Assembly: GCA_012719415.1 (NCBI GenBank)
Contig: JAAYAK010000237.1
Coordinates: forward strand, 1-64,000
Reading direction: 5' to 3'
Length of the DNA: 64,000 nucleotides
Source: Syntrophorhabdus sp.
GTDB lineage: Bacteria; Desulfobacterota; Syntrophorhabdia; Syntrophorhabdales; Syntrophorhabdaceae
Shown: one piece after another, positions 1-64,000 of the stretch
Layout: each line of letters opens with the position of its first letter
Position numbering within the stretch: the stretch's first letter is position 1
Made by a program: the position numbers and the translations under genes
The notes under the pieces: model-generated
What the model was told of the DNA's origin: nothing
What the model saw: the letters and a program-made list of their open reading frames with translations, nothing else
The model's database searches: none

Positions 1-1395
1 TACGCGGTGCTCGTCGACCACGACTACCGGATGATCGATTGTCATATCCGGTGGATCACGAGATTGAGGCTTCTCGGCGGGTTCACCCTGTCCGAGGTCC
101 AGGGCGCGTACGAGATGTTCAGGAAGCTCGTGACCCCTGTCCTCACCAGCAAGCTGAAAGGGCGTGAGCTGCAGAATGCCCTGGAGCGCGTCAACGAGTG
201 TCTCTACTACACGATCACGAGGTTCAGCGACTATTTCCAGCAACTCCACGAAAAGCAGATCAGGGACCACGCGCGGGACCTGAAGAAACAGGTCGAGGAG
301 AGGACGAGCGAACTTGCCGAGTCGGAGGCGCAGTACCGGGTGCTCGTCGAGGACATTAACGACGGGTACTTCGTCAACCAGAACGGGATCATCGTCTTTG
401 CCAACAAGGCCTTCTGCGATCTCCACGACTACACGGTGGCAGAGGTTGTCGGCAGGCCGTACCTTGAGTTCATAGCCCCCGAGTCCCGCGGCGAGGTGAG
501 GAAACTCTATGAGACCCGGGTGGAAAGGGGGGCTGCACAGGACCTCTATATGTATTTCCGCCGCACTCGGGACGGACGCGCCCTTCCCACGGAGAACAAG
601 GTGAAGCTCATTATCTACCGGGGGCAGAAGGCCGCCGTCGGCATATGCAGGGACATAACGGAACGGGTCGAGATGGAGAGAAAGGTCCGCGAGTCGGAGA
701 GCCTCGCCCACATCGGGCAGCTTACCACTTCTCTCGCCCACGAGATCCGCAACCCCCTGTCTTCCGTCAAGATGAACATCCAGATACTCCTCAAGAAGAT
801 CGAGTTCAAGGGGAACGACAAGCGGCGGATGGAGATCATGACGGAGGAGATATCCCGCCTCGAGAGGATCCTCACAGAGATGTTGGATTTTGCCAAACCT
901 CTCAGACTGGACCTCAAGCCCGCGTCGATCAGGTCCATCATCCTCTCCTGCCTTGAGATGATGACGGTGAGGTTCCAGGAAAAGGGCATCGAGGTGCGCA
1001 AGTCGTTCTCGAGGGAAATCCCGAGGATATCCATAGACCGCGACAAGATCGAGCAGGCCATCATCAACGTCCTGCAAAACTCCATCGACGTGCTTCCCGA
1101 AGGGGGAAAGATCGGTATAAGGACGAAGTATGCCGCCGGGAACGGCAGGTTCGTCAGCATAGACGTCGATGACAACGGACCGGGCATAGCGGACGGAGAC
1201 CTTCCTTACGTTTTCGATCCTTTCTTCAGCAACAAGAAGAAGGGTACCGGACTGGGGCTGTGGAATGTGAAGAAGGTCATTGAGGCACACGGGGGGACGG
1301 TGGGTATTACCACGAAACGAACGGGGGGCGTTCACCTCTCCATGACGGTACCCGTCAGGAGGCGCAATAATGAAAAAAAGGATACTCATCGTTGA
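1..1395 (+). CDS. PAS-domain sensor histidine kinase, 5' end cut by window edge
   Basis: The reading frame is open to the first base, so the true start probably lies outside the window; the first usable start inside is GTG at 7. From there the visible 462 residues hold a helical N-terminus, a coiled linker near 85-105, one PAS domain (about 108-225), a HisKA dimerisation domain with the phospho-acceptor His at about 245 in LAHEIRNPL, and an ATPase domain with the N box (QAIINVLQNS), G1 (DNGPGI) and G2 (GTGLGLW). No membrane segment is visible, so the seen part is cytoplasmic. It overlaps the next gene by 26 bases, so kinase and regulator are translationally coupled partners. The signal sensed by the PAS domain cannot be read from sequence. 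The identification as an NtrB-type kinase is secure. Confidence 0.93.
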   Translation, partial: YAVLVDHDYRMIDCHIRWITRLRLLGGFTLSEVQGAYEMFRKLVTPVLTSKLKGRELQNALERVNECLYYTITRFSDYFQQLHEKQIRDHARDLKKQVEERTSELAESEAQYRVLVEDINDGYFVNQNGIIVFANKAFCDLHDYTVAEVVGRPYLEFIAPESRGEVRKLYETRVERGAAQDLYMYFRRTRDGRALPTENKVKLIIYRGQKAAVGICRDITERVEMERKVRESESLAHIGQLTTSLAHEIRNPLSSVKMNIQILLKKIEFKGNDKRRMEIMTEEISRLERILTEMLDFAKPLRLDLKPASIRSIILSCLEMMTVRFQEKGIEVRKSFSREIPRISIDRDKIEQAIINVLQNSIDVLPEGGKIGIRTKYAAGNGRFVSIDVDDNGPGIADGDLPYVFDPFFSNKKKGTGLGLWNVKKVIEAHGGTVGITTKRTGGVHLSMTVPVRRRNNEKKDTHR

Positions 1396-2734
1396 CGATG
1401 AGAAGTCGCTTCTGGAATCCCTTGAGATGTTCCTGAGCGAGAAGGGCTACGACGTGGCATGCGCCATGACCGCCGCCGAGGCCATCGAAAAGAACAACTC
1501 CTTCAAACCTGACGTGATCGTCCTCGATATCCGTCTTCCCGACAAGGATGGCCTCGAGGTGTTGAAAGAATTCAGGGAGACCACGAAAAAGAGCAACGTC
1601 ATCATAATAACGGCCTTCCATGACATGGACACAACGATCAAGGCGATGAAGTTCGGCGCCTGCGAGTACATCCCGAAACCGATCGATATCGAGGAACTGG
1701 AAAGCGCCGTCGAGCGGGCGGCGCGGGCCGGGGCGCCGGGGCCGGCCACGAACGCCATATCACTCGATCCCTCCCTCATATACGAAAAAGGGAAGATCAT
1801 CGGTAAGAGCCGGGAGATGAAGGAGATATTCAAGGCGATCGGGATACTGTCGGAGAACAAGGTAACGGTCCTCATAGAGGGGGAAACGGGAACGGGCAAA
1901 GAGATGATAGCCAGGGCCATCCACTATCACAGTCCGGGGAAGGACGCCCCGTTCATCGGGATCAACTGCTCCTCCATCGTGGGGACCCTTCTCGAAAGTG
2001 AGCTTTTCGGGCATGAGAAGGGTTCCTTCACGGGTGCCATCGCTACGAAGAAAGGAAAATTTGAACTCGCCGGCGATGGCACGATCTTCCTCGACGAGGT
2101 GAGCGAGATACCCTTTGAAATGCAGGCGAAGCTGCTGCGCTTCCTGCAGGAGAAAGAGTTCGAGCACGTCGGAGGTGAAAGGAGCCTGAAGTCCAACGCG
2201 CGGGTCATAGCCGCGACGAACAGGGACCTCTGGCAGATGGTCCGTGAGGGCCATTTCAGGGAGGATCTTTTTTACAGGCTGAGCGTCGCCATGATCAGGG
2301 TGCCTCCGCTTCGGGACCGGAGTTCCGACATACCTCTGCTCATCCAGTACCTGCTCAAGAAGATCAATGCCGACCTGCACCACAGCATCAAGAGGGTCGA
2401 GGAAAGGGCCATGGAGAGACTGCTCGCCTATCACTGGCCAGGCAACGTCCGTGAGCTGGAGAACGTTTTGACGAGGGGCGTGATCTCCACCCCCGGCGAG
2501 GTCATCCTCGACGAGTTCATCGTGACGCTTCTCGAAAAGGCCGACGCCGACGAAGAGGAGGCGAGGGAGGCGACGGGCGCCATGACGACCCTGCAGGATG
2601 TCGAGAAGGTCCACATTCTCAAGGTCCTCCAGCACACGGGATGGCATTTCGGCAAGACCTGCGGCATCCTCGGCATATCGCGGCCCACCCTCCGGCAGAA
2701 GCTGAAGGAGTACGATATCGCCTTGCCCTCCTGA
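1370..2734 (+). CDS. NtrC-family sigma-54 response regulator
   Basis: 454 residues: receiver domain (1-120) with acidic pair DD9-10 and phospho-acceptor Asp53; AAA+ ATPase (about 143-375) with Walker A GETGTGKE near 171-178, the sigma-54 contact loop GSFTGA near 218-223 (a GAFTGA variant) and Walker B FLDEVSE; Fis-type HTH at 411-454. It is the partner of the overlapping upstream kinase. It should activate sigma-54 RNA polymerase from upstream enhancers. Two sigma-54 type promoters (2750-2765 and 3118-3133) lie immediately downstream, in front of the small HTH gene and the Liv-type operon, which are the natural targets. The ATG at 1370 lies inside the kinase gene, as is usual for coupled pairs. 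Confidence 0.95.
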   Translation: MKKRILIVDDEKSLLESLEMFLSEKGYDVACAMTAAEAIEKNNSFKPDVIVLDIRLPDKDGLEVLKEFRETTKKSNVIIITAFHDMDTTIKAMKFGACEYIPKPIDIEELESAVERAARAGAPGPATNAISLDPSLIYEKGKIIGKSREMKEIFKAIGILSENKVTVLIEGETGTGKEMIARAIHYHSPGKDAPFIGINCSSIVGTLLESELFGHEKGSFTGAIATKKGKFELAGDGTIFLDEVSEIPFEMQAKLLRFLQEKEFEHVGGERSLKSNARVIAATNRDLWQMVREGHFREDLFYRLSVAMIRVPPLRDRSSDIPLLIQYLLKKINADLHHSIKRVEERAMERLLAYHWPGNVRELENVLTRGVISTPGEVILDEFIVTLLEKADADEEEAREATGAMTTLQDVEKVHILKVLQHTGWHFGKTCGILGISRPTLRQKLKEYDIALPS

Positions 2735-2749
2735 TCTCCACCCCGTTGC

Positions 2750-2765
2750 TGGCATCCTAATTGCA
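2750..2765 (+). promoter_or_regulatory. Sigma-54 (-24/-12) promoter candidate
   Basis: The sequence TGGCATCCTAATTGCA matches the sigma-54 consensus (TGG, then TTGC) with GG and GC ten bases apart. The GC is at 2763-2764, so transcription should start near 2775. That places the ATG at 2772 upstream of the transcript and favours the ATG at 2790 for the small HTH gene. It sits 16 bases after the stop of an NtrC-type activator. Confidence 0.65.
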
Positions 2766-2789
2766 GTTAGCATGTCCGTGACCCCTTCA

Positions 2790-2957
2790 ATGAAGACGCT
2801 GCAGGAAATCCGAAAAGAGCACATCTGCAAAGTGCTCGAAAAGACACATTGGGATTTGAAAGAGGCCAGTACCATCCTCGAAATTTCAGAGGATGTTCTT
2901 CTAAAAGAGATCAACAGCGCGGGAATCACAAGAGCGAAAATTTTCCATCAAAAGTAA
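2790..2957 (+). CDS. Stand-alone Fis-type HTH mini-protein
   Basis: 55 residues from ATG 2790 (61 if ATG 2772 is used). The protein aligns by eye over its whole length with the C-terminal Fis HTH of the upstream regulator: both have a TLQ(D/E) opening, then HI.KVL..T.W and a G-I-S/E-I-S turn. It therefore looks like an isolated DNA-binding domain of an enhancer-binding protein, without receiver or AAA+ domain. Such a protein could compete with the full regulator at enhancers or act as a Fis-like architectural factor; it could also be a decayed duplicate. The sigma-54 promoter at 2750-2765 argues for expression. No clear ribosome-binding site is seen. Function is inferred. Confidence 0.6.
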   Translation: MKTLQEIRKEHICKVLEKTHWDLKEASTILEISEDVLLKEINSAGITRAKIFHQK

Positions 2958-2964
2958 AAGTTCC

Positions 2965-2993
2965 TTTCAATTCCCGTCAGAGGAGAATTGAAA
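2965..2993. promoter_or_regulatory. Inverted repeat, candidate enhancer for the NtrC-type regulator
   Basis: Perfect 9-base arms TTTCAATTC (2965-2973) and GAATTGAAA (2985-2993) are separated by 11 bases. The centre lies about 140 bases upstream of the -24 box at 3118, a typical enhancer distance. The arms are AT-rich and no T-run follows, so this is not a convincing terminator for the small HTH gene. Binding by the upstream response regulator is inferred. Confidence 0.5.
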
Positions 2994-3117
2994 ATTTTCT
3001 GCAATCTGACGTCACATCCATCCCCGGGGATTGTTCTACACCCTTTGAAGCGATTGACGTGCAACCCGCCGCAAACGTTACTCTCAACCGGCGAGGGGGA
3101 GCGGGTACCGGCAGACA

Positions 3118-3133
3118 TGGCATAAATATTGCT
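3118..3133 (+). promoter_or_regulatory. Sigma-54 promoter of the Liv-type operon
   Basis: TGGCATAAATATTGCT has the invariant GG (3119-3120) and GC (3131-3132) ten bases apart and the full TGGCA and TTGCT blocks. The predicted start near 3144 leaves a leader of about 45 bases containing GGGGGAGG before the ATG at 3190. A sigma-54 activator gene lies just upstream, which supports the call. Confidence 0.75.
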
Positions 3134-3189
3134 CATTCCGTGGGAAAGGGCAAAAAGGGTATCAAATATATCCAAAGGGGGAGGTTAGC

Positions 3190-4446
3190 ATGAGAAAGCT
3201 GATGTGCATCATCATCGCTTTATTTGCGATGGGGTTTTTTCTGCCCGGCCCAGCGGGTGCCGCGGATCCCATCGTGATCGGGGCGCCGCTAGCGACCGCA
3301 TTCCTGTATGGATGGGACGCGGAGAGGGGCATCAAGCTTGCGGCGGATGAGATCAATGCCGCGGGCGGAGTAAAGGTGGGCAACACAAAGAGACCGTTCA
3401 AGGTGGAGGTCATCGACACCAGAGACCTCGAGCCCGGCGTGCCGGTCAGCGAGGCGCTCCTGGGGCTGGAAAAGCTCATACTCGAGAAGAAGGCGGATTT
3501 TATCGTCGGCGGACCGGTGCGCTCGGAAGCGGCCCTTGCCGCCATGGACATCCTGAGCAAGTATAAGAAGGTGAGCATCCTCACTACCGGGGTCCTCACT
3601 CCCGCGTACCACAAGAAGGTCGCAGATAATTATGCCAAATACAAATACTGTTTCAGGAACTCGAGCCATGTCGGCGTTATGATGCCGGAGTTCCTCACCC
3701 TCCTTGAAGACATGAGGAAAAGCTACGGGTTCAAGACCGCAGCCATCATGGTCCAGGATGTGGCGCATGCCCGCGCGGGTGGGGAGGCCATGGAAAAGGC
3801 CCTGAAAGGCAAGGGCTGGACCGTCATGGCGCCGAAGATCTATCCCACCGGGACCACGGACTATTCCGTCGGGCTCGCGGATGCCGGCAAGAACGGTGCC
3901 CAGATCCTTTTCCTGTGGATGGACATGCCTGAGAGCACCATCCTTCTGAAGCAGTGGGCGGACATGAAGCTCAAATGCATCCCCATCGGGTTTGTGAACG
4001 CGGCCGAGCAGCCTGGATTCATGAAGGCCTCGGGAGGAAAAGGGGAATACCTCATAGTGAACCTCGTCAACGGCGGCAACGCGCCCGCGAAGATCACTCC
4101 CTGGACGATGAAGTTCGTCGATGCCTACAAGAAAAAATGGGGGCTTGAGCCCGAGGGTTACGGCACATCGTCGAGCTACATGGCTGTCTACCAGTTGAAG
4201 GACGCCATCGAGAAAGCGGGGAGCACGGACTCGGAGAAGGTGATCACCGCCCTCGAGAACGGGGACATCATGGGTGTCTACGGGAGAATGAGGTTCGACA
4301 AGAAGACGCACCAGATAATCCCTTCCCTCGACCCGAAGGAAGGCGCTGTGACGGGCATCATCCAGTGGCAGAAGGGCAAGAGGGTGCAGATATTCCCTCC
4401 CAAGGTGGCAGATGCGAAGGTCGTTCTTCCGCCCTGGATGAAGTAA
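3190..4446 (+). CDS. Periplasmic substrate-binding protein of Liv-type ABC importer
   Basis: 418 residues with a clear Sec signal peptide (cleavage after about residue 24, GPAGA/ADP) and the periplasmic ligand-binding fold typical of Liv-type proteins: IVIGAPLATAF at the start of the mature chain and an ABC-type fold to the end. The start follows a strong Shine-Dalgarno (GGGGGAGG). It is the first gene of an uninterrupted series that includes both permeases, both ATPases and an acyl-CoA ligase. The family binds branched-chain amino acids, amides, urea or aromatic acids. Because an acyl-CoA ligase follows and a sigma-54 system precedes, a carboxylic acid ligand is more likely than leucine; this is inference. 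Confidence 0.9.
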   Translation: MRKLMCIIIALFAMGFFLPGPAGAADPIVIGAPLATAFLYGWDAERGIKLAADEINAAGGVKVGNTKRPFKVEVIDTRDLEPGVPVSEALLGLEKLILEKKADFIVGGPVRSEAALAAMDILSKYKKVSILTTGVLTPAYHKKVADNYAKYKYCFRNSSHVGVMMPEFLTLLEDMRKSYGFKTAAIMVQDVAHARAGGEAMEKALKGKGWTVMAPKIYPTGTTDYSVGLADAGKNGAQILFLWMDMPESTILLKQWADMKLKCIPIGFVNAAEQPGFMKASGGKGEYLIVNLVNGGNAPAKITPWTMKFVDAYKKKWGLEPEGYGTSSSYMAVYQLKDAIEKAGSTDSEKVITALENGDIMGVYGRMRFDKKTHQIIPSLDPKEGAVTGIIQWQKGKRVQIFPPKVADAKVVLPPWMK

Positions 4447-4465
4447 ACCAAGAAAGAGGGGACAT

Positions 4466-5335
4466 ATGGAGCTTCTCGTATACGGGATCATCAACAGCAT
4501 CACCCTCTCCCTGGTATCCCTTGGCTTTACCCTTGTGTACAGCATAAGCAGGGTCCCGAACTTCGCTCACGGGGCCCTGTATGTTGCCTCGGGATACCTG
4601 ACGTGGCTCTTTCTCAACCAGTTTCTGGGATTCCCCTATTTTCTGGCGATCCTGTTGGGAGTGATCATCACGAGCCTTGTGGGGGCGGCCATCTACCAGT
4701 TCATACTCGTGCGCATCAGGGGCATGGAGATATCGGAGATAATAGCGACGTACGCGATCGGCCTTGCTATCCTGGAGGGTTTAAGGTGGGGAGGTTTGAG
4801 AGGCGGGACATTCGTTCTGCCCGCCTTCTTTTCCGGCTCCGTCAGCATACTGGGCGTGAGCGTGGACTACCAGCGTCTCATCATCGTCGGGGCGGGCATA
4901 CTGACCTTTATCATTCTCTACCTCTTCACGCGCCTGACGAAGGTCGGCCTTGCCTTTCGCGGCATAGCCCAGGATGAACGGGCGGCCATGATGCTCGGGA
5001 TCAATTCCGATATGACCGCCGTTCTCTCCCTCGCCATAGGATCGGCGCTGGCGGGGCTTGCCGCGGTGCTCCTTCTGCCCCTGGGGAACATAGTCGTGGA
5101 AGGAGGATACAACGTTCTTGTCTTCGCCGTCGCTGTCTGTGTCATCGGGGGATTGGGGAGCTGGGGAGGAGTGATCGTCGCCTCTTTCATTATCGGCTTC
5201 GCCCAGATCATGACGGAGTTCTTCATCTCCGCCCATTACCAGATGGTCGTTGCCCTTCTCGCCATCATTATCACACTTCTCGTCAAGCCTTCGGGGATAT
5301 TCGGTAAACAGAAAGAACTGGAAGAGCGGGTGTAG
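4466..5335 (+). CDS. livH: Branched-chain-type ABC permease LivH
   Basis: 289 residues, strongly hydrophobic throughout (about 8 membrane helices), of the BPD_transp_2 LivH family. It begins with the typical NSITLSLVSLGFTLVYSI segment and has the family loop AQDERAAMMLGIN before the later helices. It follows the binding protein by 19 bases with RBS AGAGGGG and is followed two bases later by livM. It forms the translocation channel with LivM in the inner membrane. Its length is normal for LivH. Confidence 0.93.
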   Translation: MELLVYGIINSITLSLVSLGFTLVYSISRVPNFAHGALYVASGYLTWLFLNQFLGFPYFLAILLGVIITSLVGAAIYQFILVRIRGMEISEIIATYAIGLAILEGLRWGGLRGGTFVLPAFFSGSVSILGVSVDYQRLIIVGAGILTFIILYLFTRLTKVGLAFRGIAQDERAAMMLGINSDMTAVLSLAIGSALAGLAAVLLLPLGNIVVEGGYNVLVFAVAVCVIGGLGSWGGVIVASFIIGFAQIMTEFFISAHYQMVVALLAIIITLLVKPSGIFGKQKELEERV

Positions 5336-5337
5336 CC

Positions 5338-6351
5338 ATGGATACGATGATGCGAAAAGAGAGGATCGACCGGGGGCTCAAGGTGAGGACGGAGGGCATC
5401 TACGCGATAACCTCCGCGCGGGAGATCCTCTATCTGATGGGACCGAGGATACTGCTCATCGTGGGGCTTCTGGCCCTTCCGTTTGTATTCGAGCTTGCTC
5501 CATACTGGAAAAAGGTCATCAACATCATGTGCGCGTACGCGCTCCTCGCGTTATCCTTCGACTTCCTGGCGAACTATGTCGGCCTTGTGTGTCTTGGAGG
5601 CGCGTTCTTCACCGGGGTCGGAGGATATTTCGCGGCTATCTTCAACGTGGAAGCGGGGTTGCCCATATGGCTATCGATGCCGCTGGCGACCGTCGTCGGG
5701 GCGGTGTTCTGCACCGTTGTGCTTTTGCCATGCCTTCCGCTGAGGGGTGTCTATTTCGCGATCGTCACCCTCATGTATCCCCTGCTGTTCACGAGGATCA
5801 TAGAGGCCCTGAACATACTCGGCGGCACGAACGGCATGACCGGGGTCGCTCCCTTTCCCAACGCCTACGTTGAGAACTATGTGATCATCATCCTGGCCCT
5901 TGTCTTTCTCTTCGCCATGCGGAGATTCGTGAACGAGGACGTCGGTCTTGTCCTGAGAGGCGTGAAGGACAACGACCAGTCGGTGAGGGCATCGGGCATA
6001 AGCGTCACCCGCATGAGGATCATCGGGGTTTTTATCGCGTCCCTGCTCGGGTGCCTCGCGGGTGCTTACATTGCCCATCTGTACATGTGGGCGGGTATCT
6101 CGCTCTTCGCCCTCGACTTTTCGATCATTCCCATTGCCGCGGTTGTCATTGGAGGAGGCGGGACCCTGGTGGGTGCCTTGATCGGCGCCTTCATCCTTGT
6201 TCCCCTCTCGGAGGTCCTCAGGGCCTTCGGGACCTTCAGGATCGTCATCTACTGCGTCATCCTGACGGGTTTTATCGTGTTCAAGAGCGAGGGTATCATG
6301 ATCTACCTTCAGAGAAAGTATCACCAGTTTGAAAGGTGGGTGAAAGTATGA
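5338..6351 (+). CDS. livM: Branched-chain-type ABC permease LivM
   Basis: 337 residues, about nine to ten membrane helices after a charged N-terminus of roughly 35 residues. It shows LivM-family features: ALLALSFDFLANYVGLVCLG and the EAA-like loop VLRGVKDNDQSVRASGI. The stop overlaps the start of livG (ATGA), showing coupled translation. It is the second channel subunit of the importer. Confidence 0.93.
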   Translation: MDTMMRKERIDRGLKVRTEGIYAITSAREILYLMGPRILLIVGLLALPFVFELAPYWKKVINIMCAYALLALSFDFLANYVGLVCLGGAFFTGVGGYFAAIFNVEAGLPIWLSMPLATVVGAVFCTVVLLPCLPLRGVYFAIVTLMYPLLFTRIIEALNILGGTNGMTGVAPFPNAYVENYVIIILALVFLFAMRRFVNEDVGLVLRGVKDNDQSVRASGISVTRMRIIGVFIASLLGCLAGAYIAHLYMWAGISLFALDFSIIPIAAVVIGGGGTLVGALIGAFILVPLSEVLRAFGTFRIVIYCVILTGFIVFKSEGIMIYLQRKYHQFERWVKV

Positions 6352-7115
6352 GCGCGCAGCCGGTACTATCCGTGCATGGAATCACGAAATCCTTCGGCGG
6401 TCTGAAGGCGCTCATGGATGTGAGCTTCGATATCTACGAAGGGGATGTCTTCGGCATAATCGGACCGAACGGGTCAGGAAAAACGACGCTGATAAACTGC
6501 ATCACCGGTTTCATCAGGACAGAGGCGGGCAAGGTGATGTTCAAAGGCAAGGACATCACGGGCTGGCAGCCTCACAAGATAGCGGACATAGGGATCGCCA
6601 GGACCTTCCAGATAATGCGGCCCTATCATTCCCTGCCGGCGTACAAGAACCTGATAATACCGCTGTGGTCGCCAAGGGCACGTAAGACCGGCGGGTGGCG
6701 CGGGGGCGGAAAGCACGGCGACAGGGACACGGTCGCCGTCGACATCCTCGAGGAGATCGGGTTCGAGCGCGATTCCCGGGTGCCTTACAAGCTTGCATCA
6801 ACCCTGCCCACGGGGTATCAGAAACGGCTCGAACTGGCGAGGTGCATGGCGCTGCGCCCGGAGATCATATTCTGTGACGAGGTCTTTTCCGGATTGAGCA
6901 TGAGTGAGATAGCAGGCATGGTACCGCTCATCGAGAAGATGAAGATGGAGGGAATAACGCTCATCATGGTGGAACATCGCCTGCGCGAGCTTTTCAAGGT
7001 GGCGACAAGGGTCATGGCCCTCAATTTCGGAGAGAAAATAACAGAAGGTGAAGCGCTCGATGTCATCGAGGACAAAAGAGTACGAGAGGCATACCTCGGA
7101 AGCGAAGGAGTGTAG
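6348..7115 (+). CDS. livG: Liv-type ABC transporter ATP-binding protein LivG
   Basis: 255 residues when started at the ATG at 6348, which has a good RBS (AAAGGTGGG) and a four-base overlap with livM; an in-frame GTG at 6336 would add four residues and is less likely. Walker A is GPNGSGKT. The ABC signature is degenerate (LPTGYQKRLELARCMA where the family usually has LSGG), followed by Walker B IIFCDEVFSGL and the switch H (MVEHRL). The LPTGYQ signature variant is known in aromatic-acid-associated Liv ATPases and still leaves a canonical partner in LivF. Confidence 0.92.
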   Translation: MSAQPVLSVHGITKSFGGLKALMDVSFDIYEGDVFGIIGPNGSGKTTLINCITGFIRTEAGKVMFKGKDITGWQPHKIADIGIARTFQIMRPYHSLPAYKNLIIPLWSPRARKTGGWRGGGKHGDRDTVAVDILEEIGFERDSRVPYKLASTLPTGYQKRLELARCMALRPEIIFCDEVFSGLSMSEIAGMVPLIEKMKMEGITLIMVEHRLRELFKVATRVMALNFGEKITEGEALDVIEDKRVREAYLGSEGV

Positions 7116-7118
7116 CCC

Positions 7119-7865
7119 ATGTTCGAAGCCTTTGAATTGATGGTGTTTTTTGAGAATATGATCGCTCTCAACAACGTGAGCATGACCTGCAGCGAGGGCA
7201 AGATCATCGGGATATTCGGTTCCAACAGCGCGGGGAAGAGTACCTTCATGCACGCCATCTCCGGGATCATCCTGGATATCAAGAAGAAAGAGTTGATGCG
7301 TGGCGGTGAACGGATATCCGTATTCGGGCGTGTGTTCTTCAACGGGAAGGACATATCGGCGGTGAGCCCCCACAACCGGGCGAAGGCAGGCATTGTCCTG
7401 TGTCCGGAACGAAGAAGGATATTTCCCGAGAGCTCGACGCTGGAGAATCTGAAGATCGGTTCCTATCTGGTGGGCAGCCGTGAGACCAAAGAGAACCTGG
7501 AATATGTCCTCAATCTCTTTCCTCGGCTCAAGGACCATTTGAAGAGACAGGGGGGGTTCTTAAGCGGCGGCGAGCAGCAGATGCTCGCCATCGGCAGGGC
7601 GCTCATGGCGTCGCCGAAGATGCTCCTGCTCGACGAACCTCTCCTGGGTCTGAGCCCGGCGTATCAGGAGATCGTCGTCAACGGAACCAAGGCCATCCGC
7701 GATTCGAAAGGTATCTCGATCATCATCACGGAACAATATGCTCGGCCCGTCATGCCCATTATCGATTACGGATATATACTTGAGAACGGCTCCAGTGTGC
7801 TGATGGGGACAAGAGAAGAACTGATGGATAATCCCGATGTGAAATCGGCATATTTCGGAGTGTAA
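7119..7865 (+). CDS. livF: Liv-type ABC transporter ATP-binding protein LivF
   Basis: 248 residues. The Walker A is GSNSAGKST rather than the usual GPNGAGKT, but the catalytic GK-ST is intact. The signature FLSGGEQQMLAIGRAL and Walker B LLLDEPLLGLSP are canonical, with TEQYA as the switch segment. It pairs with LivG. The N-terminus has a slightly unusual FEAFELMVFFENMIAL strand. It lies 11 bases from the acyl-CoA ligase, so it is in the same transcript. Confidence 0.93.
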   Translation: MFEAFELMVFFENMIALNNVSMTCSEGKIIGIFGSNSAGKSTFMHAISGIILDIKKKELMRGGERISVFGRVFFNGKDISAVSPHNRAKAGIVLCPERRRIFPESSTLENLKIGSYLVGSRETKENLEYVLNLFPRLKDHLKRQGGFLSGGEQQMLAIGRALMASPKMLLLDEPLLGLSPAYQEIVVNGTKAIRDSKGISIIITEQYARPVMPIIDYGYILENGSSVLMGTREELMDNPDVKSAYFGV

Positions 7866-7876
7866 GGGGTGAGGCA

Positions 7877-9529
7877 ATGGCATCCTTAGAAAACCAATAT
7901 ACATTCACACGTTTTGAGGAGGTGTGCAAGGAGCACTCCTCCAAGATCGCCCTCGTCTATCTTGGCGAAACCTTCACGTATGGACGACTGGAGACCCTCG
8001 TGCACAAGTTCGCCCGGGGCCTCTCCGACATGGGGGTGAAACAGCAGGACAGGGTGATGCTCTACATATCGAACTGTCCACAGTGGATCATCGCGAATTT
8101 CGCCATAAACAGGATCGGTGCCGTGACCGTTCCCGTGTCACCCATCTACACGGCCTTCGAGATCGAATACATGATCAACGACGCCGGCATAGAAACGGTG
8201 ATCTGCCTGGACACGAACTTTGTCTACGTGAAGGAGGTCATGGAGAGAACGAACCTGAAAAGGGTCATTGTCACGAACCTCGTTGATTTCATCTCGCCCT
8301 TCAAACGGGTGGTTGGCCATCTCTTCGACAAGATCCCCACGGGCAAGGTGGAAAAGGGAGACAGGATACACTTTTTCAAGGATGTGACATACCGGTCCCC
8401 GAACATACCGCCGGACATCACGATCGACCCGAAGACGGACCTCTCCTACATCATGTATACCGGTGGCACCACAGGTTTTCCGAAGGGCGTCCCTGGCAAC
8501 CACGTCGGAGAGGTTACCTACATAAACGACATCATGGAGGACGTGATCAAGGACTATGTCAATCCCGGGAACGATACCGTCCTCATGATCAACCCTCTCT
8601 TCCACATCATGGCGAAGGGTTTTTCCATAGCCTTCGGTTTCAACTATGCCAACACGGTGGTGCTCATGCCCATACCGGAGGTGGACCCCACGCTCTCCGC
8701 GATAGAGAGGTACAGGATCAAGTGGATGCTGGGCGTCCCGGCGCTCTACAGGATGATCCTCGAGAGCGATCGAGTCGACCAGTACGACCTGAGCTCGTTG
8801 AGGTACTGCTACTGCGGCGGTGATGTTCTTCCCGTTGAGGTCTTCAAGACCTGGCAGGAGAAATACTCCGTACCGCTTTACCAGGTCTACGGTTCCACGG
8901 AGATAGGCCACGTGACCTACAGCCTGCTCAGCCAGGAGCCGTCGCCCACCGTGATCGGGACTCCTTTGAAGACGAGGAAATCGATCGTCGTCGACAGGGA
9001 GACCCTGGAGAAGCTGCCGCCCGGCGAGCTGGGAGAGCTGCTTGTGACCTCTCCATACACGCTGAAGGAGTATCTCAATAAACCGGAGGAGACGGAGTAT
9101 TCCTACGTAAGACTGAACGGGGACATCTATTACCGCATGGGCGATTACGTCAAGATGAACGAGAGGGGAGAGCTGGAGTTCGTCGAGAGGACCGCCGACA
9201 TCATCAAGTACAAGGCGTACCGAGTCTCAGCGTCCGAGGTGGAGGCCGCCCTGCAGGACCATCCGACGGTCATCGGCGCCTGCGTCATCGGCGTGCCCGA
9301 CCCCAAGGTCGGGGAAAGGATCAAGGCGATCGTCGTTTTGAAGGAGGACGCGAAAGGGATCGGAAGCACCGAGCTTCTCAAGTGGTGCAGGGACCGGCTG
9401 GCCCCCTACAAGGTCCCAGGCTACATAGAGTTCCGTGACATGCTGCCGAAGTCGAAGGTTGGCAAACTTCTCAGGCGCGAGATACGGGACGAAGAGAAAC
9501 GCAAGCTCGAAAAGGAGAAGAGAAGGTAA
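7877..9529 (+). CDS. AMP-forming acyl-CoA synthetase/ligase
   Basis: 550 residues of the ANL superfamily. The P-loop-like motif YTGGTTGFPKG is at about residue 193, the YGSTEIGH motif at about 337, the hinge (MGDYVKMNERGELEFVERT) in the second half, and the C-terminal catalytic lysine in SKVGKLLRRE near 531. It converts a carboxylic acid, ATP and CoA to acyl-CoA through an acyl-AMP. Because it is the last gene of the Liv-type operon, it probably activates the imported acid in the cytoplasm. The exact substrate (fatty, aromatic or dicarboxylic) cannot be told from the motifs. RBS is AAGGGGTGAGG. Confidence 0.9.
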   Translation: MASLENQYTFTRFEEVCKEHSSKIALVYLGETFTYGRLETLVHKFARGLSDMGVKQQDRVMLYISNCPQWIIANFAINRIGAVTVPVSPIYTAFEIEYMINDAGIETVICLDTNFVYVKEVMERTNLKRVIVTNLVDFISPFKRVVGHLFDKIPTGKVEKGDRIHFFKDVTYRSPNIPPDITIDPKTDLSYIMYTGGTTGFPKGVPGNHVGEVTYINDIMEDVIKDYVNPGNDTVLMINPLFHIMAKGFSIAFGFNYANTVVLMPIPEVDPTLSAIERYRIKWMLGVPALYRMILESDRVDQYDLSSLRYCYCGGDVLPVEVFKTWQEKYSVPLYQVYGSTEIGHVTYSLLSQEPSPTVIGTPLKTRKSIVVDRETLEKLPPGELGELLVTSPYTLKEYLNKPEETEYSYVRLNGDIYYRMGDYVKMNERGELEFVERTADIIKYKAYRVSASEVEAALQDHPTVIGACVIGVPDPKVGERIKAIVVLKEDAKGIGSTELLKWCRDRLAPYKVPGYIEFRDMLPKSKVGKLLRREIRDEEKRKLEKEKRR

Positions 9530-9620
9530 AGGAAAGAGAACCGTTTCAAACAAAACCCTTAGTTTCACAGTTTCAGGTTTCAGGACAGAAGTGGCTTCAA
9601 GGCTGCAACGATTCAAGAAA

Positions 9621-9703
9621 GGGACGATTCATCTTGCTTTGCCATGCAAGGAGGACCTACCCCCCCTCCTCGATGGCAAGAGGGGGGCAAGCCGGATCGT
9701 CCC
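9621..9703. terminator. Long imperfect hairpin after the Liv/ligase operon
   Basis: The outer arms GGGACGAT and ATCGTCCC are perfect. Inner blocks CTTGC/GCAAG and TTGCCAT/ATGGCAA and GGAG/CTCC also pair, giving a stem of roughly 30 base pairs with internal loops. It is followed by a pyrimidine-rich tract (TTCCTCTTTCCC). It could end the 3190-9529 transcript or be a small mobile palindromic element; only the first role fits its position. Confidence 0.45.
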
Positions 9704-9757
9704 TTCCTCTTTCCCAGGATTCTTTCCCTGTAATTTCATCGTGCTTGGTTTAATCCT

Positions 9758-9786
9758 TTGTTTGGGATAACACGAAGGTGTAAAAT
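9758..9786 (+). promoter_or_regulatory. Sigma-70-like promoter for the M23 peptidase gene
   Basis: -35 TTGTTT (9758-9763), 17-base spacer, -10 TAAAAT (9781-9786). It lies about 110 bases ahead of the peptidase start. Confidence 0.45.
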
Positions 9787-9895
9787 GGTTTACAGAATTA
9801 CAGATGTATTTTGAATAGAGTCTAATGCAAAAACGTAAGGAGGCCGGTATTCTGGACCAATACGACAAGGACGCCGATCCCGTGTGGAGCGGGTC

Positions 9896-11143
9896 ATGAA
9901 TAGAAGCCACGCGGCGTATGGAATAGTGGTGCTGACGGTCGTTGTCTGCTTCGTGTTCCTTGCTTCATCGGGCAGCGATACGCGCAAGCCCGTCTTCAGG
10001 GATGACTCGCGGGTGAAGTTCAGAAAGGTGTCGGGCACGGTTCGAAAGGGAGACGTCCTTTCGCGGCTTTTCAAGCGCAACAATCTTCAGTCTGCCGATC
10101 TCAGGCACGCGAAAGAGGCTGCGGACGGTGTCTATGATCTTGGCAGGCTCTGCTCGGGCCGTCCCTACAGCATGACGATCGACACCGACGACAGGCTGCA
10201 CTCGCTCACGTACTGGATAGACGATGACACCTATCTGAATCTTTCGCGCGACGGGGACTCGTTGACCGCGACGATCGAGAAGGTGGAGTATGAGAATCGG
10301 CAGCTTTCCTTCGGTGGTGTCATCAGAGACAACCTGGTGGCCTCCCTGGGCCCCGGCAGGAACGCCTTGCTCCTTGCCCTCGACCTGTCGGATATCTTTG
10401 CCTGGGACATGGATTTCAACACGGACCTGCGGGAAGGGGACACGTTCAGGATAGTGGTTGAAGGTCTCTTCACGGGGAATACCTTCAGAAGGTTCGGCAG
10501 TATCCTGTCGGCCGAGTTCATCAACAACGGGCAGAGATACCTGGCCTACCGGTACGAGGTAAAGGGAAACGCGGGCTACTATGACGCCGATGGGAGGCCT
10601 TTGAGACGGGCGTTTCTCAAGGCGCCGCTCAATTTCCGGAGGATCAGCTCCCATTATACCGGCAGACGCTTCCATCCCATACTCAAGGTTCACAGGCCGC
10701 ACAGGGGCATTGACTATGTCGCCGCCACGGGAACCCCCGTTTCCGCCCTGGGTGATGGTGTTGTCAGTTTTTCCGGCCGCCGCGGAGGCTACGGGAAACT
10801 CGTTATCATACGGCACCGGAACGGCTATAGCACCTGGTACGGTCACCTGTCGAGCGTCGCGAAGGGCATCAGGAACGGATCGAGGGTGGAGCAGGGTGAT
10901 ATCATAGGCCGCGTCGGCTCCACCGGCCTCGCCACGGGCCCCCATCTCCACTTTGAGATGAGAGTGGCAGGAAGGGCAGTGAACCCCCTTAGGGTCCGCT
11001 GCGTTCGCGCGGAACCCCTTGGCGCGGGGCACAGGCCTCGGTTCAGGGAATACGTCGCTTCTATGAACCGTCGCCTCACAGAGGCGGTCGCCGTGGACGA
11101 CATGTCGATACCGTCGATGCTGGCGGCAATGGAGAAGGAATGA
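9896..11143 (+). CDS. M23-family murein peptidase, membrane-anchored
   Basis: 415 residues from ATG 9896, preceded by GGAG at a six-base spacing (a GTG at 9884 has no RBS). An N-terminal membrane anchor or uncleaved signal (AYGIVVLTVVVCFVFLA) is followed by a LysM/OapA-like region (VRKGDVLSRLFKRNNL). The C-terminal LytM domain has zinc ligands in HRGID and HLHFE plus the intervening HRNGYSTWYGH. It resembles MepM-type endopeptidases that cut peptidoglycan cross-links in the periplasm. The stop overlaps the start of the next gene, so the two are coupled. Confidence 0.9.
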   Translation: MNRSHAAYGIVVLTVVVCFVFLASSGSDTRKPVFRDDSRVKFRKVSGTVRKGDVLSRLFKRNNLQSADLRHAKEAADGVYDLGRLCSGRPYSMTIDTDDRLHSLTYWIDDDTYLNLSRDGDSLTATIEKVEYENRQLSFGGVIRDNLVASLGPGRNALLLALDLSDIFAWDMDFNTDLREGDTFRIVVEGLFTGNTFRRFGSILSAEFINNGQRYLAYRYEVKGNAGYYDADGRPLRRAFLKAPLNFRRISSHYTGRRFHPILKVHRPHRGIDYVAATGTPVSALGDGVVSFSGRRGGYGKLVIIRHRNGYSTWYGHLSSVAKGIRNGSRVEQGDIIGRVGSTGLATGPHLHFEMRVAGRAVNPLRVRCVRAEPLGAGHRPRFREYVASMNRRLTEAVAVDDMSIPSMLAAMEKE

Positions 11144-13611
11144 TGGAAGAAGACAAACTCCCACCCAAAGCGGAACGATACATTTGCGTCCATTGTCATT
11201 TTTACCAGCCGCCGCGGGAGAATCCCTGGCTCGAGTCCGTCGAGATACAGGACTCGGCTTACCCCTTCCATGATTGGAACGAGCGCATCACCTCCGAATG
11301 CTACGCGCCGAACCTGGCCTCCCGAATGGTGAACGGCTACGGCCGTATCACCGACATCGTCAGCAACTATTCCAGGATAAGCTTCAACTTCGGCCCGACC
11401 CTGCTGGCATGGATGAAGACCTTCGCTCCTGCCGTGTACGAAGGTATCCTCGAGGCGGACAGGCTGAGCGTCTCCCATCGGTCGGGCCACGGGAACGCCC
11501 TGGCCCAGGTATATAACCATATCATCATGCCGCTCGCCAATTCCCGCGACAGGAGAACGCAGGTGATCTGGGGGATCAGGGACTTCCGGAAGAGATTCGG
11601 ACGCGAACCGGAAGGGATGTGGCTCGCCGAAACGGCTGTGGACGTGGAGACTCTCGAGCACCTGGCGGTTTGCGGTATCCTTTTCACCATTCTTGCTCCT
11701 CACCAGGCAAAAAGGGTCAGGAAGATCGGTTCCGGCAAATGGAAGGACGTAACGGGGGGGCGCATTGATCCTACCCGTCCCTATGTCGTGCGGCTTCCTT
11801 CCGGCCACAGGATAACCGTCTTCTTCTACGATGGCCCCATATCGAGGGCTGTTGCCTTCGAAGGCCTCCTCAAAAGAGGAGAGGATCTGGCGATGAGGCT
11901 CGCCTCGGGTTTCCGGGCAGACAGGAGCTGGACCCAGCTCATGCATATCGCTACCGATGGCGAGACCTACGGCCACCACCACCGGTTCGGGGACATGGCC
12001 CTCGCCTTCGCGCTGCATCACGTCGAAAAGGAGGGGCTCGCGCAACTGACCAACTATGGCGAATTCCTCGAGAGATTCCCGCCGACGCACGAGGTGAAGA
12101 TCGAGGAGAATACCTCCTGGAGCTGCGCCCATGGCATTGAGCGCTGGCGCAGCGACTGCGGGTGCAACTCGGGTGGACACGGGGGCTGGAACCAGGCATG
12201 GAGGCGTCCCCTGCGCGACGCGTTGGACTGGCTGCGTGATGAACTGGCCCGGGCATATGAGGAAAAGGCCAGTCAGTATCTCCACGACCCCTGGGCGGCC
12301 CGGAACGATTACATCGATGTGATCCTCGATCGCGACAGGGAAACCGTTGACGAGTTCTTCACGAAGCACGGCCGAAGGGTGCTGGCCGGCGATGAAAGGA
12401 CCGAGGCGCTGAAGCTTCTCGAATCGCAGCGCCACGCGCTGCTCATGTACACGAGCTGCGGATGGTTCTTCGATGAGATATCGGGGATAGAGACGGTCCA
12501 GATCATTCAGTACGCGGGAAGAGCCATTCAGCTGATCGCGGAGGTGAGCGGCGATGACAGGGAGAGGGTCTTCCGGTCTCTTCTCGAGAAGGCGAAGAGC
12601 AACATCCCGGAACAGGGGGATGGCGCCAGGATATTCGACAGGTTTGTCACGCCCGTGGTGATAGATCTCAAGAAGGTCGCGGTGCATTACGCCGTTTCCT
12701 CGGTGATGGAAGACTTCGGCGATCGCACGGAGATATACAGTTACACCGTGGACAAGGAGGAGTATTTCAGGATAGCGGCGGGCAGGACGACGCTTGCCAT
12801 CGGCAGGGTCCTCATCGCGTCCCGCATCACAGGCGATTCCGAGCGGATCAGCTTCGCGCTTCTCCACCTGGGAGGGCATGCTTTCAACGGAGGGGTGCGG
12901 GAGTACCTCGGGAAAGAGGGTTTTCAGTCGATGAGGACCGAGATGACCGCCGCCTTCGAAAGGGCCGACTTCGCAGACGTATTCCGCCTGATGGACCATC
13001 ATTTCGGAATGCACAACTATTCCTTCACCAGCCTTTTCAGGGACCGGCAGCACGCGGTCATGAACCTTCTTTTGAGGGATACGTACGACAAGTACGAGGT
13101 AGCCTGCAGGGAGCTCTTTGAGGGCGAACGGATCCTCATGAACTTCTTCCGCGAGGCCGGCATGACGGTTCCCAATGTCTTCAGGGCCGCCGCCGAGTTC
13201 ATTCTCAGTCTTGATCTCAGAAAGGCCTTTTCCCAGGACACTCTTGACGCGAACCGTATCCGCGGACTTGTGAACGAGGTCGAGAAGTGGGGTCTTGGCT
13301 ATGATACGGTTCAGATGGAGACGATCATCAGGAAGAGACTGGAAGGTCAGATGTCCCTCCTGCAGGCGGACCCATCGGATATCGCGCTCATCGAGGCCGT
13401 GAAGATGAGCGCGGAACTCTCCCGGTTGTTACCCATCGAGGTGAACCTCTGGGAGGTCCAGAACATCTACTACTCCATGGCGAGATCTGTCTATAAGAAT
13501 ATGGTGAAAGAGGCGTCCGGGAACAGACCGGAAGCGGTTCAATGGGTAAAGGCCTTCGTTGATCTCGGGGAGAAACTTGGTTTCGACATCGGGTCGATCC
13601 CGGGTCGCTAG
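11140..13611 (+). CDS. GH57-like glycoside hydrolase with DUF3536 domain
   Basis: 823 residues starting at ATGATGG overlapping the peptidase stop; a second ATG at 11143 is equally possible. The N-terminal (beta/alpha)7-type catalytic region shows the GH57 opening VCHCHFYQPPRE-like block (ICVHCHFYQPPRENP), the glutamate-bearing block GMWLAETAVD, and the ATDGETYGHHHRFGD block. The C-terminal half (about 450-823) is helical and matches the DUF3536 type. Family members act on alpha-glucans; no signal peptide is seen, so it is cytoplasmic. Its coupling to a murein peptidase is unusual and not explained by the family role. Confidence 0.85.
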   Translation: MMEEDKLPPKAERYICVHCHFYQPPRENPWLESVEIQDSAYPFHDWNERITSECYAPNLASRMVNGYGRITDIVSNYSRISFNFGPTLLAWMKTFAPAVYEGILEADRLSVSHRSGHGNALAQVYNHIIMPLANSRDRRTQVIWGIRDFRKRFGREPEGMWLAETAVDVETLEHLAVCGILFTILAPHQAKRVRKIGSGKWKDVTGGRIDPTRPYVVRLPSGHRITVFFYDGPISRAVAFEGLLKRGEDLAMRLASGFRADRSWTQLMHIATDGETYGHHHRFGDMALAFALHHVEKEGLAQLTNYGEFLERFPPTHEVKIEENTSWSCAHGIERWRSDCGCNSGGHGGWNQAWRRPLRDALDWLRDELARAYEEKASQYLHDPWAARNDYIDVILDRDRETVDEFFTKHGRRVLAGDERTEALKLLESQRHALLMYTSCGWFFDEISGIETVQIIQYAGRAIQLIAEVSGDDRERVFRSLLEKAKSNIPEQGDGARIFDRFVTPVVIDLKKVAVHYAVSSVMEDFGDRTEIYSYTVDKEEYFRIAAGRTTLAIGRVLIASRITGDSERISFALLHLGGHAFNGGVREYLGKEGFQSMRTEMTAAFERADFADVFRLMDHHFGMHNYSFTSLFRDRQHAVMNLLLRDTYDKYEVACRELFEGERILMNFFREAGMTVPNVFRAAAEFILSLDLRKAFSQDTLDANRIRGLVNEVEKWGLGYDTVQMETIIRKRLEGQMSLLQADPSDIALIEAVKMSAELSRLLPIEVNLWEVQNIYYSMARSVYKNMVKEASGNRPEAVQWVKAFVDLGEKLGFDIGSIPGR

Positions 13612-13805
13612 AGAGAATTTCGGAAAAGGCCACATCCGTCCATCGTCGGGGCCGCCCGTCCGGCCTGCCCATGGTGAGAGGACGGTGTGTTTGCCCTGAA
13701 AGCTCTCTCGTTTTTGTTGGTGCGTTAGCTGATCGCTTTTCGCGCGGGGCGTGAATGTGAAACCCACCCCTGTTCCTGATACCTTTGCAACGTGGATCTG
13801 CGGCC

Positions 13806-14006
13806 TCAGGCCGTCTCTTCCTCTTCCCCGGCTGATGTTTCTTCCCCGGTGGTTTCCGCTTCGGCAGCAGTTGTCTCTTCGTTGATCTCTTCTTCGGGTT
13901 CCTGTTTCTTGTGACCCTGTCTTCTCATCATTTTTTCCTGGGCTTTCTGCTGACGCTTGATCTCCTTCTGCCTTTTCAAAAAACTGTTTGGGTTGCGTTT
14001 CGCCAT
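13806..14006 (-). CDS. Small charged protein, basic N-terminus and acidic tail
   Basis: 66 residues: the first half is Lys/Arg/Gln-rich (MAKRNPNSFLKRQKEIKRQQK) and the second half is nearly all Glu, Ala and Thr. The start has a clear RBS (AAAGGAGCC). Small proteins with this KRQKE-type N-terminus recur in deltaproteobacteria, but no function is known to me. It is probably an RNA- or ribosome-associated factor by composition only. It converges on the GH57 gene. Confidence 0.65.
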   Translation of the reverse strand: MAKRNPNSFLKRQKEIKRQQKAQEKMMRRQGHKKQEPEEEINEETTAAEAETTGEETSAGEEEETA

Positions 14007-14248
14007 TCAGGCTCCTTTCTTCTTCCCGGTGTTTCTCCCGGTGCTTCCATGCGATATCTCCGGTGACCTGCCCGGGGAGAAATGGGTCATGGTAAGATGC
14101 AGATATGGATTATGACGTGATTTGAAGGGTTTGTCAAGAGAACCGGTTACAGGTTATGGGTAATGGGTCATGGGGGATGACGGAGATCTGCGTCTCCGGC
14201 GGGGTTGCAGCCTGAATGATACCAGAGGGACTCATAATGGGATTGTCC

Positions 14249-14710
14249 TCAGAATATTCCCGCATTCACACCCTCGGCGATGGTTTCGCCGAGTTCTCTG
14301 CACAGGGCGAGCATGTCGGGCGTGACGGGACCCTTGCATATTATGGGATTTTGCACCTTTTTAAAATTATAGCCCTTGCAGATGCGTTCTATGTGTCTGA
14401 CGGCTCCGCTGCCGTCATTGCCCGCGCTGATGACAATGGAGTAAGGTTTTTTTCGGGTCCGCGGGTCGTCTTTCAGTTCTTCGTATGTCCTGTCGAAAAG
14501 GTCTTTCATCGCGCCCGACATGTAGCCGAAATACTCGGGGGAGCAAAAGACGACGGCGTCGCAATCCCGGATATCGCCGGCGGTGGTTTCAAGGGCTTTT
14601 TTCATCTTTGCCCGTGCGTTCTTGGCCTGTGTTATCCCGGCGGCCACCGCCCGGGCCATCTTTTCCGTGTTGCCTGTTTGTGAGTGAAATGCGACAAGTA
14701 TATGGGCCAT
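14249..14710 (-). CDS. Flavodoxin-family protein
   Basis: 153 residues. The phosphate-binding loop HSQTGNTEKMA near residues 9-19 and the FMN-contact segment FCSPEYFGYMSGAMKDLFDR are typical of the flavodoxin/WrbA-like fold, and SAGNDGSGAVRHIE gives the third FMN loop. It is a cytoplasmic electron carrier or NAD(P)H-dependent flavin reductase. Length is normal. RBS is GGAAGG. It stands 36 bases before the small secreted protein on the same strand, so the two may be cotranscribed. Confidence 0.88.
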   Translation of the reverse strand: MAHILVAFHSQTGNTEKMARAVAAGITQAKNARAKMKKALETTAGDIRDCDAVVFCSPEYFGYMSGAMKDLFDRTYEELKDDPRTRKKPYSIVISAGNDGSGAVRHIERICKGYNFKKVQNPIICKGPVTPDMLALCRELGETIAEGVNAGIF

Positions 14711-14746
14711 TTCGGAACCTTCCGGGACAAATTCCCCTGCCGCCCT

Positions 14747-15013
14747 CTAGGGCTTGATCGTCTCAGGCGGGTTGCAGCCTTCGATGCTGGCGCAATCCTC
14801 GGGGATCCTGGGAGGCTTCGGGCAACCCTCGATGCTCTCGCAATCAGCGGCAATGCACATGCACGACCCGTTCGGCTGCAGGTACGCCTTGTAACCCGGG
14901 CCGCACACCGCATCGGTGCAGGGCACCTTTGACTGGGCAAACGAGACACCCTCTGTCATCGAGAACAAAAGGGCCATCGCGATCACGACAAGAACAACAA
15001 CCCGACAACACAT
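14747..15013 (-). CDS. Small secreted Cys-rich protein with a duplicated motif
   Basis: 88 residues with a signal peptide (about 1-26, ending SFAQ) and a strong RBS (AGGAGGTAAGG). The mature part has eight cysteines. The block DC(E/A)SIEGC(P/N)(K)PP occurs twice in its last 33 residues, suggesting a short internal duplication. It is probably periplasmic and disulfide-bonded. I do not recognise the family. Confidence 0.7.
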   Translation of the reverse strand: MCCRVVVLVVIAMALLFSMTEGVSFAQSKVPCTDAVCGPGYKAYLQPNGSCMCIAADCESIEGCPKPPRIPEDCASIEGCNPPETIKP

Positions 15014-15093
15014 ACCTTACCTCCTCAGCACGACCTTATCACGATTGCTATTATCCTAATTTGCGCAGGGCAAAGAGTAAAGCACAAAAACCA

Positions 15094-15129
15094 TTCCAAC
15101 AGTTCCAACGGCTCTAACGGTTCCAACGG
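15094..15129. repeat. Four 9-base tandem repeats (TTCCAACGG type)
   Basis: Units are TTCCAACAG, TTCCAACGG, CTCTAACGG and TTCCAACGG, ending just beyond the stop of the ABC ATPase gene. One of several short-period arrays found only between genes in this window. Confidence 0.8.
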
Positions 15130-15132
15130 TTT

Positions 15133-15945
15133 TCAGAGATATTCCCTCCTCATCTCCTCTATCATGTCGGCAGTGAGCTTCTCCTGTTTTCTCAGGTCCG
15201 CGAAGCGGTCGAGGAGGTCGGTGGTGGTGAGGTATTGCTTGTCCTTTCCCGAGATCTCCTCAATGACCTGACCCTTGTGCATGAGGATGGTCCGCGAGCC
15301 CAGCGCGAGGGCCTGCTGCATGCTGTGGGTGATCATGATGGTCGTAAGGTGGTAGCGGGCGATGAACCGTTCCGTGAGGGCCACCACCTGGGCGGCGGAC
15401 TTCGGGTCGAGGGCCGCCGTGTGTTCGTCGAGGAGCAGGACCCTGGGCTCGTTCATCACGGCCATGAGGAGAGTGAGGGCCTGCCTCTGGCCGCCGGAAA
15501 GGGTGCCGATGGTGTTGTCGAGCCTGTTTTCCAGCTGCATTTCCAGCATCCGCACTTCCTCCCCGTAGACGGCCAGACGCTCGCGGGTGAGGCCGGGGAC
15601 GGGGTAGCGGGGCTTGCCCCTCATGAACGCGAGGTGGATGTTCTCCGCTATGGTCATGTCCGGGGCCGTTCCCATGAAGGGGTTCTGAAAGACGCGGGAG
15701 ATGAAGCGGGCGCGATGAAAATCCTGTTTCTTCGCCATATCCTCACCGCCTATGGTGATCGTGCCGCGGTCGGGGAGGAAGGTACCTGCGATGGCATTGA
15801 GAAGGGTGGACTTCCCGGAGCCGTTCGTTCCGATGATGGTCAGGAACTCTCCCTCTTCGACATGGAGATCGACGCCCCGGAGTGCGTAAACCTCGTTCAA
15901 GGTGCCGGCATTGAAGGTCTTGTGATAATCGACGATCTTTATCAT
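15133..15945 (-). CDS. ABC transporter ATP-binding protein partnered with the permease fusion
   Basis: 270 residues. Walker A GTNGSGKST, signature TLSGGQRQALTLLMAVM, Walker B VLLLDEHTAALDP and switch TITHSM-like MITHSMQQAL are all intact. It starts three bases after the permease stop. The set (this ATPase, a LivH/RbsC-like permease and PF04392-like binding domains) resembles the TrpXYZ/“ABC_sub_bind” importers, whose known substrates include aromatic amino acids. The actual ligand is unknown here. Confidence 0.9.
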   Translation of the reverse strand: MIKIVDYHKTFNAGTLNEVYALRGVDLHVEEGEFLTIIGTNGSGKSTLLNAIAGTFLPDRGTITIGGEDMAKKQDFHRARFISRVFQNPFMGTAPDMTIAENIHLAFMRGKPRYPVPGLTRERLAVYGEEVRMLEMQLENRLDNTIGTLSGGQRQALTLLMAVMNEPRVLLLDEHTAALDPKSAAQVVALTERFIARYHLTTIMITHSMQQALALGSRTILMHKGQVIEEISGKDKQYLTTTDLLDRFADLRKQEKLTADMIEEMRREYL

Positions 15946-15948
15946 GGG

Positions 15949-18771
15949 TTATTTCACCGCCCGCACGGCTTTTTTGACGAGGTCGTCGGGAATGCTTATG
16001 CCGTATTCCTTTGCCAGGGAGAGGCTGAGTGTGAGCTGTTCCGGCACGTAGGAGACGATGGGTATGGCGGCGGGTTTCTCTCCCCCGATGACCCTGACGG
16101 TGAGCTCGGCGGCCTTGAGCCCCACGTCGTAGTAATCCGCTCCGAGGCACATGAAGACCCCGGAATCGATGTCCGCCGGCGTGTTCGTCACGTAAGGGAT
16201 CTTTTTCTGCCGGAGCTTCTGGGCAACAGAGGGGATGACCGCGGAAACGGTCGTGTCTCCCGAGGTGAAGAAGATGTCCGGTTCGCTCGCGAGGATCGAG
16301 CGGAGCGCCTGGTCGATCTCCTGGGTGCCGGTGATCTGGACCTCGACAACCTTAAAGCCATATTTTTTTGCTGCCTCCCGCGTCAGGAGGGTACATATCT
16401 CAGAGTTCGCCTCGGCGGGGTTCCAGATCATCCCGATAACCTTCGCCTTCGGGAAGACCCTGCGCATGAGTTTGACCGTCGCTTCGACGGGTTGCGGGGT
16501 GGCGATTCCCGTAAGGTTTGGGGGGTGATCAGTGAAGCTTTTTGCCGCCCCGGCCTTTATCGGGTCGGTGACCGCCGCGAAAATGTGGGGAATCTCCTTG
16601 TTGTGGTTCACTGTCACCTGGAGTGATATCGTCGATACGGTGACGATATAATCATACTTCTTGCTCACCATCTCCTGGGCAATGGACTGGGCGGTGGGAA
16701 AATCCCCGTTGGCCATCTTGTGGTCGACGGATATTTTTTCTCTCTCGAGGACGCCGCTCTTCTTCAACCCGTCGATAACGCCCTTGGCACAGGTGTCGAG
16801 GATGACGTTGTCGGTGAACTGGAAAAGGGCGAGCCGCTTACCTTGCCCGGATATTCCCCGGGAAGAAGGGTCACCGCCCCGCTTCTGTGTGTTGCCTCCC
16901 TCATCGACGATCACCGTGGCCGCATCGATGAGCTCCCGGGGTATCGTAATCCCCAGTTCCCTTGCGACCTTGAGATTGATACCCAGCACCGTTTCCTTGT
17001 ATCGCTCAAAGGGGATCGAGGCGGGCTTTTCTCCTTTAATGATACGGTCCACCAGGTTTGCGGCCTGCCTGCCGCTGGATTCGTAGGCGTATCCGAAGAC
17101 CACCAGGGCGCCGCCTTCGGGATGGTCGACGTCGTTGAAGATAATGGGCACCTTTCTGCCTCGCGCCGCCTTGACGACGGAATCGAAGGCGGTATAGACG
17201 GTATTATCCGTGGAGAGGACGAAGGCGTCTATTCCCTTTTGGACCAGCGACGCGGCAACCTGGTATACCTCCGAGGAGTTGGCGATGTTGCCGCCGACGA
17301 AGGTGACATTGGGATGATTCTGCACGGCCTTTTTCAGGTTGTTGACGTTGTACTCGGAATTTGCCTGAGAGGGGTCCCAGATAACCCCGATCTTGATCTT
17401 TCCAGGAAGGATCCTGGTGACGATATCCATCGTCCTGTCCATGGGCACTGCGCCGTAGACCCCCGTCATGTTCGGGAGGTGGTCCGTGTCCGACTTGCCT
17501 GCCCCGATGAGGAACGGGTTTGCGACGGTTGCGAAGACCACGGGGCGGTCCTTTATCTTGTTGGCTGCCACCTGCGTGCAGGCCGTGGAGATGGGAACGA
17601 CGATATCCACCTTTTCCCGGAGGAACTTGTCGGCTATGGCGTTCAGGGTGGCAAGTTCCCCGCTGGCGTTTTCGACGATAAAGGTCGCGTTCTTTCCTTC
17701 CACGTAGCCAAGGCGCTTCATCTCTCCGAGAAAGCTGTCACGGGTGATATCGAGGATGGGGTTGTTGCTGACCTGGAAGACACCGATCCTGACCTTTTTT
17801 TGTGGCATGACGGCGACCAGATCCCCGTATTTCACGGAGGCGAAGACTCCCAGGATAACGGCCGCGGCCACTGCTGCCGTCACAAGGTGCTTCTTCTTCA
17901 TCTTTGCTTTCCCCTTGCCGATCTTTGCGGTGACAACGAGGGTGATGAGGACGAAGATCGCCGTCATAAGCTTGAGATCGATGGGGTCCATCCCGGCATA
18001 AAGGGCGGTGGCGATCATGAACCGGAAGATCACCGAACCGATTATCGCACTTGCGATCCAGGTGTAGACGGAATGCTTCTTGAGGATCGACTCCCCGATG
18101 ATGACCGAGGCGAGGCCGGTGACCACGGTCCCGATACCCATGCCGATGTCGGCAAAACCCTGGTACTGTGCCACGAGGCTGCCGGAGATGCCCACAAGAC
18201 CGTTGGCGATGGCGACGCCGAAGATCTTGACATGGTCCACGTTGATGCCGGCCGCGCGCGCCATGGTGGGGTTGTTGCCGGTTGCCCGCATGGAAAGGCC
18301 GAAATCGGTCTTGAAGAAAAAGGAGACGGCGAACCAGGATGCGGCCATGATAAGAGTGAGGCACAACGCCGTCCACGGTTCGCGGGGCAACCCGGGGTTT
18401 GCCTTGTTGAGGAGCGTAAAGAACTCGGGTGTGTCAAGCAATGGTATGTTGGAGCGGCCCATGATGTGGAGGTTGACGGAATAGAGGCCGGTCATGACCA
18501 GAATGCCTGCCAGGAGACTGTTGACATTGAGGCGGGTGTTGATGAGCGCCGTGATGCTTCCCGCGGCGCTGCAGGCGAGAAAAGAGGCCAGTACGGCCAG
18601 GAGAGGATGGACGCCGGAGACGACCAGGACGGAGCTGATGGCGGCGCCCGTCGTGAACGTCCCGTCAACGGTGATGTCGGGAAAGTCATGAATGCGGAAG
18701 GTAATGTAAATGCCGATGGCCACGAAGGCGTAGAGAAAGCCGAGGTTGAGGGCGCCTACCCAGAGCTCCAT
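15949..18771 (-). CDS. ABC permease fused to two tandem substrate-binding domains
   Basis: 940 residues, about three times the normal permease length. Residues 1-300 are a complete BPD_transp_2 permease (about 8-9 helices; FPDITVDGTFTTGAAISS and the GINVDHVKIFGVAIANGL loop). A further helix near 303-320 (VTAAVAAAVILGVFASV) leads to two homologous PF04392-like binding domains: about 325-635 (VRIGVFQVSNNPILD) and about 637-940 (RLALFQFTDNVILD). The two domains are clearly paralogous but diverged. Tethered binding domains are known in some amino-acid and osmolyte ABC systems; I know of none with this permease family and order. The ATG lies three bases after the upstream STAS gene. Confidence 0.88.
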   Translation of the reverse strand: MELWVGALNLGFLYAFVAIGIYITFRIHDFPDITVDGTFTTGAAISSVLVVSGVHPLLAVLASFLACSAAGSITALINTRLNVNSLLAGILVMTGLYSVNLHIMGRSNIPLLDTPEFFTLLNKANPGLPREPWTALCLTLIMAASWFAVSFFFKTDFGLSMRATGNNPTMARAAGINVDHVKIFGVAIANGLVGISGSLVAQYQGFADIGMGIGTVVTGLASVIIGESILKKHSVYTWIASAIIGSVIFRFMIATALYAGMDPIDLKLMTAIFVLITLVVTAKIGKGKAKMKKKHLVTAAVAAAVILGVFASVKYGDLVAVMPQKKVRIGVFQVSNNPILDITRDSFLGEMKRLGYVEGKNATFIVENASGELATLNAIADKFLREKVDIVVPISTACTQVAANKIKDRPVVFATVANPFLIGAGKSDTDHLPNMTGVYGAVPMDRTMDIVTRILPGKIKIGVIWDPSQANSEYNVNNLKKAVQNHPNVTFVGGNIANSSEVYQVAASLVQKGIDAFVLSTDNTVYTAFDSVVKAARGRKVPIIFNDVDHPEGGALVVFGYAYESSGRQAANLVDRIIKGEKPASIPFERYKETVLGINLKVARELGITIPRELIDAATVIVDEGGNTQKRGGDPSSRGISGQGKRLALFQFTDNVILDTCAKGVIDGLKKSGVLEREKISVDHKMANGDFPTAQSIAQEMVSKKYDYIVTVSTISLQVTVNHNKEIPHIFAAVTDPIKAGAAKSFTDHPPNLTGIATPQPVEATVKLMRRVFPKAKVIGMIWNPAEANSEICTLLTREAAKKYGFKVVEVQITGTQEIDQALRSILASEPDIFFTSGDTTVSAVIPSVAQKLRQKKIPYVTNTPADIDSGVFMCLGADYYDVGLKAAELTVRVIGGEKPAAIPIVSYVPEQLTLSLSLAKEYGISIPDDLVKKAVRAVK

Positions 18772-18774
18772 CGA

Positions 18775-19989
18775 CTAACCGCCGATCTCCACGATACCCA
18801 TGAGGCCGGGACCGACGTTCGACCTGCCCATAAGGTGGACGACCCTCTGCGGTTCCATGCCGGTGACGATCCTCCTGAGTTCGTTGGGAAAGTTGTCCGG
18901 CATCCTGTTGAAGGGTTTCTTGTCGAAAACGACGGCGTGCACGTGGGCGCGGCCCTCCCGCGGGATGGCCCTGTCGGCATCTCCGGTCACGCGGTCTCTC
19001 TGACGGGCGGAGATGCCAGCGATGACGACGAGGTTGTAGATGTCCTCGGGCTCGATGGAGTAGTCGACCCATTCGGAGAAGCTCTTTCCCGAGAAGATAT
19101 CCTCTTCGCCGGGGCCGCGGTTCTCCTCGAGGGGGATCTTCTTGAGGCGCATGCCGAAGAGGCCCTTGCTCTCGAAGATGGCCGCAATGCCTATCACGGG
19201 TGAGGACGATACGGTGTGGGCGCTTTCGAGAAGAGTGTCAAGCGTGAAGAGGTTATTTCCGGGCTCGAAGGAGACGATGTGGGCGAAGTCTCCCGTGAAG
19301 GAGAAGCCGTGGAGAAAGTGATAGACCGTGTCCATCTCTCCCTCGGTGTGCACGATGAAATCAACGGCGGACCTTCTCAGGGCGGGGTATACAAAGATAT
19401 TGCCGTCGAGGACGATGGTTTCCCCGAAATAGCCCTTATAGTCCTCGAAACTGTGGCCCAGAGCCGCGAATCCGGCCGCAAACCGCATGTCTGCCGCCCT
19501 GACGGACACAACATCCCCTTCACCGTAGGAGGCCGACGGAAGCTTTTCTTCGCTGCCCATGAGGGTGAGCGACCCGGTGGGGACATCCCGGGTGAGGACA
19601 CGCAGCGCCGCGTGGTCGTACGGGACCTCCTTGATCTCGACCTCCCCTGCAGAAGACGTGAGGAGTCGTGTTATCTCGTTTTCGGAGGAAAGGAAACGAA
19701 AGATCTTCGTGAATCCGCTTATCTCAAATACCGAATGAACGGCGGACGGACATGCCAGGAAGCAGACCTCTCCCCCCGCCTTTTTCAGTTCCTTCTGAAC
19801 GGACAGGAAAACACGCAGGCCAGCACTGCTCACATAGCTGACCGCCGTCATGTCGGCGACAATGAGCCTCTTACCGGCCATGATGGCGTTCCTGAAGAGG
19901 GCCTCGATCTCCCGGCAGGTTATGCTGTCGATCCTGCCTGCGAGCAGAAGCTTGTCGACGGTCTGTTCTGGGGACAAAGGATCGTTCAT
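18775..19989 (-). CDS. STAS-domain protein with unknown C-terminal domain
   Basis: 404 residues. Residues 1-115 are an anti-anti-sigma type STAS domain: VADMTAVSYVSSAGLRVFLSVQ contains the conserved Ser pair before AGLR. The following 280 residues (from about 120) form a separate alpha/beta region with no motif I recognise; it includes GHSFEDYKGYFGETIVL and AGISARQRDR. It is the first gene of the ABC operon, ending three bases before the permease fusion. A cytoplasmic role in controlling or coupling the transporter is inferred from position only. No serine phosphatase or anti-sigma kinase is nearby. Confidence 0.8.
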   Translation of the reverse strand: MNDPLSPEQTVDKLLLAGRIDSITCREIEALFRNAIMAGKRLIVADMTAVSYVSSAGLRVFLSVQKELKKAGGEVCFLACPSAVHSVFEISGFTKIFRFLSSENEITRLLTSSAGEVEIKEVPYDHAALRVLTRDVPTGSLTLMGSEEKLPSASYGEGDVVSVRAADMRFAAGFAALGHSFEDYKGYFGETIVLDGNIFVYPALRRSAVDFIVHTEGEMDTVYHFLHGFSFTGDFAHIVSFEPGNNLFTLDTLLESAHTVSSSPVIGIAAIFESKGLFGMRLKKIPLEENRGPGEEDIFSGKSFSEWVDYSIEPEDIYNLVVIAGISARQRDRVTGDADRAIPREGRAHVHAVVFDKKPFNRMPDNFPNELRRIVTGMEPQRVVHLMGRSNVGPGLMGIVEIGG

Positions 19990-20007
19990 CCGGAGGGTCT
20001 CACCAGT

Positions 20008-20036
20008 AAGCTATCATTGGAAATCCCACTTTGCAA
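20008..20036 (-). promoter_or_regulatory. Promoter candidate for the STAS-ABC operon
   Basis: On the minus strand, -35 TTGCAA (20036-20031) and -10 TAGCTT (20013-20008) are 17 bases apart, about 20 bases upstream of the STAS start. Confidence 0.35.
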
Positions 20037-20047
20037 ACCTTTTGTGT

Positions 20048-20076
20048 TTGACAGGACTGATCAGGGGAGGTAGCAT
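20048..20076 (+). promoter_or_regulatory. Sigma-70 promoter for the cyanovirin-like gene
   Basis: Perfect -35 TTGACA (20048-20053), 17-base spacer and -10 TAGCAT (20071-20076); start expected near 20083, with AAAGGAGGA before the ATG at 20106. Confidence 0.65.
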
Positions 20077-20105
20077 GGATTAAACACAGTCAAAGGAGGA
20101 AGATC

Positions 20106-20561
20106 ATGCGTTCAGCGACAAGGTTGTGTGCGGTGAGCCTCGTCCTTATGTTCCTGGTGTCGGCGGGGTTGTTCGTGTTGACAAACGAGGGGTTGGCCGA
20201 TCCCTGTCCTTCGGGAAGTTACCAGAGGTCGTGCAACATGAGTTCGGCCACATGTACCCCCAGCAGCATCACCGCGTCGTGCAAGAAGATGAATGGTGAC
20301 TGGAGACAATCAAGTCTCAACCTGCCCTGCAGGCAGGAAATATCCAACTGTGACGGTACGCTGCGTTGTCTTTGCGGCAGCGACTGCCCGGCGGGAAGCT
20401 ATAACCAGTCCTGCTGGTGCTGCTACATTCAGGGTTCAACCCTGGGTTGTTTCTGCAAGAACAAAAAGGGAAAGTCGGTACCCACGACCCTTTCCGGTTA
20501 CACGTCGTGCAGGTCTAACACGATCTGGAACGATAATGGCAAGTTGAAGTGTCAAAGGTAG
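20106..20561 (+). CDS. Secreted cyanovirin-N-like (CVNH) Cys-rich protein
   Basis: 151 residues with a signal peptide (about 1-31, GLA/DPC). The mature chain contains two CVNH-like repeats. Repeat 1 (about 35-85) has GSYQRSC, then a SC/KKMNG-W-SSL-L segment, ending in ISNCDGTLRC; repeat 2 (about 97-151) has GSYNQSC, NKKGK, and WNDNGKLKC. The G(S/N)(F/Y)..SC opening and the N.DG.L(K/R) ending are the CVNH hallmarks. It differs from cyanovirin-N in being far richer in Cys (about 17 in the mature part). CVNH proteins bind mannose-rich or other glycans; extracellular or periplasmic glycan binding is inferred. It has its own promoter and RBS. Confidence 0.75.
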   Translation: MRSATRLCAVSLVLMFLVSAGLFVLTNEGLADPCPSGSYQRSCNMSSATCTPSSITASCKKMNGDWRQSSLNLPCRQEISNCDGTLRCLCGSDCPAGSYNQSCWCCYIQGSTLGCFCKNKKGKSVPTTLSGYTSCRSNTIWNDNGKLKCQR

Positions 20562-20775
20562 GGGCGCCACGGAGCCGCGCTTACCCGGAAATGGCGTTTC
20601 CGCCCGTGAAGCCTGACTGGTCTAACGGGTTTGGGGCCACGGCCATCTGTAACAAAAGGAATTCGGGTTGCCGGTGACGTAACGAACGCACTAAGGTCAA
20701 TAACGATCGGTGATGATGAGGTTGGGAACCGGGGTTTTGCGAGTATAAGGTTCGACAGGGTCTTACACGGAACCG

Positions 20776-20955
20776 TCAGGCTTTGGCCTTTTTGGCCTTT
20801 TCCCTTCCAAAGAGGAAGACAAAAAGCCCGATGAAGATGAGCACGGCACCGGCGGCGAGCACCGTCGTGCTCCGTGTCATGAATATCATGACGAAACCAC
20901 CGACCATGACCGCAAAGGCAATGATGTAGAGTATCAAACAATTCTTGTCGCCCAT
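20776..20955 (-). CDS. Small two-helix membrane protein
   Basis: 59 residues from ATG (complement of 20953-20955). Two hydrophobic helices (about 6-26, ILYIIAFAVMVGGFVMIF, and 31-50, VLAAGAVLIFIGLFVFLFG) are joined by TRST and followed by a basic tail (REKAKKAKA). A well-formed sigma-70 promoter lies just upstream. No family recognised; the inner-membrane location is clear from composition. Confidence 0.65.
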   Translation of the reverse strand: MGDKNCLILYIIAFAVMVGGFVMIFMTRSTTVLAAGAVLIFIGLFVFLFGREKAKKAKA

Positions 20956-20982
20956 GCCAACCCCCGTCGCTTGAGATATTCT

Positions 20983-21010
20983 ACTATAGCATACATTCCA
21001 TTTTTATCAA
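20983..21010 (-). promoter_or_regulatory. Sigma-70 promoter for the 59-residue membrane protein
   Basis: Minus strand -35 TTGATA (21010-21005), 16-base spacer, -10 TATAGT (20988-20983), about 30 bases before the start codon. Confidence 0.6.
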
Positions 21011-21452
21011 AAAAAATACTGCATTATTTCGGGCTATTCCGACCTTTTCGGCAAAAAAGGTATTAAGAAGTCATCGCCCGCTCCGATAATACCATGTGTA
21101 TCGGTACGAAGGAAGGGTCTGTCTTGAGTACCGGCCGGAAACGCCCGTTACGGACTGCACGGAAGGTACGGACCCGCGGCACGGACAGCGAACGAAGAGG
21201 GCCGCAGGTATGAAGCAGGGAGCGGACAATGAATCTTAAGAGTGCCAGAGACCACGGAGCAGAGGGAGCCGGACCCCCACCGCGGCGCCCCCTCCTGTCG
21301 GGGGCGCAGACTCCGGTGGCCGGGTGCCTTTTTCGCGACATGATGAAGGACCGCGGCATCGATGGTTGCCGGAACAGGACCTGCAATTGCCCTTTTGCCG
21401 GAAAGAACCGCCGGGAGCGGCACTGATCCCGTACACAGGCCGCAGCGATCCC
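21011..21452. other. Intergenic stretch without a supported gene
   Basis: About 440 bases. An open frame at 21229-21426 (+) has an acceptable GGAG before its ATG but low-complexity Gly/Pro/Arg composition and no recognisable family, and overlapping frames exist on the other strand. Nothing else is evident. Confidence 0.5.
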
Positions 21453-21911
21453 CTATCTTCTCCACCCCGACCAGGCGGGAATCCCCGAGCTGTCCCGCAA
21501 CGTGAGGACGTTGTCGTCCTTCTTCAGCTCCGCGGCGATGATGACCGGTTTGCCGTCGAAGGTCACCCGGGATCCTTTAACCTCCACAGCGTCACCTTTT
21601 GCGATCTTCGTGTCGAGGCGTCCGATATACCATTCGGGGCCGAGATGGACCGTAATGGTCTCCTTTTCGGTCTTCAAGGTTAGGGTCGCGGCCGCGTACA
21701 TGCCTTTCATGGGGACCGCCGTTCCGACGCTTTCGACAGTGCCCGAGACCGTCTCCACCTTTGCCGGGTCGTACATCCTGTTGTACGGGGTGCCCTGACC
21801 CCAGCCGCCGCTTCCCTTCCACTTCATCGCACCCCTCTGGGCAAATGACTCGGCCGTAACACCGAGAGCAGTGATCGAAAGCACGATAAGAACGACAATG
21901 ATCCTCTTCAT
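21453..21911 (-). CDS. Periplasmic OB-fold-like protein
   Basis: 152 residues when started at the ATG at 21911, which has a strong RBS (AAAAGGAGGAACC); an upstream extension in frame lacks one. Signal peptide about 1-24 (AESFA/Q). The mature domain (about 45-140) alternates strands with VSGTVESVG, TLTLKTEKETITVHLGPEWYI, GDAVEVKGSRV and IIAAELKK, a pattern of small bacterial OB-fold proteins such as DUF5666 or MamS-like proteins. It ends in SGIPAWSGWRR, seen in relatives. Ligand unknown; periplasmic. Confidence 0.7.
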   Translation of the reverse strand: MKRIIVVLIVLSITALGVTAESFAQRGAMKWKGSGGWGQGTPYNRMYDPAKVETVSGTVESVGTAVPMKGMYAAATLTLKTEKETITVHLGPEWYIGRLDTKIAKGDAVEVKGSRVTFDGKPVIIAAELKKDDNVLTLRDSSGIPAWSGWRR

Positions 21912-22213
21912 GGTTGGTTCCTCCTTTTGTCTGGCAGGTCGTTGACCCTTGATCATTCCATTATACAATATTCTATTGTTTATGCACCGTCACGGCACAC
22001 ATTTTTTCCCATTTCCCCCCGGGTCCCCTTGTGGTATCAGGCGCCGGCAGTGAGGGTTTCGGGCTCGGGTATTGTGGCTGGATGTCTTGCTGATAGACTG
22101 GTATGCTATAAGCGGAACAGGGTGCCGATCGAATGGTTGTTCCGGTGCGGGGAGAAAAGGCCTGAGGAGGATATCGGATGTCCATTTTTCAAGTGATAGG
22201 GTGAGTTACCTGA
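21912..22213. other. 302-base divergent spacer
   Basis: It contains a perfect minus-strand -10 box TATAAT (complement of 21960-21965) about 50 bases before the OB-fold gene, with no good -35. The rest shows no gene or strong structure. Confidence 0.4.
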
Positions 22214-22516
22214 GTGGATCCAAACGCGCCGACAGTTAGCCGGCGCACACTCAGGTTCTTTGACGGTACACAGGTCGCGGTCAATAATCTCCACGAGATA
22301 ATGTCGGAGCTGCACTCTGTCGGCAAAGAGCCGAACAGGGAGACCGTGGATGAGATCATTGCCGGACTGGAGGCCATGGGCAATTACATTTCTCCCTCCG
22401 AGGCCACCCGAAGGGAATACAGGAACGTCCTCCTCGAGGAATACAGAGAATTTGTCGAGACACACGACAAGGCAAAGAACGACGCCGCTCCTTCTTCGGG
22501 GGGGCCTGAACGGTGA
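22214..22516 (+). CDS. Small conserved-looking protein, GTG start
   Basis: 100 residues. The pattern FFDGTQVAVNNLHEIMSEL, then NYISPSEATRREYRNVLLEEYREFVE, has the look of a helical family seen in deltaproteobacteria and some archaea, but I cannot give it a function. No signal or membrane segment, so cytoplasmic. The RBS is weak (AGGGTGAG), and the GTG is chosen because no earlier start is in frame. It converges on the CDF exporter gene. Confidence 0.6.
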   Translation: MDPNAPTVSRRTLRFFDGTQVAVNNLHEIMSELHSVGKEPNRETVDEIIAGLEAMGNYISPSEATRREYRNVLLEEYREFVETHDKAKNDAAPSSGGPER

Positions 22517-22543
22517 AGGACGTCTCTCGGTGAGGGAGCCCTG

Positions 22544-23455
22544 TCAGTGGTCGTGCGTATCTTCGTGGCCGCAGGGTTCTGACCGGCAATAGAGGCTGCC
22601 TCCGCATTCCACCGAGCTACATTCCATCTGCAGGGTGCTGTGGTGTACCCCGGCTTCCCGCAGGATGTTCTCTATGTTCTTTCTCGTTGTTTCGACCTCC
22701 CCCAGGGTCCTGTCGTCTACAAGGATGTGGGCCGAAAAGGCGACGTTGTTGTGGGCGACGGGCCAGAGGTGAACATCGTGGATATCTATCACGTCAGTCA
22801 TCCCGGCTATCCTGGCGACCAGTGACTCCACATCGAACCCCCTTGGCGTGAGATTGAGGAAGATCGCCATCGTGTCCCGCACCAGTCTCACGCCGCCCCA
22901 GATGATGACGCAGCCGATGAGGGTGCTGGCGACGGGGTCCGCGTAGGTCCATCCGGTGAAATGGATCGCTATGCCGGAGACGATGACGCCCGCGGAAGAA
23001 AGGGTGTCACCGAGAACGTGGAGCCACACGCTTCTGAGAGTGATATCCTTGTGCCGATGTCCCAGTATGAATGCCATGGCGAGGTTTCCGGCGAGACCCA
23101 GGGCCGCGATGGACAGCATTACGGGGATATCCACGGCGGGAGGCGCGAGAAAGCGCCGGTAGGATTCGTGGAAGATGAGGACGGCTATAACGAGCAGACT
23201 CAGGCCGTTTATCAGCGCGGCGACAAGACCCACGCGCTGATAACCGAACGTCGCCTTTCTGTCGGCAGGCTTCCTGCTTATGCGGACAGCCACGAGCCCA
23301 AGGGCTATCGCGAGGGCGTCAGTGACCATGTGGCCGGCATCGCTGAGGAGTGCAAGACTGTTGCTCAGGAACCCGCCGACCATCTCGCCGGACATTATGA
23401 GAAGGGTTACAAGGAGGGTTATCGCAAGCCGCTTTTCGCCCGTCAGGCTGCCCAT
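22544..23455 (-). CDS. Cation diffusion facilitator (CzcD-like) metal exporter
   Basis: 303 residues, six membrane helices. Zinc-site motifs are present as HxxxD pairs: SDAGHMVTDA in helix 2 and HVLGDTLSS in helix 5. The cytoplasmic C-terminal domain (about 205-280) ends in a Cys/His-rich tail (CSSVECGGSLYC..CGHEDTHDH) that may bind metal. It exports Zn2+, Co2+ or Cd2+ in exchange for protons. It lies 45 bases after the DsbA-like gene on the same strand. No RBS is visible, and a TATACT box ends only five bases before the ATG, so a leaderless transcript is possible. Confidence 0.9.
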   Translation of the reverse strand: MGSLTGEKRLAITLLVTLLIMSGEMVGGFLSNSLALLSDAGHMVTDALAIALGLVAVRISRKPADRKATFGYQRVGLVAALINGLSLLVIAVLIFHESYRRFLAPPAVDIPVMLSIAALGLAGNLAMAFILGHRHKDITLRSVWLHVLGDTLSSAGVIVSGIAIHFTGWTYADPVASTLIGCVIIWGGVRLVRDTMAIFLNLTPRGFDVESLVARIAGMTDVIDIHDVHLWPVAHNNVAFSAHILVDDRTLGEVETTRKNIENILREAGVHHSTLQMECSSVECGGSLYCRSEPCGHEDTHDH

Positions 23456-23500
23456 GACATAGTATAGGACATCTTAGGGAATTCCGGGAGGTCCCTTCCC

Positions 23501-24118
23501 CTATGTTTCCGGCTGTTTCCTCTTCAACCTTTTCAGGGCGTCGATTATATTGCCGGGCCCACCGTGCTTCTTCGTTTCCCCGTTCGTCTCGATCACGCAT
23601 GACGGGGTGGCATCGATGGCATCTTCCTTCAGATGACGCGAGAACACCTTGAAGGTGTGACCGGGATCGAAAGGTTTCAGTGCTATCCCATCCTTCTTGA
23701 GGAAGGTTTCCAGTTTGTCCGCGCTGTCGAGGCCGTTCTTCGCCGCCTCTATCAGGGCGCGTCTCACGCGCAGCGCGTGTTCGAGGTCCTTCTTCGCGTT
23801 GATGGCGTAAAGGAAACAGCGGGCATAGAGCGAAGAATACCTGTAGAACGGTGTGTCCACGAAGATCAGAGTTATGGCGTTGCTTCTCACGAGGTCCGTT
23901 ATGACAGGTTCGATGCCCGGTTCCATGTCCCTGCAGGGGGGACAGAAATAGTCGGAGTACAGCCTGACCTTCACCTTGCCCTCCCCGAAGGATGGAATGG
24001 GCGGATCAGTCGCACCGGCCGTGGGCGGAAGAATGATGGCCATGAAGATGAGGGCAAGAAACATCAGCACCGTCCGCATCGGTTGTCCGGGTGACTTCAA
24101 ACAGCGATCAGCTTTCAT
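23501..24118 (-). CDS. DsbA-like periplasmic thiol oxidoreductase
   Basis: 205 residues with an N-terminal signal or anchor (LMFLALIFMAIILPPTAGA). The thioredoxin-fold active site is CPPC in YSDYFCPPCRDMEP (about residue 60), followed by a helical insertion and the cis-Pro region DATPSCVI. It lies three bases after the VKOR gene. The pair forms a standard disulfide-forming system: VKOR reoxidises the DsbA-like protein. The start at 24118 is supported by GGGGAG. Confidence 0.88.
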   Translation of the reverse strand: MKADRCLKSPGQPMRTVLMFLALIFMAIILPPTAGATDPPIPSFGEGKVKVRLYSDYFCPPCRDMEPGIEPVITDLVRSNAITLIFVDTPFYRYSSLYARCFLYAINAKKDLEHALRVRRALIEAAKNGLDSADKLETFLKKDGIALKPFDPGHTFKVFSRHLKEDAIDATPSCVIETNGETKKHGGPGNIIDALKRLKRKQPET

Positions 24119-24121
24119 CTA

Positions 24122-24682
24122 TCATCTCCCCGCATGTTGCTGGGCGACCATGGCTGGCCACGTGGTTCCGAAGGTCTCCATGAAGAATTCCTGCATTGTG
24201 TACGAGTAGGATGGCGCGAGAGAGCCCTTGAAGAACAGAGAAAAAATGATGAGGGCCGCTGCCATGGATATCGCGCAGAGGGTCTTTTGGTTGCGCCGAA
24301 AGTTCAGGATGAAGAGTATGAAGACGATCGCCGCGAAGGCCAGGCAGTACGGGCAATAGGTACCATACCATACCTGGAAGCCGATGAGATAGAACTCAAT
24401 CCCCACGCCGGCAGATATCAGGACGATAAGAAGCATGTCTTTCCTGAGAAGACTGAGGAGGATGACACAGGCCATGAAAGCCATGCCGATGTATTGAAGA
24501 TCGATCCCCAGAAGTGTGCCCTTGAGGTAGGAGCACGAACCCGCGCAGATGCTGTAGTAGATCTCGAGGCCGATGGCCAGACACGCGAGAAGGATGCTGA
24601 TGAGATAACGCCGATACAGTATCCTGCCGGCGATTGACAGCCGGGCCTCCCGGGAATCATGTAGCTCGGCAGTATTTCCCAT
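24122..24682 (-). CDS. VKOR-family membrane protein
   Basis: 186 residues, five membrane helices. The redox CxxC is YCPYC (about residue 119-123), and the periplasmic loop Cys pair lies in CAGSCSYLKG near 47-51, as in bacterial vitamin K epoxide reductase homologues that replace DsbB. It passes electrons from the DsbA-like partner to quinone. It sits in a minus-strand series under the ArsR at 26838-27158. Confidence 0.9.
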   Translation of the reverse strand: MGNTAELHDSREARLSIAGRILYRRYLISILLACLAIGLEIYYSICAGSCSYLKGTLLGIDLQYIGMAFMACVILLSLLRKDMLLIVLISAGVGIEFYLIGFQVWYGTYCPYCLAFAAIVFILFILNFRRNQKTLCAISMAAALIIFSLFFKGSLAPSYSYTMQEFFMETFGTTWPAMVAQQHAGR

Positions 24683-24689
24683 GCCGGCC

Positions 24690-24827
24690 TTACCTCTGTG
24701 TCCCCTCGCCCTGCGGAGTCTTCAGCAAGTACGTCCTCGGCGCCGAAGGAGGCACGGGACACGTGGTGCACGCACACAGAGCCAGTACGGTCAGCAGGGC
24801 GATGGCAAAAAGGATCGATCGTTTCAT
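24690..24827 (-). CDS. Small lipoprotein
   Basis: 45 residues: MKRSILFAIALLTVLALCAC is a lipoprotein signal with a lipobox (ALCAC). The mature part is short and Pro-rich with two further cysteines. It ends eight bases before the VKOR start, within the operon. No family recognised. Confidence 0.6.
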   Translation of the reverse strand: MKRSILFAIALLTVLALCACTTCPVPPSAPRTYLLKTPQGEGTQR

Positions 24828-24852
24828 ATTACCTCTCAACAGTTGGGATAGC

Positions 24853-25272
24853 TTACCTCGAAGAAGACATTTTTTCCAGAACAGCTTTCAAAACAATGCC
24901 TGTTTCGTCGGGCAGTCTATCGAAGCTGTGGACCTTCGCTATGCCGAGGTCGGTGACGACAAAATACAGTGACGGCTCGATGGCATACTTCTCCAAGGCC
25001 TTTTTCGGGCATCCGGTTGGGCACCTGTCGATGACGACCGTTCGGGCCGCCTTGGCGCTTTCGGTGAAACCCGAAAGGGAGGCTCCGATGCCGGCAAGGT
25101 AGTGGGCATTGCCGAGTCCCTTCCTGCCAAGCTCTATCATCATACTGTTCCACACCTGGCCCGCGTTCGATGCACCCGAGCAGGCGACGACAAGGGTGGG
25201 AGTTTGCGACCCGCAGCAGGCGTCTCCGGCACCGGGATCTGTGGTGCAACATCCGTCCTTCTCTTTCGACAT
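24853..25272 (-). CDS. DGC-domain (putative zinc-binding) protein
   Basis: 139 residues. A Cys-rich head (CC..CC in the first 20 residues) precedes the DGC-type domain: VVACSGASNAGQ near 29-40 and DRCPTGCPKKALE near 81-93, where the family has D-G-C. Such proteins accompany thiol and metalloid-resistance genes. The operon position between the lipoprotein and the small thioredoxin supports a cytoplasmic metal or thiol role. Confidence 0.8.
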   Translation of the reverse strand: MSKEKDGCCTTDPGAGDACCGSQTPTLVVACSGASNAGQVWNSMMIELGRKGLGNAHYLAGIGASLSGFTESAKAARTVVIDRCPTGCPKKALEKYAIEPSLYFVVTDLGIAKVHSFDRLPDETGIVLKAVLEKMSSSR

Positions 25273-25289
25273 ACCGTTATCTTCTCTTT

Positions 25290-25520
25290 CTACAAGAATT
25301 TCTTGATCTCTTCCACGGAAAGGACCTTTCCGACGCTCTTCACCACGCCATCGACAGCCAGAGCCGGCGTCATCATAACGCCGTAGTTCATGATATCGTT
25401 GATATTCTGAACCTTTTCGATCTCGAACTCCACACCGGCATCCCTGGCCGCTTTCTCAGCGTTCTCCGTGAGTTTCATACACTTGGCACAGCCTGTGCCG
25501 AGAATCTGAATTTTCTTCAT
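25290..25520 (-). CDS. Small thioredoxin-like redox protein (TM0996/MTH895 type)
   Basis: 76 residues from ATG 25520, which has AAGGAGG at a seven-base spacing; a GTG at 25529 overlaps that RBS. The active site is CAKC in LGTGCAKCMKL near residues 10-13, and the chain has the MTPALAVDG cis-Pro loop. These minimal thioredoxins often sit beside arsenic permeases. It lies 16 bases after the permease stop. Confidence 0.9.
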   Translation of the reverse strand: MKKIQILGTGCAKCMKLTENAEKAARDAGVEFEIEKVQNINDIMNYGVMMTPALAVDGVVKSVGKVLSVEEIKKFL

Positions 25521-25536
25521 TTCCTTCACCTCCTTT

Positions 25537-26826
25537 TCATTCGATGATCCACCCGTACAGCATGCCCGCGAAGGTGTAGAGCAATACGACGTACACTATG
25601 AAGACGGCGGTCTTTTTCGTGCCAAGGACGGTCCGGATGACGATCATGCTCGGTAGGGAAAGGGCGGGCCCTGCGAGAAGCAATGAGAGGGCGGGGCCCT
25701 GACCCATCCCGGAGCCCAGAAGCCCCTCAACGATGGGCACCTCTGTCAGTGTCGCGAAGTACATGAAGGCACCCACGATCGACGCGAAGAGGTTGGGGAG
25801 AAAACCATTGCCCCCGACCAATGCGGCAATCCACCGGGACGGGATGATCCCGTTGTCCGTCCCCGGCATGCCGAGGAGAAATCCCGCAACCACAACCCCG
25901 CCCAGCAGCAGGGGTGCTATCATGAGAGCGTACATCCAGGTTGAGTCGATCCAGCTTTTGGTCTCGTCCGACGAGGTCTTCGTTACCCACACGACCCCCG
26001 CGATGCCGGCCGAGAAAGGTAGAAGAGGCCACTTCGGGAAGAGAAGCGCAAGGACGAGAACGACGGCGCCGATTATCACGGTGGGTAGGGGTTTTGCTCC
26101 GAACCACCTCACAATAACAAAACCGAAGAGGATGCCGAAGAGACCGGTGACGTACCACTTTGCCACATATATGCCATACCACAGCCCCGCTTCCTCCATC
26201 GGCTTTCCCCAGTTCGCGAAAACGAGGATGCCGATCATGGACGCCATGTAGACGACGTCCTGCCAGAGCTTTCTCTTCGGCTCTTCCTCAGGCATGCAGA
26301 CAGCCTGTTTGGAGGCCTCTTCCTTTCGGAAGGTGACGGCCATGAGAAGTCCTATCACGTAGGCGAACAGGACCGCGCCGATGGCCCGTGCCAGACCGAT
26401 CTTCCACCCCAGGACCTTGGCGGACAGAACGATGGCGAGGACATTGATGGCGGGTCCCGAGTACAGGAACGAGGTGGCGGGTCCCACGCCTGCCCCCATC
26501 CGGTATATGCCGGCGAAAAGGGGCAGAACGGTGCAGGAGCAAACGGCGAGCACGGTACCCGAAACGGATGCCACCGAATAGGAGAGACACTTGTTCGCCG
26601 CCGGGCCGAGGTACTTCATAACCGATGCCTGGGAGACGAAGACCGAGATGGCACCGGCGATGAAAAAGGCCGGTACGAGGCACAGCAGTACATGCTTCTG
26701 CGCGTAGTCCTGGAGCATATAGAAAGATTCCAGGATGGCCTTCTGGACCGATACGCTTTCAAAGGGAATGAAATAAGCGGCGATAAAGGCCCCGAGGAGT
26801 ATGAGAAATTTGTATATGTCTTTCAT
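25537..26826 (-). CDS. Permease of the DUF318/UPF0718 (ArsP-like) family
   Basis: 429 residues, about ten membrane helices. Two homologous halves are visible, the first with the motif CSCTVLPLFAGIYRMGAGVGPATSFLYSGPAIN broken here by the 20-residue limit as CSCTVLPLFAGI and GVGPATSFLYSGPAIN. Family members export methylated or inorganic arsenicals or other metals. It follows the ArsR gene by 11 bases and precedes the small thioredoxin. Substrate is inferred from context. Confidence 0.85.
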   Translation of the reverse strand: MKDIYKFLILLGAFIAAYFIPFESVSVQKAILESFYMLQDYAQKHVLLCLVPAFFIAGAISVFVSQASVMKYLGPAANKCLSYSVASVSGTVLAVCSCTVLPLFAGIYRMGAGVGPATSFLYSGPAINVLAIVLSAKVLGWKIGLARAIGAVLFAYVIGLLMAVTFRKEEASKQAVCMPEEEPKRKLWQDVVYMASMIGILVFANWGKPMEEAGLWYGIYVAKWYVTGLFGILFGFVIVRWFGAKPLPTVIIGAVVLVLALLFPKWPLLPFSAGIAGVVWVTKTSSDETKSWIDSTWMYALMIAPLLLGGVVVAGFLLGMPGTDNGIIPSRWIAALVGGNGFLPNLFASIVGAFMYFATLTEVPIVEGLLGSGMGQGPALSLLLAGPALSLPSMIVIRTVLGTKKTAVFIVYVVLLYTFAGMLYGWIIE

Positions 26827-26837
26827 ATGATCGCCCT

Positions 26838-27158
26838 CTATCTTTTACAGAGGCACACCTGCTGTCTGCGGACATTGTTCTCGATCACTGCGGTGACACA
26901 GCAAAAAAAATCGGTCACGCAGGGCACTTCCAGCCTGTAGATCATGTCCGCGCCGGTCTTTTGAGACGTGATGATGCCGGCTTCTTTGAGGACGAGCAGG
27001 TGCTTTGAAACGGTGGACTTGTCCAACGTGAAGAGACTGAATATCTCGGAAAAAGACCGTGTGCCGTCTTTTAGAAACTCTATCATCATGAGTCTCACCG
27101 GGTGACCCATGGCCTTGATGATGTTGCTTCGTATTTCCGCTTCTTCCATTGTTATCAT
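26838..27158 (-). CDS. ArsR-family repressor with Cys-rich tail
   Basis: 106 residues from ATG 27158 (RBS GAGGAGA); an in-frame extension upstream would run through the operator and is rejected. The winged HTH is clear (MGHPVRLMMIEFL, LDKSTVSKHLLVLKEAG). It lacks the classical ELCVCDL metal site. Instead the C-terminus carries CVTDFFCC and CLCKR, a plausible alternative metalloid site. It heads the minus operon and probably binds the palindrome over its own -10. Confidence 0.9.
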   Translation of the reverse strand: MITMEEAEIRSNIIKAMGHPVRLMMIEFLKDGTRSFSEIFSLFTLDKSTVSKHLLVLKEAGIITSQKTGADMIYRLEVPCVTDFFCCVTAVIENNVRRQQVCLCKR

Positions 27159-27176
27159 AGCGTCTCCTCTTGCATC

Positions 27177-27212
27177 GTTGGTCAATATACCAACAGACCA
27201 ATAAGTAATCAA
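27177..27212 (-). promoter_or_regulatory. ArsR operator embedded in its own promoter
   Basis: Minus strand -35 TTGATT (27212-27207), 17-base spacer, -10 TATATT (27189-27184). The -10 lies inside the perfect inverted repeat GTTGGT-N6-ACCAAC (27177-27194). A second, wider repeat TTGGTC-N12-GACCAA (27178-27201) shares the left half. A repressor bound here would block RNA polymerase directly. Confidence 0.7.
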
Positions 27213-27305
27213 GGAATTTCTTTCACGGTCTTTTTCATTGACAGCGGGAGACTTTTAGTCTTTATTCTTATATCCGTTTAAGCAGATAGATGCGGGCGGT
27301 GAGAG

Positions 27306-27737
27306 ATGGAAGACATAGCGCAGATATACAAGGCACTCTCCGAGCAGATGCGATTGCGCATACTCATGCTTCTCACCCACGGGGAGCTCTGTGTGTGCGA
27401 CCTGATGGCGGTCCTCGAGGAACCGCAGTCGAAGGTGTCGCGTCACGTGGCGTATCTGAAGAACTCGGGACTCATAAAGGGCAGGAGGGTCGGCACGTGG
27501 ATGCACTACTTCCTGAAGGAACCCCTTGAGGGGCTGGCCGCGGCACATGTCGAGTTCCTCAAAAGGGAATTGTCCGGTCTCGGCTGGGCACGGGATGATA
27601 TGGAAAAGATGAAGGAGGTACAGGCGAGGAAACTTTGCGAAGCGCCGCCTGTAACCAACAAGCGTGCTTCAGGGACGACAGGGACGGCCGCCGCAGGTAA
27701 GACAGGGAACAAAGGGAAGAAAAAAGCGAATTCCTGA
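27306..27737 (+). CDS. arsR: ArsR-family As(III)-responsive repressor
   Basis: 143 residues. The classical metal-binding motif ELCVCDL is present near 35-41, followed by the HTH SKVSRHVAYLKNSGLI. A low-complexity Lys/Ala/Thr tail (from about 118) is added. It is the first gene of the plus-strand arsenic operon and lies 16 bases before the ACR3 gene. The two ArsR genes are divergent, each heading its own operon. A TTGACA box at 27239-27244 may be part of its promoter. Confidence 0.92.
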   Translation: MEDIAQIYKALSEQMRLRILMLLTHGELCVCDLMAVLEEPQSKVSRHVAYLKNSGLIKGRRVGTWMHYFLKEPLEGLAAAHVEFLKRELSGLGWARDDMEKMKEVQARKLCEAPPVTNKRASGTTGTAAAGKTGNKGKKKANS

Positions 27738-27752
27738 AGGAGACATGAAGCG

Positions 27753-28847
27753 ATGACCTCCGAACACTTGAGCAAAAGACTTTCCTTCCTCGACAGGTTT
27801 CTGACGTTGTGGATCTTTCTTGCGATGTTCATCGGGGTCGGTTGGGGGTATTTTTTTCCGGGGGTTGTCGGTTTCTGGAACCGGTTCCAGAGCGGGACCA
27901 CCAACATCCCCATAGCCATGGGCCTTATCCTCATGATGTACCCGCCGCTGGCGAAGGTGAAATACGAAGAATTGGGGGAGGTTTTCAAGAACTGGAGGGT
28001 TCTCGTTCTCTCCCTTATGCAGAACTGGGTGGTGGGACCCATACTGATGTTCATTCTTGCCATCGCATTTCTGAGAGGTTACCCCGAATACATGGTCGGC
28101 CTTATCATGATCGGGCTCGCCCGGTGCATCGCCATGGTCATCGTTTGGAACGACCTGGCAAAGGGCGACACCGAGTACTGCGCCGGTCTTGTCGCCTTCA
28201 ATTCGATCTTCCAGGTCCTGTTCTTCTCTGTGTACGCGTATATCTTCATAACCGTCCTGCCTCCGCTTATGGGACTCAAAGGTGTGGTTGTCGATATCAC
28301 CATCGGCCAGATAGCTGAGAGTGTTTTTATCTACCTGGGCATACCCTTCATCGCGGGGGTTGTCACGCGCTTTGTACTTATCAAGGTCAAGGACAAGACA
28401 TGGTACCACGAGAGGTTCATACCGAAGATAAGCCCCATAACGCTCGTCGCGTTGCTTTTCACCATACTTGTCATGTTCTCCCTGAAGGGTGAGTACATCG
28501 TGAAGATCCCGATGGACGTCGTGCGCATCGCCATACCCCTTCTTGTCTACTTTGTTTTCATGTTCGTCGTTTCCTTCTACATTAGCGCGAAGGCGAGAGC
28601 GCATTACGGCCAGGCCGCCACCCTGTCTTTCACCGCGGCGTCAAACAACTTCGAACTCGCCATAGCGGTCGCGGTGGCCGTCTTCGGGATCAACTCGGGA
28701 CAGGCCTTCGCCGCCGTCATCGGCCCCCTTGTCGAGGTGCCGGTGCTGATCAATTTGGTTCACCTGTCGCTATGGATCAAGAAGAGATACTTCCCCTACG
28801 CGGTGGAAACGCCCACGGGTGTTTGTTATGTGTCCTGCAAGGATTGA
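27753..28847 (+). CDS. acr3: ACR3-type arsenite efflux pump
   Basis: 364 residues, ten membrane helices. ACR3 hallmarks include [19 protein letters not shown] with the essential Cys near residue 130 and the [17 protein letters not shown] segment in the second half. It extrudes arsenite or antimonite using the proton gradient. It is encoded directly after the As(III)-responsive ArsR. Length is normal. Confidence 0.95.
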
Positions 28848-28973
28848 AAGGGAATTGCGCGGACCGTTTATACTATCCGCGTATGTCGGAAGACAGGTAC
28901 AGGGGCCGGCTTTTGTGTCCATCGCCGCGAGCGAAGCAGCCGGTTCCAGGCCTGAACAAAAGGAGGCCTGTGA

Positions 28974-29099
28974 GTGAAAATGCTTCTTGTAATTGCCATT
29001 GTTATGCTTGCCTGGGTGACCCTGTATTCCTGTTCCCCGGGCTGCAAATGCGGCGTACCGGCGCCTGATAAACGGCAAGGAGTTCAGGATGAAAAATAG
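28974..29099 (+). CDS. Small lipoprotein in the arsenic operon
   Basis: 41 residues from GTG 28974, with GGAGG at seven bases; an ATG lies two codons later. The leader MKMLLVIAIVMLAWVTLYSC ends in a lipobox (LYSC), followed by C..C.C. It overlaps the next gene by 11 bases. A short Cys-rich lipoprotein before a periplasmic thioredoxin suggests a thiol role, which is inference. Confidence 0.6.
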   Translation: MKMLLVIAIVMLAWVTLYSCSPGCKCGVPAPDKRQGVQDEK

Positions 29100-29550
29100 G
29101 TCCATGATACTCTGCATGATCATCTTCACCATGCTGTCGTGGGCCATTATGGCATCGACCGCCGTTGCCTCGGATGAGGCCATGGCAGGTCGAAAGGTCT
29201 CCTCGACCTCGAAGGGTCCCGCGGTTCCTCCCGCCGCCGTGCGGTACCCGGCGCTGGTCGATGTCGGATCGAAACAGTGCATCCCCTGCAAGATGATGGA
29301 GCCCATCCTGGAGGAACTGAAGGTTGAATACGCGGGTGTTCTCCGCGTCGAGTTCATCGATGTCCAGGTGGACCCTGAGACCGCCGTGAAACTGGGCGTG
29401 AGGGGAATACCGACGCAGATCTTCTATGATGCTTCAGGGAAGGAGCGTTACCGGCACATGGGATACATATCAAAGGAGAACATTCTCGCAGCCTTCAAGA
29501 AGCTCGGGGTCGCTCTGGTGAGGAAGGACGGCGGGAAGAAGGGTAAGTGA
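29089..29550 (+). CDS. Periplasmic thioredoxin-like protein
   Basis: 153 residues with a signal peptide (about 1-26). The active site is CIPC in KQCIPCKMMEP near residue 64, and RGIPTQIFYDASG gives the cis-Pro loop. Its stop overlaps the GTG of the CcdA-like gene. The pair would move reducing power to the periplasm: the CcdA-like protein reduces this thioredoxin. In this operon it may support metalloid handling. Confidence 0.88.
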   Translation: MKNRSMILCMIIFTMLSWAIMASTAVASDEAMAGRKVSSTSKGPAVPPAAVRYPALVDVGSKQCIPCKMMEPILEELKVEYAGVLRVEFIDVQVDPETAVKLGVRGIPTQIFYDASGKERYRHMGYISKENILAAFKKLGVALVRKDGGKKGK

Positions 29551-30245
29551 TCGAGAAGGTTTTCATAGTGCTGACGAGCGCCGTTGAGGGGACCCCCGCC
29601 ATCGCGCTCGGGGCATCCTTCCTCTGGGGAATCCTGAGCCTTGTACTCAGCCCTTGCCATCTATCGAGCATTCCCCTGATCGTGGGCTTCATCGACGAGC
29701 AGGGCCGAACGTCGCCCAGGAGAGCTTTCTACACCGCTTCCCTGTTCTCGTCGGGGATCATGATAAGTATCGGGCTCATCGGGCTTGTCACGGCAACGGC
29801 GGGACGGATGATGGGCGACGTGGGCCGCTACGGCAATTACTTCGTTGCCCTCGTTTTCTTTCTCGTCGGGCTCCATCTTGTCGGCGTCATACCCATGCCC
29901 TGGTCCGGGCCGGGCAATGTAGATATGAAGAGGAGAGGCCTTCTTGCCGCCTTTATCCTGGGGGCCGTGTTCGGTGTGGCCCTTGGCCCCTGCACCTTCG
30001 CTTACATGGCGCCCATGCTCAGCATAACCTTTCAACTCTCCGCAACAAAGATATGGTACGGGATCCTTCTCCTCCTTGCCTACGCGGTGGGTCATTGCTC
30101 GATCATCGTCCTTGCCGGCACCTTCACCGAGGCTGTTCAGAACTATCTCAACTGGAATGAGCGGTCCATGGGGGCGAGGATCGTGAAGATAGTCTGCGGG
30201 GTCCTCGTCATATGTGGCGGGATCTACCTGGTCTACACCGCGTGA
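29547..30245 (+). CDS. CcdA/DsbD-type transmembrane electron carrier
   Basis: 232 residues, six membrane helices. The redox cysteines are in SLVLSPCHLSSIPLI (helix 1) and VALGPCTFAYMAP (helix 4), the CcdA pattern. The GTG start overlaps the thioredoxin stop. It carries electrons from cytoplasmic thioredoxin across the membrane to the periplasmic thioredoxin partner. Length is normal. Confidence 0.9.
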   Translation: MIEKVFIVLTSAVEGTPAIALGASFLWGILSLVLSPCHLSSIPLIVGFIDEQGRTSPRRAFYTASLFSSGIMISIGLIGLVTATAGRMMGDVGRYGNYFVALVFFLVGLHLVGVIPMPWSGPGNVDMKRRGLLAAFILGAVFGVALGPCTFAYMAPMLSITFQLSATKIWYGILLLLAYAVGHCSIIVLAGTFTEAVQNYLNWNERSMGARIVKIVCGVLVICGGIYLVYTA

Positions 30246-30371
30246 AACAGACGCTGGAAACGCTCCGGGCACGTCCCGGGTTGAAAAGAGGGGAAGAAAG
30301 GCTTAGTGTGAAGGCATGGCATCCCTTCGTTACGCGTTCCCGGGGAGATCGATCAAAATGGAGGTGGGGTA

Positions 30372-30827
30372 ATGGAGAAGCCGAGGGTCCTTTTTGTGTG
30401 TATCCATAACAGCGCGAGAAGCCAGATGGCCGAAGCGTTTGTCAACAGGCTGGCAGGAGACCGGTTTCACGCGGAAAGCGCGGGGATGGAGCCCGGCGTG
30501 CTGAACCCTCTCGCCGTAGAGGTGATGAAGGAAGAGGGGATCGACATATCCGGCAACAGGACGAAGAGTGTCTTTGAGAAGTACAGGAGGGGAGAGTTGT
30601 ATTCGTACGTGGTCACCGTCTGCGACGAGGCGAGTGCCGAGGCCTGCCCCATTTTCCCGGGACTCAGGACCCACACGCTCCACTGGAGCTTCGAGGACCC
30701 CGCGTTGTTTACCGGTTCTTTTGTCGAGAAGCTTGAAAAGACGCGTCGCGTTCGCGATGCCATAAAGAGAAGGGTCCTGCAGTTCATGGAAGAGGCGGGC
30801 CCTGACAAAGGTGAGGGAGGCTCGTGA
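30372..30827 (+). CDS. arsC: Thioredoxin-coupled arsenate reductase ArsC
   Basis: 151 residues of the low-molecular-weight phosphatase type. The P-loop CIHNSARS (residues 10-17) holds the nucleophilic Cys and Arg; ESAGMEPG and [14 protein letters not shown] provide the later redox cysteines, and the DPA general-acid region follows. It reduces arsenate to arsenite for export by ACR3. RBS is GGAGGTGGGG. Translation runs into the DsrE-like gene. Confidence 0.95.
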
Positions 30828-31174
30828 TGAAGAAGGTAGTCCTGTTCGCCTTCAACGGTGAACCCATGTGTTTTGTCCATGTGTTGCTCAATGCCGTCAA
30901 CATGAAGACGGCGGGATATGATGTGAAGGTGGTGATAGAAGGGGCGGCCACGAAGCTTATTCCCGACCTGGTCGAAGAGGGCAATCCCGTTGCCGTCCTG
31001 TACCGCAACGCCAGGGAAAAGGGGCTCATAGAAGGGGCCTGCAAGGCCTGCGCCAACAAGATGGGTTCCCTGAAGGCAGCGGAGGAGCAGGGATTGCGCC
31101 TCCTTGATGATATGTCGGGCCATCCTGGTATGGCCCGTTATATCAACAACGGGTACGAGGTTATAACCTTCTAA
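30827..31174 (+). CDS. DsrE-like small sulfur-relay protein
   Basis: 115 residues from ATG 30827, which overlaps the arsC stop by one base and has GGAGG at six bases. The fold pattern (VVLFAFNGEPMCFVHVLLNA, DVKVVIEGAA, CKACANKMGS) matches the DsrE/YchN-like family; the Cys pair near residue 67 sits where sulfur carriers bear their active Cys. Role in arsenic resistance is not established. Confidence 0.75.
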   Translation: MKKVVLFAFNGEPMCFVHVLLNAVNMKTAGYDVKVVIEGAATKLIPDLVEEGNPVAVLYRNAREKGLIEGACKACANKMGSLKAAEEQGLRLLDDMSGHPGMARYINNGYEVITF

Positions 31175-31201
31175 CCCCGTCCACGTAGGACCCGACCGGT
31201 A

Positions 31202-31432
31202 CTAGCCGGAACAGCAGCCGCCCGGTGTACCGCAGGAACCGGGGGAACCGCAGCAACCTCCGAGATTGGGCATGGAAGACGAGCCCGATGAAGCGGAGGT
31301 ATTGTGGGCGGACATGAGCTTCGTCAGCTTCGTGCCACCGCATGACCGGCAGGCCACTTCCTCATCCGCGGAGAAGACGATGAATTCGCTTACGGCCCCG
31401 CAGTCCTCACATTTGTATTCGTAGATCGGCAT
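31202..31432 (-). CDS. FmdB-type zinc-ribbon protein
   Basis: 76 residues. MPIYEYKCEDCG and CRSCGG supply the four Cys ligands; the C-terminus is Gly/Ser/Cys-rich (GGCCGSPGSCGTPGGCCSG). It lies ten bases after the NifX-like gene on the same strand, RBS AAGGAG. Family members are putative regulators. Confidence 0.88.
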   Translation of the reverse strand: MPIYEYKCEDCGAVSEFIVFSADEEVACRSCGGTKLTKLMSAHNTSASSGSSSMPNLGGCCGSPGSCGTPGGCCSG

Positions 31433-31441
31433 ATGTTCTCC

Positions 31442-31819
31442 TTAATGATGGGCGCATCCGCCGGCATGCCCGGCGCAGGTGCGATCGATGGTCAGCTCGG
31501 GAAGCTTGTTCTCGCTGAAAAGGGCAAGATTGTCCTTTATCGTCGTCCCCGTGGCCTTGAAGACCTTAATGCCCTTCGCGTTGAGCCCCATGAGAGCCCC
31601 GGCGCCGATGCCTCCAACGACTACGGCGTCCACCTCTGTCCCGCCGATCGCCTTGATCGGATTACAGGCGCCGTGGATGTGGTCGGCATCGCGGTTGACC
31701 ACCGTCGAAACGTCGTTGCCTTCCGTGTTGACAACAACAAAAGCCGGCGCGGAGCCGAAATGATTGTAAACGGTGCTTTCAACGCCTTCGTCTTTCAGGA
31801 CCGCAAAGCATATCTTCAT
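31442..31819 (-). CDS. NifX-fold (Nitro_FeMo-Co) protein
   Basis: 125 residues. The NifX/NifB-C-terminal type domain is marked by ESTVYNHFGSAPAFVVV, then VDAVVVGGIGAGALMGLNAKGIKVF. It ends in a Cys/His tail (CAGHAGGCAHH) that could hold metal. The ATG overlaps the stop of the DUF134 gene. It is one of six NifX-fold domains in the window. No nitrogenase genes are present, so a nif role is unlikely. Confidence 0.88.
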   Translation of the reverse strand: MKICFAVLKDEGVESTVYNHFGSAPAFVVVNTEGNDVSTVVNRDADHIHGACNPIKAIGGTEVDAVVVGGIGAGALMGLNAKGIKVFKATGTTIKDNLALFSENKLPELTIDRTCAGHAGGCAHH

Positions 31820-32118
31820 GGTGTTCCTCCTGTTACTGTTTCTTCAGAGTCTATCCTCAGGGCCTTACCGTGGAGGATGGCGTCGGCGACCTTCCGGTGC
31901 GCCGCCTCCACGATCCTGCCGAAGGTTGCCCGCGAGATGTTCATCTGCCTCGCCGCTTCTTCCTGGTAGAGCCCCTCGACATCGGCAAGGCGAAGGGCTT
32001 CAAGCTCATCCATTTGCAGGGTGACCTCTTCAAGGTCTGTGAGGGGTGTGCCGCGGGGCTTGAAGCAATCCGACTCCAGTTTGCAGCATACGCACCTGCA
32101 TTTCCTCGGGCGAGACAT
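31816..32118 (-). CDS. DUF134/UPF0251 HTH regulator
   Basis: 100 residues. A Cys-rich N-terminus (CRCVCCKLESDC) precedes the HTH QEEAARQMNISRATFGRIVEAA. These proteins regularly precede NifX-type genes. No RBS is visible; the predicted -10 ends six bases before the ATG, so the message may be leaderless. The palindrome over its promoter is the probable operator. Confidence 0.88.
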   Translation of the reverse strand: MSRPRKCRCVCCKLESDCFKPRGTPLTDLEEVTLQMDELEALRLADVEGLYQEEAARQMNISRATFGRIVEAAHRKVADAILHGKALRIDSEETVTGGTP

Positions 32119-32124
32119 GGTGTT

Positions 32125-32153
32125 ATTTTAAGCATATGCTCAAAACAAGTCAA
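32125..32153 (-). promoter_or_regulatory. DUF134 promoter overlapped by a palindrome
   Basis: Minus strand -35 TTGACT (32153-32148), 17-base spacer, -10 TAAAAT (32130-32125). The palindrome TTTTAAGCATATGCTCAAAA (32126-32145) is symmetric at 18 of 20 positions and fills the spacer. Transcription would start at or next to the A of the ATG. Confidence 0.65.
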
Positions 32154-32167
32154 GAGCTCAAGGAAAG

Positions 32168-32326
32168 GTTCAAGGGTTCAAAAGTTCAAGGGTTCAAGGG
32201 TTCAAGGGAAAGACCGCGAAGAAAGACCGGTCGTCAACACAATCACTGGCTGGCGCACCCAAAGCTCTTCCTGAATGTCGCTTGGACTAAATGACCTTGA
32301 ACTCTTGAACTTTTGAACCCTTGAAC
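32168..32326. repeat. Inverted pair of short-period arrays (GTTCAAGG / CTTGAACC)
   Basis: Five 8-base units, GTTCAAGG or variant, run at 32168-32207. A matching array in the opposite orientation lies at about 32297-32326. A 23-base stretch (32168-32190) is repeated perfectly inverted at 32304-32326. The core between them has no gene. Confidence 0.85.
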
Positions 32327-32327
32327 G

Positions 32328-32489
32328 TCATTCGTCTGTTCTTCTGGGTGGTATCTTTGTTCCGCAGAATTTGCAGGTGACTGTCCTGTGTTGTTCGCTC
32401 GGCTTTGTCACCTGCTCACGCCTGCATTTGGGGCACTTTCTCTTGAGATGCAGAACAGTTCCTATCGCTGCGGCCAAAAAGGGGTTCAT
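32328..32489 (-). CDS. Small zinc-ribbon protein
   Basis: 53 residues. CPKC and CKFC 22 residues apart form a probable zinc ribbon; the N-terminus is hydrophobic for 14 residues. The ATG lies four bases after the antiporter stop, so it is cotranscribed. It ends inside the reverse repeat array. No family recognised. Confidence 0.6.
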   Translation of the reverse strand: MNPFLAAAIGTVLHLKRKCPKCRREQVTKPSEQHRTVTCKFCGTKIPPRRTDE

Positions 32490-32493
32490 TGCT

Positions 32494-34509
32494 TCACACA
32501 TCCTCTCTTATTGAGCATTGCGGGGGCCCATTTTCACTGGAATCGAGATAATCGACAGCGCAGTCGATATCCTCACGGCTGCCGATGAAAAGCAGGACGT
32601 CATCGGCAACGAGGCGCAGGGAAGGAGAGGGCATTCTATGGACCTCCCCGGCGCGTTCGATACCGATCACTGTCACGCCCGTCTTCGACCGGAGGTTGAG
32701 ATCCCTGAGGGTTTTTTCATCGGCCACCGAGCCCTGCCGTATCCGGTAGGTCTCGATCACGATGTTCTTGAGTATGTCCTCGCGTTCGACGAGGTATCTC
32801 CTGGGGAGCTTCACAACCCTCAATGCAAGGTAATTGTCCTGCCGTATCCTGTCGATGTGGTCCCGGATGTCGTTGACGGGAACCTGCAGCCGGTTCAGGA
32901 CCTTGGAGAATATCTCCACGGAGGTCTCGAATTCCTCGGGTATGACGTCGTTGGCTCCGAGATGCTTCAGTCCTTCCACCTCAGCCACGTACTTCGTGCG
33001 GGCAATGATGTACAGATGAGGGTTCGACGACCGCGCCAGTTGCACTATTCTCCTGGTGGACGGGGCGTCGCTGATGGCGACCACAAGGACGCTTGCGTGT
33101 CGTATTCCTATCTTGTGGAGAACCTCCGCGCTGGTGCCATCGCCGTAGTAGATCGGTTCACCCTTCTTCTTCCCCGCCCGGACGGTCTTGCTGTTGAGCT
33201 CCAGAGTGACATATTTGATATCCATGGAACGGAGGACACGCGCCAGATTCCCGCCGTTGAGGCCGAAGCCGATTATGATCACGTGGTCCTTTATGCTCCC
33301 GGGATAGCGTTCCGCGGCTCCTTTTCCCTTTCCCAGGAAGCGAAGAGGACTCTTCCTGGCGATCCATTCCGCGATGGATGATGATCCCCGTATGAGAAAG
33401 GGTGTCATTATCATCGTGATGATCGAAGCCGACAGAAAGGCTTGATAGAGATCGTCGGTGATAAGGCCATACTTCTTTCCTTCCAGCGCCAGGATGAACG
33501 AGAATTCGCCGATCTGAAAGAGATGAAGACCTGTCATGAGAGAGTTTTTAAGGGTGTTACCGAGGACCATGCCGGTGATGGTGATGGCGGTCGTCTTGAG
33601 TACCACTATCACAAAGACCATCACCGACACGCCGGCGACGTTGTTTACAAGCACTTTGAGGTCGAGGAGCATGCCGACGGAGATGAAGAAAAGCCCCGTG
33701 AAACTCTCTTTGAAGGGAAGGACGTCCGAAACGGCCTGGGCCGCATACTCTGATTCCGAGATGACCATGCCGGCCAGAAAGGCGCCGAGGGCCAGCGAGA
33801 GGCCCATGGACGATGTGAGCAGTGCCGTGCCGAGGCACAGCGTAATGATGGATATCACGAAGAGCTCCCGGCTCTTCATCCCCACCACCTGTTTGAATAC
33901 GAAGGGTACGAACCACCGGGAGGCAAAGAGTATGAGGGCTATGACCAGTGCTGCCTTCACAACAGTGAGGGCTATGCTGCTGCCGCCCGAATTGCCGGCA
34001 AGGACAGGGATGAGAAGCATGAAGGGCACGACACAGAGGTCCTGGAAGATCAATATCCCCACGGAAAAACGCCCATGGGGGCTGTTCATCTGGGCGCGGT
34101 CGAGGAGGATCTTGAAGACGATCGCCGTGCTGCTCAGGGCCACGAGAAAGCCGTCGAACAGAGCCCCCTCAAGCGGCTGGCCATAGAAGAAATAGCCTAT
34201 GCAGACGACAAAGGCGATCGTGAGCGCGACCTGCATGGCCCCGCCCCCGAGCACGATCGACTTCAGCTGGAAGAGGTTCTTGAGGGAAAACTCGAGCCCA
34301 ATGGTGAACATGAGCAGGACGACCCCGATCTCGGCGAGGAGTTCGATCTCGTGCGGGTCGCCGACGAGGTTGAAAGCGGACGGTCCGATGAGAATGCCGG
34401 CCAGGAGGAAACCCACCACGGACGATATCCGGAGCTTCCCGAGGACGAACACTATGAGGGCGCTTATCCCGAGAACGATCACCATCGCCTGAAGGTATTC
34501 AACGACCAT
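32494..34509 (-). CDS. Kef-type monovalent cation/proton antiporter with TrkA domains
   Basis: 671 residues from ATG 34509, RBS AAAGGAA; a longer in-frame extension lacks an RBS and is upstream of the likely promoter. Residues 1-385 form the antiporter with about 12 helices (GFLLAGILIGP, LLMFTIGLEFSL). A TrkA-N Rossmann domain follows (about 415-530, IIGFGLNGGNLARVL) and then a TrkA-C domain (to about 655). It is a ligand-gated K+ efflux system of the inner membrane. Confidence 0.92.
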   Translation of the reverse strand: MVVEYLQAMVIVLGISALIVFVLGKLRISSVVGFLLAGILIGPSAFNLVGDPHEIELLAEIGVVLLMFTIGLEFSLKNLFQLKSIVLGGGAMQVALTIAFVVCIGYFFYGQPLEGALFDGFLVALSSTAIVFKILLDRAQMNSPHGRFSVGILIFQDLCVVPFMLLIPVLAGNSGGSSIALTVVKAALVIALILFASRWFVPFVFKQVVGMKSRELFVISIITLCLGTALLTSSMGLSLALGAFLAGMVISESEYAAQAVSDVLPFKESFTGLFFISVGMLLDLKVLVNNVAGVSVMVFVIVVLKTTAITITGMVLGNTLKNSLMTGLHLFQIGEFSFILALEGKKYGLITDDLYQAFLSASIITMIMTPFLIRGSSSIAEWIARKSPLRFLGKGKGAAERYPGSIKDHVIIIGFGLNGGNLARVLRSMDIKYVTLELNSKTVRAGKKKGEPIYYGDGTSAEVLHKIGIRHASVLVVAISDAPSTRRIVQLARSSNPHLYIIARTKYVAEVEGLKHLGANDVIPEEFETSVEIFSKVLNRLQVPVNDIRDHIDRIRQDNYLALRVVKLPRRYLVEREDILKNIVIETYRIRQGSVADEKTLRDLNLRSKTGVTVIGIERAGEVHRMPSPSLRLVADDVLLFIGSREDIDCAVDYLDSSENGPPQCSIREDV

Positions 34510-34580
34510 TTGTTCCTTTCTCTCCACGCCTGTGATCGTGTTTGCCGGGCCACGCTGCGTGGATGCGCGGCGGTTTCTAT

Positions 34581-34609
34581 ATAATACGCGGATTGGCCCG
34601 GAAAACCAA
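34581..34609 (-). promoter_or_regulatory. Promoter candidate for the Kef-type antiporter
   Basis: Minus strand -35 TTGGTT (34609-34604), 17-base spacer, -10 TATTAT (34586-34581), giving a leader of about 65 bases. Confidence 0.5.
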
Positions 34610-34709
34610 GGGTTCTCTCCGTTGCTCCGTCTCCGGACCCTTAAGCCGCAGGGAGGCTGCTTCTTGATTTTCCCTTCCATCGGTGTTAGAAACCGGTAGG
34701 AGGAATGCC

Positions 34710-35063
34710 ATGATCGAGAAATGGATCGAAGAGGTAAAAAGATCGACGGATCCGGGCGAACTGGGAATGATGCTTGTGCATAACGGTGTCGTGCGGGCGA
34801 GCTCGAAAGAGGGAAGGCCGGTGAAAGGCATGCGGCTTTCTTACGACCGTGAGCGCCTCGCGGCCGTCATCGACGAGGCGAAAAGGCGTGAAGGAATTGC
34901 GGACGTGAGGGTCTGGATCAATGAAGGGGACCTGAGGGTTGGAGACGATATCATGTATGTCCTCGTGGCGGGACGTTTCAGGACCGATGTCCTGCCCGTT
35001 CTGCAGGAACTTCTTTCGAAGGTCAAGGGAGAGGTTGTTCATGAAGAGGAGGTGCTGTCTTGA
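34710..35063 (+). CDS. moaE: Molybdopterin synthase large subunit MoaE-like
   Basis: 117 residues from ATG 34710, with GGTAGGAGG upstream. MoaE features include EKWIEEVKRSTDPGELGMML, GVVRASSKEGRPVKGM, the DVRVWINEGDLRVGDDIMYV core and RTDVLPVLQELL. It adds sulfur from MoaD to the pterin precursor. No moaD or other moa gene is near. Its stop overlaps the TTG start of the next gene. Confidence 0.85.
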   Translation: MIEKWIEEVKRSTDPGELGMMLVHNGVVRASSKEGRPVKGMRLSYDRERLAAVIDEAKRREGIADVRVWINEGDLRVGDDIMYVLVAGRFRTDVLPVLQELLSKVKGEVVHEEEVLS

Positions 35064-35749
35064 AAAAGCGCGAGGAGAGCACCTGTGCCGCTTGCGACAT
35101 CCCCCTTCGGGAACGGGTCTGCACAAGTCCCGACGGAAAGGGTTCGAGGGGCTGTCCTACAGTTCTCAAGAAAGAGCTTATCGAGAAAGCGCGGAGGGAG
35201 TACAGAAAGAAAGCGGTGCGGGAGTTCGCCCGCCAGGCATCCATCCAGGAAGGGGAGTGTTACATCGACCGCGACCGGAAGCCCTACCGGCTGCACCCCG
35301 CCAAACCGAGAATACTGGAGATCTGCGAGTTCGCGAAGAAGATGGGGTACAGCAAGCTGGGTCTTGTTTTCTGCGGAGGGCTGGCAAAGGAAGCCGCGAC
35401 GGTTTCCGGGATATTTGCGCGAAAAGGCTTCGATGTCGTCTCGGTGATGTGCAAGGTCGGCAGGGTGCCGAAGGAAGAGATCGGCCTCGAGGACGAGCAC
35501 AAGATGTTCCGGGGTGAATTCGAGGCCATGTGCAACCCCATACTGCAGGCCCTGGTGGTGAATGACGCGAAATGCGAGTTCAATGTCCTCCTGGGGCTTT
35601 GTGTCGGCCATGACTCGCTTTTCCTGAAATATGCCAAGGCGCCCTCCACGGTGCTTGCCGTGAAAGACCGTGTCATGGGGCACAATCCCCTCGCGGCCGT
35701 GTATCTGTCGGAAGGGTATTATTCCTGGCTGGAAAACCCGGTGGAGTGA
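35060..35749 (+). CDS. DUF1847 Cys-rich putative metal-binding protein
   Basis: 229 residues starting at TTG 35060 after GAGGAGG, coupled to moaE. An N-terminal Cys cluster (CAAC, then C at 21 and 32) and conserved blocks such as RPRILEICEFAKKMGYSKLGLVFC-like and GLCVGHDSLFLKYA mark the DUF1847 family. Cytoplasmic. Function unknown; coupling to moaE suggests a tie with molybdenum cofactor. Confidence 0.82.
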   Translation: MKKREESTCAACDIPLRERVCTSPDGKGSRGCPTVLKKELIEKARREYRKKAVREFARQASIQEGECYIDRDRKPYRLHPAKPRILEICEFAKKMGYSKLGLVFCGGLAKEAATVSGIFARKGFDVVSVMCKVGRVPKEEIGLEDEHKMFRGEFEAMCNPILQALVVNDAKCEFNVLLGLCVGHDSLFLKYAKAPSTVLAVKDRVMGHNPLAAVYLSEGYYSWLENPVE

Positions 35750-35840
35750 AGGAAGGACCGGCAGAATTTGTGCCGGGACCCTTTCCCTTCCCAAGTCCGG
35801 CATCATGGGCTAAACTTATCTGTGTTGACGGGAGGTGAAC

Positions 35841-36557
35841 ATGGCACAACAGAAAGAATCATGTGTCAAAACGGCCAAAGGCCCGATAAGCGCCCCATCG
35901 GCCGAAGGGTCCGCAGCATCCGCACCAATTGAAAGGGAGGTGGCCATGGTGACAGCAAGAGTGGGCAAACCGGCACCGGATTTCGAGGCGAACGCATTTG
36001 TCGACGGTGGGTTCAAAAACATCACCCTTTCCGAGTTCAAGGGTCAGTGGGTCGTCCTTTGCTTCTATCCCGGGGACTACACCTTCGTTTGACCGACAGA
36101 GCTGGCGGCGGTCGCCGTCAAGCACGAAGAGCTGAAGGCGCTTGGGGTCCAGATCCTCGCGTGCAGCGTCGACAGCAGTTTCGTTCACAAGATCTGGAAC
36201 GAGGATGAACTGTCGAAGATGGTCAAGGGCGGTCTTCCCTTTCCGATGCTTTCAGACGCGGGGGGACGTATCGGAAAGGTCTACGGGGTATACGATGAGG
36301 AGGGAGGGGTCGATATCCGCGGCCGTTTTATAATCGACCCCGACGGCGTCATCCAGGCCATGGAGGTCATTACGCCTCCCGTGGGCCGCAACGTGGCGGA
36401 GTTCATCAGGCAGGTGCAGGCATTCCAGCACGTGCGCGCGACCGGCGAGGCAACCCCGTCGGGATGGCGGCCGGGCAAGGTGACGCTCACGCCCTCGCCG
36501 GATCTCGTCGGGAAGGTCTGGACGGTCTGGCAGCCGCAGATGGCGTTCGAGGATTAG
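35841..36557 (+). CDS. Selenocysteine-containing peroxiredoxin (TGA read through)
   Basis: 238 residues if the TGA at 36090-36092 is read as selenocysteine (residue 84). The frame continues with no indel on both sides: [14 protein letters not shown], exactly where Prx6/AhpC-type enzymes have the peroxidatic Cys in FYP.DFTFVCPTE. The C-terminal half ([43 protein letters not shown]) is intact. A candidate SECIS hairpin follows the TGA. Start: ATG 35841 with GGGAGGTG; a second strong RBS (GGGAGGTGGCC) precedes ATG 35946, which would remove a 35-residue extension. It reduces peroxides in the cytoplasm. Plausible because YedE/TusA selenium-type genes are nearby. Confidence 0.88.
36090..36119 (+). 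promoter_or_regulatory. UGA codon and candidate bacterial SECIS hairpin
   Basis: Starting at the TGA, GGCG (36104-36107) pairs with CGCC (36113-36116) around the loop GCGGT, and GAC (36095-36097) pairs with GTC (36117-36119) across a six-base bulge. The loop lies 15 bases after the TGA and contains GGU, as in the E. coli fdhF element. An alternative stem GACCG/CGGTC (36091-36095, 36109-36113) is possible. Folded by hand. Confidence 0.55.
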
Positions 36558-36571
36558 GCGATCAGAGCACC

Positions 36572-36605
36572 GGGGCCGGGAGACTGTGCGTGATCCCCCG
36601 GCCCC
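36572..36605. terminator. Bidirectional terminator-like hairpin
   Basis: Perfect 9-base arms GGGGCCGGG (36572-36580) and CCCGGCCCC (36597-36605) lie between the converging peroxiredoxin and MBL genes. Confidence 0.6.
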
Positions 36606-36614
36606 GCTGCATTT

Positions 36615-37661
36615 TCAGAAGACTACGACGTCTCCGTTGCCCAGGTACATCTTGCTGGGGGATCCGTGTCGGCCGCTGCCCTTGACGACGGGATAGCCCA
36701 GTTCCACCATCTTCTCGACGGCGCTCACCCCGGTGCAATGGTTGCAGGCGATCTTCCTGAAACCGAATCTCGCCATTTCCCTGACCGTCTTTTCCCCCTC
36801 GGGGCTGAGCGGTCCTACGGGAGCGATGTGGAGACCCCCGTAAAGACCATACAGGTTTTGTCCCCCCTCGAGTTTTGTCCTGGCGAACTCGGCAAAATCG
36901 ATGATGTTCTGGTGACAGCACCCGGTGACGCAGACGATCCCCTTATCCTTGACGTTGAAGTAGAGGGATTGTTCCCCCCGGGTGCGGCAGGGTATGGGCA
37001 GGTCGAAGGTGACGGAGGCGCAGCCGGGATAGAGCCTGTATATCTTCGCGGGGTCGTGCTTTACGAGTGTGCCTTTATAGGGAATGGAGTTTTTTACCTT
37101 CGATTTCTCGAATTCGGCGCCGGCGAGCAGGCGATATCCCTCGTCGTAGAACGTGTTGGGTATGATGACCTTGATTTGCGGATCGTGCCTCAAGACCGAT
37201 TCTATACCGAAGAAGTGGTCAAAGTGCTCATGCGTGACGTAGAGGAACTCGATCTCGCCTTTCTTCAGCATGCTGCCGATGCCTTCCCGTTCAAAGGCCT
37301 TATCCATGAACGAGTTGTTCCAGCCCGTGTCGAGGAGGAACCTGTGACGGCTGCCGTCGAGGCCTTCGATCTCGATGAGGCTGGAGTAACCCCCGCTGTT
37401 CTTCTGGTCCCAGTCGACGATCCACTGGTTTGCCTTCGGACCCCCCGCGTCCTTCATGTTCTTCATGAGGACGTTTCCGTCGAACCAGCTCGTTTCCGAG
37501 ATACAGGTGATCTTCACGCTTTTGCAGAGGCCGATGTCCTCTTTTCCCCCGCTTCGGGCGAATGCCATCGTTCTGGACAGAGGACCAGCTGCCCCCAGGG
37601 CCACGCCTGTTGCGGCCATCAGTTTCATGAACTCCCTCCTTGTCGCACCTCTTTCTTCCAT
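36615..37661 (-). CDS. Tat-exported MBL-fold metallohydrolase
   Basis: 348 residues from ATG 37661 (RBS GGGGAGG). The N-terminus has a twin-arginine signal (RREFMKLMAATGVALGAAG). The MBL motif THEHFDHF near residue 140 supplies zinc/iron ligands, with later His in CCHQN and GGLHIAP. It resembles the 7,8-dihydropterin-6-methyl-dihydropterin synthase-like MBL family. Tat export implies cofactor loading before export. It is the last gene of the long minus series; its start is 92 bases after the CDF-NifX stop. Confidence 0.87.
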   Translation of the reverse strand: MEERGATRREFMKLMAATGVALGAAGPLSRTMAFARSGGKEDIGLCKSVKITCISETSWFDGNVLMKNMKDAGGPKANQWIVDWDQKNSGGYSSLIEIEGLDGSRHRFLLDTGWNNSFMDKAFEREGIGSMLKKGEIEFLYVTHEHFDHFFGIESVLRHDPQIKVIIPNTFYDEGYRLLAGAEFEKSKVKNSIPYKGTLVKHDPAKIYRLYPGCASVTFDLPIPCRTRGEQSLYFNVKDKGIVCVTGCCHQNIIDFAEFARTKLEGGQNLYGLYGGLHIAPVGPLSPEGEKTVREMARFGFRKIACNHCTGVSAVEKMVELGYPVVKGSGRHGSPSKMYLGNGDVVVF

Positions 37662-37752
37662 GATAACCTCCCCTCTTGTGGATTGACCGGCTGCCTGATC
37701 GTCAGGCGGCGGTGAACAAACCTGGATAAGTTCGCCGCGGGGAAACGACCCG

Positions 37753-39066
37753 TCATGGTTTGTCCCCTCCCGACCGTATTGCGCCTTCGGCCAGTGATTT
37801 CTCGGCGGGATGGGTGGGAGCGCTGAGGAGTTCCATGTCGCCCCGGCGGAAACGTTCAAGGGTTTCCGTGACCGGTTCATCTTCCCGGGCCCTGTAAATG
37901 TCCACGAAGGCGTCTTTAAGCATGTGAAAGGATATCTCTCCTATCTGGGATGTAAAAAGAGTATTGAGGCCATACCGTGTCAATTCCTTTATAACCTTGA
38001 CCCCTACGTGAATGCTGGCCTTCTTCCCGAGGTGCTCATTGTAATAGAAATCCTCGATCTCGACCCCGCTTTCCCCGATCTTCACAACGATGAAGTACGG
38101 TGCCCGGCCGAAATGGCCGTGGACCTTTGAGTTGAGACCATCGATATTCTTGACGGGGATTATGGCAACGGTGGTCCTGAGCCTTCCGGGTTCCACATGG
38201 ACGTACACGGACTCTATGTAGGGAAAGGTCTTTTTGACGCGGTCTTCCACCCTGTCGGCAACGCCGTGGGCCTGGTACAGAGGCGCGTGGGGGTTGCTTT
38301 CGATATTGCACTCCACAAGCCTGAAAGGCCCGGCCTGTCTTATCTTAACGTCCCGAACCCCGGTTACGCCCTGGATGTCACTGATCTCCTGTATGATCTC
38401 CGATTGCAGCGGACGGTCAAGATTGGCGTCGAGGAGGATGAGCAGGGAAAACCAGATGGTCTCGAGGCCCAGCTTCAGGATGAGCAGGGAGATGATGACG
38501 AGGAGCACTCCCTCCACATAGGGGATGGAAAACCAGGCGGCCAGGATACCCGCGAGGACCGCGAAGGACACGGCAATATTGAGGTATGAGTCCTGGGCTA
38601 TCGTTTTGAGAGATTGGGAATTGATCTCATTTCCGACTGCGCCTTCCCGCCGCGCAAGGAAGTAGCCGATGACCATGGAGACGCAGGAAACAACGATCGG
38701 CAGCAGGGGAAAGGCACCTGTCGATGCGGGGGGACCGAACTTCCTCACCCCCTCCAGGAACACCTCGATCCCTGCCCAGGCAACGAGAAGTCCGATGATG
38801 AAACTGACAAGGGTCTCGGCCTTGTAGAGACCATAGGGGAAACGCTCCGTCTTTTTGCGGGCAGCCAGAAAAAGCCCGAACCATGAGGCGAATATCACGG
38901 TGAAGTCGGAAAAGGTGTGGAAACCGTCGGCGACGAGAAGAGGAGAATGAAACCCGTAGCCGATGAGGGCTTTGGCGGCGGCGAGCCCGAAGGTTACAGC
39001 AGAGGCAAAAAGGGCCGTCCGCTGACCCCTTGCCAGATCGACCTGGGCGATATCGCCATTTTTCAT
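37753..39066 (-). CDS. CDF cation exporter fused to a NifX-fold domain
   Basis: 437 residues. Residues 1-215 are a six-helix CDF transporter with the metal-site motif DGFHTFSDF in helix 2 and a second site QDSYLN in helix 5, where Q-D replaces the usual H-D. The CDF cytoplasmic domain follows (about 215-300). From about 303 a NifX-type domain appears: IIPVKNIDGLNSKVHGHFGRAPYF. The C-terminus ends in a charged tail. The fusion couples metal export to the NifX fold, so the latter may sense or bind the exported metal. It lies four bases after a zinc-ribbon gene. Confidence 0.88.
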   Translation of the reverse strand: MKNGDIAQVDLARGQRTALFASAVTFGLAAAKALIGYGFHSPLLVADGFHTFSDFTVIFASWFGLFLAARKKTERFPYGLYKAETLVSFIIGLLVAWAGIEVFLEGVRKFGPPASTGAFPLLPIVVSCVSMVIGYFLARREGAVGNEINSQSLKTIAQDSYLNIAVSFAVLAGILAAWFSIPYVEGVLLVIISLLILKLGLETIWFSLLILLDANLDRPLQSEIIQEISDIQGVTGVRDVKIRQAGPFRLVECNIESNPHAPLYQAHGVADRVEDRVKKTFPYIESVYVHVEPGRLRTTVAIIPVKNIDGLNSKVHGHFGRAPYFIVVKIGESGVEIEDFYYNEHLGKKASIHVGVKVIKELTRYGLNTLFTSQIGEISFHMLKDAFVDIYRAREDEPVTETLERFRRGDMELLSAPTHPAEKSLAEGAIRSGGDKP

Positions 39067-39070
39067 GGCT

Positions 39071-39304
39071 TTATTCCCGTCGGTCCTCTGCCGGGAACCG
39101 CCCCGCCATCATGCTCTGACAGCGGGGACAGGGCGTCAAAAAGCAGGGTTGCCCGGGAACCTTGTCCGTTATCATGCCGCACTGCGGACAAATGCACTGC
39201 CGTGGCGGCACGGCACACGAACGGGCCGGGTCACCCGTCTCTCCGGTGAGGGCCTTTCCACCACGTTTGCGATGACCGTGCCTGCCTCTGAATCCGAATG
39301 ACAT
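39071..39304 (-). CDS. Small zinc-ribbon protein of the NifX cluster type
   Basis: 77 residues, RBS GGAGG. A basic N-terminus is followed by CICPQCG and CPRCQSMM, a four-Cys ribbon like that of the protein at 44561-44812. It lies directly before the CDF-NifX gene. Confidence 0.75.
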   Translation of the reverse strand: MSFGFRGRHGHRKRGGKALTGETGDPARSCAVPPRQCICPQCGMITDKVPGQPCFLTPCPRCQSMMAGRFPAEDRRE

Positions 39305-39373
39305 CCCGGACCTCCGCTCCTGCCGGTGCGATGTGTCTCCTCTCAGGCCATCGGCGTACCACCCGCTCCCCGC

Positions 39374-40273
39374 CTACCGGTCCTCGACGAGAGGCGCCGA
39401 GGAGTCCGCGCACCATTCCTCCATGGACCCATCGAAAAGGGAGACCTTCTCATATCCCAGGACCTGACTCAGCATGTACCACCACGTGGGAGAGAAGCGG
39501 CCGGTGCAGCACAGGACGACGATCTCCTTCTTCCTGTCCTTGCCGACGGTACGGACAGCGTAGCGGTCGAGGCTTTCCCTGCTCCGGAAGGTCCCGTCCT
39601 TTCTGAACGCGTAAGTATAGGGCAGATTGACGCTGCCGGGAATGTGCCCCTTCTTCCTGATGCCCGGGTCTCGCACTTTACCGGTAAAATGACTGTGGAT
39701 CCTCGTATCGACTATGGTGACGCGACCGGCCTTTTCCCTGAGACATTCCTTTGAACAGAGCAGGTCCTTGTTCCAGGCGCAGCAATGAGAGCTGGGCGTT
39801 GCGGTCGCCCAGCCGCTGACAAGGGGACGCCCCTCCGCCTTCCACTTGCTGTAACCGCCGTCAAGAATGGCCACATTGGCGATACCGGCATATTTCATCG
39901 TCCAGGCGACCCGTGCCGGGTGCGCCCGGTCAAGGTCCGTGTCTGTCTTGCCGACGATAACCACAATGCTGTCCCGGCTGATCCCCGCGGACCTCAGATT
40001 GTCCTCGATATCGTCCTTCGGGGGGAGCTGGCATGAGATCTCCTTATCCATGGTCCGCCACGCGTTGTATGTCAGGCTGATGGACCCGGGCAGGTGGTCC
40101 TCTTTGTATTCCTCGACCTTTCTGATATCGGTGATGACAAGGCGGGGATCCTTCATGTTCTCCGCGAGCCACTTCGTTGTGACGACCGGGGATATCCCTT
40201 CGGCCGCGTTTGCGGTTGTTCCCACGGAAAGCGCGAGAACAACCAGGATAAGTGCCATGAGAACAGGTTTCAT
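39374..40273 (-). CDS. Periplasmic two-domain rhodanese
   Basis: 299 residues from ATG 40273 with GAGGAGG; a longer frame lacks an RBS. Signal peptide about 1-23. Two rhodanese domains are present: the first (about 30-150) ends in VIVGKTDTDLDRAHP and lacks the active Cys; the second (about 165-295) has VVLCCTGRF with the catalytic Cys near 265. It transfers sulfane sulfur. It sits between the NifU-type gene and the ribbon gene of the long minus series. Confidence 0.9.
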   Translation of the reverse strand: MKPVLMALILVVLALSVGTTANAAEGISPVVTTKWLAENMKDPRLVITDIRKVEEYKEDHLPGSISLTYNAWRTMDKEISCQLPPKDDIEDNLRSAGISRDSIVVIVGKTDTDLDRAHPARVAWTMKYAGIANVAILDGGYSKWKAEGRPLVSGWATATPSSHCCAWNKDLLCSKECLREKAGRVTIVDTRIHSHFTGKVRDPGIRKKGHIPGSVNLPYTYAFRKDGTFRSRESLDRYAVRTVGKDRKKEIVVLCCTGRFSPTWWYMLSQVLGYEKVSLFDGSMEEWCADSSAPLVEDR

Positions 40274-40311
40274 GACTGCCTCCTCGTGATGCGGAATACT
40301 GCCTTCCCGGC

Positions 40312-40701
40312 CTAATCCTTCAAACTCGACATATAACGCGCAAGGTGGTTCAGGATCGCTTTCTTCAATCCCGTCGCGCCGAGATTCGAGCAATGGAGCT
40401 TGTACTCCGGGAGGCCTCCCAGGGCCTTGACGATATCCATATCATCGATCATCATGGCCTCGTCGAGGTCCTTGCCGACGGCAAGCTCCGTCATGACACT
40501 CGCGCAGGCAATGGAAGCGGGACATCCCCGGATCTGGTATCGTATGGCCACGATGATGTTGTCCTCAACTTTGATGAAGACCCTGAGGAAGTCCCCGCAG
40601 TTCGGGTCGCCGATCTCCCCCATCCCGTCATGGTTGGTGATGATGCCGACGTTGCGGGGGTTGTTGAAATGGTCCATGACGATCGGAGTGTATTCGTTCA
40701 T
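40312..40701 (-). CDS. NifU/IscU-type Fe-S scaffold
   Basis: 129 residues. The three scaffold cysteines are in GDPNCGD (about 35), RGCPASIAC (about 61-68) and KLHCSNLG (about 104). It assembles Fe-S clusters on sulfur donated by a desulfurase, none of which is seen nearby. The start overlaps the stop of the DUF364 gene by four bases, so they are translated together. Confidence 0.92.
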   Translation of the reverse strand: MNEYTPIVMDHFNNPRNVGIITNHDGMGEIGDPNCGDFLRVFIKVEDNIIVAIRYQIRGCPASIACASVMTELAVGKDLDEAMMIDDMDIVKALGGLPEYKLHCSNLGATGLKKAILNHLARYMSSLKD

Positions 40702-41450
40702 TGGAGACTGTGCCCTCTCTGGTTTTTCATTAGGGTGACGAGCCGGATGGAACCGGTACGCTTCAATGCCCTGAAGTTTGCTCCCTGACGGATACCGAGG
40801 AGTGCCGTGTCAGGGTCGGTGACGATGGAACCGGAGATGATGTCGACGCCGTGATCGAACAGCACGCTTGTGAGAGGCGTGGTGGGACCGAGCAGCATCT
40901 TTGTGCTGCCCGAAGGGCAAAGGCCGAGTATGGTGCCGAGGGTGTGATTGATGAGGGTAGTGCTGGAGATGGCTATCAGGTCGGATCGCGCGAGGAGGGT
41001 CCCGGTCTCTTCCTCGGGTCGGTCCCCGGGTTGCAACCTCTTTTCGATGACCCAGAGGTTCTTCGCGACCTTTCTCAGGTCATCGACAAAGGGAAAATGA
41101 CCGATCACCGTGATGTTCTTTCCCTGGCCGTTCTCGGCGAGATAATCCCCGGCGTTGAGGTCGATGCATCGCGCCATGTCGACATCGATGAGGGAATTGA
41201 TCGCGGCGAGCCCCACCGATGCATCGAGAGTGCTGGAGAGCACCGCGCCCTTCGCCAGGGAAGCCGCGCTTGTCTGGAGGTATGATGTTTGCCCCGGCTC
41301 CCTGCCGTCTTCCATCTTGCAGTCATAGATCATCGTCGATGCCAGACCGCAATGCCGGCTGACCACAGCTGTCCAGAAGATGCCCCTGGTCACATCCGTG
41401 ACGGGAGCATCGACGGTGATGGACGATATGATGTCCTCGAGCACTTTCAT
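40698..41450 (-). CDS. DUF364 putative heavy-metal-chelating protein
   Basis: 250 residues of the DUF4213/DUF364 type: TRGIFWTAVVSRHCGLASTM at the start, the ITVIGHFPFVDDLRK block in the middle, ISSTTLINHTLGTILGLC and LLGPTTPLTSVLFDHGVDIISG toward the end. Cytoplasmic. The family is associated with metal (Mo, W or Co) handling. It lies after a strong hairpin and is coupled to the NifU-type gene. Confidence 0.85.
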   Translation of the reverse strand: MKVLEDIISSITVDAPVTDVTRGIFWTAVVSRHCGLASTMIYDCKMEDGREPGQTSYLQTSAASLAKGAVLSSTLDASVGLAAINSLIDVDMARCIDLNAGDYLAENGQGKNITVIGHFPFVDDLRKVAKNLWVIEKRLQPGDRPEEETGTLLARSDLIAISSTTLINHTLGTILGLCPSGSTKMLLGPTTPLTSVLFDHGVDIISGSIVTDPDTALLGIRQGANFRALKRTGSIRLVTLMKNQRGHSLQ

Positions 41451-41468
41451 AATGATGGCCTGTTTCCG

Positions 41469-41507
41469 TTCGGGGACGGATGACGCGGTCCGTCAGCCGT
41501 CCCCGAA
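41469..41507. terminator. Very strong hairpin between the Mrp and DUF364 genes
   Basis: Outer arms TTCGGGGACGG (41469-41479) and CCGTCCCCGAA (41497-41507) are perfect. The loop itself holds TGACG and CGTCA, giving a near-continuous stem of 16-17 pairs. No T-run follows in either direction, so it may be a processing or stability hairpin rather than a terminator. Confidence 0.65.
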
Positions 41508-41523
41508 GATCCTGCCGGTATCT

Positions 41524-42795
41524 TTAATGGTCGCACGTGTTGGCGCCGGTGACGAGCGTTCCTTTCAGGTAGTTCTCCACAGCCTTTTTCGGGTCTGCTT
41601 CCTGCGCGCCCGTTACAACCCTGACGCCCTGCTGGGCGAAAAGCTGCTGGGCACGGCTCCCCATGCCTCCCGCTATGATGCAGTTCACGCCCTGCTCAGC
41701 GAGCCACCGCGGGAGAACGCCGGGTTCGTGGGGAGGAGGTGTCACGTATGTTTCATTCATGACGTTGCCCTGGGCATCGGAGTCGATGAGGGCAAAAGCC
41801 TCACAATGACCGAAATGCATGCAGAGCTTGCCTTCGTTCGTGGGAACGGCGAATTTCATGGTGCCTCCCTGGGTAACGATATCTCCCTCGCTCGCGCCGC
41901 TGGAGGATGGTGTGACGGAGTTCTCCACCTTGTCTTGTTTTGCCGGCGCCCGGGGGATATCGGTATTGCCTGAATAGACCGCGGTGATCTTGTCCACGAT
42001 CTCGTCAAAACGTTTCGCTGTTTCCGAGGTGCTGTAGGATAGCACGTAGGGTATCCCGTTGTCTCCACTCTTGACGATGTCGGGATCGAGCGGCACCGCC
42101 CCCAGGAAGGGGACGTTCATACGCTGTGCCAGCTCCTTTCCCCCACCCTTCATGAAGATGTCAACCTCTTTTCCGCAGTGAGGGCAGATGAACCCGCTCA
42201 TGTTCTCGATGATGCCGGCCACGGGAAGCTCCAGCTGTTTGCAGAAGGTGATGCACTTCGCGACGTCGATGGTCGATACCTGCTGTGGTGTCGTCACGAT
42301 GATGGCGCTGGCACGCTCCTTGATCAACTGTCCTACGGAGAGGGGTTCGTCGCCCGTCCCAGGAGGCGCGTCGATGACGAGATAATCGAGTTGTCCCCAC
42401 ATGACGTTCTGGAGAAATTCCTTGATCACGTTGTACTTGAGAGGGCCCCTCCAGACGACCGGCTGGTCGTCGTGCTCGAGGAGCAGCCCCATTGATACGA
42501 CGTGAAGTTTCCCGAAGACTTCAATGGGGAGTATCTCGTTGTCCTTGACACCCAGTTTCTGGCCGTTGAGCCCGAGCATCTTCGGGATGCTTGGCCCATG
42601 AATATCGACGTCGAGGAGGCCGACCCTCTGTCCCTGCGCGGCCAGGCTCAAGGCCACATTGACCGCCACTGTGCTCTTGCCCACTCCACCCTTGCCGGAA
42701 AGGACCATAAGGGTCCGGTTGATCCGGCTCAAGCGTTCCTGGAGGACAAGGTCGTCCATGTCCTTATCCTGTGTTGTCTGTCCACACTCTGCCAT
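41524..42795 (-). CDS. mrp: Mrp/NBP35 ATPase with C-terminal ORP (NifX-fold) domain
   Basis: 423 residues. The deviant Walker A GKGGVGKS is at about 34, followed by IDAPPGTGD and the metal-binding CPHCG (about 205-209), the Mrp pattern. After a linker (about 275-310), residues 311-423 form a NifX-fold domain (KFAVPTNEGKLCMHFGHC, CIIAGGMGSRAQQLF). This is the MrpORP architecture described in Desulfovibrio, where the ORP domain binds a Mo-Cu-Mo-sulfide cluster. It carries or inserts metal clusters in the cytoplasm. Confidence 0.92.
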   Translation of the reverse strand: MAECGQTTQDKDMDDLVLQERLSRINRTLMVLSGKGGVGKSTVAVNVALSLAAQGQRVGLLDVDIHGPSIPKMLGLNGQKLGVKDNEILPIEVFGKLHVVSMGLLLEHDDQPVVWRGPLKYNVIKEFLQNVMWGQLDYLVIDAPPGTGDEPLSVGQLIKERASAIIVTTPQQVSTIDVAKCITFCKQLELPVAGIIENMSGFICPHCGKEVDIFMKGGGKELAQRMNVPFLGAVPLDPDIVKSGDNGIPYVLSYSTSETAKRFDEIVDKITAVYSGNTDIPRAPAKQDKVENSVTPSSSGASEGDIVTQGGTMKFAVPTNEGKLCMHFGHCEAFALIDSDAQGNVMNETYVTPPPHEPGVLPRWLAEQGVNCIIAGGMGSRAQQLFAQQGVRVVTGAQEADPKKAVENYLKGTLVTGANTCDH

Positions 42796-42798
42796 ACG

Positions 42799-43668
42799 TT
42801 ACTCCTTGTATATTGATATTATTTGCTCCGATATCTCCCGCAAGGCCTTGCTCACGGGAAGGTCCGGTGCATATTCCACTATTGCCTTTCCCTGCCGCTG
42901 GGCCTCCGAGATGGCCCTTTCGTAGGGAAGGCGGCCGAGAACGGGTATGTTGTTCCTGCCGCAGTACTCATCTATCGAATCACTGCAGACCGGGTTGATA
43001 TCGCTCTTGTTGATGATCACGGCGGCGGGAAGCGAGAAATGCCGGGCAAGCTGCGCGATCCGTTCAAGGTCGTGGATCCCTGAAGCGGTCGGCTCGGTGA
43101 CGATGAGAGCGAGCGATGTCCCCGTGATCGATGAGATAACGGGGCATCCGATGCCCGGAGGTCCGTCGATGAGGATCCGTGACAGGCCGGCGCGTTCCGC
43201 CTGTGCCTTGGCTTCCGTCCTTACCATGGTAACCAGTTTACCAGAATTTTCCTCTCCGGGCGAGAGTTCCGCGTAGACGAAAGGGTCCCCTGCCGGTGTG
43301 TCGCATATGTAGCAGTGTCCGGCAACAGGTGTTTCGAATTCCACGGCGGATGCCGGACAGAAGAAGAAACAGGCTCCGCAGCCTTCGCATGCCACGGGAT
43401 CGATGATGAAATCATCAGAAATGGCGTCGAAGCGACACATATCTTTGCAGATCCCGCAGGTGGTGCATTTTTCGCTGATTATCCGCGCCTTTTTCCCGGC
43501 GGCGAACTCCTTTTCCTCGATGACACGGGGACTGAGAACAAGGGCAAGATTGGCGGCATCCACGTCGCAATCCACCATGGCCTTCCTGTCGATGAGGCAG
43601 GCGAGCGATGCCACGACAGAGGTCTTGCCTGTCCCTCCCTTTCCACTCACGACAACTATCTCCTTCAT
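42799..43668 (-). CDS. MinD-type ATPase with inserted 2[4Fe-4S] ferredoxin domain (1)
   Basis: 289 residues. Walker A KGGTGKTS near 10-17; an inserted ferredoxin (about 60-110) has CTTCGICKDMC and CEGCGACFFFC; Walker B-type DGPPGIGCPV at about 167. Pairs of these ATPases occur with ORP proteins in sulfate reducers. It starts four bases into the upstream paralogue's stop, so they are coupled. Confidence 0.92.
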   Translation of the reverse strand: MKEIVVVSGKGGTGKTSVVASLACLIDRKAMVDCDVDAANLALVLSPRVIEEKEFAAGKKARIISEKCTTCGICKDMCRFDAISDDFIIDPVACEGCGACFFFCPASAVEFETPVAGHCYICDTPAGDPFVYAELSPGEENSGKLVTMVRTEAKAQAERAGLSRILIDGPPGIGCPVISSITGTSLALIVTEPTASGIHDLERIAQLARHFSLPAAVIINKSDINPVCSDSIDEYCGRNNIPVLGRLPYERAISEAQRQGKAIVEYAPDLPVSKALREISEQIISIYKE

Positions 43669-44564
43669 GATCTTATCCTCCCTGCGTGGGCGCCATGGGC
43701 GTCGAGGAGCTTTTCAAGATTGTCCGCCAGGGACCGGTAGACGTCGACGTAGCGGGGGAGGGTCTCGAGGATGATACTTCCCTGTGAATAGTGACGGGCA
43801 ATCTCGGCATCCTCGGGGATCACTGCGAGCACAGGCACGCCGGCCGAGGCCAGATAGTCGGTCAGGGGCGGATAGCCGCCCTGGTCCCGGTTAATGACGA
43901 CCCCCGTGGGTATGTTGAGGAGTCTCGCCACATCTATGGCTATCTTCAGGTCATGGAGCCCGAAAGGTGTTGGTTCGGTTACCATGATGACCGCGTCGGA
44001 TCCGTTAAGGGTCGCCACAACGGGACAGGAAGTCCCGGGGGGAGCGTCCACGATATGCACGTACGGATCCTTTCGCCCGTTCTTCACTTTCTTTATGAGG
44101 GGCACAGCCATCGCCTCTCCGACATTGAGAACGCCATGGATGAAATCTATTTCCTTTGTCCCGCTTCCCTTCTCAATGAGCCCTATCTCCCTGTCTCCCT
44201 CGCTGATGGCGCCGGTAGGACACACGGCGCCGCAAAGACCGCAACTGTGGCACAGACCGGGAAAGATGAGTGTGTCTCCGGGGAGATTCACGATGGCATG
44301 GAACTGACATTTCAGTCCGCACTCACCGCAGGATGTGCATTTTTCCTGGTCCACGACAGGGACCATGACCTTCGACGAGGATGACTCGGTGACCGAAGGT
44401 TTGAGAAAGATGTGGCCGTTAGGCTCTTCCACGTCGCAGTCGAGATACTGTACACGCTGGCCGGCCGAGGCGAGGAACCAGGCGAAATTGACAGCCACCG
44501 TTGTTTTGCCGGTTCCCCCCTTTCCGCTGGCCATCGTGATGTTCATACCGGTATAATCGATCAT
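43665..44564 (-). CDS. MinD-type ATPase with inserted ferredoxin domain (2)
   Basis: 299 residues from ATG 44564; a longer open frame upstream overlaps the zinc-ribbon gene and is rejected. Walker A KGGTGKTT, ferredoxin cysteines CTSCGECGLKC and CHSCGLCGAVC, and DAPPGTSCPV. Paralogous to the following ATPase. The start overlaps the stop of the ribbon protein gene. Confidence 0.92.
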   Translation of the reverse strand: MIDYTGMNITMASGKGGTGKTTVAVNFAWFLASAGQRVQYLDCDVEEPNGHIFLKPSVTESSSSKVMVPVVDQEKCTSCGECGLKCQFHAIVNLPGDTLIFPGLCHSCGLCGAVCPTGAISEGDREIGLIEKGSGTKEIDFIHGVLNVGEAMAVPLIKKVKNGRKDPYVHIVDAPPGTSCPVVATLNGSDAVIMVTEPTPFGLHDLKIAIDVARLLNIPTGVVINRDQGGYPPLTDYLASAGVPVLAVIPEDAEIARHYSQGSIILETLPRYVDVYRSLADNLEKLLDAHGAHAGRIRS

Positions 44565-44812
44565 GATGCCCTCACCATCCTGGCTCCGCACTGAGGGCAG
44601 ACCTGTTCGTAACAGGGCACCCCGCGTGAATGGGGCGATCTCGTACCACAATTCGGGCACTGGCATTCTCCGCCGGTGCCGAGGCCCTGGCCTCCCATCC
44701 GGCCTCTTCCCATGCCTGACCGACCACCACCGCGGCTTGCGCCCTGACCCAAACCGCCTTTTCCGGTCATTGGCCCTTTTCCGGTCGGACCTGTTCCATC
44801 TTTTCCTGGCAT
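44561..44812 (-). CDS. DUF5320-like Gly-rich protein with zinc ribbon
   Basis: 83 residues from ATG 44812 (GGGAGG at eight bases; an ATG nine bases earlier is too close). It starts MPGKDGTGPTGKGPMTG, the signature of small NifX-cluster proteins, followed by Gly/Arg repeats and a ribbon CPNCG..CPQCGARM. Function unknown; constantly seen with ORP-type genes. Confidence 0.85.
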   Translation of the reverse strand: MPGKDGTGPTGKGPMTGKGGLGQGASRGGGRSGMGRGRMGGQGLGTGGECQCPNCGTRSPHSRGVPCYEQVCPQCGARMVRAS

Positions 44813-44832
44813 AACATGCACCTCCCTGCCTT

Positions 44833-45597
44833 TTACCAGTGTCCCTCGACGTCCGCTCCGGTAAGCTTTGGCAGCTTCCCGTTCCTGTAGGCTTGGAGCG
44901 CGTCACGAACTGTCATCCCTGACGCCGTGTATACGTCGACGCCTGCGGTCGAAAGCACACGAAAGGCATTCGGTCCGAGATGGCCGCTTATAACCGTCTT
45001 CGCTCCCGCCTGAATGACATTCTGCGCTGTCTGAATGCCGGCGCCCTGGGCGGCGTTCATGTTGGTCACGTTGTCGACGGTCTCCTGACCGTTTGTTCCG
45101 TCGTCCACGACGACGATCTTCTTTGCCCTGCCGAAACGTTCATCTACCATTCCGTCAAGCGTTCCGTCTATGCTCGTTATGGCTATCCTCATGGGAATAC
45201 CTCCTTCTTGTTGTTGTGCCAGAGAGACCTGGGACGCCACGGCTTCGGCCGAAGAGCATCCTCTTCCCCAGTGTTTTCTCCAGTGGCATGGGCTGGCCGT
45301 CTCTTCGCAGATCGTCACATTGCCGCCATCTATCCTGAGGGCCTTGCCGTTTATGATAGCGTCGGTAATTTTTTGATGGGCGGCGTTGATCAAACGATGG
45401 AAGGTCGGCTGCGAAACGCCCATCTGGTTTGCGGCTTCTTCCTGGGGGTACCCCAGGAGGTTCTTGAGCCGCATGGCCTCGACCTCGTCGTGACCGATCA
45501 CGATCTCCTCGACGACGCCCATAGGGATACCCGCGGGCTTGAAGAACACCGATTTCGGCTGGAATCCTATTCGTCTTTTGCACGTCGGACGTGGCAT
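44833..45597 (-). CDS. DUF134 HTH regulator fused to a NifX-fold domain
   Basis: 254 residues from ATG 45597. Residues 1-105 are a DUF134/UPF0251 HTH (QEEAANQMGVSQPTFHRLINAA); residues 135-250 form a NifX domain (RIAITSIDGTLDGMVDERFGRAKKIVVVDD; written in pieces TLDGMVDERFG, NMNAAQGAGIQTAQNVI, VISGHLGPNAFRVL). In the 31.4-32.1 kb group these are two separate genes. The fusion suggests a regulator whose NifX domain senses a metal cluster. It heads the long minus series. Confidence 0.9.
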   Translation of the reverse strand: MPRPTCKRRIGFQPKSVFFKPAGIPMGVVEEIVIGHDEVEAMRLKNLLGYPQEEAANQMGVSQPTFHRLINAAHQKITDAIINGKALRIDGGNVTICEETASPCHWRKHWGRGCSSAEAVASQVSLAQQQEGGIPMRIAITSIDGTLDGMVDERFGRAKKIVVVDDGTNGQETVDNVTNMNAAQGAGIQTAQNVIQAGAKTVISGHLGPNAFRVLSTAGVDVYTASGMTVRDALQAYRNGKLPKLTGADVEGHW

Positions 45598-45633
45598 TTG
45601 CACCCCGCAGCATTTATTCTATGTGTCACGTAA

Positions 45634-45665
45634 TGAATATATATTCAGAACGGACAGTTTGTCAA
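45634..45665 (-). promoter_or_regulatory. Promoter and 14-base palindrome before the DUF134-NifX gene
   Basis: Minus strand -35 TTGACA (45665-45660) with a -10 of TATATT (45641-45636) at 18 bases or TATATA at 16. The -10 is inside the perfect palindrome TGAATATATATTCA (45634-45647). The layout mirrors the other DUF134 promoter at 32125-32153. Confidence 0.6.
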
Positions 45666-45740
45666 GGGGTAGAAAAGAAAAGTCTCAAGTTCCACGTTTC
45701 AAGTTTCAGGAAAGAGAAGAAAGACAAAAATGGCAAAGTG

Positions 45741-46031
45741 TTAGAGGTCGCCGATGAAGATCTCTGTGATGTCTCGCTCCCGGCAGATACCTTTTTTCCA
45801 CCTGTCCAGGTGGGGGATGATGTGGGGCAGAAGCCTCATGGCATAGAAAGGCGGGAGGATGGGCAATCCCACGAGGTCACCGAAGACGATGAGCATGAAG
45901 AGGTTGTTCAGGTGACCCCTGTCCTTGCGTATCTCCACGTCCAGTTCATGGACGGTCATGCCGTAGAGGAACTCGCGGACCGTTTTTCGAAGAGAACGCA
46001 ACGTCGAGGAAAGGTCCTTGTTATCGTCCAT
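45741..46031 (-). CDS. Conserved small hypothetical protein
   Basis: 96 residues, rich in Leu and with one possible membrane-associated helix (LNNLFMLIVFGDLVGLPILPP). The sequence MTVHELDVEIRKDRGHLNNL followed by RLLPHIIPHLDRWKK looks conserved in deltaproteobacteria. No known function. It lies 30 bases after the thioesterase stop. Confidence 0.7.
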   Translation of the reverse strand: MDDNKDLSSTLRSLRKTVREFLYGMTVHELDVEIRKDRGHLNNLFMLIVFGDLVGLPILPPFYAMRLLPHIIPHLDRWKKGICRERDITEIFIGDL

Positions 46032-46061
46032 AAGGTTTGCCTGCCTGTGTGGCAGAGATCC

Positions 46062-46541
46062 TCAATCTCCTCTTGCTCTTTTCATGGTCCCGGGCATTTT
46101 GACGGCCACGACCTCGCCGCGGGCGCAGACCTTTCCTTCAGCCAGGACATCGATGGACACGACGACCTTACGCTTGCCCGCGCTCTTGACCGTGCCGCGC
46201 GCCACCAGCTCAGGTCCGAGCGGTGTGGGCAGGAGGTAATCCACCTTCAGGGAGGCCGTGACGAAGCGGAGAGTGGGCTCCGTGTCCATGGCCCTTCCTT
46301 CCAGGCGATAGACCGCCGCCGCCGCGGTGCCTGTGCCATGGCAATCGACGAGCGACGCTATCACGCCGCCGTACACGAAACCAGGTGCCGCCATGTGGCA
46401 GGCCTTCGGTGTGAAACGGGCTACCGACGTCTCCCCGTCCCAGTAGCTCTTGATATGAAGGCCTTCTTCATTGAGGCGGCCACAGCCGTAACAATGACTG
46501 ACATCCTCCGCGTAATAATCCTGAAATGCCTTTTCTTCCAT
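46062..46541 (-). CDS. PaaI-type hotdog thioesterase
   Basis: 159 residues. An N-terminal CYGCG precedes the hotdog domain with FVYGGVIASLVDCHGTGTA, the segment that carries the catalytic Asp/His. Acts on acyl-CoA in the cytoplasm. Its partner genes give no substrate hint. Confidence 0.88.
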   Translation of the reverse strand: MEEKAFQDYYAEDVSHCYGCGRLNEEGLHIKSYWDGETSVARFTPKACHMAAPGFVYGGVIASLVDCHGTGTAAAAVYRLEGRAMDTEPTLRFVTASLKVDYLLPTPLGPELVARGTVKSAGKRKVVVSIDVLAEGKVCARGEVVAVKMPGTMKRARGD

Positions 46542-46680
46542 TGTGCCATCTGTCCTTTCGCAGGTACTTCATCCAGAGGAATATGAAACTATATGTATCA
46601 TTTTGGGGACAGAAAAGCATGATAATTTTCCGTGTATCCTGACAATCTGCAGGAGAGCATCAGAACGGCTGCGTCATGGG

Positions 46681-46899
46681 TCAGCCTTTCGTGATGCTGA
46701 TGCGGAATCCTTCACCTTCAGGCTCAACGTTCTTCAAGGTCCATCCCTGGGCGATCGCCGCCCGGGAGACGTTTTCCCTCGACGTCACCGTATCCACGAG
46801 GACGGTTATCTCGCCCTTGCCGACCTTCTTGATCTCGTTCAGGGTCAAAATGACAGGCTGCGGGCATGAAAGCCCTTTTGCGTCGACTATTGAACTCAT
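46681..46899 (-). CDS. tusA: TusA/SirA-type sulfur carrier
   Basis: 72 residues with the CPQP motif (SCPQPVILTL near 12-15) and RBS AAGGAGGG. It lies 19 bases after the YedE-type gene; such a pair occurs in selenium and thiosulfate uptake. It carries persulfide or selenide on its Cys. Confidence 0.92.
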   Translation of the reverse strand: MSSIVDAKGLSCPQPVILTLNEIKKVGKGEITVLVDTVTSRENVSRAAIAQGWTLKNVEPEGEGFRISITKG

Positions 46900-46918
46900 T
46901 CTAATCCCTCCTTATGAT

Positions 46919-48013
46919 TCAGGCGACCTTTTCTCTCATCGTGAACCCGATGAATAGGCACACCAGGAGACCGATAATGACAGCCGGGACCCCGTAAGGC
47001 CCGACACCCGCGGGGGAACTGGCGAGACCGAAATTGTGCGCTATGCCGGCACCGACGATCATCCCCATCACGAAAACGGCGGCATCACCGTCACCCTCGC
47101 CCGAGAGGAAGAGCTGCCGTCCCGGACAGCCTCCGGCAAGGCAGAAGGCCAATCCCGCGAGCACCATCCCGCCGAAGTTCCACAGGCCCATCGTGTGGGC
47201 CACGGGCTGGTTGGCGAAGCCGGGGTGAAACTGTCCGAGGACCAGGTTGGTCAGGAAAGCGAACACCACGAGTGAGACAAACCCCGAAAGAAGGTGGGTC
47301 TGCCTGAAGAGAACCAGGTCGCGTATGGCCCCCATGGTGCAGAACCTGCTCCTTTGCGCCAGAAACCCGATGATGAGACCTATCACCAGTGATACGATAA
47401 GAGCGGCATGCATGGAGCCGGGTCCTTTCAGGCTGTAGAACAAAACCCCGTTCTTGTCCTGTCCCGGTATCTGGGGAAAGACCAGCATGAGAACGAGAAA
47501 GCCAAGCATCGTCAGGGGCAGCAGCCATCCGACAGAGGTGTGTGTGGTTTGTGAGCGTCCAAGGTTATACCCGCCCTTGAGGAAGAGGGTCCCCACCCAT
47601 ATGCCGCCGATAAGTCCTAGGAGTCCGAAGATCGCGTTCCAGTCACCCCCGGCCAGGCGCAGCGCCGCCCTCCACGGGCAACCCAGAAAAACGAGCGCTC
47701 CGATCATGGCGAAGGCACCGAGAATGAACCGGACGATCGGAGCGGACCCGGCGCGCGCCCGGAATTCCTTGAAGATGTAAGCGGCTATCAGCGAACCCAG
47801 GACAAATCCGATGATCTCGGGACGCATGTACTGGACGATGGCCGCACGGTGAAGCCCCAGGGCGCCCGCCATGTCCCTCTCGAAGCAGGCCACACAAATG
47901 CCCATATTCGCCGGGTTTCCCCACTTTTGCAGAAGTTGCGCGAAGATCCCTATAAAAGCTCCCACCGCAATGATTCCCCATCGTGTCGCAAATATCTGTA
48001 CGAACTTTGACAT
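46919..48013 (-). CDS. yedE: YedE/YeeE-family membrane transporter (putative selenium or sulfur importer)
   Basis: 364 residues, ten to eleven membrane helices in two related halves. Conserved Cys motifs are LGCPWRAALRLAGGD in the first half and GGCPGRQLFLSGEGDGDA in the second, which match the YedE type linked with selenium metabolism. It pairs with TusA. The nearby UGA-encoded peroxiredoxin supports a selenium role, but thiosulfate is also known for the wider family. Confidence 0.88.
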   Translation of the reverse strand: MSKFVQIFATRWGIIAVGAFIGIFAQLLQKWGNPANMGICVACFERDMAGALGLHRAAIVQYMRPEIIGFVLGSLIAAYIFKEFRARAGSAPIVRFILGAFAMIGALVFLGCPWRAALRLAGGDWNAIFGLLGLIGGIWVGTLFLKGGYNLGRSQTTHTSVGWLLPLTMLGFLVLMLVFPQIPGQDKNGVLFYSLKGPGSMHAALIVSLVIGLIIGFLAQRSRFCTMGAIRDLVLFRQTHLLSGFVSLVVFAFLTNLVLGQFHPGFANQPVAHTMGLWNFGGMVLAGLAFCLAGGCPGRQLFLSGEGDGDAAVFVMGMIVGAGIAHNFGLASSPAGVGPYGVPAVIIGLLVCLFIGFTMREKVA

Positions 48014-48181
48014 AGGCTTTTCCCCTGTATCCTTATTTTAATCTTCCCATGTAACACAACATAACAATTACAGATGTGTCAAATTAATATTATGAATAAC
48101 TGCTTTCAGCGTGATTCAACACCTCTATCGCCTTGGGGTTGCCGCGGCAATCCGTTCAGGTCACTCCGTATCGCCTCTGTT

Positions 48182-48211
48182 TTGACAAGAGCCAACGCAA
48201 TTTGATATAGG
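48182..48211 (+). promoter_or_regulatory. Sigma-70 promoter for the crotonase gene
   Basis: Perfect -35 TTGACA (48182-48187), 18-base spacer, -10 TATAGG (48206-48211), about 75 bases before the ATG. Confidence 0.6.
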
Positions 48212-48287
48212 AGTATCGGACTCATACACAGCGACCCTGATCGCGTTTTGGGGTGGGAATACCAAATGAGACCGAAAGGAGCATGAC

Positions 48288-49067
48288 ATGAAGAACGGAT
48301 ATATTCTTGTGGAGACCGGCGACGACCATATCTGCCGGATCACTCTGAACAGGCCGGAGAACATGAACATCTTTAACACTCCCATGGCGAAGGAACTCAA
48401 CGAGGCGCTTCGTGCAGCTGACAGGGATGAGAACGTCCGAGTTATCGTGCTGACAGGTGCCGGGAAGGCGTTCTGTGTCGGTATCGACGTTAGCGAATTC
48501 CCGGGAAAGACCGCGATGGAGTACAACGAATGGATAGGCCTTATGGGTACCCCGATGGTGACCATGCATGACATCAGGAAGCCCGTGATCGCTCAGGTGC
48601 GGGGGATCGCCGCGGCGATCGGGGCGGGGCTCGTGGCGGCCGCGGACCTCGCGATCGTGTCGGAGAACGCCCGTTTCGGCCTGACGGCGATCAACGTGGG
48701 CCTCAATTGCGTCGGACCTGCTGTCCCCGTCAGCCGCTGTGTGGGGAGAAAGCGCGCCCTGGAGCTCTTGCTTTACGGGGATCTGGTAGACGCTCAGGAA
48801 GCCTTGCGGATAGGGCTTGTGAACCGCGTTGTTCCCACGGAGGAGCTTGATGAGAGGACGATGGAATGGGCGGCCCGGCTGGCTTCAAAGAGCCCCCTGG
48901 CGGTCGAGACCGCGAAAAGGGCTTTTTACACGGGCGCCGACATGGAGTATCACAAGGCCTTCGAGCACATGACCTCCACTCTCGCCCGTCTGTGCACGAC
49001 GGAGGATGTCACCGAAGGCATCAATGCCTTCTTCGAAAAGAGGGAGCCCCGGTGGAAACGGCGCTGA
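48288..49067 (+). CDS. Enoyl-CoA hydratase/isomerase (crotonase) family protein
   Basis: 259 residues. The oxyanion-hole segments are GAGKAFCVGIDVSEF and QVRGIAAAIGAGLVAAADLAIV, with RPENMNIFNTP near the start. The glutamate that often acts as catalytic base lies in a region reading GLNCVGPAVP, which lacks Glu at the usual place; the family's other roles (isomerase, thioesterase, dehalogenase) are thus possible. It is a single-gene unit with its own promoter, RBS AAAGGAG. Confidence 0.88.
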   Translation: MKNGYILVETGDDHICRITLNRPENMNIFNTPMAKELNEALRAADRDENVRVIVLTGAGKAFCVGIDVSEFPGKTAMEYNEWIGLMGTPMVTMHDIRKPVIAQVRGIAAAIGAGLVAAADLAIVSENARFGLTAINVGLNCVGPAVPVSRCVGRKRALELLLYGDLVDAQEALRIGLVNRVVPTEELDERTMEWAARLASKSPLAVETAKRAFYTGADMEYHKAFEHMTSTLARLCTTEDVTEGINAFFEKREPRWKRR

Positions 49068-49074
49068 TGAAGAT

Positions 49075-49098
49075 CGTCCCGAGGATGTCTCGAGGACG
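49075..49098. terminator. Hairpin between converging crotonase and NifU-like genes
   Basis: CGTCC (49075-49079) pairs with GGACG (49094-49098) and CGAG with CTCG inside, with a one-base bulge. Confidence 0.4.
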
Positions 49099-49107
49099 GG
49101 TTTCCTC

Positions 49108-49530
49108 CTATTTGTCGTAATTGTGAAGAGCCACCTGGAGGGTGTTGGCCGCGAGCGACGCGCAATGCATATCCTCTTCAGGGAGGCCGCCGATGGTATC
49201 CAGAATGGTCTCGGCCGATATCTCCCTGATCTCGTCGGGGTTTTTGCCCGTGGCAAGCTCAGCCGCGAGAGATCCGCAGATCATGCTGGGCCCGCAGCCG
49301 TCGGTTATGAACGAGGCTTCCCGGACCCTTCCTCCCTCGAATCGCAGGAAGATCTCCATCGTATCGCCGCATGAACCGGTAACACGGCCCCGGGTATCCG
49401 CGTTGTCCATGGCGTACATGTATTTCGGGTCGAGCCAGCGGTCAAAGGCCTTCCGGCCGTAATCCTTCAACGCGTCATCGTATATCTTATCCTGCAGCTC
49501 TTTCACAAAACTATCGAGTTTATCGGTCAT
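49108..49530 (-). CDS. NifU-like Fe-S scaffold, second copy
   Basis: 140 residues from ATG 49530; a GTG at 49539 is less well placed with respect to AAAGGG. Scaffold cysteines are in TGSCGD, TDGCGPSMIC and DMHCAS. The N-terminus is longer than in the copy at 40312 and helical. It lies downstream of the DUF89 gene, and both may be driven by the sigma-54 promoter at 50437-50452. Confidence 0.88.
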   Translation of the reverse strand: MTDKLDSFVKELQDKIYDDALKDYGRKAFDRWLDPKYMYAMDNADTRGRVTGSCGDTMEIFLRFEGGRVREASFITDGCGPSMICGSLAAELATGKNPDEIREISAETILDTIGGLPEEDMHCASLAANTLQVALHNYDK

Positions 49531-49569
49531 GTCTATCACCCTTTTTACCGTAAGCCGCGCTCTCCTCTC

Positions 49570-50424
49570 TTATCGTGACGCGCGGGTCAATACGTTCGTT
49601 CCTTGCTTGAAACCCGTGTGTGAGGCCACTGTCTGGCACTTGATCCTGAAAAGGAAGAAGATGTTCTTTTCGTCGTTGCTCAGGGTCTCGTAATTGCCCT
49701 GGCCTTTCGCGATCACCAGGTCGGCGTTCCTGTAACAGCTCTGGAATTCAAGGCTGCAGTCATCGAGTATTGTTCCCGGCGCGTCGGAGCCGTTGCTGAC
49801 CAATTTCACCAGGTCTTGAAGTCCCGCAGCCTCAGCGTCGCACATAACGGCATCGTTGATGACCGGGCCACCGCGAACGGCAACAATGACACGCTCGATG
49901 GGCATCTGTTCGATGAGAAGGCGGTCAAAGACGATCTCGCCGGCATTATCGGCGAGGAAGAGGATGCTCGATGCCTTCTCCATCTCTCTACGGAGGTGTT
50001 CGATATCGATGTGGAAAGGCTCGGAGAAGGTCCGTGCTATGCTCGAACGCACCTCGTCTTCCGTAAGATCGCCGTGAGCCCCGAGATCGATCACATTCCC
50101 CGTGATCGAAAGAAGAGCCGCGGTCTTGAGAGGGTCCTCGCTCGTGCGCACTATCTCTTTGAGTTCGGGTAACAACTGGAGCGCGAGACGGTTGTGCCTG
50201 TTCTTGGCATCCCTGTAAGGATCGGGGTTTCCCGTCAATTCCCTGAGCTTGCGGTGTATCATCTGTCCGACGAAGGGAGGCGGTCTGTCGAGATCGAGGC
50301 CGGCCAGGCACCGGAGTATCTCTCGAAGCACGCCCTCATGGACGGAAGGGTAATCGGAAACAAAGCGCGCGGCTTCGAGCGTCTGTCTCACAAAACAGGG
50401 AATGCAATCGATAGAGGTTTTCAT
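49570..50424 (-). CDS. DUF89 metal-dependent phosphatase-like protein
   Basis: 284 residues. It opens with the subfamily I signature CIPCFVRQ (residues 7-14) and contains the DNAGEIVFDRLL and KGQGNYETLS blocks with metal-binding Asp/Asn. DUF89 proteins are thought to be damage-control phosphatases with a Co, Ni or Fe/Mn site. No Shine-Dalgarno is convincing. The predicted sigma-54 start site is only about 3 bases before the ATG, so the message may be nearly leaderless. Confidence 0.88.
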   Translation of the reverse strand: MKTSIDCIPCFVRQTLEAARFVSDYPSVHEGVLREILRCLAGLDLDRPPPFVGQMIHRKLRELTGNPDPYRDAKNRHNRLALQLLPELKEIVRTSEDPLKTAALLSITGNVIDLGAHGDLTEDEVRSSIARTFSEPFHIDIEHLRREMEKASSILFLADNAGEIVFDRLLIEQMPIERVIVAVRGGPVINDAVMCDAEAAGLQDLVKLVSNGSDAPGTILDDCSLEFQSCYRNADLVIAKGQGNYETLSNDEKNIFFLFRIKCQTVASHTGFKQGTNVLTRASR

Positions 50425-50436
50425 ATCCCAAAACTA

Positions 50437-50452
50437 AGCAATTCATGTGCCA
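50437..50452 (-). promoter_or_regulatory. Sigma-54 promoter of the DUF89-NifU genes
   Basis: Minus strand TGGCACATGAATTGCT is a near-perfect sigma-54 match (TGGCAC, TTGCT, GG-N10-GC). Transcription should begin near 50427, about 3 bases before the ATG. The gene for a sigma-54 activator ends about 125 bases upstream of it. Confidence 0.75.
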
Positions 50453-50561
50453 TGCATGGTCCGGTAGATACGTGAAGCGTATCCTCCCGAAGGGAAACGT
50501 ATTTTCATCGATGACGACATCACGCTCGCGATCACGGTAAGCAAGAAAAGGCAGAACATCC

Positions 50562-50575
50562 ATGCAACATGCAAT
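50562..50575. promoter_or_regulatory. Candidate enhancer repeats (TTGCAT)
   Basis: The minus strand reads ATTGCATGTTGCAT, a direct repeat of TTGCAT about 115 bases upstream of the -24 box of the DUF89 promoter. TGTTGCAT also occurs in the AT-rich element at 52008-52015 near the other sigma-54 promoter. Confidence 0.4.
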
Positions 50576-50576
50576 A

Positions 50577-51929
50577 CTATGCTCTTTGCCCCCGGCCATC
50601 GCTCCCGGGCGTTTCGATGTTGAGGTCCCTGATCTTTCGGTACAGCGTGCTCACATCGATGCCGAGGTCGCGCGCCGCCCGTTTCCTGTTTCCCGCGTAG
50701 CGCCGCAGGGTCTCCGCGATGAGATGTCTCTCCATGGCTTTGAGGTTCGTAACGCTATTGCCCTCGGCCGGGGAGGGGAGGCTGGGCCTGAGCTCGGGCG
50801 GGAGGTGGTGAAGTTCTATGATATCCCCACCGCACAGGACGAAGGCCTGCTCGATGATGTTTTCCAGTTCGCGGATGTTCCCGGGAAAATCATACCCCAT
50901 GAGCCGTGTCGATGCCTCGAAGGAGATCCCGGCGATGTTCTTCCCCTGGAGACGGTTGTACCTGGCTATGATATGGTCCACGAGAAGAGGGATGTCCTCT
51001 CTGCGGTCCTTCAGGGCCGGGAGAGTAAGATGGACAACACGGATCCGGTAATAGAGGTCCTCCCTGAACGTGCCTTCCCTGACGAGGCTTGCCAGGTCCT
51101 TGTTCGTGGCGGCTATCACGCGGACATCGACCTTAACCGGCTCCGTGGAGCCGAGGGGTTCGATCACGCGTTCCTGGAGCACCCGCAGGAGGCGCACCTG
51201 CAAGGCCGGCGATATGTCTCCGATCTCGTCAAGGAATATGGTGCCTCCCTGGGCCAGGGCGAAACGTCCCGGTTTGTCCTTCCGCGCGTCGGTGAAGGCG
51301 CCGGCCTTGTGCCCGAAGAACTCGCTCTCGAGGAGAGTGTCGGGCAGGGCGGCGCAGTTGACGGCCACGAAACGCCTTTTCTTCCTGGGGGAGAGATTGT
51401 GCAGGGCCCGGGCAAAAAGCTCTTTTCCTGTACCGCTCGGTCCTTCGATCAATACGGTACTGCTGCTCTCGGCGATGAGCGGAAGCATATCAAAGAGACG
51501 CATCATCACCGGGCTTCTTCCGACGATGTCCTCAAAAGTGTGGCGGCTTTGCAGCTCTTTGCGCAGCTCTTCCACCTGGCTCAAGTCCTGAAAGGTCTCG
51601 ACGCCGCCGATGACGTTTCCATCTTTGTCCCTCAGGATCGCCGTGGAGATGCGTATGGGAACCGTGAAACCCTTGTTGTTGACGATATGCGCGGTGGCGT
51701 TCACGACGGGTCGTCCCGTTTCAAAGGTCTTTCTCAGCGCGCAATCATTCTCGCAGACGTTGGCATGAAACACTTCCGAGCAAAGACGCCCGATGCTTTC
51801 CTCTCTCGGTACGCCCGTGATCCTCTCGGCTGCTTGATTGAAGGAGGTGATCCGCCAGTCAAGGTTCACGGTAAAAACGCCCTCGTTTATCGAATCAAGT
51901 ACGACGTCACGCTCATTCGTTGCATTCAT
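50577..51929 (-). CDS. PAS-containing sigma-54 enhancer-binding regulator
   Basis: 450 residues. A PAS domain (about 5-115) bears an unusual Cys set (CSEVFHANVCENDC) that might ligate a cluster or metal. The AAA+ domain (about 145-370) has GPSGTGKE, Walker B FLDEIGD and, in place of GAFTGA, GAFTDA; Fis-type HTH at about 405-440. There is no receiver domain, so it responds to an intracellular signal. It is flanked by two sigma-54 promoters, which are its likely targets. ATG 51929 follows AAGGAGG at 12 bases, rather long. Confidence 0.93.
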   Translation of the reverse strand: MNATNERDVVLDSINEGVFTVNLDWRITSFNQAAERITGVPREESIGRLCSEVFHANVCENDCALRKTFETGRPVVNATAHIVNNKGFTVPIRISTAILRDKDGNVIGGVETFQDLSQVEELRKELQSRHTFEDIVGRSPVMMRLFDMLPLIAESSSTVLIEGPSGTGKELFARALHNLSPRKKRRFVAVNCAALPDTLLESEFFGHKAGAFTDARKDKPGRFALAQGGTIFLDEIGDISPALQVRLLRVLQERVIEPLGSTEPVKVDVRVIAATNKDLASLVREGTFREDLYYRIRVVHLTLPALKDRREDIPLLVDHIIARYNRLQGKNIAGISFEASTRLMGYDFPGNIRELENIIEQAFVLCGGDIIELHHLPPELRPSLPSPAEGNSVTNLKAMERHLIAETLRRYAGNRKRAARDLGIDVSTLYRKIRDLNIETPGSDGRGQRA

Positions 51930-51968
51930 AGCTGCCGCGTTCCTCCTTCACCAGTTCCCTCGCGACTA

Positions 51969-52019
51969 AGTATAATCATGCTTATTGCCATTATCAACAC
52001 TAGTAATTGTTGCATAATG
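51969..52019. promoter_or_regulatory. Regulator promoter overlapped by an AT-rich inverted repeat
   Basis: Minus strand -35 TTGATA (51997-51992), 17-base spacer, -10 TATACT (51974-51969) serve the regulator gene. The inverted repeat CATTAT-CAACA (51989-51999) and TGTTGCATAATG (52008-52019) overlaps the -35. An adjoining 12-base palindrome ATAATGCATTAT lies at 52014-52025. A bound regulator could repress itself and activate the divergent sigma-54 promoter about 85-110 bases away. Confidence 0.6.
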
Positions 52020-52100
52020 CATTATTATTGTCAATAAAGCCAGTTCCGGATATGCCGTTATAAACCGTCAATATTGGATTTAGAGCCCCTGTACCGGTGC

Positions 52101-52116
52101 TGGTATGGATGTTGCA
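52101..52116 (+). promoter_or_regulatory. Sigma-54 promoter of the NifX/XdhC gene set
   Basis: TGGTATGGATGTTGCA has GG-N10-GC and TTGCA. The start is expected near 52127, two bases before the ATG at 52129; the ATG at 52105 would lie inside the promoter and is rejected. Confidence 0.6.
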
Positions 52117-52128
52117 AATCTTGTTATC

Positions 52129-52521
52129 ATGGTCATAGCGATAGCAGATTGGCAAGGAAATGTGTCTCCCGTTTTTGACGTATCGGACAGGCTGTGTGTT
52201 GTCGAGATGATAGATGGTGCCGAATTGAGGAGAGAGGCCAGGTCCCTGAGATACAGGGACCCATTCGGAAGGGCCAGAGAGGTGGCGGGCACAGGTGCCG
52301 AAGTGTTGATCTGCGGTGCCGTCTCCCATGTTTTTGAAACCGCTCTGATCAATGCAAGGGTTCAGGTTCTCGCCTTTATATGCGGCAATATCGATTCGGT
52401 TATCGATGCGTTCGCGGAAGGCAGATTGGCTGACAGCCGTTTCTTCATGCCCGGATGTTTCGGGAAAGGCCAGGGCTATCGGTTTCAGCACCGTCGCGGG
52501 AGAGGCCGCAAAAGGCGGTGA
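52129..52521 (+). CDS. NifX-fold protein
   Basis: 130 residues from ATG 52129 (an upstream ATG at 52105 falls within the promoter). The NifX pattern begins MVIAIADWQGNVSPVFDVSDR and continues ISG-like ICGAVSHVFETALINARVQVLAF, with a basic tail RGRGRKRR. No RBS is visible, fitting a leaderless message. It is the first of a plus-strand series running to the MBL gene at 56221. Confidence 0.85.
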   Translation: MVIAIADWQGNVSPVFDVSDRLCVVEMIDGAELRREARSLRYRDPFGRAREVAGTGAEVLICGAVSHVFETALINARVQVLAFICGNIDSVIDAFAEGRLADSRFFMPGCFGKGQGYRFQHRRGRGRKRR

Positions 52522-52557
52522 GCTGGTGACCGGCATCAACGAAAGGAGGTAACGAAC

Positions 52558-52965
52558 ATGCCAGGTGGAGATGGAACAGGACCTCGTGGATTCGGTCCCA
52601 TGACGGGGCGTGCGGCTGGTTTTTGCGCGGGCTTCGGAGCCCCGGGATACGCGACGTTTGGCACAGGCAGAGGATATGGGGCCTGGGGCAGGGGCCGTGG
52701 AGGCGGTGGGCGCGGTTACAGGAACTGGTATCACGCGACAGGTCTGACAGGTTGGCAGAGAGCGGCCGGCTATGTGCCGACGTGGGGTGGCCCCGTTGCT
52801 TACGGCAGGACCTATTACGCCCCTCCTCCCGTGCCGCCGATCAGTCGGCAGCAGGAAATGGACGCTTTGAAGGCCCAGGCGGAATATCTGGAAGATGCCC
52901 TCGAAGGTGTCCGCATGCAACTCAAGGAACTGGAGGATAAACAAAGCGGCAAACAGGGAACCTGA
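52558..52965 (+). CDS. DUF5320-type Gly-rich protein with C-terminal coiled coil
   Basis: 135 residues, RBS GGAGG. Starts MPGGDGTGPRGFGPMTGR, the same signature as at 44561-44812, then a Gly/Arg/Tyr-rich middle and a coiled-coil tail (about 98-128, LKAQAEYLEDALEGVRMQL). It lacks the zinc ribbon of the other copy. Function unknown. Confidence 0.85.
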   Translation: MPGGDGTGPRGFGPMTGRAAGFCAGFGAPGYATFGTGRGYGAWGRGRGGGGRGYRNWYHATGLTGWQRAAGYVPTWGGPVAYGRTYYAPPPVPPISRQQEMDALKAQAEYLEDALEGVRMQLKELEDKQSGKQGT

Positions 52966-53054
52966 AGGCGCCAAGCGGGCAGGAGACGGCGGTGCGGGAG
53001 ACCACCACCGCCTCCCCGCTTTACTTCTTCAGGAGGTAAGCCAGGAGGTTTATT

Positions 53055-53654
53055 ATGTTTATTGCGGTTACGTCGGAAGGTCCTTCTCTTGACGCGAGGA
53101 TCGATCAGCGATTTGGAAGATGCAGATATTTTCTCATCATCAACACCGACGATCTCAGTTTCGAGGCCATAGAGAACCAGAACGCGGCCCTTGGCGGCGG
53201 GGCCGGGATCCAATCGGCCCGGATGATCGTCGACAGGGGAGTGGCCCGGGTTTTCACGGGTGCCTGCGGTCCCAACGCTTACCAGGTGCTCGCGGCAGCG
53301 GGAGTGGATGTTGTCACGGGTTGCGCGGGAAATGTCCGGGATGTGATCGGTCAGTCCCGGGAAGGAAGTTTCACGACCGCGGCAGGCCCCAATGTGGCTG
53401 ACCATTACGGCATGGGCCAGGGTTTCGCGGCCGGGTCAGGCGGCGGCATGGGACGCGGCATGGGCATGGGCGGCGGCATGGGACGCGGCATGGGCATGGG
53501 CGGAAACCGTCCGGTCGCTGGACAGAGCGCGGGTCCGCAGAACATCCCGGAGACGGCTGACGAAGAACTGGAGACGCTGAAGCGGGAGATGGACCGGATC
53601 GGCAAACGCATCAGTGATCTCGAAAGGCAAAAGGGCGGCAAAGGAAAGAGCTGA
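53055..53654 (+). CDS. NifX-fold protein with Gly-Met repeats and coiled-coil tail
   Basis: 199 residues, RBS AGGAGG. Residues 1-110 are a NifX domain (SLDARIDQRFGRCRYFLII, NQNAALGGGAGIQSARMI, CGPNAYQVLAAAGVDVV). Residues 130-155 are GGGMGRGMGM-type repeats encoded by two exact 30-base units. The C-terminus (about 170-195) is a coiled coil like that of the preceding protein, suggesting that the two interact. Met-rich loops can bind Cu(I), but this is inference. Confidence 0.87.
   Translation: MFIAVTSEGPSLDARIDQRFGRCRYFLIINTDDLSFEAIENQNAALGGGAGIQSARMIVDRGVARVFTGACGPNAYQVLAAAGVDVVTGCAGNVRDVIGQSREGSFTTAAGPNVADHYGMGQGFAAGSGGGMGRGMGMGGGMGRGMGMGGNRPVAGQSAGPQNIPETADEELETLKREMDRIGKRISDLERQKGGKGKS
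53441..53500 (+). repeat. Exact 30-base tandem duplication within the NifX gene
   Basis: Two identical 30-base units, 53441-53470 and 53471-53500, encode GGGMGRGMGM twice. Confidence 0.9.
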
Positions 53655-53728
53655 AGGAGGGGGGGAGCGCTGGAGATACCGGGGTTTGAGGTTTGCTGTT
53701 GCCGCTTGACCCCCGTGGAAAGGGAGCA

Positions 53729-54730
53729 ATGGATATCTTCAATACTATACTGAGCCTTCTGCGGCAGGGTTCCCATGGTGTGCTCGCGACGGTGGTGAGA
53801 AGAGCGGGGTCTGCCCCCCGTGACGTAGGCTCAAAGATGCTCGTGACCGATGAGGGAAGAGTGTTCGGGACCGTCGGCGGAGGGCAACTGGAATCGGAGG
53901 CGTACGCGAAGGCAACGGAGATAATGGGGGAAGGTCTCACCGTGATGCTCCGTGTCAACATGGACGCAACGCGGGTTGAAGACAGAGCCATGCTCTGCGG
54001 AGGCAGCGTTGACATTCTTCTCGAGCCTGTCAGGGAAGAGCGTCGCGCTGTTTATGAGGCAGTTGGAAGATGCATTGAGGACAGGGAGCGCGCTATGGTG
54101 CTTACACGGTTCGGTCCCCGCGGGTTCGCAAAATCGTTGATCCGGGGAGATGGAACCGTGATCGGCGATCATGTGGATCGGCAAGCCTTAGACCGTTGCA
54201 TGGACCTCATGAACCTCAGCCGATCGGAATTGTCGGAAGAAACGTTCGCCGAACCTGTCACGATCACCGTGCCTCTTTACATCTTTGGCGCCGGGCATGT
54301 ATCCCAGCATCTCTCAAGGATCGCGAAGGCAGCCGGTTTTTCCGTGACCGTTATCGACGACAGGAAGGAATTCGCCAATATCGACAGGTTCAGCGAGGCC
54401 GACGCCATCGTTACGGGTCAGTTCCGGGACGTCTTTTCCTCTCTCGACTTTACGGGGAACGAGTACGTGGCCATATTGACGAGGAGCCAGGAACAGGACG
54501 CTCTCGTCCTGGAAGAGGTGTTGAGGAGGAACACGAAATACGTCGGAATGATGGGGAGCACGCGAAAGATCGGTATCATCATGGAGAGCCTTCACAAAAA
54601 GGGCCTTGAGCGGAAGACCACCGGCAGTGTCCACGCCCCTATCGGTCTTGACATCGACGCGGAAACGCCGCAGGAGGTGGCCGTAAGCATCGTGGCCGAA
54701 ATGATAAAGGTGAAAAATGCCAAACACTGA
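53729..54730 (+). CDS. xdhC: XdhC/CoxI-family protein
   Basis: 333 residues from ATG 53729 (RBS AAAGGGAG). An N-terminal CoxI domain (GSAPRDVGSKMLV, TVGGGQLE) and the C-terminal XdhC Rossmann domain (IFGAGHVSQHLSRIA) with GMMGSTRK are present. Such proteins sulfurate and insert the molybdenum cofactor into hydroxylases. No hydroxylase gene is near. It overlaps the radical SAM gene by 14 bases. Confidence 0.9.
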   Translation: MDIFNTILSLLRQGSHGVLATVVRRAGSAPRDVGSKMLVTDEGRVFGTVGGGQLESEAYAKATEIMGEGLTVMLRVNMDATRVEDRAMLCGGSVDILLEPVREERRAVYEAVGRCIEDRERAMVLTRFGPRGFAKSLIRGDGTVIGDHVDRQALDRCMDLMNLSRSELSEETFAEPVTITVPLYIFGAGHVSQHLSRIAKAAGFSVTVIDDRKEFANIDRFSEADAIVTGQFRDVFSSLDFTGNEYVAILTRSQEQDALVLEEVLRRNTKYVGMMGSTRKIGIIMESLHKKGLERKTTGSVHAPIGLDIDAETPQEVAVSIVAEMIKVKNAKH

Positions 54731-55502
54731 TTATCAATATATCTATGGTCCCGTACCATCCTGGAGGCTTGGAAGCTCTCTGGGGATCGATCTTCTCTCG
54801 CGTCCTGAAAAGATCTGCTCCTTCGATTGCACCTATTGTCAACTTGGCAGGAACAACGTCAAGAGGACGACGAGAGGCCTGTTTGTCAGCACCGAGGACA
54901 TGGTAAGAGAGATCGGGTCATTGCCGGAGGTGGCCATTGATTACCTGACCTTTTCGGGCAGGGGTGAGCCCACGCTCGCGTTGAACCTTGGCGAGGCCAT
55001 CCGGTCCCTGAGGAGGATCAGGAAGGAAAAGATATCGGTTATAACAAACTCGTCTCTCATGACCAGGAAAGATGTGCGCAAAGACCTTCTTCGCGCTGAC
55101 TTCGTGATAGCCAAGCTGGACGCTGCCACCGACGAGGTCTTTGAGGCGGTCAACAGGCCGGCAGAGGGCGTGCGCTTTCGGGATGTTGTCGAAGCGCTTG
55201 CCGATTTCAGAAAAGAGTTCTCGGGGAGATTCGCTCTCCAGATAATGTTCGTGGCAGCCAACAGGGACACCGCGCGGGAGATCTCGGATATTGTGGAAGT
55301 CATCGGGCCCGACGAGGTTCAGCTCAATACCCCGTTGAGACCCTGCATGGAAAAGCCGCTGCCCCCGGAGGACATGGGGCACATAAAGATGTTTTTCAAC
55401 AAGCAGGGATTGCGGTCTGTGAATGTCTATTCTGCCGGGAAGAAAGAGGTGGTTCCCTTGAGTGGTGCCGATACCCTGTTAAGAAGGGGAAAGGAGATCT
55501 GA
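54717..55502 (+). CDS. Radical SAM protein
   Basis: 261 residues. The cluster motif is CSFDCTYC (about 34-41), followed by a GEP-type segment SGRGEPTLALN. It starts with GPVPSWRLGSSLGID, a pattern of small radical SAM proteins related to the TYW1/YbbK-like type. Product unknown. The position between XdhC and an MBL hydrolase suggests a cofactor role. Confidence 0.85.
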   Translation: MPNTDYQYIYGPVPSWRLGSSLGIDLLSRPEKICSFDCTYCQLGRNNVKRTTRGLFVSTEDMVREIGSLPEVAIDYLTFSGRGEPTLALNLGEAIRSLRRIRKEKISVITNSSLMTRKDVRKDLLRADFVIAKLDAATDEVFEAVNRPAEGVRFRDVVEALADFRKEFSGRFALQIMFVAANRDTAREISDIVEVIGPDEVQLNTPLRPCMEKPLPPEDMGHIKMFFNKQGLRSVNVYSAGKKEVVPLSGADTLLRRGKEI

Positions 55503-55510
55503 TTTCGTAG

Positions 55511-56221
55511 ATGAACATAAGGATACTTTTTGACAACAGGAAGCGAGATAAGGGCTACTTCGCGGGCTGGGGTGTTTCCTATCTCATCGACGGACATATC
55601 CTCTTCGATGCCGGAGAGAACGAAGACATGCTGTTCCACAATATGCGGTCGATGGGTGTGAAACCGGAAGAGATCACGAAGATAGTCGTGTCCCACGAAC
55701 ACTGGGACCACGTAGGCGGGTTGTGGCGTCTTTTGGCGCACAACCCCGGTATGCCCGCGTACATCTGTCCCGGTGTAAGCATCGAATTCAAGGACAAGAT
55801 CACATCCTTCGGCGCGGATATCACTTTCGTGGAACCATTCATGGAGATAGACAGGAATGTTTTCACGACGGGGGAGACCATAGGGATCACCCGGTACGGC
55901 ATGATCCCCGAGCAGGCCCTCGTTCTGAGATCCGAAAAGGGTGCCACTGTCATCACGGGCTGCGCGCACAACGGGATTGTCGATATCCTGGCGTCGGTGC
56001 GTGAAAAAATACCCGAACCGATCTACCTGGTCCTGGGCGGTTTTCACACCCTCGACCTCCCGCCTTCCGTTGTCAGGTTGATGATAAAGAGATTCCGGGA
56101 GATGGATGTGGCCAGGGTGGCCCCCACCCACTGCACCGGAATGGAAGCGATCCAGTTGTTCAGAGAAGCGTACGGGTCCGATTTCGTTGAGGCGGTCGTG
56201 GGTACGAACCTCGAGGTCTGA
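55511..56221 (+). CDS. MBL-fold hydrolase
   Basis: 236 residues. Metal motif SHEHWDHVGG near 62-71, later His in GCAHNG and GGFHT, and PTHCTG near the end. Related to the dihydropterin MBL family like the Tat-exported one at 36615, but with no signal, so cytoplasmic. It lies nine bases after the radical SAM gene. The plus series ends here, facing the Fe-S subunit gene. Confidence 0.88.
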   Translation: MNIRILFDNRKRDKGYFAGWGVSYLIDGHILFDAGENEDMLFHNMRSMGVKPEEITKIVVSHEHWDHVGGLWRLLAHNPGMPAYICPGVSIEFKDKITSFGADITFVEPFMEIDRNVFTTGETIGITRYGMIPEQALVLRSEKGATVITGCAHNGIVDILASVREKIPEPIYLVLGGFHTLDLPPSVVRLMIKRFREMDVARVAPTHCTGMEAIQLFREAYGSDFVEAVVGTNLEV

Positions 56222-56228
56222 GGCGCTG

Positions 56229-57410
56229 TCAGTGCGCGCCGGCGGCCTCCGCCAGTATCTCCGCGATGTCCTTTACGGCCAGCGTCCCCTCGAGTTCCTC
56301 CGCCTTGACGGCGTCTTCCAGCATGACGAGGCATTTCGGGCATGCCACCGCAAGGACGGTCGCACCCGTTTCGGCGGCATGTCTGACCCTCTGTCTCGCC
56401 GGGCTCGCATCGCTGCCGCCGAGAAGGTCTATCTCGAAATTACCGGCCCCTCCCCCGCAACACAGGGCGGCGTCCCTGTTCTTCTCCATCTCGACCAATC
56501 GAAGGGAGGGAACGGCGGCGAGAAGCCTCCTCGGGGTCTCATACTCGTCGTTCCATCGGCTCAGGAAGCACGGGTCATGGTATGTGACCCGCGCGTCGAA
56601 TCCGGCCGAGACAGGGAGCCTTCCTTCCTGTATCAGCTCAAGGAGCAAACGGGTGTAGTGGAATACCTGGAAGTCCCCTCCATACCGTGGGTAGAGGTTT
56701 TTCACAGCGTTGTAGCCGTGGGGTGAAAGGGTGACGATCTTTTTCGCGCCGAGGGACGAAAAGCGCTCAACATTGTTCTCTGCCAGCATTTCGAAAAGGC
56801 CCGCCTCGCCCAGCTTGTGCACCTCGTTGCCGTCACAGTTTTCCTCGCTGCCCAGCACCCCGAAGGACACGCCGGCCCTGCCGAGCAGGGTCCCGAGCGC
56901 CCGGGCGGCCCTCTGCGCCCGCGTGTCGTAGGAACCCGTGCATCCCACGTAGTACAGGTATTCCTGGCCTTCGTACCTGTCTATGTCCGTCCCTTCCATC
57001 CACGAGTCGCGTCTGCTGCGCGCGTTGCCGTAAGGGTTGCCGTGAAGGTCGATGTTCTCGAGGAACTTTCTCACTGACTGCGGGACCTTTCCCCGTTCTA
57101 TCATCTCGCCCCTTGCCGCCACCACCATGTTGACGATGTTCACGTTGAAGCTCAAAGGACATTTGACCTCGCAGTTCCTGCAGGTGGTGCAGGAATAGAG
57201 GATCTCGGCGAGGTGTTCCGACCAGTCGAGCGTTTCGTTCAGCCATGCCCGCGTCAGCCAGAGCCTCCCGCCGCATGAGTAAGGCTCCATGCGGAAGCGC
57301 GCGTAGGGAGGGCAGTTGTTGACGTCCATCCAGTTCGTGGGGAATTTGCAGTACCCGCATCTGAAGCAGCGATGGATGAGATCGTTGAATTCGTAGGTAT
57401 CGATGGACAC
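56229..57410 (-). CDS. CCG-domain Fe-S oxidoreductase subunit
   Basis: 393 residues from GTG 57410, which shares a base with the upstream stop (TAGTG) and has GGGAGG. An N-terminal Cys set (CFRCGYC) and a [4Fe-4S] motif CTTCRNCEVKCP precede two CCG domains, marked by YYVGCTGSYD / EENCDGNE and DPCFLSRW / ALCCGGGAGNFE. It resembles GlcF/HdrD-like subunits and would take electrons from the FAD subunit. Confidence 0.9.
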   Translation of the reverse strand: MSIDTYEFNDLIHRCFRCGYCKFPTNWMDVNNCPPYARFRMEPYSCGGRLWLTRAWLNETLDWSEHLAEILYSCTTCRNCEVKCPLSFNVNIVNMVVAARGEMIERGKVPQSVRKFLENIDLHGNPYGNARSRRDSWMEGTDIDRYEGQEYLYYVGCTGSYDTRAQRAARALGTLLGRAGVSFGVLGSEENCDGNEVHKLGEAGLFEMLAENNVERFSSLGAKKIVTLSPHGYNAVKNLYPRYGGDFQVFHYTRLLLELIQEGRLPVSAGFDARVTYHDPCFLSRWNDEYETPRRLLAAVPSLRLVEMEKNRDAALCCGGGAGNFEIDLLGGSDASPARQRVRHAAETGATVLAVACPKCLVMLEDAVKAEELEGTLAVKDIAEILAEAAGAH

Positions 57411-58768
57411 TATACTCCCTCCCAATTCCCCGGGTTCATGATACCTTCCGGGTCGAGGACCTCTTTGATGCGCCTCATGAGCGCCCGCGTGCCCGGGTCG
57501 AGACGCTCGATGATAAGCTGCTGTCCGTAGGTTCCCGGTTTCCATATGACACCTCCGAGCTCGATGACGAGGTCATCGGTCTCGTGGAGGGCCTCCCGGG
57601 CCTCACGCATCGAGCCGGGGTCCGCCCTGTTGAAGGCGTAGGTCCATGCGAACATCATCGAGTGCCCGACCCCGACGATCCGTCCCGTCACGGTGTAGGG
57701 GATATCATGCCTCTCCGATATCTCCCGTCCCCTGCGATAGCATTCCGGGTATCTTTCGATGGGCATGATACTTCCCACATATTCGAAGCCGCCGCCCTTC
57801 TTGTAGTCGGAGCTTTTCGATATTTGGGGATGATCGAGCCCGCGGGTGAATCCCAGGTAGCCTCCCTGTCCCCGGCTGATGTATTCTCCCAGGGTATCAT
57901 CCCAGATGATCTCCTGCTTGAACTCGAGCTCCTTCTCGGTGTCCGCGGCGATATTCACCGTGAAGTGCTGAAGGCCGAGGCCAAAGGGCGGGATGGCACG
58001 GCTGTATGCTATGACGTCCTCCGCCATTTGCGTTCTCGTGATCTTGCCGATGATCTCAGGCACGAGTTCCTCGTCTTCCACGACAAACTGGCCGATACCC
58101 CGGATGCGCCTCGCCGGGTAGAGGCGGATGGACAACCTGGTGACGATACCCGTCGTTCCGCACCACCCGAAGAAGAGCCCCACGTCGGGAAGGGGATGAT
58201 TGGTGAACCATGAAGCGCCTATGGCGCAGGAACCGAAACGGCAGACATCCCCTGTCGGCAGCACGACCTCAAGGCCGTTGACCTGATCGGAGTTGAAACC
58301 GTAGGGCTGAGCGAGATCTCCCTGCCCGTGAATGAGCACGTTCCCGGCAATGGTCGCCGTCGGCGGGGCCCCCGGTTCCGAATGCGTGAGGCCCGGATGG
58401 TGCGTTGCCAGGTAGGAGGTGAGCTGCCCCTGTGAGACGCCGCATTCAAGAAGGGCGTAACGGCCTTTCTCGTTCACCTCGATTATGCTGTCCATGCGCT
58501 TGAGGTCGACGAGGATCCCGCCCCTGAGGGGAACGGCGAGACCGGCGAGCGACAGCCCTCCGCCGAGGGGGACCACGGGGACCTTTTCCCTGTTGGCAAG
58601 ACGCACTATCTCCCGGACCTGTTCCGTGGTCCTCGGCGCCACGACATAATCAGGCCGGTGAGGCTCCGCCGTTCCCAGGTCGAAGGAATAGATATAGAGT
58701 TCCTCGGGCCTGTCGGAGACGTGATCCGCATCAACGATGTCAACGAGTGCCTGGTAGATCGCTGTCAT
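57410..58768 (-). CDS. FAD-linked oxidase (GlcD/lactate-dehydrogenase type)
   Basis: 452 residues from ATG 58768 (GGGAGGTGG). The FAD-binding PCMH domain has VVPLGGGLSLAGLAVPLRGG and GAPPTATIAGNVLIHGQGDL; the C-terminal substrate domain ends in LDPEGIMNPGNWEG. It oxidises a 2-hydroxy acid such as glycolate or lactate. It is sandwiched between two Fe-S subunits and overlaps both by one to four bases. Confidence 0.9.
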   Translation of the reverse strand: MTAIYQALVDIVDADHVSDRPEELYIYSFDLGTAEPHRPDYVVAPRTTEQVREIVRLANREKVPVVPLGGGLSLAGLAVPLRGGILVDLKRMDSIIEVNEKGRYALLECGVSQGQLTSYLATHHPGLTHSEPGAPPTATIAGNVLIHGQGDLAQPYGFNSDQVNGLEVVLPTGDVCRFGSCAIGASWFTNHPLPDVGLFFGWCGTTGIVTRLSIRLYPARRIRGIGQFVVEDEELVPEIIGKITRTQMAEDVIAYSRAIPPFGLGLQHFTVNIAADTEKELEFKQEIIWDDTLGEYISRGQGGYLGFTRGLDHPQISKSSDYKKGGGFEYVGSIMPIERYPECYRRGREISERHDIPYTVTGRIVGVGHSMMFAWTYAFNRADPGSMREAREALHETDDLVIELGGVIWKPGTYGQQLIIERLDPGTRALMRRIKEVLDPEGIMNPGNWEGV

Positions 58769-59823
58769 CGGGCCACCTCCCAGCCGGCGGGTGTCTCGCC
58801 GATCGCGAACCGGCAGAGATCGCTCATGTGAACGGGCCGTATGCCCTCGCGGGCCACCATGCCCCCGAGCGTTTGGAGACAGGCGGGGCAGTTGAAGACG
58901 CAAACCTCGGCCCCCGCCTTCTTCATGTCCTCGACATTCTTCTTCTGGATCTGCGCCGCGCGCCTGCGGCTGCCTTCCCTGCTTTGTCCCTGTATCGTAC
59001 CGCCGCAGCAGAGGGCGTTCTCGTCGACGAACTCTCTTGTCACCTCTTTAGCTCCAATGAGGCGGAAGATCTTGCCGACGAAGCGGTGCTTGTCCGGTGA
59101 GAGCCGTGACGAACAGGGGCGCTGGTAGGCCACCTTGAAGCCGACGGGCCTTATCAGGTCCTTCAATTCCGTCAGGCGGTCGTAGAGGTACTCATAGAAA
59201 TGGACAGGGGTGAAGGGCACGTCTATCCCCACAGCCGGACAGTAGGAGGCGTATGTTCCGTAACACTCATCGTGAAAGCAGATGACCTCCGTCGGCTTGT
59301 GACGCTCTATGGTGGCTATGATACCGGGGAGCCTTTCCTTGATGACGGAACTTCGGGCGTAATGGAGGTACATGAGCTGGCAGAAATAGTGGAACATCTT
59401 CCGGCCGTCCGTTGATATTACGGGAAGACCCTCGAACAGCCTCCCCTGTATAAGATGCGTCAGTTCGGAAAAGGCCGCCATGTTGAGGAGCGGCCCGTTT
59501 ATCTCTTTCACGGCCGGTTCCCCCCGGAAAGGAATGCCGAGGTTCACGGCCCTTGTCACGAGCGGCCGGGGGACGGGAGATATGCGGAGGGCCTCCTGTC
59601 TCTCAACGATCAGATAGAACGGGTGGTTACCCATGGGACAGTATTCCTCGCAGGCGTAGCAGGTCACGCACTCGTGGAGGACGAAGGAATCCTCTCCCCG
59701 GGCGATCCTGACCATTTCTCTTTCTGTCCCGTTCCTCTCGATGTGTATGTATTGACACTTCGCCAGGCAGTCCTGGCCTTCGCAGTGAAGGCATTTGGTC
59801 TCATCGAATTGCAGAGCATACAT
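58765..59823 (-). CDS. Fe-S subunit with ferredoxin and CCG domains
   Basis: 352 residues from ATG 59823 (GGGGAGG). Cys motifs CLHCEGQDCLAKC and CVTCYACEEYCP form an N-terminal ferredoxin. A CCG domain follows: CFHDECYGTYA, PCSSRLSPDK, LCCGGTIQGQ. It precedes the FAD subunit, with a four-base overlap. The three genes would make one electron-transfer dehydrogenase. Confidence 0.9.
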   Translation of the reverse strand: MYALQFDETKCLHCEGQDCLAKCQYIHIERNGTEREMVRIARGEDSFVLHECVTCYACEEYCPMGNHPFYLIVERQEALRISPVPRPLVTRAVNLGIPFRGEPAVKEINGPLLNMAAFSELTHLIQGRLFEGLPVISTDGRKMFHYFCQLMYLHYARSSVIKERLPGIIATIERHKPTEVICFHDECYGTYASYCPAVGIDVPFTPVHFYEYLYDRLTELKDLIRPVGFKVAYQRPCSSRLSPDKHRFVGKIFRLIGAKEVTREFVDENALCCGGTIQGQSREGSRRRAAQIQKKNVEDMKKAGAEVCVFNCPACLQTLGGMVAREGIRPVHMSDLCRFAIGETPAGWEVAR

Positions 59824-59965
59824 TGTCGTTCCTCCCCAGATCTCGCTGCTGGTCTTACGGGATGGTGCTTTTCGTGTGAACTTCTTTCTATCACAAAACA
59901 CGGTCCTTTTTAAACACCCCCTTCCCGGGCCCTTTGCCGGCAACGTTTCGGCGAAAAATGTGATA

Positions 59966-59971
59966 TATACT
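59966..59971 (+). promoter_or_regulatory. -10 box directly before a methyltransferase start
   Basis: TATACT ends seven bases before the ATG at 59979, with no RBS in between; transcription would start at or next to the start codon. Confidence 0.4.
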
Positions 59972-59978
59972 ATGCTCA

Positions 59979-60557
59979 ATGATCCCCTTCGATCGGCTTG
60001 GCCCTGTCTTCAAGGCCTTTTCATCCCTCGTTTATCCCCGCGCCTTCAGGACGGTCTTCGCGTCATCCCTTCAGGAGGTTCCCCGGGCGGGGTCCGTGCT
60101 CGATGTGGGCTCGGGAACAGGGATACTGTCGCAGTTTGCCCGCAAGGTACGAAATGATCTTCTTTTTACCATGATCGATCCGGCGGCGGGCATGTTGAGG
60201 TTTGCGCCGGACTTTGCGCGGAGGGTCCTGGGAAGGGCGGAGGACCTGCCTTTTCCGGAAAGGGCCTTCGACGCGGTGTTTGCGGGTGACAGCATGCATC
60301 ATTTCAGCGATCCCCGGCGGGCTGTGGGCGAATTGAGGCGCGTCCTGAGGAAGGGCGGCGTGCTGGTGGTTTTCGAGATCGACCCGTCAAGCCTCATCGG
60401 TGCCATGATAACGGGCGGCGAAAAGATATTCAGGGAACCGGCGCATTTCCTTAGGCCCGGCGAGCTTGCGGAGAGGCTCGCGGAGGTTGGTTTTGAGTGT
60501 GTTGTGTCCCGGTATGACTGGAGATATGCGATAATAGCACATGCAGGTCGCGCGTGA
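59979..60557 (+). CDS. Class I SAM-dependent methyltransferase
   Basis: 192 residues. The SAM-binding motif is VLDVGSGTGILSQFA near residue 38; post-I and motif II-type sequences are FTMIDPAAGML and FDAVFAGDSMHHF. Similar to UbiE/type 11 methyltransferases. The substrate is unknown. The start has no RBS and a -10 box lies immediately upstream, so the message may be leaderless. Confidence 0.88.
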   Translation: MIPFDRLGPVFKAFSSLVYPRAFRTVFASSLQEVPRAGSVLDVGSGTGILSQFARKVRNDLLFTMIDPAAGMLRFAPDFARRVLGRAEDLPFPERAFDAVFAGDSMHHFSDPRRAVGELRRVLRKGGVLVVFEIDPSSLIGAMITGGEKIFREPAHFLRPGELAERLAEVGFECVVSRYDWRYAIIAHAGRA

Positions 60558-60661
60558 TGGGCCATGGGTCCTCGGCGAACAATGCGGGAAGGGCCACGCT
60601 GATGGTCCGGCGGGGGATCCGTCGTTGCTCCCGGGGTCTGTTAACGTTGTATTCATTTCGG

Positions 60662-60691
60662 TTGACACAGCACAGAGGGAAGAAGTAGAGT
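60662..60691 (+). promoter_or_regulatory. Promoter candidate for the CxxC protein-ThyX genes
   Basis: -35 TTGACA (60662-60667), 18-base spacer, -10 TAGAGT (60686-60691). Confidence 0.4.
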
Positions 60692-60737
60692 GTTATCAAA
60701 CATTAATTCGTAGCACTCACTGATGGAAGGAGGGGTT

Positions 60738-61109
60738 ATGGCGAAGGTGAACCTGAAGCGTTACGGACTCTATCTTGTGAGATGGCAACTGTCGACGCCC
60801 ATTCTCGCCGTTGTTCTCTACATGCTTTCCGGTACGGGGAAGATAATGGCGACGACGATCGCGAATCTCATAGGCGGTCTTATATTCTTCTGGGTCGACA
60901 AGTTCATTTTCACATCGGAGTTGCTCTCGGTCCAGTGGGAGGTCAGGGACGCCGTTGTCTGTGTCGATTGCGGCAAGGAGGCGAGGGGTTATCGTATAGT
61001 GAAGGCCGCGGGATACGACAAGAGCCGGGACGTGAGACCGGAGTTCCGCTGCGAGGAGTGTTCCAAGAAAAAGACCGAGGAACTTCGCCGGCAGGGAATA
61101 GAGGTCTGA
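60738..61109 (+). CDS. Two-helix membrane protein with CxxC pairs
   Basis: 123 residues from ATG 60738 (AAGGAGGGG). Two helices (about 15-35 and 40-60, IANLIGGLIFFWVDKFIF) are followed by a soluble tail with CVDCG and CEECS, a probable zinc ribbon. It precedes thyX by 28 bases. I recall similar proteins beside thyX in related bacteria, but no function. Confidence 0.75.
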   Translation: MAKVNLKRYGLYLVRWQLSTPILAVVLYMLSGTGKIMATTIANLIGGLIFFWVDKFIFTSELLSVQWEVRDAVVCVDCGKEARGYRIVKAAGYDKSRDVRPEFRCEECSKKKTEELRRQGIEV

Positions 61110-61137
61110 ATCGACAGCGAGAGAGAGGAGACAGGAT

Positions 61138-61863
61138 TTGGAATCGAAACTGAAAGTCGTTCTGCTGGCACACACGCCCGACCCCGAACAGACCGTGGCG
61201 GCGGCGGCGAAGCTGTGCTACAGCGCGTCCGGTGTGGACGCCGTCATGGAAAGGGTCGAGGCAGGCAACCAGCACCCTTTCATTGAAAAGCTTGTCGACA
61301 TGGGGCACCTCAGCCCCATCGAACACGCTTCGTTCACCTTTGCCATCGAAGGCATCTCGCGCGCCTGTTCCCACCAGCTCGTGCGGCACCGGCTTGCCTC
61401 GTACAGCCAGCAGTCACAGCGGTACGTCGGCATGGAAGACGGGTTCGGCTACATCGTCCCGCCGTCGATCGGATCGGACCCCGTTCTCAAAGAACGCTTC
61501 GAGTTCTTCATGGATGGCATACAGGAATTCTACAATGAATTGGTCCAGGCGATGAAGGCGCGGGGGATCGAGGGCGAGGCGGCATACGAGGATGCCCGGT
61601 TTGTCCTTCCCAACGCGGCCGAGACGAAGATCATCATGACCATGAACGCCAGGGAGCTTCTCCATTTCTTCACGCAGAGATGTTGCCGGCGGGCCCAGTG
61701 GGAGATACGGGCGATGGCCATTGAGATGCTGAAGCTGGCAAGGAGAACGGCGCCGGCGATATTCCGCGAGGCAGGCCCGCCCTGTCTTTCGGGTCCATGT
61801 CCTGAGGGGGCGTATTCGTGCGGTGCCGCGGAAGAGGTGCGCGAGTTTTTCCGTACCATTTAG
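61138..61863 (+). CDS. thyX: FAD-dependent thymidylate synthase ThyX
   Basis: 241 residues, TTG start after GAGAGGAGA. The ThyX motif RHRLASYSQQSQRY (RHRxxSxxxxSxR) is at about 82-95. FLFTQRCC-like HFFTQRCCRRAQWEIR near 180 holds the nucleotide-binding Arg. It makes dTMP from dUMP with methylene-THF and FADH2. It implies that ThyA is probably absent. Length is normal. Confidence 0.96.
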   Translation: MESKLKVVLLAHTPDPEQTVAAAAKLCYSASGVDAVMERVEAGNQHPFIEKLVDMGHLSPIEHASFTFAIEGISRACSHQLVRHRLASYSQQSQRYVGMEDGFGYIVPPSIGSDPVLKERFEFFMDGIQEFYNELVQAMKARGIEGEAAYEDARFVLPNAAETKIIMTMNARELLHFFTQRCCRRAQWEIRAMAIEMLKLARRTAPAIFREAGPPCLSGPCPEGAYSCGAAEEVREFFRTI

Positions 61864-61889
61864 AAGGGTCCAAGATCGAGAGGTGAAAA

Positions 61890-62324
61890 ATGGGCAACGT
61901 GAAGACATACAAGGATGTCGACAGGTCGATCCTGAAATCCATACCCAACCCCACGAAGGAGGCATACGAGATCAAGATAAAGATCCCCGAGTTCACCTTC
62001 CTGGGTGTGGGCGAACAGCCGGATTTTGCGGTCGTGTATCTGACTTTCTACCCGAAGAAGAAGGTTATAGAACTGAAATCTCTCAAGCAGTATGTCTTCC
62101 AGCTCAGGGATATAATCGTCTCTTATGAACGGCTCATCAACATAATGTACGACCACATCATGGAGACCTACGAGCCCGACCGGGTCCGCATCGTCATGAT
62201 ATGTCATCCACGGGGCGGCATCAGCTCCAAGCTGACCATCGATTCGGACTGGGGAGCACGGGGCGGCGAGGAGAAGTACCGCGACTGGGTCGGCATAGAG
62301 GACGGCTGGGGAGTATCCATGTGA
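61890..62324 (+). CDS. QueF-like protein lacking the catalytic cysteine
   Basis: 144 residues, RBS GAGAGGTG. The chain follows QueF end to end: IPEFTFLGVGEQPDFAVVY, ELKSLKQYVFQLRD, HPRGGISSK. The catalytic Cys of QueF (as in SLCPKTGQPDFA) is replaced by Gly39 (FLGVGEQPDF), and the FHE catalytic His becomes Tyr (SYE), while the substrate-binding Asp45 and Glu are retained. It thus should not form the thioimide and is unlikely to reduce preQ0. It may bind a deazapurine or do other chemistry. It lies 26 bases after thyX, so the two may be cotranscribed. Confidence 0.85.
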   Translation: MGNVKTYKDVDRSILKSIPNPTKEAYEIKIKIPEFTFLGVGEQPDFAVVYLTFYPKKKVIELKSLKQYVFQLRDIIVSYERLINIMYDHIMETYEPDRVRIVMICHPRGGISSKLTIDSDWGARGGEEKYRDWVGIEDGWGVSM

Positions 62325-62332
62325 AAGGAAAA

Positions 62333-62515
62333 TGACCAATGAAGAGGATAATTGACCAATGACCAAATACCAATGACCAATGAAAAAGACAATAACCAAT
62401 TCACCAACAACCAACTGAACAAGGGTCAGGGCGGAACGAACTGTCTGTGTCAGTTTGGTTATTGGGTATTGTTCGTTTCTTTGGTCATTGGAATTTGGTC
62501 ATTGGTCATTGTTCT
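62333..62515. repeat. Inverted pair of short-period arrays (TGACCAAT / ATTGGTCA)
   Basis: Degenerate TGACCAAT-type units occupy about 62333-62418 and the inverted form about 62456-62515. The second array runs into the 3' end of the MFS gene and encodes its last 16 or so residues. Confidence 0.8.
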
Positions 62516-63901
62516 CTTGCCTCTGTGATTCACGAGCAGCGAGAAGAAGAACGCCACGATGCAGACGATCCCGCCAAAGATGTAGGCGTCCCTGTATCCC
62601 GTTAAGGACCGCGGCTGCAGCGCGGAGGGCCGGGACATGATCATCTCGAAGAAGCATACGCCCAGCGCCAGCCCGAGGCTGTTGATCGTGTTGAAGACAC
62701 CCGAAGCGCTGCCCTGCCTCTCGGCCGGTGCGAGGCTCATCACCTGGTTGTTGTTCGGCGAGATGAAGAAGCCGAAGGAAAGCGCTATCCACATGAGAAA
62801 TACGACCACCGCGAGAAGTCCCGGGGCAGCGAGCGTGAAAGCGAAGACAAAAGAGCAAAGGCCGGCGGAAAGCATGGCGAATCCGCAGAGGACGCTCGGA
62901 GAGACCCTGTCGGATATCCGGCCCGCCCAGGGGCCGACGGCCATGTAGATCACCGAGTAGATCATGAGGACGAGGCCGACGGTGACCGTCGGGAGTCCTT
63001 TGCCCAGTTCAAGATAGAAAGGGAGAAGGAAGGAATTGCCCGCCAGAAGCATATAGGCGAAGAGGGTGGAGGCAACGGCGGCGCTGAAGCGGAACTTCCT
63101 GAAGAGCTTGAGGTCCAGGAGCGGTTCATCGCATTTGATCTCCCGGATGAGAAAAGCGGCGAGCAGACCGAGGGCGAGGGCGAAGCACCCCATGATCCTG
63201 GGAGAGGTCCAGCCGAACTCCCGGCCCGTGTTGAGCCCGTAGACGAGAAGAGCGAGACCGGCAAAGCTTAAGCCGGCGCCCAGTATGTCAAACCCTGCCT
63301 TCCTGAGGTTCCGGGAACGAGACCTGTCCTCATCGGGAATATACCTGTTGACGGCGTACATGGCGAATATGCCAAAGGGTACGTTGACCAGGAAGACCCA
63401 TCGCCAGGAGAGAAAGCCGGTGATGATGCCGCCCGCCGGCGCTCCGACGGCTATACCGAGAGCCGCTCCCGTGGCCGCGATGCCGAATGCCCATCCGGTG
63501 ACCTCGTGAGGCAGGAACCTGGGTATGACGGCGAAGGCGATGGCGGTGAGCATGGCGCAGCCGATTCCCTGGACGAACCTCGAGAGTATGAGCATTTCGA
63601 GTGACAGGGCCACACCGCAAAGGAGCGACCCGATGGTGAAGAGGAGATAGCCAAGGAAGAAGACCTTCCTGAGACCGAACCGGTCTCCCAGCTTGCCGAA
63701 GAGCAGAAGTGTGCTCGTCGAAACGAGAAGGTAGACAAGGACGACCCGGGAGACCTCCGCCGTGGTCACGTTGAAGCGTGCCGCTATCGTGGGCAGGGAA
63801 ATGTTGACGATGTAGCTGTCCAGCTTTGACATGAAGGCGCCGAAGGCCACGGTAATGACGATCCAGCGGAATGCGGCGTGCCGTTCGGATGGGGAAGGCA
63901 T
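62459..63901 (-). CDS. MFS transporter, DHA2 (14-helix) type
   Basis: 480 residues from ATG 63901 (first Met with a normal N-terminus); the RBS is weak. Fourteen helices; motif A-like GKLGDRFGLRKV near 62 and the SKLDSYIVNISLPTI opening are DHA2 features. It is probably a proton-driven drug or metabolite exporter. The C-terminal tail (NDQIPMTKETNNTQ) is encoded by the repeat array and looks like a recent 3' extension. Confidence 0.9.
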   Translation of the reverse strand: MPSPSERHAAFRWIVITVAFGAFMSKLDSYIVNISLPTIAARFNVTTAEVSRVVLVYLLVSTSTLLLFGKLGDRFGLRKVFFLGYLLFTIGSLLCGVALSLEMLILSRFVQGIGCAMLTAIAFAVIPRFLPHEVTGWAFGIAATGAALGIAVGAPAGGIITGFLSWRWVFLVNVPFGIFAMYAVNRYIPDEDRSRSRNLRKAGFDILGAGLSFAGLALLVYGLNTGREFGWTSPRIMGCFALALGLLAAFLIREIKCDEPLLDLKLFRKFRFSAAVASTLFAYMLLAGNSFLLPFYLELGKGLPTVTVGLVLMIYSVIYMAVGPWAGRISDRVSPSVLCGFAMLSAGLCSFVFAFTLAAPGLLAVVVFLMWIALSFGFFISPNNNQVMSLAPAERQGSASGVFNTINSLGLALGVCFFEMIMSRPSALQPRSLTGYRDAYIFGGIVCIVAFFFSLLVNHRGKRTMTNDQIPMTKETNNTQ

Positions 63902-64000
63902 ACGACAACCATTCTGAATGAATTGCCGCCGTTTTTCAATACATTTGTTCCCGGGCGGCGATGTGTGGAAGTATGGTCCCGGGCGTGGTAACATGTGCGG

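Follow-up and report, generated by a model that had tools for sequence, protein, structure and literature searches.

In the Syntrophorhabdus window, that is, the whole stretch of 64,000 nucleotides analysed here, one gene encodes both the permease of a TrpXYZ-like ABC importer and two tandem substrate-binding domains (SBDs). This fused gene is real, conserved and under purifying selection. Its product is probably a homodimeric TrpXYZ-like importer with four tethered SBDs and an aromatic-amino-acid-like ligand; the STAS protein encoded next to it probably gates this importer from the cytoplasmic side. The first-pass annotation had described a single chain of 940 residues with a permease, an extra helix and two diverged PF04392 domains, and the open reading frame and the Pfam search uphold this architecture; the conserved STAS gene, the variation from one to three SBDs and the free poly-SBD relatives had been overlooked. 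The genes and their parts are:

15949-18771, (-) strand: permease-SBD fusion open reading frame, 940 residues, ATG start, internal stop absent
17932-18771, (-) strand: permease domain, residues 1-280, TrpY-like, PF02653 (Pfam, domain map; dN/dS 0.09-0.10)
17887-17931, (-) strand: Lys/Arg-rich loop, residues 281-295, predicted cytoplasmic, with a positive cluster in all fused relatives
17830-17895, (-) strand: putative extra helix, about residues 293-314 (helix 293-314 of the model, with low pLDDT there; hydrophobicity; TrpX profile match)
16909-17790, (-) strand: S1 SBD, residues 328-621, PF04392, selectivity positions Asp547 and Tyr563
16840-16908, (-) strand: S1-S2 linker, residues 622-644, variable in length and sequence among relatives
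15961-16839, (-) strand: S2 SBD, residues 645-937, PF04392, selectivity positions Thr864 and Tyr880
15133-15945, (-) strand: ABC ATPase, 270 residues, 3 nt downstream of the fused gene, with Walker A, LSGGQRQ, Walker B and H-loop
19660-19989, (-) strand: STAS domain of the partner protein (Pfam STAS, 1.3e-14), with a Ser54-Ser55-Ala-Gly motif
18778-19644, (-) strand: C-terminal domain of the partner protein, about 290 residues, conserved among relatives, of no known family

In the Pfam search, BPD_transp_2 (PF02653) matches residues 6-276 of the fusion (E 1.6e-25), and PF04392 matches two stretches with 357.9 bits summed, the best being 329-619; scored singly, S1 and S2 reach 186 bits each against a cut-off of 25.9. 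Both Pfam and the permease tree relate this BPD_transp_2-type permease to the TrpY-like permeases of unfused systems. The solved structures nearest to S1 and S2 alike are 3lkv, 6hni and 3lft, which are phenylalanine, tyrosine and tryptophan binding proteins, respectively, and the same three are the best matches of the modelled SBD folds (pLDDT mostly 75-93, target-normalised TM 0.82-0.89). The permease part of the AlphaFold model is too poor for use (pLDDT < 50). The NCBIfam TrpX equivalog cut-off of 390 is not reached (351.9 bits over both SBDs together), so that tryptophan specificity is not to be assumed. As in TrpXYZ-type systems, a cognate ATPase with intact motifs is encoded in the same operon, whereas the SBDs are joined to the permease instead of forming a separate secreted or lipid-anchored protein. 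Elsewhere in the genome of the window PF04392 is detected just once, weakly, in a 1286-residue frame. Homodimers are standard for ABC importers with one permease gene, and if the single permease homodimerises, it follows that there are four tethered SBDs per transporter.

A survey for the same architecture finds that the permease-SBD fusion recurs in about 25 genomes among the matches listed, which belong to Desulfobacterota, including Syntrophorhabdus, and to a KSB1-assigned phylum; the PF04392 survey sampled Desulfobacterota and the phylum of the KSB1-named record, and divergent members may be missed by it. Close relatives share 83-84% identity, one of them from Syntrophorhabdus sp. PtaB.Bin047, and the fusion frame is open in relatives with 82-85% identity in the genus and with 52-58% identity outside it, both in other families and in remoter members of the phylum. 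A stop near residue 325, named in the first-pass annotation as the mark of two genes fused by error, was sought in every complete relative of the genus, family and phylum, and it is absent from all of them: one open frame runs throughout, and the fusion is borne out. In a single genome (G048), a TAG lies late in S2. By Nei-Gojobori ratios between relatives, dN/dS is 0.06-0.13 across permease, S1 and S2, with the lowest values in S2 (0.06-0.08); it is 0.13-0.22 at the junction of permease, extra helix and S1, and 0.18-0.95 in the short S1-S2 linker.

The extra helix appears to correspond to the former signal peptide or anchor of TrpX. The NCBIfam TrpX profile match begins at residue 302, which equals profile position 7, and the start of this profile presumably represents the signal peptide that TrpX has as a separate protein. 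All fused members have a hydrophobic segment with a Lys/Arg-rich stretch ahead of it, and by the positive-inside rule the SBDs are therefore predicted to lie outside; as the permease model is poor, this topology rests on charge and hydrophobicity. Free poly-SBD proteins start with a similar hydrophobic anchor where their start is clear (L082-L084).

Neighbour clustering of 26 loci gives the gene order STAS protein (about 405 residues), permease-SBD protein and 270-residue ATPase. These genes abut, with gaps of mostly -4 to 4 nt, and in the window the STAS gene (18775-19989, (-) strand) stops 3 nt ahead of the permease start. In G048, G084 and G119, which belong to one family, other genes intervene between the fused gene and the ATPase, and the stretch fetched from G119 is without an ATPase. 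Divergently from the operon, the window encodes a small secreted-looking CVNH-domain protein (20106-20561, (+) strand), with a homologue likewise placed in L090; further away lies a Liv-type ABC importer (3190-9529, (+) strand; SBP, two permeases and two ATPases), after which comes an AMP-binding acyl-CoA ligase.

Three SBD types, S1, Sm and S2, were assigned by profiles, one per type. The order permease-S1-S2 (P-S1-S2) is that of the window and of most members, and it is accompanied by P-S2 (G002, G003), P-S1 (G181, G487), P-Sm-S2 (G345) and P-S1-Sm-S2 (L008, L009, G245), natural variants that show the modularity of the SBDs. In G327 the second SBD scores as Sm by profile, yet it falls in the S2 clade of the SBD tree. 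Four relatives have free poly-SBD proteins, with four SBDs in G361 and G221, three in G212 and two in G473, whose genes adjoin the gene of a divergent STAS protein. In G361, G221 and G212 the poly-SBD gene is followed by separate permease and ATPase genes, STAS being separate too; the short contig of G473 holds no permease. On plasmids, the top matches cover about one permease and one SBP gene, and the search for relatives of the STAS partner's C-terminal domain gave none.

In the SBD tree, a split supported at 100/98 sets the solo TrpX-like SBDs apart from all those in tandem or fused form (53 rows, counting one solo SBD of G487), and within the fused domains the tree recovers the clades S1 (100/100), Sm (100/100) and S2 (100/99). 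The free poly-SBD proteins hold relatives of S1 and S2 in the opposite order, S2-type first and S1-type last, so that the tree places the SBDs as three old paralogue clades predating the fusion. A recent duplication of S1 into S2 is ruled out, since S1, Sm and S2 are separate phylum-wide clades and kin of S1 and S2 already occur in the free poly-SBD proteins. Fused forms with fewer SBDs would most simply be losses. The permease tree places the unfused permeases from G212, G361 and G221 among solo permeases (100/99) and separately from the fused ones, consistent with a single fusion event, although the deep branching is partly unresolved. Two candidates for permease fusions, G065 and G102, were dropped because both are SBD-carrier fusions of another kind, in which PF04392 is joined to a secondary carrier of the PF03547 Mem_trans (auxin efflux carrier) family (L087:4990-6978, (+) strand, 662 residues; L088:4359-6371, (-) strand, 670 residues). 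STAS, RsbW-like and SpoIIE-like genes lie near the SBD-carrier fusion in both L087 and L088.

In CD0873, Glu263 determines tyrosine specificity and Tyr279 is the second selectivity position, this pair being Ala/Tyr in VC_1101 and Ala/Gln in SP1069 (PMC6816091). S1 has Asp/Tyr at these positions in all fused members, as do most solo SBDs of the phylum. In S2 the pair is Thr/Tyr within the genus, and outside it the first position is Thr, Ile, Val, Ser, Gly or Asp; in Syntrophorhabdus, the conserved Asp-Asn pair of S2 is also replaced by Asp-Thr. These pocket positions suggest that S1 has the common pocket and that S2 has diverged, probably favouring a ligand related to but different from that of S1. 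The transporter ligand would be aromatic-amino-acid-like. Tryptophan is unsupported, as the second selectivity position is Tyr in both S1 and S2, and not the Gln of SP1069.

The STAS domain of the partner protein has SpoIIAA (1tid, E 6e-7) as its best fold match. All complete STAS partners have the Ser-Ser motif, and in a visual alignment its second Ser matches the Ser that is phosphorylated in SpoIIAA/RsbV. The C-terminal residues, about 290, were modelled poorly and gave no match in Pfam, PDB sequence or PDB fold searches. A profile of this C-terminal domain matches 17 of 395 genomes of the phylum: 14 have the fused gene, one (G222) has a fused gene cut by the contig end, and one (G212) has the unfused poly-SBD system, so that 16 of the 17 also hold a fused or poly-SBD system. 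The 17th (G288) has an orphan gene with this domain (L119:6338-7591), and ABC genes are absent from the 16 kb fetched. In the phylum of the KSB1-named record the profile matches 4 of 82 genomes, of which three have the fused gene (in one it is cut by a contig end), the fourth being G473 with its free two-SBD protein. For G361 and G221, it took a locally built profile to detect the divergent STAS proteins. As PF04392 itself occurs at E 1e-20 in at least 151 of the 395 genomes, the association of the C-terminal domain with the fused or poly-SBD transporter is specific, and across the 395 genomes of the phylum the STAS partner follows this transporter almost exactly. In G028 a stop splits the STAS gene (L072:8395-9621, (-) strand) and the fused transporter gene is intact.

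Other explanations have been weighed against an importer with several working SBDs. That a sequencing or assembly error joined two genes is virtually inconceivable: assemblies made independently, among them the single-contig genome G058, have the same open frame, which rules out an artefact, and nothing was found in support of such an error. It could also be argued that a single SBD binds the ligand while the other one is a spacer or a docking decoy, an explanation to which the Asp-Thr pair and the Thr at the selectivity position of Syntrophorhabdus S2 lend some weight. This appears quite improbable, because S2 has the lowest dN/dS and because S2 is kept as the sole SBD in G002 and G003, and S1 in G181.

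A different proposal is that the complex acts mainly as a sensor (transceptor), in which SBD occupancy would alter the permease or ATPase, which in turn would control a STAS switch of the anti-sigma-factor-antagonist type, with transport being secondary. The SpoIIAA-like fold and the invariant Ser motif agree with it, and so do some of the neighbouring genes: a divergent pair of RsbV-like STAS and RsbW-like HATPase_c_2 genes beside the operon in G345, an HATPase_c_2-GNAT fusion directly upstream of the operon STAS gene and on the same strand in G222 (L118:2828-4342, (-) strand), and STAS, HATPase_c_2 and GAF-SpoIIE genes just past the ATPase in G212. These RsbW/SpoIIE neighbours were spotted after the fact in a minority of loci (three lineages), and at most loci, the window among them, there are no kinase or phosphatase genes beside the operon. 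HATPase_c_2 genes are present in all 14 genomes checked, so the kinase may act in trans. The ATPase retains its catalytic motifs and the paralogous unfused systems are ordinary importers, which, together with the partner-switch genes missing around most loci, makes a primary sensor unlikely.

The favoured model, that of a gated importer, proposes that a binding protein has turned into part of the permease of a TrpXYZ-like importer. The permease-SBD homodimer would pair with two ATPases, and the former SBP signal peptide would provide one additional membrane crossing per chain. Two flexible periplasmic SBDs per chain would then place four binding domains over one pore, S1 presumably retaining the canonical aromatic-amino-acid pocket pattern and S2 acting with its changed selectivity position, and, as in GlnPQ, the SBDs would compete with one another to dock on the pore. 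The cytoplasmic STAS protein may gate the ATPase or the permease, as MlaB does for MlaF, and an RsbW/SpoIIE-type kinase and phosphatase probably control it through the conserved Ser. As a counterpoint, the STAS protein might regulate something else, given that G288 has the STAS gene and no transporter within 16 kb. More tentatively, and with less than even confidence, these proteins may represent an importer family with a variable modular SBD array (one to three per chain), whose activity or signalling is coupled to a SpoIIAA-type switch by a STAS protein of its own that bears a new domain for ligand sensing or docking. The natural series of free poly-SBD proteins and of one, two and three tethered SBDs makes the effects of SBD number and tethering on transport testable. 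With MlaB as the first case, this would be a second ABC system that has a STAS partner of its own, which bears on the generality of STAS control, and the C-terminal domain of the partner is a conserved domain without a family.

Aromatic amino-acid importers of the TrpXYZ/CD0873 type have homologous SBP, permease and ATPase and share the SBD fold and most of the pocket pattern, but their SBP is separate, whereas here the permease carries one to three SBDs fused to its C-terminal end and the operon includes a STAS gene. To our knowledge, GlnPQ has no STAS partner. GlnPQ carries its tandem SBD pair on the N-terminal side of the permease, which gives four sites per transporter (PMC8025302). Two tandem SBDs per permease chain are thus shared with GlnPQ of Lactococcus and other Firmicutes, although the families are unrelated (PF04392/PF02653 here) and the SBDs are C-terminal here and N-terminal there. 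In OpuA (OpuABC) the SBD is C-terminal. It is likewise tethered to the importer permease (PMC11065425), but OpuA differs in its single SBD per chain, its ligand glycine betaine and its protein families. MlaFEDB resembles the present system in that a STAS protein is encoded together with an ABC transporter; there the STAS protein MlaB binds the ATPase MlaF, and Thr52 of MlaB corresponds to the conserved Ser/Thr of STAS proteins (PMC7367683). However, MlaB is one short STAS domain of a lipid transporter, and the partner described here has an extra 290-residue domain of unknown fold. The anti-sigma-factor antagonists SpoIIAA and RsbV share the STAS fold and the conserved Ser, but here STAS is fused to that domain and encoded with an ABC importer. 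The search of the open-access literature yielded no description of the permease-then-SBD order for the TrpY family, in agreement with the earlier remark that this order was not known in this family, GlnPQ having the reverse order and belonging to another family. Four tethered SBDs are already known from GlnPQ, whereas the family, the C-terminal order, the variable SBD number and the STAS partner appear to be new.

Follow-up and report, generated by a model that had tools for sequence, protein, structure and literature searches.

In the window, by which we mean the whole 64,000-nucleotide stretch of Syntrophorhabdus sp. DNA analysed here, we identify a gene whose product (hereafter the window protein) belongs, on the evidence of profile and sequence searches, to the CVNH family. 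The reading that we favour, with moderate confidence, is that a Syntrophorhabdus-like anaerobe exports the window protein as a CVNH lectin braced by disulfides, which would act on cell-surface or matrix glycans.

The features of the gene and of its product are collected in Table 1. As the first-pass annotation of this DNA had proposed, the gene is preceded by a putative promoter and appears to begin with a signal peptide. The leader, read by eye from the sequence, consists of a hydrophobic stretch that ends in GLA before D, and cleavage at this point would leave a mature chain of 120 residues (aa 32-151). For the candidate promoter, one consensus-like site of the type TTGACA-17-TAGCAT was found versus 0.3 expected in shuffles, and both hexamers are identical in 3/3 orthologues, with a variable spacer between them.

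Table 1. Coordinates of the CVNH gene, its predicted signals and subdomains, and the putative disulfide-forming genes, as positions in the window.
Feature	Position	Strand	Details
CVNH-family precursor gene	20106..20561	+	151 aa, ATG start; Pfam PF08881, 26.3 bits vs cut-off 24.5
Predicted Sec signal peptide, aa 1-31	20106..20198	+	Cleavage after GLA, without lipobox; by eye
Sigma-70-like promoter, TTGACA-17-TAGCAT	20048..20076	+	Consensus match only, 10/12 positions
Shine-Dalgarno AGGAGG	20094..20099	+	From sequence; invariant in 3 orthologues
CVNH repeat 1, aa 37-88, plain type	20214..20369	+	C43, C59, C75, C88 plus C50, C82
Inter-repeat linker with C90, C94	20370..20393	+	Only in window-type subfamily, 3/25 proteins
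CVNH repeat 2, aa 97-149, microvirin-domain-A type	20394..20552	+	C103-C117 with C106-C115, plus C105, C135/C149
DsbA-like thioredoxin and VKOR-like protein, side by side	23501-24682	-	VKOR match just under Pfam cut-off

The family assignment begins with a Pfam-A search, in which the single match of the window protein is CVNH (PF08881, E=1.3e-5, 26.3 bits with a cut-off of 24.5, profile positions 1-102 of 102); the profile search thus returns as significant the family that the first-pass annotation had named. Among NCBIfam models, the single match is the 'mannose-binding lectin' NF052356 (E=3.5e-10), with a score of 40.5 bits that is under the equivalog cut-off of 80, and the same model matches 10/10 family members. 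When the single sequence is searched against PDB sequences, tandem cyanovirin-N constructs (E=5.5e-8) and cyanovirin-N are retrieved. With the profile of an alignment of ten relatives (A3), the top match becomes the 'mannan-binding lectin' 2y1s (E=2.7e-6), the printed residues of which agree with the microvirin numbering used in PMC11768445.

The tandem repeats of about 50 residues that the first-pass annotation had described are also seen, at aa 37-88 and 97-149, and their C43/C59 and C103/C117 pairs are invariant in A3. Aligned with each other, the two show little similarity, most of it due to cysteine: the score of repeat 1 against repeat 2 is reached by 9/2000 shuffles, and by 452/2000 shuffles once the cysteines are masked. 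This loss of similarity on masking, a Pfam score that exceeds the cut-off by 1.8 bits and the poor AlphaFold models described below would all be in keeping with another fold, the CVNH match then being an artefact of cysteine-rich composition. We nevertheless find such an artefact scarcely credible, as PF08881 matches all ten A3 relatives at E<=0.01, with no other Pfam family and including sequences with 10 cysteines. In addition, the non-cysteine signature positions G-x-Y and I-x-N-x-x-G are conserved in A3, and microvirin and cyanovirin-N are the top matches of the sequence and fold searches.

AlphaFold modelling of three orthologues with and without the signal peptide gave pLDDT values of 40.5 and 47.0, which are of low confidence, so that the fold is not established independently of sequence. 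In a Foldseek search with the second of these low-confidence models, cyanovirin-N entries occupy ranks 1-14 (best E=2.9e-4) at TM-scores of about 0.23; given these TM-scores, and since the Foldseek ranking draws on sequence as well as on structure, this is weak support. The structure prediction that the first-pass annotation had suggested places only cyanovirin-N among the nearest structural neighbours, and does so through a model of low confidence.

The first-pass annotation had further described many cysteines, and the precursor contains 17, of which 16 fall in the predicted mature chain; among the window's 68 non-overlapping ORFs that reach 80 aa, it ranks first in cysteine fraction. A3 has ten invariant cysteine columns. 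Within each repeat, C1 and C2 correspond to the positions of the cyanovirin-N pairs C8-C22 and C58-C73, as given in PMC3407925. To these are added further cysteines, which we tallied in 25 distinct proteins (56 repeats) from the loci retrieved. With related sequences counted as independent, the C1+3 and C2-2 cysteines occur together in 24/56 repeats and are both missing from 32/56; likewise, 42/56 repeats have the loop cysteine together with the one at L+2 (two residues past the motif leucine) and 14/56 have neither, with 0 discordant repeats in either case. The first pair, C106-C115 in the window protein, has the same offsets as Cys63-Cys78 of microvirin, while the second corresponds to C75-C88 and C135-C149. 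That two cysteine pairs are gained or lost together without exception is the behaviour expected of disulfides, and the extra cysteines of the window protein are probably additional disulfide braces.

A cysteine following the N of I-x-N-x-x-G (C82 in the window protein) is found in 22/25 proteins, all 22 of which have a further extra cysteine, either at C1+2 (17 proteins) or at N+10 (5 proteins). The three proteins without the N-motif cysteine are also without the C1+2 and N+10 cysteines. This co-occurrence suggests that C82 pairs with C105 or with a linker cysteine. Only the window type has C34, C50, C90 and C94. Counted from the start of the first repeat, 8/25 family proteins have an odd number of cysteines (11), so that intramolecular disulfides cannot take up every cysteine there, and these eight probably have either a free thiol or a disulfide between molecules. 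The order of the repeats varies as well: in relatives at two loci (L050 and L051), the plain repeat follows the one with the microvirin-type pair, whereas in the window protein it precedes it.

Clustered cysteines of this kind (CWCC, CFC, CLCGSDC) could instead serve in metal binding or redox chemistry on a CVNH scaffold, and both the CxC, CC and CxxxC spacings among the 16 cysteines and the presence 2-7 kb away of genes for a predicted cation-efflux protein, an ArsP-like permease and an ArsR-type regulator are consistent with such a role. We consider it distinctly improbable, as the metal genes lie on the opposite strand with no sign of shared regulation, the two perfectly co-occurring cysteine pairs sit at known or plausible disulfide positions, and export together with the VKOR/DsbA-type proteins favours oxidation. 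The DsbA-like and VKOR-like genes adjoin the cation-efflux gene and may make up a disulfide-forming pair in an anaerobe. Their presence, along with that of VKOR relatives in 43/46 genomes of the class, makes disulfide formation outside the cytoplasm possible in the group. As dedicated partners of the lectin, however, they were rejected, because VKOR occurs in 43/46 genomes versus 13/46 for the lectin family, which points to general machinery.

Several other genes were observed around the CVNH gene. At 24853-27212 (minus strand), a DGC-domain protein, a small thioredoxin, the ArsP-like permease and the ArsR-type regulator form a cluster resembling an arsenic or metal response. On the other side, at 15949-18771 (minus strand), a 940-aa ORF joins an ABC permease domain to a tandem pair of PF04392 substrate-binding domains, and its syntenic counterpart in the contig of one orthologue (L029, 3459-5327) is 622 aa long with apparently one substrate-binding domain. 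An 88-aa ORF at 14747-15013 (minus strand) looks exported, contains cysteine and has no Pfam match; a similar 88-aa ORF is located at 6293-6559 of L029. The neighbouring genes were set aside in assigning a role: synteny covers a STAS gene with its flanks in this one orthologue contig, but these lie on the opposite strand and give no indication of function. Near sister CVNH genes, a small putative lipoprotein is encoded at four loci (L028 8282-8830, L027 6392-6940, L032 6984-7535 and L033 3549-4100); three of these copies have N-termini that are alike, and the L028 copy is without a Pfam match up to E=5.

When compared with known relatives, the window protein is most readily set beside microvirin (MVN) of Microcystis aeruginosa (PDB 2y1s/2yhh), which likewise has two CVNH repeats. 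In both proteins, the first repeat has one disulfide position and the second has two that are nested. In microvirin the nested disulfides are Cys60-Cys80 and Cys63-Cys78, according to PMC3407925, and these are the positions of C103-C117 and C106-C115 in the window protein. Unlike microvirin, which has 6 cysteines, the window protein has a predicted signal peptide and 16 cysteines, and is identical at one of the seven listed mannobiose-site residues. Cyanovirin-N (CV-N) of Nostoc ellipsosporum is the nearest neighbour in the fold search with the low-confidence model, and its pairs C8-C22 and C58-C73 are equivalent to C43-C59 and C103-C117; its cysteines number 4, and charged residues are abundant in its two mannobiose sites.

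Three-repeat CVNH proteins of another family of the same phylum (f18; L017-L021, L037 and L038) share with the window protein a leader resembling a signal peptide and four-cysteine repeats. These proteins differ in their number of repeats, in the place of the microvirin-type extra pair, which is in their first repeat and not in the second, and in being without the C1+2 cysteine. The 'CVNH domain-containing' protein of Rhizobium lusitanum plasmid p_3 (WP_183686486.1) is 34% identical over 93% of the query and also has four-cysteine repeats, but it has three of them and none of the extra cysteine pairs. As the annotation of the Rhizobium protein shows, CVNH proteins of non-cyanobacterial bacteria are on record; the nested disulfide is already known in microvirin, and the four-cysteine repeat is common to CVNH proteins of other bacteria. 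For these reasons, the 'new lectin type' of the first-pass annotation is too strong a term, although its description as an exported CVNH protein with extra cysteines agrees with our analysis. The window protein is a cysteine-rich CVNH variant that extends the known family with an unusual set of putative disulfides.

Whether the sugar site is retained was assessed by mapping residues by hand onto the printed alignments. The residues that contact or shape the mannobiose pocket of microvirin are given in PMC11768445 as N44, Q54, N55, E58, T59, Q81 and M83, and their equivalents in the window protein are N81, G97, S98, Q101, S102, K118 and K120, respectively. One of the seven is identical (N44 to N81) and one is conservative (T59 to S102), while the others are replaced (Q54 to G97, N55 to S98, E58 to Q101, Q81 to K118 and M83 to K120), and over these seven manually mapped residues the mannobiose site of a microvirin- or CV-N-type lectin is not conserved. 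In a similar manual mapping to cyanovirin-N, N42, K74 and N93 are kept, R76 is replaced by K, and T7/T57 are replaced by S. The lysines K118 and K120 resemble K74 and R76 of cyanovirin-N, and PMC11768445 states that the Q81K/M83R substitution makes microvirin binding stronger.

The replacement of most known mannobiose-site residues, set beside a strictly kept core cysteine framework, would fit a CVNH-fold protein that has lost sugar binding and instead has a structural or matrix role in the cell envelope as a protein rich in disulfides, or acts there as a protein-binding module. We regard this as unlikely: N81 and N142, the equivalents of the pocket asparagines, and S102 are invariant in the ten-sequence A3 alignment, and the likeness of K118/K120 to the cyanovirin-N residues argues in the same direction. 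To our knowledge, the CVNH members characterised to date are sugar binders. A sugar pocket in the window protein is plausible. As the sugar-site residues are kept only in part, mannose specificity is not established, and the sugar ligand cannot be predicted from sequence.

The distribution of relatives delineates a small CVNH family in a Syntrophorhabdus-like clade. A second CVNH copy, 45% identical to the window protein, is found on another contig of the same genome. Across the class sample, a CVNH match at E<=0.01 occurs in 11/46 genomes and lies above the cut-off in 8/46, and the A3 profile finds the family in 13/46 genomes (9/12 from the window's genus, 3/7 from genus g12 and 1/1 from g7). 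Window-type orthologues with 16 cysteines are limited to 3/46 class genomes (G000, G008 and G010), and copies 90-91% identical occur on two public contigs titled Syntrophorhabdus sp. and Syntrophobacterales bacterium. In the phylum sample, 8/395 genomes match, three from the window's family and five from genus g64 of family f18. Tandem duplicates are present among the relatives (L027, L031, L032 and L034). Between orthologues, dN/dS is 0.13-0.20 for the full gene and 0.10-0.12 for the mature part, with a higher dN in the signal peptide than in the mature part; the orthologues are under purifying selection, and such low values indicate that the protein is maintained. A viral origin was rejected, as no relative was found in viral contigs (with the protein or A3 as query), in 50,697 phage records or in PHROGs. 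By title, the open-licence literature yielded no CVNH protein of Syntrophorhabdus or Desulfobacterota, and reports elsewhere are possible.

Under the favoured reading of an exported lectin, the window protein would be carried by the Sec pathway to the periplasm or cell surface and then oxidised to about eight disulfides. The best supported of these putative disulfides are C43-C59, C103-C117, C106-C115, C75-C88 and C135-C149; C82 may be joined to C105 or to a linker cysteine, with C34, C50, C90 and C94 as the remaining candidates. By analogy with microvirin, the resulting very rigid lectin might then bind a glycan that belongs to the matrix or to the surface of the producing cell or a neighbour. 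Microvirin itself binds the LPS of its producer, and a role in colony formation has been proposed, according to PMC4390846. A bolder version, in which a hyper-disulfide-braced CVNH family specific to the Syntrophorhabdus-like clade mediates adhesion to a methanogenic partner or floc matrix through partner surface glycans, is in our estimate improbable. CVNH lectins have been studied as antiviral sugar binders, and partner recognition in syntrophic anaerobes is poorly understood. A highly cross-linked natural CVNH lectin would be a stable scaffold, and if the window protein does bind surface glycans, it would offer a candidate, open to testing, for how a syntrophic anaerobe makes contact with other cells or with matrix.
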